Assembly: GCA_031279575.1 (NCBI GenBank)
Contig: JAITIG010000054.1
Location: forward strand, 1 to 32,451
Length of the DNA stretch: 32,451 bases
Direction of reading: 5' to 3'
Origin: Bifidobacteriaceae bacterium
Lineage (GTDB): Bacteria > Actinomycetota > Actinomycetes > Actinomycetales > WQXJ01
The position numbers and the translations under genes are program-made. This document shows, one piece after another, positions 1 through 32,451 of this stretch; position 1 is the stretch's first letter, and each line of letters opens with the position of its first letter. Under the pieces are notes generated by a model that did no database searches, was not told where the DNA came from, and saw nothing but the letters and a program-made list of their open reading frames with translations.

Positions 1-200
1 GCGGCGGCAGCGGGCTGGGCGGCAGCGGGCGCGGCCGGCGCCGGGGCGGTGCCGGCTAGCAACGCCAAACCCAGCAGCGCCGCCCCCCCGGCCCGCCCAG
101 CCAGCCGCCACCCCCGGGCCGCCCCGCGCGAAACGGGCGCCGGGCGGGCGGGCCCGGCCGCGGCAGCGCGCGCCAGGGCGGGCGGCGGCGGCGGGCTCAT
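1..200 (-). CDS. Secreted DUF6049-like protein, N-terminal part (runs off the window)
   Basis: An open frame reads leftward from ATG at 200-198 to the window edge without a stop (66 codons). The start overlaps the stop of the upstream Nudix gene as ATGA, so the two are probably translationally coupled. The product begins with a Pro/Ala-rich stretch, then basic residues (about 24-36), then a hydrophobic run (GGAALLGLALLAG, about 38-50) and an Ala/Pro-rich segment, which together look like a signal peptide. In mycobacteria and relatives the gene after this Nudix gene is a large secreted protein (Rv3909 type, DUF6049) followed by mviN. The family call rests on that neighbourhood plus the signal peptide; the diagnostic domain lies outside the window. 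Confidence 0.6.
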   Translation of the reverse strand, partial: MSPPPPPALARAAAAGPARPAPVSRGAARGWRLAGRAGGAALLGLALLAGTAPAPAAPAAAQPAAA

Positions 201-676
201 GCGGGGCCGTCCAACAGGCGGCGGGCCACCTGGACCAGGCGGCGCTCGTTGGGGTAGGCGAGGCGGTCGCGAAGCTGGTCGAGGGGCACCCAGGCGGCCT
301 CCTCGGCCTCGGCGTCCGGGTCGTTCTCCGAGGTCAGGAGCCCGCCTTGGGCCGACAGCAAATAATGGTGGACCACCTTGTGAACGCGGTGCGACTCGCC
401 CAAGAACCAATAGTCGATGCTGCCCAGCAGGCGGATGACCTGGCCCTCGATGCCGGTCTCCTCAAGAATCTCGCGCACCGCCGCCTGGGGCGGGGTCTCG
501 CCCGCCTCGACATGCCCCTTCGGGAGGCACCATTCCAACCGCCCGCCCCGGTTGCGCCGGGCGATCACCGCCGCGTGCGCCACCCCTTTGAAGGCGTCGA
601 CCACCAGGCCGCCGGCGGAAACCTCCTCGACCACCGGCAATGGCGACGCCGAGTTCTCCGAGTGCGGCCAGGACAT
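197..676 (-). CDS. Nudix hydrolase (MutT4-like)
   Basis: A 159-residue protein starting at the ATG at 676-674. It carries a full Nudix box: GHVEAGET followed by the REILEETGI core, matching G-x5-E-x7-R-E-U-x-E-E-x-G-U, which binds Mg2+ and hydrolyses a nucleoside diphosphate linked to X. A 'WCLPKGH' lead-in sits just before the box. Position (beside a secreted DUF6049-like gene near rsmG/oriC) matches mycobacterial mutT4; the substrate cannot be read from sequence. The frame stays open far upstream, but the homology begins near this ATG. There is no Shine-Dalgarno; a TAGGCT hexamer lies 7 nt upstream, suggesting a leaderless mRNA. The stop overlaps the next start (ATGA). Confidence 0.85.
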   Translation of the reverse strand: MSWPHSENSASPLPVVEEVSAGGLVVDAFKGVAHAAVIARRNRGGRLEWCLPKGHVEAGETPPQAAVREILEETGIEGQVIRLLGSIDYWFLGESHRVHKVVHHYLLSAQGGLLTSENDPDAEAEEAAWVPLDQLRDRLAYPNERRLVQVARRLLDGPA

Positions 677-683
677 GCGAACC

Positions 684-689
684 AGCCTA
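684..689 (-). promoter_or_regulatory. Putative -10 hexamer (TAGGCT), leaderless Nudix gene
   Basis: On the minus strand TAGGCT (689-684) is followed by exactly 7 nt and then the Nudix ATG. This TANNNT-N7-start spacing is that of leaderless actinobacterial transcripts, and there is no purine-rich Shine-Dalgarno in between. No convincing -35 was seen. Confidence 0.4.
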
Positions 690-1008
690 CCGAGCCAGCC
701 CCAGGAGCGCCCATCGCGTGTCGCGCCCGTCTGGCGCCGCTGGCGGCGCCCGGCCCGGTAGAGCAAGAACGAGTCTTCCGCCAAACGCAGGCACCAGGCG
801 GCGGCCTGGCGGCCCCAACAAATCGGACCATCGCGGCCAAAAACCCCGCCATGGTCCGATCCGGGCGCCCGAACCCGCCTCGCGCCGCCGCGGACCGACC
901 TGGGCAAGACCGGCGTTGACGCCTCCCCAGGTCCGCTGCCCCCCTGCGGCGGCGCGGCGGCGGCTGCGGCGGAGGGCGGGGCTGGGAGGGGCGCGACGGC
1001 ATCGTGCA
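690..1008. other. Non-coding stretch between the Nudix gene and iolG
   Basis: About 320 nt of GC-rich sequence with open frames on both strands, none of which gives a recognisable protein. They look like chance frames of high-GC DNA. In mycobacteria pcnA lies divergent from this Nudix gene; nothing like pcnA is here. I see no RNA gene or strong hairpin. Confidence 0.5.
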
Positions 1009-1024
1009 AGCGGGTATACCTGTT
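1009..1024. promoter_or_regulatory. Palindromic operator candidate upstream of iolG
   Basis: GGTATACC (1013-1020) is a perfect 8-bp palindrome with partly symmetric flanks (A.C.core.G.T, 1009-1024). It lies just upstream of the -35 of the iolG promoter. The GT...AC layout is typical of GntR-family operators. A second small inverted repeat, TGTC-TT-GACA, at 1024-1033 overlaps the -35. The regulator is not in the window. Confidence 0.35.
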
Positions 1025-1027
1025 GTC

Positions 1028-1057
1028 TTGACATTTTGACTTATTAGGGATGACAAT
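1028..1057 (+). promoter_or_regulatory. Promoter of iolG
   Basis: TTGACA at 1028-1033 matches the sigma-A -35 consensus exactly. After an 18-nt spacer comes GACAAT (1052-1057), which keeps A2, A4, A5 and T6 of TATAAT. The block is strikingly AT-rich for this genome and lies 65 nt before the iolG start. Confidence 0.65.
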
Positions 1058-1121
1058 GGTCGCGACCCGACGAAGGGCTCCCCCCGCTGGCCCTGGCGGC
1101 AGCTGAAAACAGGAGGCAAGC

Positions 1122-2126
1122 ATGGCGAATATCGCGCTGATTGGCGCCGGCAAGATCGGCGCCCTGCACGCCGCCAACATCCGATCCAACCCCCGCGCCC
1201 GCCTGGCCTGGATCGCCGACCCGGCCCCCGGGGCGGCCGAGCGCTTGGCCGCGCCCGGCGAGCGCGCCACCACCGACCCGGCCCAAGCCATCGCCGCCGC
1301 CGATGTCGACGCCGTCTGGGTGGCGGCGCCGACCTCGACCCACGTCGAGCTGATCTTGGCCGCGGTCGCGGCCGGGCGGCCGGTCTTTTGCGAAAAACCG
1401 GTCGACCTGGACCTCGACCGGGCGCGGCGCTGCCGCCAGCAGGTCGAGGCGGCGGGCGGGCGGGTCATGATCGGCTTCAACCGGCGCTTCGACCCGACCT
1501 ACGCCGGCTTGCGGGCCAGGGTGGCCGGCGGCGAGGTCGGCCAAATCCAGCAGGTCGCCATCTACGCCCGCGACCCCGAACCGCCGCCCCTGGCCTACGT
1601 GCCGACCTCGGGCGGGATCTTCCGGGACATGTCGATCCACGACTTCGACATGGCCCGCTGGCTGGTCGGGGACATCGAGACGGTTTACGCCGTGGCCCAG
1701 GACACCGACCCGGACCTGCGCCAGGCCGGGGACTTCGGGGCGGCCGTGATCCTGCTGCAAGCCCGCTGCGGCGCCGCTGTCACCGTGGCCTCCTCGCGCT
1801 GGTGCGCCTACGGCTACGACCAGCGGGTCGAGGTCTTCGGCAGCCAAGGCATGCTCCAGGCCCTCAACCAGCACCCGACCCAGATCGCCGCCTTCACCAG
1901 CGGCGCGACCAGCGCCTTGGGGCGGCTCAAGGACCACTACATGCAGCGCTTCGCCGAGGCCTACCGGCGCGAGCTGGACGCCTTCCTCGACGCCGCGGCG
2001 GCCGGCGGCCCGCTCCAACCGGGTTTGGAGGAGGGCGTGGCCGCTTTGGAGGTGTCCGATGCCGCCGCCCGCTCGGCCGCCAGCGGCGCCCCGGTCCGCC
2101 TGGCCCCACCGCCCCCACCGCGCTAG
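1122..2126 (+). CDS. iolG: Gfo/Idh/MocA oxidoreductase, probable inositol 2-dehydrogenase
   Basis: A 334-residue protein of the usual family length. The N-terminal Rossmann fold has the dinucleotide motif GAGKIGALHA (about 8-17), the family's EKPV motif follows near residue 90, and GFNRRFDP and IHDFDMARWL mark the C-terminal catalytic half, with the His-Asp pair of the active site. The best fit is myo-inositol 2-dehydrogenase (NAD-dependent oxidation to scyllo-inosose), but scyllo-inositol or other sugar dehydrogenases of the same family cannot be excluded. The start is fixed by AGGAGG at 1111-1116, 5 nt before the ATG. It has its own promoter and operator-like palindrome and no other iol genes nearby, so it may be a singly regulated catabolic gene. 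Confidence 0.8.
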   Translation: MANIALIGAGKIGALHAANIRSNPRARLAWIADPAPGAAERLAAPGERATTDPAQAIAAADVDAVWVAAPTSTHVELILAAVAAGRPVFCEKPVDLDLDRARRCRQQVEAAGGRVMIGFNRRFDPTYAGLRARVAGGEVGQIQQVAIYARDPEPPPLAYVPTSGGIFRDMSIHDFDMARWLVGDIETVYAVAQDTDPDLRQAGDFGAAVILLQARCGAAVTVASSRWCAYGYDQRVEVFGSQGMLQALNQHPTQIAAFTSGATSALGRLKDHYMQRFAEAYRRELDAFLDAAAAGGPLQPGLEEGVAALEVSDAAARSAASGAPVRLAPPPPPR

Positions 2127-2130
2127 CCGC

Positions 2131-2144
2131 GCCCCGGCGGGGGC
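2131..2144 (+). terminator. Hairpin after iolG
   Basis: GCCCC (2131-2135) and GGGGC (2140-2144) form a 5-bp GC stem with a 4-nt loop, starting 5 nt after the iolG stop and between convergent genes. There is no T-tract, so this is only a candidate intrinsic terminator. Confidence 0.3.
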
Positions 2145-2153
2145 CGCCGGCCG

Positions 2154-2309
2154 GCCGGGAGCTAGACCGAAAGCGACCCGTCCGCGCAGGTCGGAGCGTT
2201 GCGGCCGGCCTTAGGGCCGGTCCGGCCCTCACCCCCCGCGCCGCCGCCGCAGGCGGGCCGGAAGCTAACCCGAAACTGGCCCGTCCGCGCAGGTCGGAGC
2301 GTTGCGGCC
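2154..2309. repeat. Two direct repeats, 53 nt each, 103-nt period
   Basis: Copy 1 is 2154-2206 and copy 2 is 2257-2309. They match at 47 of 53 positions by eye, with an identical 30-nt core (2177-2206 and 2280-2309) starting CCCGTCCGCGCAGG. They lie in the 217-nt convergent intergenic region after iolG. A short degenerate piece resembling the start of the unit (GAGCTAACGC) recurs at about 2341. No coding function is apparent. Confidence 0.75.
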
Positions 2310-2343
2310 ACTTGGCCCGATGGCGTTGGCGGCGGCTGGGGAG

Positions 2344-2880
2344 CTAACGCCCGGCGCGCCTGGGCGGGGGTTGGGCCACCAAGGCCCGGCGCGAGGAGAT
2401 CACCCCGGTGTCGAAGCCGGCCAGGTGCAAGCCGCCGTGGAAGCGGGCGTGCTCGATCTTCAAGCACCGGTCCATCACCACTTTGAGTCCCTCCCGGGCC
2501 GCCAGCCCAGCCGCCTCCTCATGCCAGGAGCCCAGTTGCAGCCAGAGCACGCGCGCGCCCGCGGCCACCGCCTCGCGGGCCACGCCGGGCAGGTCTTGGT
2601 GGCGGCGGAAGACGTCCACAATGTCCGGTTCGACCGGCAACTCGGCCAGCGACGGGTAGACCGGCCGGCCCAGGATCCGCTCCGCCCGAGGGTTGACGAA
2701 GTACACCTCGTAAGGCGTCGAGGACAGCAGGTAGGTGGCGACAAAGAAGCTGGCCCGGGCCGGATTGGGCGAGGCCCCGACGATGGCGACGGTGCGGGCC
2801 GCGGCCAAGATCTCATAGCGCTCCCCCGCCTGCGGCGCCCGCCAAACCCGCCCGCCGGCCACGTTCCCGGGGCCGCTCAC
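2344..2880 (-). CDS. CoA-binding domain protein (YccU-like)
   Basis: The frame gives 178 residues from a GTG at 2880-2878 that overlaps the metY stop as GTGA. After a short leader it shows a succinyl-CoA-synthetase-type CoA-binding Rossmann fold: AIVGASPNPARAS (about 30-42), YEVYFVNPRAERILG, and the downstream VDVFRR and ARVLWLQLGSWHEEA segments typical of the small stand-alone CoA_binding (YccU) family. Members are about 140-180 residues long and their biochemical role is poorly defined. The four-base overlap with metY implies co-transcription and coupling; in several bacteria a CoA-binding gene pairs with O-acetylhomoserine sulfhydrylase genes, suggesting a link to sulfur or acyl-CoA metabolism (inference). 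Confidence 0.8.
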   Translation of the reverse strand: MSGPGNVAGGRVWRAPQAGERYEILAAARTVAIVGASPNPARASFFVATYLLSSTPYEVYFVNPRAERILGRPVYPSLAELPVEPDIVDVFRRHQDLPGVAREAVAAGARVLWLQLGSWHEEAAGLAAREGLKVVMDRCLKIEHARFHGGLHLAGFDTGVISSRRALVAQPPPRRAGR

Positions 2881-4184
2881 CGGGCTCTCACCGCCTCGCC
2901 GAGGGCTTGGTCCAGGTCCCAGATGATGTCCTCCGGGTCCTCCAAGCCGACCGAGATTCGGACCAGGTCCCCGGCCGCGCCGGCCGCGGCCAACTGGGAT
3001 TCGGAAAGCTGGCGGTGGGTGGTGGAGGCGGGGTGGATCACCAGCGTCTTGGCGTCGCCCACATTGGCCAGGTGGCTGGCCAGGCGCAGGTTCTCGATCA
3101 GCCGCTCGCCCAACACCCGGGGCCTGGCCCCCAAGGCGCTTTTCAACCCGAAGGACAACACCGCCCCCGGCCCCAGCGGCAGGTAGCGCCGCGCCCGCTG
3201 GTGGTGCGGGTGGGAGGCCAGCCCGGCCCAGTTGACGTAGGCCACGCGCGGGTCGGCTTCGAGCCACTCGGCCACCGCCCGCGCCCCCGCCAGGTGCGCG
3301 TCCATCCGCTGCGGCAAGGTCTCCACCCCTTGGAGCAGTTGGAAAGCCGATTGGGCGGGCAGGGCCGGGCCGATGTCCCGCAGCTGCTCGGCCCGCAGTT
3401 TGGTCAAAAAGCCATACTGGCCGAAGTTCCCCACCCAGCTCAGGCCGCCGTAGGCGGCCGCCGGCTCGGTCATCTGCGGGAACCTGCCGTTGCCCCAGTC
3501 GAACCGCCCGGATTCGACCACCACCCCGCCCAGCGTGGTGCCGTGTCCGCCCAAGAATTTGGTGGCGGAGTGGATCACAATATCGGCCCCGTGCTCGATC
3601 GGCCGGCACAGGTAGGGCGTGGCCAAGGTGGCGTCCACAATCAACGGCGCCCCCACTTGGCGGGCGGCGGCCGCCAAACCCTCCAAATCGGCGATCTGCC
3701 CCGACGGGTTGCCGATCACCTCGGCGAAGAACGCCTTGGTGTTGGGCCGGGCCGCCGCCGCGAAATCCGCCCCATCCGAGGAGGGCGCAAATGTCGCCTC
3801 CACCCCGAAGCGCCTCAGCGTGACATCGAGTTGGGTCACCGTGCCGCCGTACAGCTGGGCGGAGGCCACAATGTGGTCGCCTTGCCCCGCCAGGGCGGCG
3901 AAGGTGACAAATTCCGCCGCCATGCCCGATGCCGTCGCCACCGCCCCCAGCCCGCCGTCCAGCGAGGCCAACCGCTCTTCGAGCACGGCCACCGTGGGGT
4001 TGGCGATACGGGAGTAGATCGGCCCGTACTTTTGCAACGCGAACAGGTTGGCGGCATCGGCGGCGTCCTGGAACACGAAGGCGGCCGATTGGTAGATGGG
4101 CACCGCCCTGGCCCCCACCACCGGGTCCGGGATGCCCCCGGCGTGCAGCGCCCGGGTCCTAAAACCCCATTGGTGCTCGCTCAT
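2877..4184 (-). CDS. metY: O-acetylhomoserine aminocarboxypropyltransferase (sulfhydrylase)
   Basis: The 435-residue length is typical for MetY. This PLP enzyme of the Cys/Met-metabolism fold class I makes homocysteine from O-acetylhomoserine and sulfide in the cytosol. Visible marks are the N-terminal GFRTRALHAG, YSRIANPTVAVLEERLASL, the ATASGMAA cofactor-phosphate region, and the PLP-lysine segment HSATKFLGGHGTTLGG (about 210-225). The start is set by a strong AGGAGGT (minus strand, 4197-4191) 6 nt upstream. It is followed with a GTGA overlap by a CoA-binding protein. A TAGGCT hexamer at 4249-4244 may be its -10. Its place directly after rsmG, where actinobacteria usually carry parA-parB, is unusual. 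Confidence 0.92.
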   Translation of the reverse strand: MSEHQWGFRTRALHAGGIPDPVVGARAVPIYQSAAFVFQDAADAANLFALQKYGPIYSRIANPTVAVLEERLASLDGGLGAVATASGMAAEFVTFAALAGQGDHIVASAQLYGGTVTQLDVTLRRFGVEATFAPSSDGADFAAAARPNTKAFFAEVIGNPSGQIADLEGLAAAARQVGAPLIVDATLATPYLCRPIEHGADIVIHSATKFLGGHGTTLGGVVVESGRFDWGNGRFPQMTEPAAAYGGLSWVGNFGQYGFLTKLRAEQLRDIGPALPAQSAFQLLQGVETLPQRMDAHLAGARAVAEWLEADPRVAYVNWAGLASHPHHQRARRYLPLGPGAVLSFGLKSALGARPRVLGERLIENLRLASHLANVGDAKTLVIHPASTTHRQLSESQLAAAGAAGDLVRISVGLEDPEDIIWDLDQALGEAVRAR

Positions 4185-4311
4185 GGTGCGACCTCCTGAC
4201 GCGGTTGAAGCGTGGATCGGCGGTGGGCCAGGGCGGCTGGCACAGCCTACAATCCGCGCCCCGCCCGGCCTGGCGTTTGTTAAGGCCCGCGGCCCGGGGC
4301 GGCGGGGGCGG

Positions 4312-4923
4312 TCAGGGGGCTTTGCGGGCGCGGATGGCGAAAGTCGGCGGCTCGCCTGGGGCCGCGCCGGGCGGCGGCGCCAGTTCCACCACCTCCGCCT
4401 CGATTAGACGATGCCGCGCCAGGGCTTTGCGCCCGGCCGCCAATTCGGACGCCGCCGAGGCGCCCTTCATGGCCAAGAACAACCCGCCCGGGGCCAGCAG
4501 CCCGGCTTTCCAGGCGGCCAGCTTGTCCAGCGGGGCCACCGCCCGCGAGATCGCGGCTGCCGCCTGGCGGCCTTCCAGGGCCTCGGCCCTAGACCAGGTC
4601 ACTTCCACATTCGCCAGTTCCAACTGGGCGGCGGCCCAAGACAGCCAGTCCACCCGGCGGCGCATCGAGTCGACCAGCTCAAAGCTCAGCTCCGGCCGCA
4701 TGGCGGCCAGCACAATACCCGGCAAACCCGCCCCGGAGCCGACATCGACCACCAAACCCGTCTCCGGCAGCAGCGGCGCCGCCAAGGCGCTGTTGACCAG
4801 GTGGCGCGGCCACAGCCGGCCCAACTCGCGCGGGCCGAGCAGCCCCAGCGGCTCGGCCTCCGCCTCCAGCAGGCGCGCCAAATGCTCCACCCGCCCCAGC
4901 GCCGCCCCGAAGACCCGCTCCAT
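4312..4923 (-). CDS. rsmG: 16S rRNA (guanine527-N7)-methyltransferase RsmG
   Basis: A 203-residue protein from the ATG at 4923-4921, which overlaps the khpB stop (TGATG). It is a class I SAM-dependent methyltransferase: the SAM-binding motif VVDVGSGAGLPGI is near 60, preceded by RELGRLWPRHLVNS, the typical RsmG N-terminal signature, and followed by the family's SRAVAPL. It modifies G527 in 16S rRNA; loss gives low-level streptomycin resistance in many bacteria (established for the family). A TTG one codon upstream also opens the frame but is less likely. It is the last gene of the rpmH-rnpA-yidD-yidC-khpB-rsmG run. Confidence 0.95.
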   Translation of the reverse strand: MERVFGAALGRVEHLARLLEAEAEPLGLLGPRELGRLWPRHLVNSALAAPLLPETGLVVDVGSGAGLPGIVLAAMRPELSFELVDSMRRRVDWLSWAAAQLELANVEVTWSRAEALEGRQAAAAISRAVAPLDKLAAWKAGLLAPGGLFLAMKGASAASELAAGRKALARHRLIEAEVVELAPPPGAAPGEPPTFAIRARKAP

Positions 4924-5438
4924 CAAGCGGGCCGGATGACCACGTACCGCCCGGGCTCCTCGCCTGAGGACTCGCTGACCAAACCGGCTTGCGCCGCCAC
5001 GTCGTGCACCACTTTGCGCTCGAACGCGTTCATCGGCCGCAGCGCCACCGGGGCGCCTTTGCCTTTGGCCTCGGCCACCGCCTCGGCCGCCACCAGCCGC
5101 AGGTCTTCGCGCCGCGCCTCGCGGTAGCCGGCGATGTCCAGCATCAACCTGGTGCGCTCCCCGGATTTGGTCTGCACCGCCAGCCGGGTCAGCTCTTGGA
5201 GCGCGTCCAGCACCGCGCCGTCTTGGCCCACCAGCCGCTGCAGGTCCCGGTTCAGCGGGTCTTCGCTGATCACCGCCACCACGGCGCGCCCGTGGTCGAC
5301 GTCGATGTCGATGTCGCCGTCGATATCGGCGATGTCCAGCAGTTCCTCCAGGTAGTCGGCGGCGATCTCGCCGTCCTCCTCCAAGCGGCTCTGGGTGGCG
5401 CCCTTGGCCGGCGCCTCTTCCTGGTTCGGCTCGCTCAC
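4923..5438 (-). CDS. khpB: RNA-binding protein KhpB/Jag (KH-R3H)
   Basis: A 171-residue protein starting with GTG at 5438-5436, with GGGAG (minus strand, 5450-5446) upstream. An acidic N-terminal stretch (about 20-50) leads into a KH-like domain (residues about 50-105, with LQRLVGQDGAVLDALQ), then an R3H domain near the C-terminus (RPMNAFERKVVHDVA, with the family Arg and His). Jag/KhpB proteins bind RNA and are linked to cell elongation and division. It starts 12 nt after the yidC stop and its own stop overlaps the rsmG start, the conserved order in Gram-positive oriC regions. Confidence 0.93.
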   Translation of the reverse strand: MSEPNQEEAPAKGATQSRLEEDGEIAADYLEELLDIADIDGDIDIDVDHGRAVVAVISEDPLNRDLQRLVGQDGAVLDALQELTRLAVQTKSGERTRLMLDIAGYREARREDLRLVAAEAVAEAKGKGAPVALRPMNAFERKVVHDVAAQAGLVSESSGEEPGRYVVIRPA

Positions 5439-5450
5439 AGCTGTGCTCCC

Positions 5451-6809
5451 TTACTTCTTCCGCTTCTTACGGGGTTGCTTCTTCGGCTGCGGCCTGGCGC
5501 CCGGCCGGCCGCCGGCGCCGGCGGCGGGGGCGGCCGGCTTGGCCGCCGGGCCGGGACTGGGCGCCTTGGCCGCGGCTGGGTTTTGGCGCTCGGCTGGTCC
5601 AGCCTTGGGGGTTTGGCCCCGCCCCGCCGCCGAAGTCTTTGCGCCAGCGGCCTTCGCCCCGGATCCGGACCCGGGCCCGGCGGCTTTGGCGCCGGGCGCG
5701 GCCGGCTCGGCGGCCTCGGCGGCGGGCGTTTGGCCTGGGTCCGGGTCGCCCGGCTCGGCCTCCCGCCGGGGGGCGGCGGGGCTGGGCGAGGGGTTGGAGG
5801 CCTGCAGCGGCCCGGAGCGGCGCTGGGCCCTGGTGGTCCGCTTGGGCTGGACCCGGCCGGCCGGCGGGGCGCCGCCCGGCCCGGCGGCATCGTCTGGACC
5901 CGGGGCGGACCCGGCGGCGTCCTCGCCCTCCGGCAGGCCCTTGCGCGCCCGGCGGCGCGCCTGGCGCTCCCGCATGCGCCGCTCCGCCTCCGAGCCGGGG
6001 GCGGGCATGTTGCGGATAACCAGGAACTGCTGGCCCATGGACCACAAGTTGGTGGTCAGCCAGTAGATCAGCACGCCGATCGGGAAGTTGACGCCCGAGA
6101 CCGCGAAGATGCCCGGCATGGCGTACATCATCATCTTCTGGGTGCGGAACATGGGGTTGTCCTGGGCTGAGGCCGGCATGTTCTTCATTGTCAGCTGGCG
6201 CTGGGTGGTGAAGGTGGTGACGGACATCAGTATGATCAGGATCACAGTCACAACCCGGACCGGCCCGGCCCCGGCCCCAGCCCAGGTGTCCTGGTCCAAG
6301 AAGGTGGCGGACAAAGGCGCCCCGAACAGCTTGGTCTCCTGTATTTTGACCGCCACGTCTTGGGTGATCGGCCCGATCGAGTCGCCTTTGGGGTAGGTGC
6401 CGTTGGCTATCTGACCCAGCGAGTACAGCACCCTGAACAGCGCGAAGAACAGCGGCGACTGGGCCAGCACCGGCCAGCAGCCGCTCATCGGGTTGGACCC
6501 GTTCTTGCGGTACAGGGCCATGGTCTCCTCTTGCATCCGCCGCCTGGAGACCGGGTCTGTTTTGCCTTTGTACCGCTTCTGGATCTTCTGCAGCTCCGGT
6601 TGGAGCAGCTGCATGCCGCGCGAGGACCGGATCTGCTTGACGAACAGCGGGATCATGATGACGCGCATGATCACCACCAGCACCACGATCGACAAGATCC
6701 AGGCCAGGCCGGCCGAGAGCCCCAGCGCCACCCCGCCCTCGTGGGCCAGGTACATGATCCAAGCCACCGCCCACATGATGGGCTTCAGAATCGGGTCAAG
6801 CCAATCCAT
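5451..6809 (-). CDS. yidC: Membrane protein insertase YidC/Oxa1
   Basis: A 452-residue Oxa1/YidC insertase for cytoplasmic-membrane proteins. Transmembrane segments are visible at about 33-57 (with Arg49 in VIMRVIMIPLF, the conserved groove arginine), 112-130, 185-200 and 228-255, separated by the cytoplasmic coiled loop (about 58-105, QLLQPELQKIQKRY). From about 285 to the end there is a long Pro/Ala/Gly-rich tail that finishes in a strongly basic RKKRKK. Basic tails aid ribosome binding in several YidC proteins; this tail is much longer than usual. The ATG has AAGGTGA just upstream and overlaps the end of yidD by 14 nt. Confidence 0.95.
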   Translation of the reverse strand: MDWLDPILKPIMWAVAWIMYLAHEGGVALGLSAGLAWILSIVVLVVIMRVIMIPLFVKQIRSSRGMQLLQPELQKIQKRYKGKTDPVSRRRMQEETMALYRKNGSNPMSGCWPVLAQSPLFFALFRVLYSLGQIANGTYPKGDSIGPITQDVAVKIQETKLFGAPLSATFLDQDTWAGAGAGPVRVVTVILIILMSVTTFTTQRQLTMKNMPASAQDNPMFRTQKMMMYAMPGIFAVSGVNFPIGVLIYWLTTNLWSMGQQFLVIRNMPAPGSEAERRMRERQARRRARKGLPEGEDAAGSAPGPDDAAGPGGAPPAGRVQPKRTTRAQRRSGPLQASNPSPSPAAPRREAEPGDPDPGQTPAAEAAEPAAPGAKAAGPGSGSGAKAAGAKTSAAGRGQTPKAGPAERQNPAAAKAPSPGPAAKPAAPAAGAGGRPGARPQPKKQPRKKRKK

Positions 6810-7131
6810 GGGTCACCTTTCTCGCCGCCGCCCGGCCCGCCCGGCCCGTCTGGCTGCCGGCCGGCGCCCGCCACGAGCCGGCCGGCGGGACATGGTCCAC
6901 CCCGCCGGGGTGGAACGGCTGGCAGCGCGCCAGGCGCCACAAGCTCAAGGCCGCCCCTTTGGCCAGCCCGTGCCGGCGCAGCGCCTCGACAGCGTAGCTG
7001 GAGCAGCTGGGGTAGAACCGGCAGCGGGCGGGCACCAGCGGCGAGACCGCCCGCTGGTAGCCGCGCACCGCCAGCGCCGCCGCCGCGCCCGGCAGCCGCA
7101 GCCAGCGCCGGCCGGCCGGCCCGCCCCTCAC
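6796..7131 (-). CDS. yidD: Membrane protein insertion efficiency factor YidD
   Basis: A 111-residue protein beginning at GTG 7131-7129, which overlaps the rnpA stop as GTGA. The core is the YidD signature: an amphipathic N-terminal helix followed by GYQRAVSPLVPARCRFYPSC, SSYAVEAL, and later ARCQPFHPGGVDHVP, including the three conserved cysteines. YidD associates with the inner membrane and assists YidC. The C-terminal about 30 residues are low-complexity and basic. The frame is open further upstream inside rnpA, but the homology starts only at this GTG. The end overlaps the yidC start by 14 nt. Confidence 0.92.
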   Translation of the reverse strand: MRGGPAGRRWLRLPGAAAALAVRGYQRAVSPLVPARCRFYPSCSSYAVEALRRHGLAKGAALSLWRLARCQPFHPGGVDHVPPAGSWRAPAGSQTGRAGRAAARKVTHGLA

Positions 7132-7457
7132 CGCAGCGCCTTCGCCAGGGCCCGGCGGACCGAATCGTCCAATTCCCCATAGGCGCACGATGCCGCGCCG
7201 CCCAGCGCCCGCACCACCACGTCTCGCTGGGGGGCCAAGGCGCCCAGCTGGCTGGCCGCGACGGCCCGCAGGCGGCGCGTCACCTTGTGGCGCGCCACCG
7301 AGTTGCCAACCTTTTTCGAGACGATGAAACCGGCCCGCCAGGCTTGGCCGGCCGGCGGCGCGGCGTAGACCACAACCGCCCCGGCCCGCCCCCGGCTGCC
7401 GCCGGCCAAGGTGGCGGCGAAATCCTCAGAGCGCCGCATCCTGTGCTCCCGCCTCAT
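7128..7457 (-). CDS. rnpA: Ribonuclease P protein component
   Basis: A 109-residue basic protein that binds the RNase P RNA and helps process the 5' ends of tRNA precursors. The N-terminus MRREHRMRRSEDF matches actinobacterial RnpA, supporting the ATG at 7457-7455 over the internal Met at residue 7. The central FIVSKKVGNSVARHKVTRRLR block corresponds to the RNR signature helix, with the 'RH' variant common in actinobacteria. It lies 81 nt after rpmH and overlaps yidD by 4 nt. Confidence 0.95.
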   Translation of the reverse strand: MRREHRMRRSEDFAATLAGGSRGRAGAVVVYAAPPAGQAWRAGFIVSKKVGNSVARHKVTRRLRAVAASQLGALAPQRDVVVRALGGAASCAYGELDDSVRRALAKALR

Positions 7458-7538
7458 CGCCCCGCCAGCTCTTCGGGGGGGCGCCGCCTGGCCAGGCCAG
7501 GCGCTTTGCCGCTCACGCGCGGGTTTTCCACCACGCCG

Positions 7539-7676
7539 CTAGACCGCCAGGCGTTCGCGCCCCTTGCGCCGCCTGGCCGCCAGAATGGCCCGGCCCGCGC
7601 GGGTGCGCATGCGCAGGCGGAAGCCGTGGGTCTTAGCCCTCCGCCGGTTGTTCGGCTGATACGTCCTCTTAGTCAC
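7539..7676 (-). CDS. rpmH: 50S ribosomal protein L34
   Basis: A 45-residue basic protein beginning [19 protein letters not shown], an unmistakable L34. It starts at GTG 7676-7674, with GGGAGAGG (minus strand, 7688-7681) 4 nt upstream. It is the first gene of the minus-strand run through rsmG and is probably driven by the promoter at 7847-7818, giving a leader of about 135 nt. Confidence 0.98.
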
Positions 7677-7817
7677 GCGACCTCTCCCTGCCCGCTCACC
7701 TGCGGGGCCGGCCCGCCTGCGCCAAACGCCGGGCCCCTGTTCCACCGCGACCAAACCACTGAGCCCGCGCAGGGGTTGCCCCAAAGACGGGCAGGGTTTA
7801 TCGCATAGCCGCGACAA

Positions 7818-7847
7818 AATCTATTCCCCGCCCCCCGCCCCGGTCAA
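7818..7847 (-). promoter_or_regulatory. Promoter of the rpmH-rnpA-yidD-yidC-khpB-rsmG operon
   Basis: On the minus strand TTGACC (7847-7842) and TAGATT (7823-7818) are separated by 18 nt. Both match sigma-A consensus well (5/6 and 4/6) and stand out in a G-rich spacer. The start of transcription would fall near 7811, about 135 nt before the rpmH GTG. Confidence 0.6.
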
Positions 7848-7920
7848 ACGCGGCCCGCCCCCGCCCGGCCGAACCCCAGCCGACCCCCCTCGCCGCAGGC
7901 CGGCCGGGGAGGGCCGGGGG

Positions 7921-7963
7921 CGGCAGGCCAGACGGGCCCGGCGGGCGGCAGGCCGGACGGGCC
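7921..7963. repeat. 18-nt direct repeat, 25-nt period
   Basis: CGGCAGGCCAGACGGGCC at 7921-7938 recurs at 7946-7963 with one mismatch. It lies in the rpmH-dnaA gap; role unknown. Confidence 0.55.
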
Positions 7964-8276
7964 ATTTGGGGGCCGGTCGGGGGGTATTACCGGGAGCGGC
8001 CTGCGGGTACGCGCCGGGCGCAGACACCGCCCGGCGGAGCCGTTACGCTCTATGAGTCTGTTGCCCCCTCCCAGGGGACCCGCGTTCAACCCAGGCCGGT
8101 AGCGAGCGCCCGGCGCGGCGGTGTGGCGAGGCGGCGGCCGCAGCGCGACGCGCCCAGGCCAGCCGCGCGCCGCGCCCCGCCGGCGCCTGCGGCCGCCACC
8201 CGCCCAGGGCCGGGCGCGTCGCCCCGAGGCGGCCGGCGGCGGGCCGAACGACCAGAAACCGCGAAAGGATCTCGCT

Positions 8277-9698
8277 GTGACACATCCCGACGACATCAAC
8301 CAGGTCTGGTCCGCCGCCATCGACACGCTGGTCCAATCCGGCCGCCTGGCCGGCGCGGACTTCGGCTACACCCGCCTGGTCTCACCGCGCGGTTTTTTGG
8401 GCGACACCGCCCTGCTGGCTGTGGCCAGCGCCTACACCAAAGAACACCTCGAGACAAACCTGCTCGAGCGCCTGACCGACGCGCTCAGCCAAGTGGCCGG
8501 CCGGCCCGTCAACTTCGCCGTCACAGTCGACCCGTCGCTGCCCCAGCCCGACTCCCCCCCGCCCGCCGCCGGCCTTGAAAGCGCCCCGGCCGCCCCTACC
8601 CCCCTGGCGCTGATCGGCGTCAGCGGGCGCCGCCCCGCCCCGGTGGCCCACCGGGCGCCCACCCAATCCCGCCTCCAAGACCGCTACACCTTCGAATCGT
8701 TCGTGGTCGGGCGCACCAACCGGTTCGCCGCCGCCGCCGCCAGGGCTGTGGCCGAGGCCCCGGCCACGGCCTACAACCCGCTGTTCATCTTCGGCAAATC
8801 AGGCCTCGGCAAGACCCACCTGCTGCACGCCATCGGCAACTACGCCCTGGCCTTGTCTGACTCATTGCGCGTCCTTTACACAACCTCGGAAGACTTCGTC
8901 AACCACTTCATCAGCTGCGTCAGCGAAAAGGACATGGACGAGTTCAAGCGGTTTTACCGCAGCACGGACATCCTGCTCATCGACGACATCCAGTTCCTGA
9001 TCAAAAAAGACGCCAGCACGGAGGAGTTCTTCCACACCTTCAACTCGCTGCACAACTCCGGCAGCCAAATCGTCATCACCTCCGACACCCCGCCAAAACA
9101 GCTGGTCGGATTCGAAGACCGGCTCCGCTCCCGGTTCGAATGGGGCCTGCTGGCCGATGTCCTGCCGCCGCCGCTGGAGACGCGGATCGCGATTCTGCGC
9201 AAAAAATGCCTCCGGGAGGGCATGGACGTGCCCGACGACGTCCAAGAATTCATCGCCTCGCGCATCTCTTCCAACATCCGCGAGCTCGAGGGCGCCCTGA
9301 TCCGGGTGACCGCCTTCGCCAACCTCAACCAGCAGGCGGTCGACCTGCCGTTGGCTGAGATCGTGCTGCGGGACCTGGTCACCAATTCCGAGGCCGAGAT
9401 CACCCCCTCCCTCATCATCGGCCAAACCGCCAAATACTTCTCCTTGACCATCGAGGACTTGCGCGGCCCCTCGCGCCGGCGGAATCTGACCGACGTCCGC
9501 CATATCGCCATGTACTTGTGCCGCGAGTTGACGGACCTGTCCCTGCCGGCCATCGGCCGGGAGTTCGGCGGGCGGGACCACACCACGGTTCTCAGCGCCT
9601 ACCGGAAGATCGCCCCCACCTTGTCCCAAGAGCCGTCCTTGTTCGCCCAGGTTTCAGAGCTGACCTACCGGATCAAACAATCCGCCGCCGAGGCGTGA
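8277..9698 (+). CDS. dnaA: Chromosomal replication initiator DnaA
   Basis: A 473-residue protein from GTG 8277, with AAAGGA at 8264-8269 as ribosome binding site. Domain I is at about 1-85 and a short Pro/Ala linker (domain II) at about 86-130. The AAA+ domain III begins at [10 protein letters not shown] and has Walker A GKSGLGKT (173-180), Walker B LLIDDIQF and the [11 protein letters not shown] segment. Domain IV ends with the DnaA-box binding signature GGRDHTTV near 446. It binds TTGTCCACA-type boxes and opens oriC. The linker is short compared with Streptomyces DnaA. Open sequence upstream of the GTG is low-complexity and not DnaA-like. Followed by oriC and dnaN. Confidence 0.98.
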
Positions 9699-9765
9699 GG
9701 CCGGCCACAATTGGGCTGGCCGCGCCATATAGGCCGGCCAAATTATTCCCAGTTGTGCAAAACCC

Positions 9766-9774
9766 TGTGGACAA
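9766..9774 (-). promoter_or_regulatory. DnaA box (exact)
   Basis: TGTGGACAA is the reverse complement of TTGTCCACA, the actinobacterial consensus. Confidence 0.8.
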
Positions 9775-9989
9775 AGGTGGAAAACCCCCGTCTTCCTCCA
9801 CAGGCGACCCGGGTCGCCTGTGGGACGGCCGGCCCGCCGGAGCGGCCGCCCACAGCCCGGCCGGGTGGCCCACAGCCCCCTCCCCCGGCCCTCCACAGCC
9901 GCCCTTGGGCCCTGGCCTGGCCCGGAGGGCGTTTTCCACCGCTTCCACAGACCCTACTGCTACGGCTCTTCAGCTATAGATCCGCCAAC

Positions 9990-9998
9990 TGTGGACAA
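9990..9998 (-). promoter_or_regulatory. DnaA box (exact)
   Basis: A second exact TGTGGACAA, 224 nt from the first and in the same orientation; it is the exact box nearest dnaN. Confidence 0.8.
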
Positions 9999-10126
9999 CC
10001 GGCATAGCCAGGCCCTACCCTCGGCTAATCGCATTTTCCCGCCACCGCCGGCGGGGCGGGGGCCCGGGCGCGCCAGCCGCAACGCGTAGTCTTAGAGACC
10101 AAATAGCAAAGAATCGGAGGATTGCC

Positions 10127-11257
10127 GTGAGATTCATGGTTGACAGAGATGTCTTGGCCGACGCCGTGGGCTGGGTGGCGCGCGCCCTGCCCTCCCGCCC
10201 CCCCAGCCCGGTGCTGACCGGCGCCCGGATCAAAGCCACCACCGACAACGGCGGGCAAGTCAGGCTGTCCAGCTTCGACTACGAGGTTTCGGCCAAAGCG
10301 GAGATCGGGGCGGATGTGGAGGAGGGCGGGGAGGTTTTGGTCTCCGGCCGGCTGCTGGCGGAGATCTCCAAGCTGCTGCCCGCCAAGCCTGTCACGCTCC
10401 GCCTGGAGGGCACCAAAGCGGTCATCACCTGCGGCAGCTCGGTGTTCACGCTGCTGACCATGCCGTTGGACGACTACCCCGCCCTGCCCGCCCTGCCCGG
10501 GGCGGTGGGGGTGGTGGAGGCGGGGGTGTTTGCCCACGCCGTCTCCCAGGTGGCGGTGGCCGCCACCCGCGATGAGACGCTGCCGCTGCTGACGGGCATC
10601 CGCCTGGAGATCGAAGGCGAGAATTTGACGCTGTTGGCCACCGACCGCTACCGGCTCGCCATCAGGGAGATGACCTGGACGCCGACCTCCCCCGATGTCT
10701 CCCGGGTGGCGCTGGTGCGGGCCAAGACTCTGAGCGACGTGGCCCGCTCCTTCGGCAGCACCGAGAAGGTGGAGATCTCGCTCAGCGCCCCCGGCATAGT
10801 CGACATCGTCGGCTTCGCCGCCCAAGGGCGCGAGAGCACTTCTTTGCTGATCGATGGCGACTACCCCCAGGTGCGCAAACTGCTGCCCGACTCGTTTGAG
10901 TCCGCCGCCACCGTCTCGGTGGCGCCGTTGATCGAGGCGGTGCGGCGGGTGGCGCTGGTGGCGGAGCGCAACACGGCCGTCCAGATCGCTTTCAGCCAGG
11001 GCCAAGCCGTGTTGAACGCCGGGGCGGGCGATGACGCCCAGGCCTCGGAGGCGATCGAGGCGTCGCTGGAGGGGGAGGACACCACGGTGGCGTTCAACCC
11101 GCACTTCTTGCTGGAGGGCTTGGCGGCGATGGACGCCCCCGATGTGCGCCTGTTCATGAACGCCACCACCCGCCCGGTGCTGTTCCAAGGTGTCAGCGAC
11201 GGCCAACTGGCCCCCGCCTACAAGTACCTCCTGGTGCCGATCCGCTTCGCCGTCTAG
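10127..11257 (+). CDS. dnaN: DNA polymerase III beta sliding clamp
   Basis: A 376-residue clamp of usual length. Three similar domains are visible: about 1-120 (starting RFMVDRDVLADAVGWVARALPSRPPSPVLTG), 128-245 and 250-376. The C-terminus ends YKYLLVPIRF, close to the conserved YLLMPMR. The ring tethers DNA polymerase to DNA and docks many replication and repair partners. GTG 10127 is supported by CGGAGG at 10115-10120, and the homology begins there. It is followed by a strong GC hairpin (11263-11280). gnd, which lies between dnaN and recF in many actinobacteria, is absent. Confidence 0.97.
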   Translation: MRFMVDRDVLADAVGWVARALPSRPPSPVLTGARIKATTDNGGQVRLSSFDYEVSAKAEIGADVEEGGEVLVSGRLLAEISKLLPAKPVTLRLEGTKAVITCGSSVFTLLTMPLDDYPALPALPGAVGVVEAGVFAHAVSQVAVAATRDETLPLLTGIRLEIEGENLTLLATDRYRLAIREMTWTPTSPDVSRVALVRAKTLSDVARSFGSTEKVEISLSAPGIVDIVGFAAQGRESTSLLIDGDYPQVRKLLPDSFESAATVSVAPLIEAVRRVALVAERNTAVQIAFSQGQAVLNAGAGDDAQASEAIEASLEGEDTTVAFNPHFLLEGLAAMDAPDVRLFMNATTRPVLFQGVSDGQLAPAYKYLLVPIRFAV

Positions 11258-11262
11258 GTCTA

Positions 11263-11280
11263 GCCGCCCGCCGGGGCGGC
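11263..11280 (+). terminator. Hairpin after dnaN
   Basis: GCCGCCC (11263-11269) and GGGCGGC (11274-11280) form a perfect 7-bp GC stem with a 4-nt loop, starting 6 nt after the dnaN stop. There is no T-tract, as is common in high-GC actinobacteria. Confidence 0.45.
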
Positions 11281-11378
11281 GGGGCTGGGGTGTGGGCCGG
11301 CCGGCCGAGCGGGGTTTGGGCAAGCAGCGGGCGCCGGCGGCCGTCAAGGCTGGCCGGGGGGGCGGGCTAGGCCCGGGC

Positions 11379-11384
11379 TACCCT
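11379..11384 (+). promoter_or_regulatory. Putative -10 (TACCCT) for leaderless recF
   Basis: TACCCT is followed by exactly 6 nt and then the recF GTG at 11391. It sits after the dnaN hairpin and would let recF be transcribed separately as a leaderless message. No clear -35 was seen. Confidence 0.35.
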
Positions 11385-11390
11385 GGTGGG

Positions 11391-12749
11391 GTGTATTTGA
11401 GCGACCTGGCCTTGGCCGATTTCAGGTCGCACGCCAGCGCCGTGCTGCGCCTGGGACCGGGGGTGACGGCCTTTGTGGGCGGCAACGGGCAGGGCAAAAC
11501 CAACCTGGTGGAGGCTGTGGCCTACCTCGCCACGCTGTCCTCCCACCGGGTGGCCTCAACCGCGCCGCTGGTGCGCCAGGGGGCCGGCCGGGCGCAGTTG
11601 AAAGCCAAATTGGTCCGCGGCGCCAGGTCGGTGCTGGTGGAATTGGAGTTGGCGGCCGGGCAGGCGGCCAAAGCGCGCATTGGGCGGTCCAAAGTCAAAC
11701 CCTCGGCCTTGCTGGGGGTGGCCAAGGCGGTGGCGTTCGCGCCAGAAGATTTGGCCTTGGTCAAGGGCGGGCCTAGCGAGCGGCGCCGCTACCTGGATGA
11801 GATTTTGCAGCAGCTGCGCCCCAGCCTGGCCCGGGTGATGGCCGACTACGACAAGGTCGCCCACCAGCGCGCCGCCTTGCTCAAGTCGCTGGGGCAGCTT
11901 GGGCCCCAGGCCTGGGCGCAGGCCGCGCCCACCTTGGATGTGTGGGACCTCAAAGCGGCCGAGTTGGGCGGGCGCCTGGTGGCCAGCCGGATGCGGCTGG
12001 CGGCCGATCTGGCGCCGCGGGTGGCCGGCGCCTACAGCCAGCTGGCGGCCGGCGGCGAGGCCGCCTTGGCCTACAAGCCCTCGGTCGACCTGCCTGAACG
12101 CCCCAGCCCCGACCAGGCCGCAGCCGCCTTGGCCAGCGCCATGGCCGGCGGGCGGGCCAAGGAGATAGAACGCGGGGCGGGGTTGGCGGGCCCGCACCGA
12201 GACGATTTGGAGTTGGCCCTAAACGGCCTGCCGGCCAGGGGGTACGCCTCCCACGGGGAGAGTTGGAGCCTGGCGCTGGCTTTGCGGCTGGGATCGTTTG
12301 AGCTGATGCGCCAGGAGGCGGGCGACGACCCGATCTTGATTTTGGACGATGTCTTCGCCGAACTCGACTCCTCGCGCCGCCAGGCGGTTGGCACCCTGGT
12401 GGGCGGTGTGGAGCAGGTGCTGGTGACAGCGGCGGTGGCGGCCGATGTGCCCGCGGGCCTGGCCGGCCGCTGGTATGCGCTGGAGGGGGGCCAAATTAGC
12501 CCCTGGGCTGGGCCGGAGGCGGGCGATGGGGCCGGCGGGGGCGAAGACCGGCCGCTGGGCGGCCCGGGGGTGGGAGCCACCAGGCCCGCAGCCGAGCTAG
12601 CGACCAGTCCCGCGGGCGAGCTGGAGGCTGGGCGGGGCGCGGCGGCGGTCGATGGCGGCGATGGCGGCGGTGGCGGCCCTTCGAGCCGGCCCGAACCCGC
12701 AACGCAGGGCCCAAGCCCGGCCGGGGAGCCAGGTGGGGGCGATGGCTGA
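11391..12749 (+). CDS. recF: DNA replication and repair protein RecF
   Basis: A 452-residue protein from GTG 11391. It is an SMC-like ABC ATPase: Walker A GGNGQGKTNLVEA (about 27-39), the RecF signature LAGPHRDDLEL, and Walker B ILILDDVFAELDSSRR. It helps load RecA at gapped DNA. The start fits the family's opening (YLSDLALADFRSH); there is no good Shine-Dalgarno but a TACCCT lies 6 nt upstream. After the conserved end (about 365, YALEGGQISP) there is an extra Gly/Pro/Ala-rich tail of roughly 85 residues, making it longer than most RecF proteins. Its last 8 nt overlap dciA. Confidence 0.95.
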   Translation: MYLSDLALADFRSHASAVLRLGPGVTAFVGGNGQGKTNLVEAVAYLATLSSHRVASTAPLVRQGAGRAQLKAKLVRGARSVLVELELAAGQAAKARIGRSKVKPSALLGVAKAVAFAPEDLALVKGGPSERRRYLDEILQQLRPSLARVMADYDKVAHQRAALLKSLGQLGPQAWAQAAPTLDVWDLKAAELGGRLVASRMRLAADLAPRVAGAYSQLAAGGEAALAYKPSVDLPERPSPDQAAAALASAMAGGRAKEIERGAGLAGPHRDDLELALNGLPARGYASHGESWSLALALRLGSFELMRQEAGDDPILILDDVFAELDSSRRQAVGTLVGGVEQVLVTAAVAADVPAGLAGRWYALEGGQISPWAGPEAGDGAGGGEDRPLGGPGVGATRPAAELATSPAGELEAGRGAAAVDGGDGGGGGPSSRPEPATQGPSPAGEPGGGDG

Positions 12750-13248
12750 GGGGCCGGGCGGCCCCGGCGGCAAGGCGCCAACCGGGCCGGCGGCGGCATC
12801 GGCGGCATCGGCGGCGGGCGCAGAGGACAGCCGGCGGACGGCCGAGCGGGCGGCGCTGGACCGGGTCATGGGCTCGGCCAGGCGCGTCAGGCGGTCCAAG
12901 GCGGCCGGCCGCCAAGGCGGGCGCGACCCGAGGCTGGCCGGGGAGCTGGTCGAGGAGATGGTGGCGCGCGAAGGCTGGTCTTTGGAGGTCACGCTCGGCT
13001 CGCTGGCGGCCGGCTGGGCGGAAATTGTCGGCCCCAATGTGGCAGAGCACTGCGCGCCAGAGGCCTTCGAGGGCGGCGAATTGACCGTGCGCGCCGACTC
13101 AGCCGCCTGGGCCACCCAAATCAGACTCCTAGAAGGGCCGCTGATCAGCGCTTTGGCAAGGGCTGTAGGCGAAGGGCTGGTGACCGGCGTGAAAGTTTTG
13201 GGCCCCGCCGGGGTCAAAAGGAGACCGCGCTACATCAAACACCGCTAG
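12742..13248 (+). CDS. dciA: DciA-like DUF721 protein
   Basis: A 168-residue protein from ATG 12742, which overlaps the recF stop by 8 nt and has AGGTGGGGG just upstream. The first about 45 residues are low-complexity (Gly/Ala/Pro). A basic patch follows (RRVRRSKAAGRQGGRDPR, about 47-64), then the DUF721 fold (about 80-150) with GWAEIVGPNVAEHCAPE and GELTVRADSAAWATQIRLL, whose shape resembles a KH domain. DUF721 proteins include DciA, which helps load the replicative helicase DnaB in bacteria lacking DnaC. A gene of this family between recF and gyrB is conserved in actinobacteria. Confidence 0.9.
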   Translation: MAEGPGGPGGKAPTGPAAASAASAAGAEDSRRTAERAALDRVMGSARRVRRSKAAGRQGGRDPRLAGELVEEMVAREGWSLEVTLGSLAAGWAEIVGPNVAEHCAPEAFEGGELTVRADSAAWATQIRLLEGPLISALARAVGEGLVTGVKVLGPAGVKRRPRYIKHR

Positions 13249-13296
13249 AGCCTGTCCGGCCTGGGCGAAACAACCCTCAACCAAGCGCCAAGCCGC

Positions 13297-13302
13297 TAGA
13301 AT
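13297..13302 (+). promoter_or_regulatory. Putative -10 (TAGAAT) for gyrBA
   Basis: TAGAAT in the 156-nt dciA-gyrB gap matches TATAAT at 5 of 6. No good -35 is visible. If used, the gyrB leader would be about 95 nt. Confidence 0.45.
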
Positions 13303-13311
13303 AGGTCCTGA

Positions 13312-15405
<2,094 letters not shown>

Positions 15406-15447
15406 TCCGACCGGGAACCACCCAGCAGCCAGCGTAAGGGGCAGCCA

Positions 15448-18102
15448 GTGACCGAGACCACCGCCTTCCAGGACGCGCCCGAGGCGGGCCGCGTCGAGCC
15501 AGTCGACCTGCAAACCGAGATGAGGCGCTCCTACCTCGACTACGCCATGAGCGTGATTGTGGGCCGCGCCCTGCCGGACATCCGCGACGGCCTCAAACCC
15601 GTCCACCGCCGCGTCATCTACGCCATGTACGATGGCGGCTTCCGCCCCGATAGGGGGTTTTTCAAATCCGCCCGGGTGGTGGGCGATGTCATGGCCCAAT
15701 ACCACCCGCACGGCGACTCCGCCATCTACGACACCCTGGTCCGCCTGGTGCAGGATTGGTCGCTGCGCTACCCGCTGGTGGACGGCCAGGGCAACTTCGG
15801 CTCCCCCGGGGACGATGGCGCCGCCGCCCCCAGGTACACGGAGTGCCGCATGGCCCCGCTGGCCTTGGACATGGTGCGCGATATTGAGCGGGACACGGTC
15901 GACTTCCAAGACAACTACGACGGCCGCACCAAAGAACCGGTGGTGCTGCCCGCCCGCTTCCCGAACCTGCTGGTCAACGGGTCGGCTGGGATCGCGGTGG
16001 GGATGGCCACCAACATCCCGCCGCACAATTTGCGCGAGGTGGCGGCCGGCGTCCAATGGCACCTGGACCACCCCGACGCCCCCCGCGACGAGCTGCTGGA
16101 GGCGCTGATCGAGCGCATCCCGGGGCCGGATTTCCCCACCGGCGGGCTGATCCTGGGGGCCAAGGGCATCAAGGAGGCCTACCGGACCGGCCGCGGCTCA
16201 ATTGTGATGCGGGCGGTGGTCGAGGTCGAGGAGATCGACGGCCGCAACGCCCTGGTGGTGACCGAGCTGCCCTACCAGGTCAACCCCGACCGGCTGGCCG
16301 CCCGGATCGGCGAGCTGGTCAAGGACGGCCGCCTCCAGGGCATCGCCGACCTGCGGGACGAGTCCTCCGGGCGGACCGGCCAACGGCTGGTGATCCTGCT
16401 CAAGCGCGACGCGGTGCCCAAGGTGGTGCTGAACAACCTCTACAAGCAAACCCAGCTCCAGGACACCTTCGGCGCGAACATGCTGGCCCTGGTCGACGGC
16501 GTGCCCCGGGCCCGCAAACTGGACTCGTTTGTGCGCCATTGGACCACCCACCAGTTGGAGGTGGTGGTGCGCCGCACCAGCTTCCTGCTGCGCGAGGCCG
16601 AGGCCCGGGCGCACATCCTGCGCGGCTACCTGAAAGCCTTGGACGCCTTGGACGAGGTCATCGCCCTGATCCGGGCCTCCCATTCGGTCGAAGCCGCCCG
16701 CCAGGGGCTGATGGCGCTGCTCGAGGTCGACGAGGTCCAAGCCAACGCCATCTTGGAGATGCAGCTGCGCCGCCTGGCCGCCATGGAGCGGCAAAAGATC
16801 GTCGAGGAGCACGCGGCCATCGAGGCCCGCATCGCCGACTACCGGGACATCTTGGCCAGCCCGGAGCGCCAGCGCGGCATCGTCTCCGAAGAGCTGGCGC
16901 AGATCGTCGAGCGCTTCGGCGACGAGCGGCGCACCCGCATCTTGCCGTTCGAGGGCGAGGTCACCGACGAGGACCTGATCCCCGAAGAAGACGTCGTGGT
17001 CACCATCACCCGCGGCGGCTACGCCAAGCGCACCCGGGCCGACTCATACCGCTCCCAGCGCCGGGGCGGCAAGGGCATCAAAGGCGCCCAGCTGCGCGAG
17101 GACGATGTGGTGGAGCACTTCTTTGTCACCACCACCCACCACTGGCTGCTGTTCTTCACCAACTTCGGCCGGGTTTACCGCACCAAGGGCTACGAGCTGC
17201 CAGAGGCCGGCCGGGACGCCAAAGGCCAGCATGTGGCGAACATGCTGGCCTTCCAGCCGGGCGAGCGGATCGCCGAGGTGCTGGCCATCCGCGACTACGG
17301 GCAGGCCGAATACCTGGTGCTGGCCACCAAACGCGGCCTGGTGAAGAAAACCCGCCTGGCGGACTACGACTCGCCCCGCTCCGGCGGGGTCATCGCCATC
17401 AACCTGCGCGAGGACGCCGAGGGCGAATCCGACGAGGTGGTGGGCGCCCGGCTGGTGGACGCCACCATGGACCTGATACTGGTGTCCCGCAAAGGCATGT
17501 CGGTGCGGTTCACGGCCTGGGATGAGACGCTGCGCCCGATGGGGCGGGCCACCTCCGGGGTCACCGGCATGCGCTTCCGCCCCGGCGACGAGCTGCTGGC
17601 GATGGATGTGGTGCGCGAGGAGGCGGACGTGTTCGTGGTCACCGAGGGCGGGTTCGCCAAGCGCACGCCGGTGGCCGAGTACCGCGTCCAGGGCCGGGGC
17701 GGCCTCGGCATCAAGGTGGCCAAGCTGGCCGCCGAGCGCGGCGACCTGGTGGGCGCGCTGATCGCCGACCCGGGCGACGAGGTGATGGTGATCATGCAGG
17801 GCGGCAAAGTGGTCCGCTCCCGCGTCGAGGAGGTCCCCGCCAAAGGCCGCGACACCATGGGCGTGGTGTTCGCCAAACCCGACCCGGGGGACCGCATCAT
17901 CGCCGTGGCCCGCAACGTTGAGACCGCCGCCGTCCCAGAGGACGATGACGCGCCGGCGGGCCCCGCGCCCGCCGCCGCGCCCGGCGCGGGGCCCGCCCGG
18001 GACCCGGCCGCGGACCCGGCCCCGGGCACGGCCGCGGAGCCGGGCGGGACGGCAGATGAGCGGCATCGGGCGGCGGGCGGTGAGGCGGCGGCGCTGGGTT
18101 GA
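15448..18102 (+). CDS. gyrA: DNA gyrase subunit A
   Basis: An 884-residue breakage-reunion subunit, starting GTG 15448 with AAGGGG at 15436-15441. The catalytic tyrosine is Tyr130 (PRYTE). The quinolone-determining segment reads [14 protein letters not shown], with Ser91 and Asp95: the E. coli-like, fluoroquinolone-susceptible residues rather than the Ala90 of mycobacteria. The C-terminal beta-pinwheel contains the GyrA box as [10 protein letters not shown] (about 532-541), followed by the blade repeats. The last about 60 residues form an Asp/Pro/Ala-rich tail not seen in shorter homologs. Co-transcription with gyrB is likely. Confidence 0.97.
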
Positions 18103-18226
18103 AGCCCGGCGGGGCGGTGTCATGTAGCGTGGTAGCGCCGGTTGGCTGGCACCCTCGACGGCTGCGGCGGGTAGGGGCAGGCTGAGCGCGCCAACTGCGG
18201 GCGCACGGACAGAGAGTGACGGCACA

Positions 18227-19270
18227 ATGAGCAGCGAGCAGGAGGCGGCGGCCCAGGCGGCCGCCGGCGAGCCGGAAGCGAAACCGGCGGCGGCCAAGCC
18301 GCGCCGCCAGGCGGGCCCAAAGAAGGCGCGGGCGGCGGGCGAGTCCAAAGGCTCGGGCCGGGCGGTGGCGGCGGGGGCGGGCGAGCACCTGGTCGAGCCG
18401 CCGCCGACCATCCGGCCCAAGACCAAACCCCGGCCCACAGCCGGCCAGGTCAACGTCAAACGGGTGGGGCACGCCGAGGCGGAGGCCAGGCCCACCCACG
18501 GCGGGGCCGGCCTGACGCCGGGCAGCCACGGGCCGCGGCGCTCCTATAGGACGCAGACCGGCATGCTGGCGGTGGCGCCAGACCAGCCGGCCCACCACTT
18601 GGGCGGCCAGGCGCCCACCCCGGCGGAGGCGCCCGCGCCGAGGCGGGCGGCCGGGGCCGGCCCGGCCGCGGCCCGCCAGCCGGCCTCCAAGCCGGGCCCG
18701 GCCAAACCGGCTGGGCCGCCCCGGGTGCCGCTGGCGCCTGGGGGCGCGGCCGGGGCGGCCGGAGCGGCCGGGGCCGCGGCGGGGCCGGCGGGCGCCCCGG
18801 GGGCTGGCGGCGGCCCGGGCGCGGCCGCGGGCGAGGCCGCCGCAACCGCCGCCACGGCGGCTGCCGCCGGGGCGGCGGGCCGGGGGGCGGCCAGCGACCG
18901 GGCCCGGGGCCGGGTCAAACTGAACTTGTCTTACATCGCGCCGCTGTCTGTCATGAAGATCTCCTTCCTGGTGGCGGTGGCGTTGGGGATCGCCTTTGTG
19001 GTGGCCGTGTTTGTGCTCTGGGAGGCCCTCAACGACAAAGCCGTCTTCACCACCATCGACGGGATGATCACCGATTTGGTGGGCGAGAACCGGCCCGAGT
19101 CGCTTGACATTTTGAAATACGTCGAACGCGGCCGGGTCATGTCCGGGGCGGCCGTGATCGCGGTGCTGGATGTGGTGGTTATCACGGTGGTGTCGACTTT
19201 GCTGGCCGTGATCTACAACATCATCGCCGCCCTGGTTGGCGGCATCCACGTGACCCTGCGCGAGCGCTGA
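18227..19270 (+). CDS. DUF3566 membrane protein
   Basis: A 347-residue protein. The first about 225 residues are Ala/Gly/Pro/Lys-rich and probably disordered. The C-terminal about 115 residues carry the DUF3566 domain: RVKLNLSYIAPLSVMKISF, a transmembrane helix (FLVAVALGIAFVVAVFVL), a short external part with TTIDGMITDLVG, and a second transmembrane helix ending in YNIIAALVGGIHVTLRER. This gene follows gyrA in most actinobacteria; its function is not well defined, and genomic context has linked it to gyrase and the cell envelope. The ATG at 18227 has only a weak purine-rich site upstream. Confidence 0.9.
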   Translation: MSSEQEAAAQAAAGEPEAKPAAAKPRRQAGPKKARAAGESKGSGRAVAAGAGEHLVEPPPTIRPKTKPRPTAGQVNVKRVGHAEAEARPTHGGAGLTPGSHGPRRSYRTQTGMLAVAPDQPAHHLGGQAPTPAEAPAPRRAAGAGPAAARQPASKPGPAKPAGPPRVPLAPGGAAGAAGAAGAAAGPAGAPGAGGGPGAAAGEAAATAATAAAAGAAGRGAASDRARGRVKLNLSYIAPLSVMKISFLVAVALGIAFVVAVFVLWEALNDKAVFTTIDGMITDLVGENRPESLDILKYVERGRVMSGAAVIAVLDVVVITVVSTLLAVIYNIIAALVGGIHVTLRER

Positions 19271-19279
19271 CCGCCGGGG

Positions 19280-19307
19280 CGGGCGCCGGCGCGGTGTTTT
19301 GCGCCCG
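19280..19307 (+). terminator. Hairpin after the DUF3566 gene
   Basis: CGGGCGC (19280-19286) and GCGCCCG (19301-19307) form a perfect 7-bp stem with a 14-nt loop containing TTTT, 9 nt after the stop. It overlaps the tRNA -35 candidate, so the call is tentative. Confidence 0.3.
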
Positions 19308-19328
19308 GCCGCGCCCGTGGGGTAGTCT
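19299..19328 (+). promoter_or_regulatory. Promoter of tRNA-Ile
   Basis: TTGCGC (19299-19304), an 18-nt spacer and TAGTCT (19323-19328). Transcription would start about 28 nt before the mature tRNA end. Confidence 0.45.
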
Positions 19329-19363
19329 CGCGTGGCATTGACCGCGGCAAATGCGCCCAGCGG

Positions 19364-19440
19364 GGGCCTATAGCTCAGGCGGTTAGAGCGCTTCCCTGAT
19401 AAGGAAGAGGTCGGAGGTTCAAGTCCTCCTAGGCCCACCA
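19364..19440 (+). tRNA. trnI: tRNA-Ile (GAT anticodon)
   Basis: A complete cloverleaf. The acceptor GGGCCTA (19364-19370) pairs with TAGGCCC (19430-19436). The D-arm is AGCTCAGGCGGTTAGAGC, the anticodon stem CTTCC/GGAAG has loop CTGATAA with anticodon GAT at 19398-19400, and the T-arm GGAGG-TTCAAGT-CCTCC is intact. A 3'-terminal CCA is encoded (19438-19440). tRNA-Ile after gyrA is conserved in actinobacteria; the tRNA-Ala that often follows is absent. Confidence 0.97.
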
Positions 19441-19489
19441 ATCCCCCGCCTGGCCTCCGGGCCGGCCTTGGCCGGCGCGGCGGGCGGCG

Positions 19490-19517
19490 CAGACTGTTCA
19501 GCTAGGACCAAAGTCTG
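19490..19517. promoter_or_regulatory. Inverted repeat CAGACT-N16-AGTCTG upstream of cbiMN
   Basis: Perfect 6-bp half-sites at 19490-19495 and 19512-19517 are separated by 16 bp, in the only AT-containing part of the tRNA-cbiMN gap. The 6-N16-6 geometry equals that of the E. coli NikR operator (GTATGA-N16-TCATAC), though the half-site bases differ. TATGCT at 19518-19523 could be a -10. This may be a metal-responsive operator (inference from geometry and context). Confidence 0.35.
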
Positions 19518-19701
19518 TATGCTCCCTGGTAAACCTCAATCCGCCGGTGGCCGCCGCAGCGCCCAGCGCGCCAGGCGGGATCGGCGGAGCGGGGGCAAAC
19601 CTTGGCCCGCCGAGAACCGCCGCGCAGCCGGCGGGGGCCGGCCGGGCCGGCAAACCCACCCCGCCGCGGCCGGCCGCGGCGAACACATGCGAGGAGCGAC
19701 G

Positions 19702-20682
19702 ATGCACGTCCCAGACCACTTCTTGAACGACCCGACCTCGATCGCGACCGGCCTGCTGGCCGCGGGCGCGCTGGCCGCGGCGGTGCGCCAGTCGCGGCGG
19801 CCGACTTGGGCCTGGGCCAACCCGGGCGGCGAGGCGGGCGAGCCCTCAGTGCTCTCCCTCAAAGACCGGGGCGGCGCGCCCGCCTTCGCGGCCACCACCG
19901 CCTTGGTCTTCGGGCTGCAAATGCTGAACTACCCCGTCGCCCAGGGAACCAGCGGGCACCTGCTGGGCGGGGCGCTGGCCGCCGCGCTGCTCGGACCGGC
20001 CCGGGGCATCTTGGCGGTCAGCACCGTCTTGGTGGTCCAAGGGCTGGCCTTCGCCGATGGCGGCTTGACCGCGCTGGGGACCAACATCCTGCTAATGGCC
20101 GTGGTGGCGACCCTGACCGGCTGGGCGGTTGAGCGCCCCCGGGCCAAAGGCCCGCTCGGCATCGCGGCCGTGGCCGCCCTGGGAGCGGCCGTCTCGGTGC
20201 CGGTGACAGCGGCCGCGTTCACCGCGCTGTACGCCATCGGCGGCACCGTGCCGGTGGGCTTGGGCTCCCTGGCCGGGTCCATGATGGGGCTGCACGCCCT
20301 GATCGGCTTGGGCGAAGGCCTGATCACCGGGCTGGTGGTCGGGGTGGTGGCGGCCTGGGCGCCGGGGTTCGCGGCCATCGACGCCCGGCCGCTGGCGGGC
20401 CGGCCGGCCGCCTTCGCGCTGGGCGGGCTGGCTGTCATCGCCGCCGCCCTGCTGTCGCCGCTGGCCAGCGGCTGGCCGGACGGTTTGGAGTCCGCCGCCG
20501 AGACAGTTGGGTTCGCCGACGCCGCCCGCTCCCACGCCTTCGAGGCCAGCGCGCTGGCCGATTACGGCTCGGCCACCGGGCTCAGCGTTGGCCTGGTCGG
20601 CTTGATCGGCTTGGTGGTTTGCGCCGCCCTGGCCTTCGCCGCCGCCCCCCTGCTGCGCGCCCGCCGCCTGGCCACCGCCTAA
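19702..20682 (+). CDS. cbiM: CbiM-type nickel/cobalt ECF transporter component with PDGLE domain
   Basis: A 326-residue polytopic membrane protein. It begins MHVPDHFL, matching the MHIPDGFL N-terminus of CbiM/NikM, whose N-terminal Met and His2 bind the metal; this fixes the start (ATG 19702, with GAGGAG at 19691-19696). Other family marks are GTSGHLLGG (83-91) and GSLAGSMMGLHALIGLGEG. About seven hydrophobic segments span 15-255. PDGLE at 259-263 followed by a final transmembrane helix (about 290-318) is the CbiN/NikN-like part, fused here. Its place before a [NiFe]-hydrogenase operon points to nickel. The T (CbiQ) and ATPase (CbiO) components are not in the window. Confidence 0.88.
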   Translation: MHVPDHFLNDPTSIATGLLAAGALAAAVRQSRRPTWAWANPGGEAGEPSVLSLKDRGGAPAFAATTALVFGLQMLNYPVAQGTSGHLLGGALAAALLGPARGILAVSTVLVVQGLAFADGGLTALGTNILLMAVVATLTGWAVERPRAKGPLGIAAVAALGAAVSVPVTAAAFTALYAIGGTVPVGLGSLAGSMMGLHALIGLGEGLITGLVVGVVAAWAPGFAAIDARPLAGRPAAFALGGLAVIAAALLSPLASGWPDGLESAAETVGFADAARSHAFEASALADYGSATGLSVGLVGLIGLVVCAALAFAAAPLLRARRLATA

Positions 20683-20683
20683 C

Positions 20684-20703
20684 CCTGGGACGAAAGTCCA
20701 AGG
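20684..20703 (+). terminator. GNRA-capped hairpin after cbiMN
   Basis: CCTGGGAC (20684-20691) and GTCCAAGG (20696-20703) pair with one G-A mismatch around a GAAA tetraloop, starting 1 nt after the cbiMN stop. It may be a terminator without a T-tract or a processed RNA structure in a longer transcript running into the hydrogenase genes. Confidence 0.35.
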
Positions 20704-20719
20704 CCGGGCCGTTTCCGCG

Positions 20720-20725
20720 TAGACT
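20720..20725 (+). promoter_or_regulatory. Putative -10 (TAGACT) for the hydrogenase operon
   Basis: TAGACT lies 97 nt before the hyaA start, in the 140-nt gap after cbiMN. No clear -35. The same hexamer precedes hypF. Confidence 0.3.
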
Positions 20726-20822
20726 CTGGGGCGGCGGAGCAACAAAGCTGTTCGGCGAGGCGCGCCAGCAGTTGCGTCCCCAGGGAATGGTTTTTGGCGA
20801 ATATCCCCTGAAAGGCGATGCA

Positions 20823-22094
20823 GTGGCATACAAACTAGACGGTTGGCAGGAGCCGACCTTGGGCGAGAACCTGGTGCGAGCCGGGATCTCAAGGCGGGAC
20901 TTCCTGGCCTACTGCGGCGTCCTGGCGGGGATCTTCGCAGTTGGGGCCGGCGCCAAACCGGCCAGCGCCGAGCAGGTGGCGGAGAAACTGGCGGCCGTGG
21001 CCAAGCCGAACGTGGTCTGGCTGCAACTCCAAGAATGCACCGGCTGCATGGAATCGGCCCTGCGCTCAGGCGGCACCACAGTCGAGGAGGTGGTCCTCAA
21101 CCTGCTTTCGGTCAACTACAACGAACTGGTCATGGCCCCCTCCGGGGATGCCGCCAACCAGGCCTTGGCCGAGGCCAACGCCTCAGACCACATCTTGGTG
21201 GTCAACGGCTCAATCCCCACCAAGGACGGCGGCATCTACTGCACCATCGGCGGCGAATCCGCCGAAGAGGTGCTGCGCCAGTCGGCCGAGCACGCCAGCG
21301 CCATCTTGGCGGTGGGCGCCTGCGCCGTCTGGGGCTCGGTCCAAGCCTCCAAACCCAACCCCACCGGGGCGGTTGGAGTGGACCAGATCATCCGCGACAA
21401 GCCAGTCATCAACGTGGCCGGCTGCCCGCCCATCGGGGAGGTGATCACAGCCACCGTCAGCTACATCTTGACCCACGACTCGTTGCCCAAGACCGACGCC
21501 GAGGGCCGGCCGCTGTTCGCCTACGAGCAGCGCATCCACGACTCCTGCCCCAGGCGCGCCCACTTCGACGCCGGCCAATATGTGCGCTCATTCGACGACG
21601 AGGGCGCCCGGGCCGGCTGGTGCCTCTACGATGTCGGCTGCAAAGGCCCGTCCACCTTCAGCCCCTGCCCCATCTTCCAGTGGAACTTGCACACCAACTG
21701 GCCGGTCGGGGCCGGCCATCCCTGCATCGGGTGCACCGAGAAGGACTTCTTCGACCGGTTCACGCCGTTCTACGAGGTTTTGCCGAACGTCACCGGCCTG
21801 GGCGTGGAGGCGACGGCGGCCAAGATCGGCTGGGGCCTGGTGGGCGCCACGGTGGCCGGAGTCGGCGCCCACGCCGGTTTGACCGCCCTGCGGCGCGCCA
21901 CCACCCGCAAAGCCGATTCCGCCCAACCCCTTGAGGCCTTCGGCGACCCGCCAGGGCGCCCCGGCCAGGCCGACTGCGCCTGCGGCGCCGGCGGCGGGGG
22001 CGCCAAGGGCGGACGGGTGCGGCTGGGCAACCCGACGGCGGCGGGCGGCGGCCAGGCGGCGGCGGCAGATCTAGTTGACGGGCAAGGGAGGTAG
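20823..22094 (+). CDS. hyaA: [NiFe]-hydrogenase small subunit, Tat-exported
   Basis: A 423-residue group 1 small subunit. GTG 20823 has AAAGG 7 nt upstream, and the product opens with a twin-arginine signal (ISRRDFLAYCG at 22-32, hydrophobic core to about 49, ASA/E cleavage). Cluster ligands are all present: proximal [4Fe-4S] Cys72, Cys75, Cys167, Cys201; distal His239, Cys242, Cys267, Cys273; medial Cys282, Cys301, Cys304. The proximal motif is C-T-G-C, the standard four-cysteine form, so the six-cysteine oxygen-tolerant type is not indicated. A C-terminal hydrophobic helix (about 334-353) would anchor it to the membrane. A Gly/Ala-rich tail of about 65 residues follows. The large-subunit gene starts 3 nt later. 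Confidence 0.95.
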   Translation: MAYKLDGWQEPTLGENLVRAGISRRDFLAYCGVLAGIFAVGAGAKPASAEQVAEKLAAVAKPNVVWLQLQECTGCMESALRSGGTTVEEVVLNLLSVNYNELVMAPSGDAANQALAEANASDHILVVNGSIPTKDGGIYCTIGGESAEEVLRQSAEHASAILAVGACAVWGSVQASKPNPTGAVGVDQIIRDKPVINVAGCPPIGEVITATVSYILTHDSLPKTDAEGRPLFAYEQRIHDSCPRRAHFDAGQYVRSFDDEGARAGWCLYDVGCKGPSTFSPCPIFQWNLHTNWPVGAGHPCIGCTEKDFFDRFTPFYEVLPNVTGLGVEATAAKIGWGLVGATVAGVGAHAGLTALRRATTRKADSAQPLEAFGDPPGRPGQADCACGAGGGGAKGGRVRLGNPTAAGGGQAAAADLVDGQGR

Positions 22095-22097
22095 ACG

Positions 22098-23837
22098 ATG
22101 GCGAACCGGCTTGTGATCGACCCGATCACCCGCATCGAGGGCCACCTGCGGATCGAGTTGGAGACCGAGGACGGCAAAATCACCCAGGCCTGGAGTGAGA
22201 CCACCCAGTACAGAGGCCTGGAGGAAATTGTCCAAGGGCGCGACCCGAGGGATGTGTGGGCGTTTGTGCAGCGCATCTGCGGGGTGTGCACCTCGGTCCA
22301 CGCCATCGCCTCGATTGTGGCGGTGGAAAACGCCATCGGCTCCAACCCGCCCGCCCAGGCGCGCCTGATCAGGGACATGGTGCTGGCCTCCCAGGAGGTC
22401 CAAGACCACGTGATCCACTTCTACCACCTCCACGCCTTGGATTTTGTCGACGTCACCTCGGCCGCGCGGGCGGACCCGCAGGCGGCGGTGGACTTCGCCC
22501 GGGCCATCGGCTCGACTTGGCGCGGCAACACCCTGGAGCGGATGACAGAGGTGCGCGACACGGTCCAAGGCATTTTGGATTCCGGCCAGTTGAGCATCTT
22601 CACCGGCGGCTACTGGGGCCACCCGGACTACCGGCTGCCGCCGGAGGCCAACCTGATGGCGGTGGCCCACTACCTCGACGCGTTGGAGTTCCAACGCTCC
22701 ATGATCCGCATCGGGACAGTCTTCGGCGGCAAAAACCCGCACCCGAACTTCCTGGTGGGCGGCATGGCCTGCTCTATCGACCCGGTTCACACCGAATCGG
22801 TCAACCAGGTGCAGATCGACCAGGTGGGGGTGTGGGTGGCGGAGTCGCTCGAGTTTGTCAAAGCCTGCTACGTGCCGGACGCGCTGGCCATCGCCGGGGT
22901 TTACAAAGACTACTTCGACATTGGCGCGGCCCAGGACAACTACCTGGCGGTGGGCTTGGCGGGGGCGACTTTCGCGGGCGACCCGGCTGATTCCGGCCTG
23001 GCCAGCGCCCACACGGCGATCCGCCCCGGGGTGATCTTCGACGGCGACTTGACCACGATCCATCCCTTCGACCCGCAGAAAATCGAAGAGTGGGTGCATT
23101 CGGCCTGGTACTCCTATGAGGGCGGCGACATCGGCCTGAAACCCAGCGTGGGCGAGACCACCGTGGCCTACACCGGCCCCAAGCCGCCTTACAAGTGGCT
23201 GGCGGACTCAGATGAGTACACCTGGTGCAAGGCGCCCCGGTATGACGGCCGCGCCGTCCAGGTGGGGCCGCTGGCGCGGGTGGTGCTGGCCTACGCCCAG
23301 GGCCACGCCCGCACGGTGGAGATAGTCGACGCCGCCATGGCCCAACTGGGGATCACCGCCGCCCAGCTCAACTCCACCGCGGGCCGCACCTTGGCGCGGG
23401 CGGTCGAATGCCTGACCTCGGCGGAGATCTTGGCTGAGGAGACTTTCCCAACCTTTGTCCAAAACCTCAAGGGCGGCGACATCGACGTCTTCGACGCCTC
23501 GCGCTGGGAGCCCAGCTCTTGGCCGTCGGAATGCTCCGGGGTGTCGTTTGTGGAGGTGGCGCGGGGCAACTTGAGCCATTGGGTGACCATTGAGAACCGC
23601 AAGGTGGCGCGCTACCAGGCGGTGGTGCCCACCACCTGGCTGGCCGGCGGGCGGGACGCCGAGGGGCAAATGGGCCCCTACGAGGTCTCTTTGGCGGGCG
23701 ATGGCCGCCACCCGCTGATCGACCCGGCCCAACCGTTGGAGCCGCTGCGCACCATCCACTCGTTTGACCCGTGCATGTCTTGCGCCGTCCATGTGCTGGA
23801 CCCGGGCGGGGGGCAGACCCAGGCGGTGGCGCGGTGA
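22098..23837 (+). CDS. hyaB: [NiFe]-hydrogenase large subunit
   Basis: A 579-residue catalytic subunit, starting ATG 22098 with AGGGAGGT at 22085-22092. It begins with the typical RLVIDPITRIEGHLRIE. The L1 motif is RICGVCTSVH (Cys61, Cys64) and the L2 motif is DPCMSCAVH (Cys559, Cys562, His565); these four cysteines hold the Ni-Fe(CN)2CO centre. The 14 residues after His565 form the C-terminal peptide removed by the maturation protease encoded two genes downstream. It is exported with the small subunit after cofactor insertion, as known for the family. It overlaps the cytochrome b gene by 4 nt (GTGA). Confidence 0.97.
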   Translation: MANRLVIDPITRIEGHLRIELETEDGKITQAWSETTQYRGLEEIVQGRDPRDVWAFVQRICGVCTSVHAIASIVAVENAIGSNPPAQARLIRDMVLASQEVQDHVIHFYHLHALDFVDVTSAARADPQAAVDFARAIGSTWRGNTLERMTEVRDTVQGILDSGQLSIFTGGYWGHPDYRLPPEANLMAVAHYLDALEFQRSMIRIGTVFGGKNPHPNFLVGGMACSIDPVHTESVNQVQIDQVGVWVAESLEFVKACYVPDALAIAGVYKDYFDIGAAQDNYLAVGLAGATFAGDPADSGLASAHTAIRPGVIFDGDLTTIHPFDPQKIEEWVHSAWYSYEGGDIGLKPSVGETTVAYTGPKPPYKWLADSDEYTWCKAPRYDGRAVQVGPLARVVLAYAQGHARTVEIVDAAMAQLGITAAQLNSTAGRTLARAVECLTSAEILAEETFPTFVQNLKGGDIDVFDASRWEPSSWPSECSGVSFVEVARGNLSHWVTIENRKVARYQAVVPTTWLAGGRDAEGQMGPYEVSLAGDGRHPLIDPAQPLEPLRTIHSFDPCMSCAVHVLDPGGGQTQAVAR

Positions 23838-25063
23838 ATGTGGCGCTCAAGGCCCCAGGCCGCCCGGAGCCGGCGGACCAGGTGGAGGTGCAGGTTGGCG
23901 GGGCTTTCACGGTGGGGGCGCTGAGCGAGGGCGTGGTCCTGGGTTTGGCGGCGGTGACCAGCGCGGACAGCTCCGACCCGGTCGATTTGGCGTTGCGCCG
24001 CGCTTTGGCCCAGGAGCGGCCGGATTTGGAGAAGCCGCCGGTCGACCCGGCCGATGTCGACCCGGCCACCCCCCGCCAGCGCTACCGGTTGACCTTGGTG
24101 CATTATTTCCCGCTGCGCGATGACGAGCACGCCGACGTGGTGGTGATGCGCGGCGCCCTGGAGCCGGTCTTGGCCAAGGCCGCCATCTCGCGCCGAGACA
24201 AGGCGCTGATCCGCCGCAACGCGGCCTGGGCGCTGGCCCGGGGTTGGCGGGCGCTGGCGGTGGCGACCGCGCCGGTGACGGGCCGCGACCAGGTGGGGCA
24301 GTTCACGGTGCAGGGCTTTGTCTACGTTGGCGTGGGCCGGGCCAGGCCGCTGCCCAACGAGGGGCCGTCAAACTGGGCTTGGGTGCAGGTCTGGTCGGCT
24401 TCGCTGCGGGTCCAGCATTGGCTCAATGTGGCGGTGGTTTTCACGCTCAGCTGCACCGGCTACATCATCATGGACCCGTTCTTTGGCCCCACCGCCGGGC
24501 GCGGCGAGGAGGTTGGGTTTTTGATGGGCTGGGTGCGGCTGATCCACTTCTCGGTGGGGTTTTTGTGGATTCTGGTCGGTTTGACCCGGGTGGTTGCGGC
24601 CTTCACCTCGCGTGACCGCCACCTGCGCTGGAACGCCTGGTGGCCGCTCAAGAGCAAAACCGACGTCAAACGCTTGGGCCTGGTGGTGGGGCATTACGCG
24701 CTGATCAAGCACGAGGCGCCGCTTTACCTGGCGCACAACCCGCTCCAGCAGCTCACCTACACCGGCCTCTATATGATTTGCGGCCTGCAGATGATGACCG
24801 GCCTGACCCTGTTTGGGCTCTACCACCAGGCGAACTGGTTCTGGGCCTTGATGGCGGTGCCAACCCATTGGGTGGGTGTGCCGTTTGTGCGCCTGGTCCA
24901 CACCATCATCATGTTCGTCTTGTGGGCTTTTGTGATTGTGCACGTCTACTTGGCGGTGCGGGCCGACTCCTTGGAGCGCCACGGCGGCATCTCCTCGATG
25001 ATCAACGGCGGGGTCTGGCTGCGCCGCGGCGCCCGCCCGGTGGACGCCCCGGAGATTGGGTGA
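23834..25063 (+). CDS. hyaC: Hydrogenase cytochrome b subunit with N-terminal P-type-ATPase N-domain-like region
   Basis: A 409-residue protein from GTG 23834, whose start overlaps the hyaB stop. Residues about 185-380 are an ordinary HyaC/HupC cytochrome b: four transmembrane helices (about 196-213, 233-256, 304-328, 351-376) with candidate haem histidines His195, His238, His356 and His370; it would anchor the enzyme and pass electrons to quinone. Residues about 18-168 are extra. They read like a P-type ATPase nucleotide-binding domain: LGLAAVTSADSSDPVDLAL, then YFPLRDDEHADVVV, then MRGALEPVL in place of the KGAPE motif (Lys replaced by Arg106), then ARGWRALAVA and a closing FTVQGFVYVG. There is no DKTGT phosphorylation motif. 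The reading frame is continuous through both parts. It overlaps the protease gene by 4 nt. Confidence 0.85.
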   Translation: MNVALKAPGRPEPADQVEVQVGGAFTVGALSEGVVLGLAAVTSADSSDPVDLALRRALAQERPDLEKPPVDPADVDPATPRQRYRLTLVHYFPLRDDEHADVVVMRGALEPVLAKAAISRRDKALIRRNAAWALARGWRALAVATAPVTGRDQVGQFTVQGFVYVGVGRARPLPNEGPSNWAWVQVWSASLRVQHWLNVAVVFTLSCTGYIIMDPFFGPTAGRGEEVGFLMGWVRLIHFSVGFLWILVGLTRVVAAFTSRDRHLRWNAWWPLKSKTDVKRLGLVVGHYALIKHEAPLYLAHNPLQQLTYTGLYMICGLQMMTGLTLFGLYHQANWFWALMAVPTHWVGVPFVRLVHTIIMFVLWAFVIVHVYLAVRADSLERHGGISSMINGGVWLRRGARPVDAPEIG

Positions 25064-25683
25064 CCGCCCCGCCGCCCGCCGGCCGCCCGGCCGACCCCCG
25101 CCCGTCGGCCGGGCCGCCACCCCCGCCGCCCGCCGCCGCCCGCCCGCCGGCCGGGCCGCCAACCCCGCCGCCCCCCGCTCGCCCGGCCGACCCCCGCCCG
25201 CCGGCCGGGCCGCTGGCGGCGGCGCCGGGGGTGACAGTCTTGGCTGTCGGCAATCCCATCATGGCCGATGACGGCGTTGGCCCAGCCCTGCTGGCGGCCC
25301 TGCGGCAAACCTGCCCGTCGGCCGCGGTCGAATGGGTCGACGGCGGCATCGGCGGCTTGGATTTGCTGCCGGTGGTGGAGGACGCCGAGCGCCTGCTGGT
25401 GCTCGACGCGGTGGTGGGCGAGGCGCCCGGCCAGGTGGTGCGCTGGGACGGCGACCAGCTTCCCCGCCTGCTGGCCGCCAAGCTGTCGCCCCACCAGGTG
25501 GGGCTGCTGGATGTGTTCTCGGCCGCCCGCCTGCTGGGGCGCGAGCCAAGCGAGGTGGTGGTGGTGGGAATCGCGCCCGGCAGGGTGGCGCTGGGGCCGG
25601 GCCTGACCCCCCCGGTCGAGGCGGCCCTGCCGGCGGCGGCCGCCCTGGCCGCGGCTGTGCTGGAAGCCTGGGGGGTCGCCTGA
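25060..25683 (+). CDS. hyaD: Hydrogenase maturation protease (HybD/HyaD family)
   Basis: A 207-residue frame from GTG 25060, overlapping the hyaC stop (GTGA). The endopeptidase domain begins at about residue 58 (VTVLAVGNPIMADDGVG, supplying the first acidic metal ligand) and continues with VLDAVVG (Asp ligand) and SPHQVGLLD (His ligand). These three residues bind nickel in the immature large subunit during removal of its C-terminal peptide. The first about 57 residues are a Pro/Ala/Arg repeat with no family counterpart. Either they are a genuine extension, or translation begins at the internal GTG 25231; that GTG lacks a Shine-Dalgarno, so the coupled start is marginally preferred. Confidence 0.88.
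   Translation: MTAPPPAGRPADPRPSAGPPPPPPAAARPPAGPPTPPPPARPADPRPPAGPLAAAPGVTVLAVGNPIMADDGVGPALLAALRQTCPSAAVEWVDGGIGGLDLLPVVEDAERLLVLDAVVGEAPGQVVRWDGDQLPRLLAAKLSPHQVGLLDVFSAARLLGREPSEVVVVGIAPGRVALGPGLTPPVEAALPAAAALAAAVLEAWGVA
25084..25213 (+). repeat. Pro-rich coding repeat at the 5' end of the protease gene
   Basis: A 34-nt unit (25084-25117) starting CGCCCGGCCGACCCCCGCCC recurs at 25180-25213, 96 nt later and in frame (32 codons), with one mismatch. Shorter GCCGGCCGGGCCGCC pieces lie between. It encodes RPADPRP-type repeats. Confidence 0.65.
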
Positions 25684-25698
25684 GGCGGGCCCGGCGGC

Positions 25699-26067
25699 TC
25701 AAGTGGGGGGGCCGGCGGGCGGTGTGGGGACCTCGGCGTAGGCGACCTCGAATTCGCGGCCGCGCACCAGTTGGCCGCAAGGCGTGCCGCAAGCCGGGCA
25801 GCGCAGGGCGTAAAACTGGTCGATGCCCTGCTCGCAGGCGCAGTTGGGGCACCACACGGCGGCCTCGACGGCGTCGATGCGAAGTTCCGCGCCGGCCAGC
25901 TTGGTGCCGGCCGTGGCGATGGGCCAGGCGCCTTGGAGCGCCTCCGGCACCGCCCCCGACAAGGCGCCCACCCGCAGCCCAACCCGTTCGACGGCGTCCG
26001 CCCCGGCCGCCCGGGCGGCGGCGTCGACGGCTCGCACCACGGCGCGGAGCAGACCCAACTCATGCAC
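25699..26067 (-). CDS. hypA: Hydrogenase nickel incorporation protein HypA (copy 1)
   Basis: A 122-residue HypA. Translation starts at GTG 26067, so the invariant Met-His-Glu is written GTG-CAT-GAG; His2 is the nickel ligand. Zinc-binding cysteine pairs are CPNC (about 73-76) and CPAC (about 91-94). HypA works with HypB to deliver nickel to the large subunit. It lies alone on the minus strand, convergent with the protease gene (15 nt apart) and divergent from the large-subunit paralog (17 nt between start codons). It is only distantly similar to the second HypA at 28576-28923, so the two may serve different clients or one may serve another nickel enzyme (inference). Confidence 0.9.
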   Translation of the reverse strand: MHELGLLRAVVRAVDAAARAAGADAVERVGLRVGALSGAVPEALQGAWPIATAGTKLAGAELRIDAVEAAVWCPNCACEQGIDQFYALRCPACGTPCGQLVRGREFEVAYAEVPTPPAGPPT

Positions 26068-26072
26068 CGGAC

Positions 26073-26078
26073 TATGGT
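26073..26078 (+). promoter_or_regulatory. Putative -10 (TATGGT) for the large-subunit paralog
   Basis: TATGGT is followed by exactly 6 nt and the GTG at 26085. The whole gap to the divergent hypA start is 17 nt, which leaves no room for a leader, so a leaderless transcript is likely. Confidence 0.4.
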
Positions 26079-26084
26079 GGCACA

Positions 26085-27422
26085 GTGGCTTTGAGAGTGA
26101 TACTCGACCAACCGGTGGAGGGCGTGGGCGCGAGCGTGGTGGTGGAGCGGTCCCCGGCCGGCGCCGCGGTGGGCGCCTACTTGGATTTGGCGGCCTTGCC
26201 GCGCTTGGAGCCGCTGCTGCTGGGGCGCCCCGCGGCGCAGGTCCCGCCGCTGGTGGAGCGCCTGTGCGGGGTCTGCCCGGCGGCCCACCACCTGGCCGGG
26301 GTGGCCGCCTTGGAGGCGTTGGCCGGGTTTGGCCCGCTGCCCGCCGAGGCCCGCCGGGTGCGCCGACTGCTGCATTACGGCTCGGCTTTGACCATGCACG
26401 CGCTGGGTTTCCTGGCCGCCGGCCAGGCCGAGGCGGCCGCTTGGCGCGCCCTGGGCAAGCTGGCGCAGGCCGCCGCCGGCTCACCCGGGCATTTTCCAGC
26501 CAGCGCCCAACTTGGCGGGGTGGCGGCGCCCATGGCGCCCGATGCCGCCGCGGCTTGCCTGGCCGGCGCCCCAGCCGCCCTGGAATTGGCCCGCACTTTG
26601 TTCGCCTGGGCGCAGGCCGGCGCCGGTGGGGATGGCCCCGGCGGGGCGGATGCGGCCCCGGCAGACCGGGCCGGGCGGCTGGGCGCGGCCGGTGGGTCCC
26701 CCGGCGGGGGGGATGGTTTCGGCGGGGCGGATGTGGCCCTGGTGGACCAGGCCGGGCGGCTGGACCCCCTGGGCCAGCGCCTGCGGGCGGTCGGCCCCGA
26801 CGGCGCGGTGCTTGTGGCGGGCGCGCCAGCCAGCCAGTGGGACGCCCTCGTGGCCGAGCGCCGCCCCGGGGCGGCGGCATCGCGGCCCCATTTGCTGGTG
26901 GGGGGCGTGGACGGCGGGTATTACCGGGTTGGCCCGGTGGCCCAGTTGCGGGTGGCGGACCCGGCCACGCCGGCGGCGGCCGCCCTGGCGGCCGAGTGGC
27001 GCGAGCGCGGCGGCGGCGCCCTGGCGGCGCGGGCGGTCCTGGCCGCCGCCTGCGTCGAGGCGATCGCCGCCTTGGCCGCTGGCCCCCGCCAGGTCGGCGC
27101 CCCCCTGGTGGCCCCGGCCCCGGACCAAGCGCTGGACCAGGCCGGCCGCTGCGGCGTGGGCTGGGTGGACGGCGCCCGCGGCCTGCTGGTCCACCGCTAC
27201 CGGGTGGACGCGGCGGGGGCAGTTGACCAAGCGTTGATCTTGACCCCCACGGCGCAAAACGAATACTGGCTGTCGCGCCTGCTGCTGGCCGCCGTCAAGC
27301 GGCAGGCGGGCGAGCCCGGCCTCGAGTTGGCCATCCGGGAAGCGGACCCGTGCTTGCCTTGTGTGGCGGCCCCGCCCGGGCGCATGGGCGTGGTGGTCCG
27401 CACCATTGCGGCGGAGGGGTGA
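26085..27422 (+). CDS. [NiFe]-hydrogenase large-subunit paralog (HupK/HoxV-like scaffold or orphan large subunit)
   Basis: A 445-residue protein, shorter than true large subunits. It keeps an L1-like LVERLCGVCPAAHH (about 59-72) and an L2-like ADPCLPC near the C-terminus, so all four potential nickel cysteines are present. After the last cysteine it reads V-A-A instead of x-x-His, so the protease cleavage site is missing, and there is no export partner or second small-subunit gene. HupK/HoxV proteins are large-subunit homologs that act as scaffolds for the iron-cyanide centre; position among hyp genes and size fit that role. An orphan large subunit is the alternative. A Gly/Asp-rich duplicated insert lies at about residues 186-226. 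It starts leaderless-style at GTG 26085 and is followed by hypC. Confidence 0.7.
   Translation: MALRVILDQPVEGVGASVVVERSPAGAAVGAYLDLAALPRLEPLLLGRPAAQVPPLVERLCGVCPAAHHLAGVAALEALAGFGPLPAEARRVRRLLHYGSALTMHALGFLAAGQAEAAAWRALGKLAQAAAGSPGHFPASAQLGGVAAPMAPDAAAACLAGAPAALELARTLFAWAQAGAGGDGPGGADAAPADRAGRLGAAGGSPGGGDGFGGADVALVDQAGRLDPLGQRLRAVGPDGAVLVAGAPASQWDALVAERRPGAAASRPHLLVGGVDGGYYRVGPVAQLRVADPATPAAAALAAEWRERGGGALAARAVLAAACVEAIAALAAGPRQVGAPLVAPAPDQALDQAGRCGVGWVDGARGLLVHRYRVDAAGAVDQALILTPTAQNEYWLSRLLLAAVKRQAGEPGLELAIREADPCLPCVAAPPGRMGVVVRTIAAEG
26640..26763 (+). repeat. In-frame 43-nt duplication inside the large-subunit paralog
   Basis: 26640-26682 and 26721-26763 (81-nt period, 27 codons) both begin GGCGGGGCGGATG and end GGCCGGGCGGCTGG, with a few substitutions. 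They encode GGADxAxxDxAGRL twice, in a loop that interrupts the conserved fold. Confidence 0.65.
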
Positions 27423-27432
27423 GGCAGAACCA

Positions 27433-27705
27433 ATGTGCGTGGCCGTGCCGAGAAGGATTGTTGAGATCGAACCAGGACCGCTGCCGATGGCGCGCCTCGA
27501 GCCGGGCGCCGCGCCGGGCGTGTGCTGCCTGGCTTATACGCCTCAAGCCCAGGTGGGCGACTACGTGCTGGTGCAGCACGGCTTCGCCGTCGAACTGCTG
27601 GACGCCGAGTCCGCCGCCCTGTCCCTGGCCGCCTTCGCCGAACTGGGCCTGGACCAAGGGGTCAGCGCGGCAGAGCGGCTTCGAGCCAGTCGAGCCAGGG
27701 AGTGA
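27433..27705 (+). CDS. hypC: Hydrogenase maturation chaperone HypC
   Basis: A 90-residue protein beginning MCVAVPRRI, the HypC/HybG signature in which Cys2 (after Met removal) binds HypD and the large-subunit precursor. The rest is the family's small beta-barrel (PGVCCLAY, VGDYVLVQHGFAVELLD) and a helical tail. The ATG at 27433 follows the large-subunit paralog by 10 nt, with GAGG upstream, so the two are probably co-transcribed. Its 3' end overlaps the convergent hypB by 44 nt. Its usual partner gene hypD is not in the window. Confidence 0.95.
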   Translation: MCVAVPRRIVEIEPGPLPMARLEPGAAPGVCCLAYTPQAQVGDYVLVQHGFAVELLDAESAALSLAAFAELGLDQGVSAAERLRASRARE

Positions 27706-28528
27706 TGCCGGCGCCGGTCAAGGCGTTGGTCTCGATCACCGGGGCGGCCGGGTTGACCTGGCGCAGGTTGGCGGCGAAGGCCTGGGAGTCGAACGGCACG
27801 TAGGGCAGCAGGTCCACCTTGTTTAGGACCACCGCGTCGACGGCGCGGAACATGACCGGGTATTTCAGCGGCTTGTCCTCGCCCTCGGTGACGGAGAACA
27901 CCATCGCCCGCCGGTGGGCGCCAACGTCGAACTCCGCCGGGCAAACCAGGTTGCCGACGTTCTCGATCAACACCAGGTCCAGGCTGGCCAGGTCCAGGCC
28001 GCCCAGCGCCTGCGCCACCATGGGGGCGTCCAGATGGCATTCGCCGCCAAACCCGGCGCCGGTGTTGAGCAGCGCGATCTGCGCGCCCCGGCCGCGCAGT
28101 TTGTCGGCGTCGAGCGAGGTCTCGATGTCGCCTTCGACCACCCCGCAGCGCACCCGCCCGGCCAGCGCGTCCAGGGTGGCGGCCAGCAAAGTGGTCTTGC
28201 CCGCCCCCGGCGAGGACATCAGGTTGACAGCCACCACGCCGGCCGCGTCCAACGCCGCCCGGTTGGCGGCCGCCGCCGCGTCGTTCTCGTCGAAGATCCG
28301 CTCCAAGACCTCGATCCGCTCCGCCCCGGTGGCGTAGCCCGAGTGGTCGCCCAGGTCTTCGTGGCGCCCCTGCCCGCGGCTGTGCTCGTGGCGGTCGGCG
28401 TCGTGCCCGCAGCTGTGCTCGTGGCTGTGCCCGTGGTGGTCGGCGTCGTGCCCGCAGCTGTGGTGGTGGTCGGCGTCGTGCCCGTGGCTGTGAACGGCGC
28501 CGTCGTCATGGCGGTGGAACCGGCCCAT
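27662..28528 (-). CDS. hypB: Hydrogenase nickel incorporation GTPase HypB with His-rich N-terminus
   Basis: A 288-residue GTPase. The ATG at 28528-28526 is fixed by AAGGAGG (minus strand, 28540-28534). The first 62 residues contain about 19 histidines and three GHDAD repeats (16-20, 26-30, 41-45), a nickel-storage head as in HypB of rhizobia. The G domain has the P-loop SSPGAGKTT, a GDIET switch region, the GECHLDA metal-binding pair and NKVD as G4. It loads nickel into the large subunit together with HypA, using GTP. It lies 47 nt after hypA2, in one operon. Its 3' end overlaps hypC on the other strand. Confidence 0.95.
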   Translation of the reverse strand: MGRFHRHDDGAVHSHGHDADHHHSCGHDADHHGHSHEHSCGHDADRHEHSRGQGRHEDLGDHSGYATGAERIEVLERIFDENDAAAAANRAALDAAGVVAVNLMSSPGAGKTTLLAATLDALAGRVRCGVVEGDIETSLDADKLRGRGAQIALLNTGAGFGGECHLDAPMVAQALGGLDLASLDLVLIENVGNLVCPAEFDVGAHRRAMVFSVTEGEDKPLKYPVMFRAVDAVVLNKVDLLPYVPFDSQAFAANLRQVNPAAPVIETNALTGAGITPWLDWLEAALPR

Positions 28529-28575
28529 GGTTGCCTCCTTTAGACCATCTGCTGAAACAAAACCCCGGCCCGGCC

Positions 28576-28923
28576 TCACGGCGGCTCGCCTGCCACATCG
28601 ATCGACCGGACCAAGAACTCCTCGCCCGCCTCGATTCGCAGCCGGTGGCCCCCGCAGCCGCCGCAGACCAGGCGCAGCGCGGGGCCAGGCGCGAGGCCGG
28701 CCCCACAATCCTGGCACACCGCCCGCGCCGGGATGTGGTTGACGGCCAGTTCCGCGCCCGCCAGCGGCGTGCCGGCGGTGACAACCTGCCAGCAGCGGGC
28801 CAAGGTCTGGGGCACCACCTGGCGCAGCTGCCCCACGTCCAGCGCCACCTGGGTGACGCGCCTGCCGCCCGCCGCCCGCCGCGCGATGCCGTAGATGGAC
28901 TGGCACAGCGACAGTTCATGCAC
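28576..28923 (-). CDS. hypA: Hydrogenase nickel incorporation protein HypA (copy 2)
   Basis: A 115-residue HypA starting at GTG 28923 (Met-His-Glu-Leu-Ser written GTG-CAT-GAA-CTG-TCG). The nickel-binding N-terminus and the zinc motif pairs CQDC and CGGC are intact. It is the partner of hypB directly downstream (47 nt), so this copy is the likelier standard hydrogenase HypA. It has no Shine-Dalgarno; TAGTGT lies 8 nt upstream, suggesting a leaderless message. An open frame extends 17 codons further upstream, but the family's N-terminus is at this GTG. Confidence 0.93.
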   Translation of the reverse strand: MHELSLCQSIYGIARRAAGGRRVTQVALDVGQLRQVVPQTLARCWQVVTAGTPLAGAELAVNHIPARAVCQDCGAGLAPGPALRLVCGGCGGHRLRIEAGEEFLVRSIDVAGEPP

Positions 28924-28931
28924 AAGCCGAA

Positions 28932-28937
28932 ACACTA
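28932..28937 (-). promoter_or_regulatory. Putative -10 (TAGTGT) for hypA2-hypB
   Basis: On the minus strand TAGTGT (28937-28932) is followed by 8 nt and the hypA2 GTG. No clear -35. Confidence 0.35.
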
Positions 28938-28977
28938 CCGAACCGGCCCCCGGCCCGCCGCCCGCGTCATGCATCAG

Positions 28978-29529
28978 CTAACGTGATCGCGAAACGCCAC
29001 GTGGCGCCGGAGAGCGCTTCTCCCGCTTCTGCTTGTTCATCTGGACTCGGACTGAGCCGCTTGGCAAGGAGTACTCCTCCGCGATTTTCACGCCCTTCCG
29101 GCCGTGAACATCCTGGGGGCCTCTTGCTCCCAGCCTTGCAAGGGTTTGCTCGAAGAGTTCCTTGGCCTCGGTGACGACCATAAGGTCGTGCCGGACCTGT
29201 GCATTCAGGACATGTGCCCGATACTCGAAGTAGTCCGTCAGCGTTCGAGCCAGTCTGCTGGGCTGCTCACCGTCGCGCAGGCTTCTTGTGGGGCGCCCTG
29301 CCTTCGCGAGTCCCCGGTCTACATCATCGAGAGTGAAGGCCGAGATGGAGTCCGCGCGCCGCTCAGCCGAGCCCAGAGCTTCTGTCACAGCCCGGACGTG
29401 CCCCCAGAAACTGATCGGCATGTTCAAGAAACGCTGCTCAGCGCGTAGCGCCGACAAACGCCGGTCCATCCACTTCACGCCCACGCGGGTGCGCCGCTCT
29501 GTCAGCCACAACGCCGGTTGAGGTGCCAA
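28978..29529 (-). CDS. Unidentified protein in a lower-GC block, possibly truncated
   Basis: I do not recognise this gene. The frame gives 183 residues from TTG 29529, or 163 from ATG 29469; the start is uncertain and neither has a Shine-Dalgarno. It is a charged, mostly helical soluble protein, with FWGHVRAVTEALG near the N-terminus, a middle part (SRLARTLTDYFEYRAHVLNA) and a very basic end (MNKQKREKRSPAPRG). No signal peptide or membrane helix is visible. Base composition is clearly less GC-rich than the flanking hyp genes and codon use differs, so it was probably acquired. It sits between the divergent hypA2 and hypF. The abrupt basic end could mean that the C-terminus has been lost. Confidence 0.55.
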   Translation of the reverse strand: MAPQPALWLTERRTRVGVKWMDRRLSALRAEQRFLNMPISFWGHVRAVTEALGSAERRADSISAFTLDDVDRGLAKAGRPTRSLRDGEQPSRLARTLTDYFEYRAHVLNAQVRHDLMVVTEAKELFEQTLARLGARGPQDVHGRKGVKIAEEYSLPSGSVRVQMNKQKREKRSPAPRGVSRSR

Positions 29530-29533
29530 GCCG

Positions 29534-29539
29534 TAGACT
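29534..29539 (+). promoter_or_regulatory. Putative -10 (TAGACT) for leaderless hypF
   Basis: TAGACT is followed by exactly 7 nt and the hypF GTG at 29547. It decides the start choice over the GTG at 29523, which lies upstream of this hexamer. Confidence 0.45.
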
Positions 29540-29546
29540 GTGGGCC

Positions 29547-31940
29547 GTGTTGGTCAGGCGCCGCTGGCGGCTCCGAGGCGTGGTCCAAGGGGTCGGCTTC
29601 AGGCCGCATGTGGCCCGCGTGGCGGCCCAGCACGGCGTGACCGGGCTGGTCGGCAACGACGAGGCGGCGGTGTTCATCGAGGCCCAAGGCAGCCAGGCGC
29701 AAGTCGGCCGGTTCATCGACGCGGTGCTGGGCGGCCTGCCGCCGTTGGCCCGCGTCGCCAGCTGGGCGGCCAGCCCGGCCGCGCCGGTGGCGGGCGAGAC
29801 GGCCTTCAGCATTGTCGCCTCGCGCCAGGCTGCGGGCGGGCGCACGCTGATCCCGCCAGACGTGGCCCCCTGCCCCGACTGCCTGCGCGAAATGCGCGAC
29901 CCAGCCGACCGCCGCCACCGCTACCCCTTTATCACCTGCACCAACTGCGGCCCCCGCCTGTCGATCATCCGCGACCTGCCCTACGACCGCCCCGCCACCA
30001 CCATGGCCGCCTTCCCCATGTGCCCCGCCTGCGCGGCCGAATACCGCGACCCCGCCAACCGCCGCTACCACGCCCAGCCAATCTCCTGCTTCGACTGCGG
30101 GCCGCGGCTGTGGCTGGCGGACGCGGCCGGGCGGGAGGTCGCCGCCTGGCAGGACGGCATCGGGCAAGCGCGCCAAATCCTGGCCGCTGGCGGAATTGTG
30201 GCGGTCAAAGGGATCGGCGGGTTCGCCTTGTTCTGCGACGCCCGGCAGGCGGGCGCGGTGCAGCGGCTGCGGCAGCGCAAACGCCGCCCGGGCAAACCGT
30301 TCGCGGTCATGGCCGCCAGCGCCGCCAGCGCGGCCCGGTTGGCGGACCTCACCGCCCGCCAGCGCCGCCAGCTGGCCAGCCCCCAGCGGCCAATCGTTTT
30401 GGCGCCGATGGGCCGCGGCTACGACTTGGCCGCAGGCGTCGCCCCCGGCCTGGGCGATGTCGGCCTGATGCTGCCCTCCGCCCCGCTCCACCACCTGCTG
30501 CTGCGCGGCGATGAGGTTTGCGTGGCGACCAGCGGCAACCTGGCGGGCGAGCCGCTGCGCTACCGCAACCAGGAGGCGGTGGCGGACCTGGGTGGGGTCG
30601 CCGACGCTTTTTTGACCCACGACCGCCCCATCCACGTGCCGGTGGAGGACTCGGTCTTGATGGCCGACGCCGCCGCCACCTTCCCGCTGCGCCGCTCGCG
30701 CGGTTACGCGCCGCTGCCGGTTGTTTTGGGCGAGCACGATGCCGCCGTGCTGGCCGTGGGGGGCGAGTTGAAGAACACGTTCGCCATCACCAGGGACGGG
30801 ATGGCGTTTTTGTCCGCGCATATCGGGGACATGGGCTCGCCTTTGGCGCAGCGGGCCTTTGAGCGCTCGGTGGAGCAGATGGCGGCCATGCACGGCCGGG
30901 CGGTGGAATTGGTGGTGGCGGACCTGCACCCGGACTACGCCGCCACCCGCTGGGCCGAGCGCTACTGCGAGCGCAGCGGCCTGCCCCTGATCCAGGTGCA
31001 GCACCACCAGGCGCACGCGCTCAGCCTGCTGGCGGAGCACGGCGTGGGCCCCGAGGTGCGGGCGGTGGTGGCGGCCTTCGACGGCGCCGGCTACGGCCTG
31101 GACGGGAGCATTTGGGGAGGCGAGGTGCTGGCGCTGGGCGGGGCGGGCGACCCGTTGGACTTCGCCCGGCTGTGGCACCTGGGCGAATACTGGCTGCCCG
31201 GCGGGGACAGCGCGGCCGCGGCGCCGTGGAAATGCGCTGTGGCGCTGCTGGACCAGCTGGGGTTGGACGGCGCCGGGCTGGCGCCGTTTGAGGCCGCCCC
31301 CGCCCAGGAGGTCAAGCTGCTGCGCCAACTGCCCGCGGCGGCCGGGGCCGGCCTGCCCGGCCTCATCCACCGCACCACCTCGGCGGGCCGGCTGTTCGAT
31401 GCCGCCGCCGCGATTTTGGGGGTGCGCCAGCGCGTCACCTACGAGGCGCAGGCCGCCATGGAGTTGGAGCGGGTGGCCCGCGCCTGCCCCCACCCCGCCT
31501 GCGCCGCCTGGAGCCCCGCCCTGGCCCGGGCCGGCGGCCCGGGCCAGGGCGGGCTTTGCTCCCCGGGCAGCCCGGCGGGGGCGCTGCTGGCAGCCACAGC
31601 GCAAGGCATGCTGGCCGGCCGCGACCGGGCCTGCCTGGCCCGCCGCTTCCACTCCGGCCTGGCCGCCGCCGCCGCCAACGCCCTGATCGGCGCCGCCGAG
31701 CAAACCGGCGCCGAGGTCATAGGCCTGACCGGCGGCGTCTTCCAAAACCGCTTGCTGACCGCCGCGGTCCTGGACGCGTTGGGCGGGGCGGGAGGCCGCA
31801 CGGTCCTAACCCACCAGCTAGTCCCGGCCGGCGACGGCGGCCTGGCCCTAGGCCAAGCCCAAGCCGGCTACACCACCCTGACCTGGCCCCCCACTAGCCC
31901 CAAGGCCGTGAAGTTAGGGGGTGTTGGGGCTTGTCAATGA
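29547..31940 (+). CDS. hypF: Carbamoyltransferase HypF
   Basis: A 797-residue protein that uses carbamoyl phosphate and ATP to make the cyanide ligands of the hydrogenase iron, passing them to HypE. Domains in order: acylphosphatase (about 1-90, RGVVQGVGFRPHV at 10-22), four C-x2-C zinc-finger pairs (CPDC, CTNC, CPAC, CFDC; about 105-190), a YrdC-like domain (about 200-380, KGIGGFALFCDA, KRRPGKPFAVM), and a Kae1-like carbamoyl-transfer domain (about 400-770, QHHQAHALS, AAFDGAGYG, GLTGGVFQNRLL). GTG 29547 fits the family start. The last about 18 residues, after the conserved end, run into a hairpin-forming sequence that may belong to an inserted element. hypE is not in the window. Confidence 0.95.
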   Translation: MLVRRRWRLRGVVQGVGFRPHVARVAAQHGVTGLVGNDEAAVFIEAQGSQAQVGRFIDAVLGGLPPLARVASWAASPAAPVAGETAFSIVASRQAAGGRTLIPPDVAPCPDCLREMRDPADRRHRYPFITCTNCGPRLSIIRDLPYDRPATTMAAFPMCPACAAEYRDPANRRYHAQPISCFDCGPRLWLADAAGREVAAWQDGIGQARQILAAGGIVAVKGIGGFALFCDARQAGAVQRLRQRKRRPGKPFAVMAASAASAARLADLTARQRRQLASPQRPIVLAPMGRGYDLAAGVAPGLGDVGLMLPSAPLHHLLLRGDEVCVATSGNLAGEPLRYRNQEAVADLGGVADAFLTHDRPIHVPVEDSVLMADAAATFPLRRSRGYAPLPVVLGEHDAAVLAVGGELKNTFAITRDGMAFLSAHIGDMGSPLAQRAFERSVEQMAAMHGRAVELVVADLHPDYAATRWAERYCERSGLPLIQVQHHQAHALSLLAEHGVGPEVRAVVAAFDGAGYGLDGSIWGGEVLALGGAGDPLDFARLWHLGEYWLPGGDSAAAAPWKCAVALLDQLGLDGAGLAPFEAAPAQEVKLLRQLPAAAGAGLPGLIHRTTSAGRLFDAAAAILGVRQRVTYEAQAAMELERVARACPHPACAAWSPALARAGGPGQGGLCSPGSPAGALLAATAQGMLAGRDRACLARRFHSGLAAAAANALIGAAEQTGAEVIGLTGGVFQNRLLTAAVLDALGGAGGRTVLTHQLVPAGDGGLALGQAQAGYTTLTWPPTSPKAVKLGGVGACQ
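31896..31931. repeat. 8-bp inverted repeat at the hypF 3' end
   Basis: AGCCCCAA (31896-31903) and TTGGGGCT (31924-31931) are perfect complements with a 20-nt loop, lying within the last codons of hypF. It could be the hypF terminator or the edge of an inserted element. Confidence 0.45.
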
Positions 31941-32261
31941 TTGTTTTCGGCGTGTCGCTGGCGGGGGGCGCAACGGAGCCCTTGTAGAAGTGAGGGCAAC
32001 GTCAAACTGCTCTTCTTCCCCTAAGGAGCTCCGTTGCCTTCCTATGGTCGCGCATCTGCTGGTTTCGTCGAGAGCCGTCTCGCGCCTGGTCATCTGGGCG
32101 AGTTGACCCAACCGGTCGAGGGCTTGCTGTTTGAGGGCGAGGTGCTCGTGGAGGTAGACGGCGGTGGTGTCGACGCTTTCGTGGCCGAGCCACAGCGCGA
32201 TGGTGGACAGGTCGACCCCGGCTCTCAGCAGGGACATCGTCGAGCGGTGGCGATTATGGAA
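31914..32261 (-). pseudogene. C-terminal remnant of a tyrosine recombinase
   Basis: Reading leftward from about 32261, the frame gives a piece of tyrosine site-specific recombinase: RHRSTMSLLRAGVDLSTIA, then LWLGHES and TAVYLHEHLALKQQALDRL. This holds the Arg-His of the HxxR box, the later active-site His (in LGHES) and the Tyr nucleophile (VYLH). Everything N-terminal, including the first catalytic Arg, is missing, and the frame then turns into unrelated sequence at the junction with the transposase fragment. After the conserved end (about 32094) the frame stays open to a stop at 31914, with no homology that I recognise. Lower GC than the hyp genes. Not expected to be active. Confidence 0.75.
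31970..32037. repeat. Long imperfect inverted repeat beside the recombinase remnant
   Basis: GCAACGGAGC (31970-31979) pairs perfectly with GCTCCGTTGC (32028-32037), and CCTT (31980-31983) pairs with AAGG (32023-32026) across a one-base bulge, giving a 14-bp stem with a loop of about 40 nt. It lies between hypF and the recombinase core, in lower-GC sequence. Confidence 0.6.
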
Positions 32262-32265
32262 ATAG

Positions 32266-32451
32266 CCGGGACAATGGATCTGGAAACTGGCGGACCTGCT
32301 GTGGCCCGGCGCCGTCCAAATAGTCGACTGGCACCACGCCTGCGAGCACGTCTGCGACCTCGCCGACCTGCTCAAACCCCACCTCCCCCAAGCGGTCGAG
32401 GGCGCCTGCAAGAACCTGGTCGAGGCCAGGGCCGCCCAATCCGGGATGCGC
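32266..32451 (+). pseudogene. Transposase fragment (ISKra4-like), runs off the window
   Basis: Sixty-two codons open from after a TAG (32263-32265) to the window edge. They read GQWIWKLADLLWPGAVQIVDW followed by HHACEHVCDLADLL, closely resembling the DDE-type ISKra4-family transposase segment W-I-W-N...F-P-x-A-x-x-I-x-D-x-Y-H-A-x-E-H. The part that should precede it is absent, replaced by the recombinase remnant on the other strand, so it is 5'-truncated. Whether the 3' part is intact lies beyond the window. The family assignment is from motif memory only. Confidence 0.6.

Follow-up and report, generated by a model that had tools for sequence, protein, structure and literature searches.

In a stretch of Bifidobacteriaceae DNA of 32,451 nucleotides (hereafter the window), we identified a gene in which the b-type cytochrome of a [NiFe] hydrogenase is joined to an additional N-terminal module that, by prediction, folds like the nucleotide-binding (N) domain of P-type ATPases. 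The fusion itself is confirmed as real. We tentatively interpret its product as a cytochrome b on the quinone side of an exported [NiFe] uptake hydrogenase, fused to a divergent cytoplasmic N-domain, which would bind an anionic ligand that tunes the entry of electrons from H2, a reading that we regard as credible and short of probable.

The gene lies in a cluster with the order CbiM-type metal transporter, hyaA, hyaB, fused gene, hyaD, hypA, a large-subunit-like gene, hypC, hypB, hypA, and hypF, of which the following features are central here:
20784..22094, + strand: hyaA, [NiFe] hydrogenase small subunit (start approximate), with a Tat-type leader, SRRDFLAYCG, recognized by eye
22098..23837, + strand: hyaB, [NiFe] hydrogenase large subunit (best match, 3myr_B; E = 2.9e-175)
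23834..25063, + strand: fused gene, N-domain-like module plus hydrogenase b-type cytochrome, 409 aa
23882..24340, + strand: N-terminal module, residues 17 to 169, predicted P-type ATPase N-domain fold
24389..25009, + strand: HyaC/HupC-type cytochrome b part, residues 186 to 392, matching TIGR02125 and PF01292
25204..25683, + strand: hyaD, HycI-type maturation protease part

The open frame begins with a GTG at 23834 that overlaps the stop codon of hyaB (GTGA), has a further in-frame GTG at 23840, and runs uninterrupted to the stop at 25063, in agreement with the proposal of the initial annotation that one continuous frame joins an extra N-terminal part to a HyaC/HupC cytochrome b. The small subunit has the motif ECTGC and lacks the first extra Cys of O2-tolerant enzymes. 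By eye, about 47 residues rich in proline (window 25063-25203) precede the protease part of HyaD in the same open frame. A second protein (window 25941-27422, + strand) is weakly similar to the beginning of PF00374, the NiFe large-subunit family (profile positions 3 to 70), and may be a HupK-type scaffold; a separate match to this protein is present in 16 of the 20 loci described below, the other four contigs ending soon after hyaD/hypA. Two HypA nickel chaperones, both PF01155, are encoded on the - strand (window 25699-26100 and 28576-28974). The cluster (window 8100-32000) also adjoins, by eye, the replication-origin genes dnaA-recF-gyrB-gyrA, with a tRNA-Ile at 19364-19440.

Searches with residues 1 to 175 among 5.8 billion proteins recovered 25 matches (24 plus the window's own), every one of them carrying PF01292; this search covered proteins of about 225 to 716 aa, with whole pumps or larger fusions outside its range. 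When species genomes were scanned with the module alignment, 20 loci were recovered, all of them fused, which by record belong to Propionibacteriaceae (9), Bifidobacteriaceae (6), Micrococcales (2), Actinomycetes (1), Arcanobacterium (1), and Cellulomonas (1). The hydrogenase context is conserved alongside: hyaB is upstream of the fusion in 19 of these loci (the contig of the remaining one, L011, begins inside the module), hyaA is present in 16, and hyaD follows in all 20. Five of the loci (L010, L013, L015, L016, and L019) carry the sample codes Nt197, Emb289, Th196, and Cu122, which in PMC7024585 denote higher-termite gut metagenomes. The recurrence of the same fusion in 20 loci of other records led us to reject a frame error or assembly chimera, whose chance of explaining the gene we consider negligible.

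Samples at successive taxonomic levels delimited the distribution of the fusion. Among the 18 genomes in the family of G001, 10 encode the cytochrome, and the module occurs in exactly these 10. At the order level, the cytochrome is present in 13 of 297 genomes and is fused in 10 of the 13. A class-level sample of 394 genomes yielded 11 cytochromes scoring at least 119 bits, comprising one fused gene (L064), nine with no upstream in-frame module, and one (L065) cut at a contig edge. At the phylum level, 56 of 396 genomes have the cytochrome (E ≤ 1e-20), and a single genome, G001, has the module. The module was not found at E ≤ 10 in L062, L063, and L065 to L072 (L065 being the one cut at the contig edge), nor in the genomes of L130 to L132; the genome searches with the module score 9 to 12 candidates per genome, such that a divergent copy could escape. 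A search for stand-alone copies among proteins of about 94 to 297 aa, which scored the 7,994 candidates sharing most words with the module, gave three hits, P0010 and P0026 (both labeled "partial") and P0027; P0027 carries PF01292, and its longest contig has 1,054 bases. When 63 cytochromes (42 fused and 21 not) were placed in a tree, all 42 fused rows lay on one side of a single branch with support of 100/98; some long branches meet in this tree, and the single change is compatible with one origin rather than a demonstration of it. Most simply, the fusion would have arisen once, in the ancestor of an actinobacterial clade. The initial annotation had made conservation of the fusion in related genomes, and its presence beside hydrogenase genes, a point to be checked, and the 25 proteins, the 20 loci, and the 42-row clade bear it out.

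The cytochrome part is intact and of the normal HyaC type, as had been supposed. Residues 186 to 392 match TIGR02125 with 128.3 bits (cutoff, 121.5) and PF01292 with 87 bits (cutoff, 30.1), and the transmembrane histidines at positions 195, 238, 356, and 370 are conserved in 36 of 36 distinct fusions. The inner loop between transmembrane helices 2 and 3 has 8 K+R versus 3 D+E, the outer loops have 1 and 0 K+R, and the C-terminal tail is neutral (4 versus 4 charges). These loop charges favor a cytoplasmic N terminus, opposite the exported hydrogenase dimer, and with it the cytoplasmic placement suggested earlier for the extra domain.

Family profiles were uninformative for the module, with nothing useful in Pfam or NCBIfam. 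The first 189 residues of the window protein have no Pfam match; the modules of 14 relatives hit only three unrelated Pfam families, each through a single member (lowest E, 0.0055), and PF13246 (Cation_ATPase) matched none of the 14 at E ≤ 5. Comparison of two predicted models (m0da737276faf and m543765cc87e8) by Foldseek and VIA-align instead assigned the module a P-type ATPase N-domain fold, the alignment with N-domains extending across residues 1 to 152 of 170. The phosphorylation motif DKTGT, the P-domain signature, is absent from the 409-aa frame, as the initial annotation had noted, and with no P-domain in the fused protein, neither phosphoryl transfer nor pumping is possible.

We compared the module by profile-profile alignment (hhalign) with the DKTGT-to-TGD regions of pumps that these genomes and their relatives encode, comprising a type II set of nine sequences (one, L039, cut to 42 aa) and a type IB set of 18 that includes near-copies. 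The score was 29.4 against the type II set (maximum of 150 column shuffles, 18.2; reversed set, 13.5) and 39.8 against the type IB set (maximum of 150 shuffles, 18.4; reversed set, 15.9). As both exceed the shuffled maxima, the resemblance is more than chance; the hhalign probabilities, 24% for type II (query columns 30 to 132) and 85% for type IB (query columns 3 to 44), denote modest and partial matches. The first half of the module resembles type IB pumps and the second half types II/III, and the fold is closest to Pma1. In the pumps L052 to L058 and L060, the N-domain begins in a type IB-like manner that recalls the opening part of the module (about positions 5 to 61 of its profile; e.g., VSGISEGRVLALAAAAEANSEHP in L052), the likeness being closer there than in the second half. 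A further candidate source of the resemblance is the last part of the P-domain in type IB pumps (ADIVLMRxDLxxV...SR...IRxN) rather than an N-domain. TIGR01525 matches there with an E of 0.0015 (its positions 485 to 532), HMA4 with an E of 5e-4 using the module profile, and L059 at profile positions 80 to 128. This likeness is real, yet it spans only some 40 to 50 residues against the 1-to-152 N-domain alignment of the model, nine of the 10 weak genome matches fall within positions 4 to 61, in the first third of the profile, and neither predicted model supports it; we set it aside as very improbable.

The ATP site of SERCA is formed by E442, F487, R489, K515, R560, and L562 (PMC7313052, section 4.1). 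The type II alignment, and for D48 the type IB alignment, placed the corresponding positions of the module as follows:
23975..23986, + strand: D48-P49-V50-D51; D48 paired with the SEHP His (type IB), D51 with the PTE Glu (type II; E442 place)
24065..24082, + strand: A78 (F487 place) to R83 (K492 place), A78 opposite the Phe of PFxS and R83 opposite the next Lys
24149..24154, + strand: R106-G107, RG for the KG of KGAPE (K515 place), opposite I-G of VIGAPD (KG in other set members)
24248..24256, + strand: R139-A140-L141, the places of R560 and L562, R139 opposite the Arg of GLRVLA
In SERCA, the Glu of the PTE motif is E442; K492 lies outside the six residues listed above. D48 is Asp in all 36 distinct fusions, and R106, G107, R139, and L141 are likewise invariant (36/36). 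Equivalents of R560 and L562 are kept, and at the E442 and K515 places the residue is replaced by a like one (Asp in 33/36 and Arg in 36/36). Position 83 is Arg in 33 and Lys in three. Position 78 is Ala in 35 of 36, leaving the adenine-stacking Phe with no equivalent, and R489 is not kept, its place (position 80) being Pro in 21, Arg in six, and other residues elsewhere. The six published cleft positions are more conserved than random sets of six module columns, being matched in 0.14% of draws; for the four charged positions by themselves the result is less clear (2.3%). As regards the motifs quoted by the initial annotation, LAAVTSADSSDPVDLAL, RGALE, and GWRALAVA are present, whereas its choice of YFPL (residues 91 to 94) as the F-x-P-F strand is doubtful: the profile alignment instead pairs P77-A78-T79-P80 with the P-F-E-S of a type II pump, and the Phe is thereby replaced by Ala.

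By counting, the dN/dS of the module between the window and L001, L002, and L003 is 0.14, 0.26, and 0.25, and that of the cytochrome is 0.18, 0.15, and 0.12; the higher values for the module against L005, L004, L013, and L020 (0.32, 0.44, 0.51, and 0.72) come from distant pairs in which synonymous sites are probably saturated. Identity to the window is 39 to 77% in the module and 61 to 89% in the cytochrome, the module thus changing faster. These codon comparisons indicate selection against amino acid change in the module.

On the reading that we tentatively prefer, the domain would sit in the cytoplasm on the N terminus of the first transmembrane helix, where it could alter electron transfer to quinone. 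The cleft formed by R83, R106, R139, and D48/D51 appears to be preserved for binding an anion, in all likelihood a nucleotide or some other phosphorylated metabolite, with a change where adenine would stack. Occupancy would change heme/quinone access or the stability of the complex, so that the flow of H2 electrons into the menaquinone pool would follow the state of the cell. Of the 20 loci, 12 were represented by genomes searched for electron acceptors; menD exceeds its cutoff in 10 of these genomes and cytochrome bd in 10, indicating that in most of them a route from H2 to menaquinone and oxygen could exist. Against this reading stand the two SERCA ATP-cleft residues that are lost, F487 (Ala in 35/36) and R489. 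Also against it are the missing Pfam match, the modest and partial hhalign probabilities, the higher dN/dS of the module in distant pairs, its faster change relative to the cytochrome, and the chance that conserved cleft positions (G107, L141, and A78) are structural. With basic residues and an acid kept but these two SERCA residues missing, the cleft may bind a different anion, hold a nucleotide in another way, or have no ligand. We regard as rather doubtful the more specific proposal of an adenine-nucleotide or related-metabolite sensor, derived from a pump N-domain, on the electron-exit subunit that allosterically gates H2 oxidation into the menaquinone pool.

The main rival to ligand sensing, and a distinctly possible one, is reuse of the fold as a cytoplasmic platform for docking or assembly (of a partner protein, complex dimers, insertion, or maturation) with no small ligand. 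It would accommodate the loss of both the stacking Phe and R489 and the location of the gene among the maturation genes hyaD, hypA, hypC, hypB, and hypF, and the invariant residues may also be interaction or core residues. A surface used for docking only would not, however, need Arg or Lys at positions 83, 106, and 139 in 36 of 36 fusions, and no clade-specific partner was seen on informal inspection. That other actinobacterial hydrogenase cytochromes manage without the module might also suggest a relic that merely pads or stabilizes the cytochrome N terminus, but this is improbable given dN/dS values of 0.14 to 0.26 in the closest pairs, the invariant cleft residues, and the lack of any fused row outside the single tree group.

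None of the outcomes that the initial annotation had named as counting against it (no N-domain fold, a frame error, no conservation) was found, the fold being judged by prediction. Its structural reading appears right as far as prediction goes, comprising the N-domain fold, intact HyaC, missing DKTGT, and cytoplasmic side, and the fusion is conserved. The interpretation is partly supported, ATP/ADP sensing being its hypothetical part.

Known control of membrane-bound hydrogenases acts mainly on their genes and their maturation. If the preferred reading holds, a cytochrome with its own ligand domain would mean regulation of the working enzyme, and it would help to explain what these actinobacteria, some of them termite-gut inhabitants, do with H2, the use of which may depend on a small intracellular molecule. 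It would also imply that a P-type ATPase N-domain can leave the pump and serve as a module. On the more specific proposal of an adenine-nucleotide sensor, H2 uptake would be coupled directly to energy state, and the module would be the first N-domain known to us to work without a P-domain. No such fusion is described in the titles and abstract openings found by searching an open-license library, which lacks most subscription journals; PMC11707648 reports an [FeFe] hydrogenase.

Among known systems, HyaC of Escherichia coli hydrogenase-1 (4gd3 and 6g94; TIGR02125) has 235 aa and no extra domain, and the cytochromes of other actinobacteria (L062, L063, L065 to L072, and L130 to L132) belong to the same family and showed no module in the searches above. 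The nearest fold is the N-domain of the plasma-membrane H+-ATPase Pma1 (9ugb and 9ugc), which, in contrast to the module, lies inside a pump; as mapped on type II pumps, the module differs in having Arg for the Lys of KGAPE and Ala at the adenine-stacking Phe. N-domains have been solved alone for MgtA (3gwi), KdpB (1svj), CopA (2voy_J), and HMA8 (5lbk), all of which are pieces of pumps, whereas here the gene itself encodes a lone N-domain.
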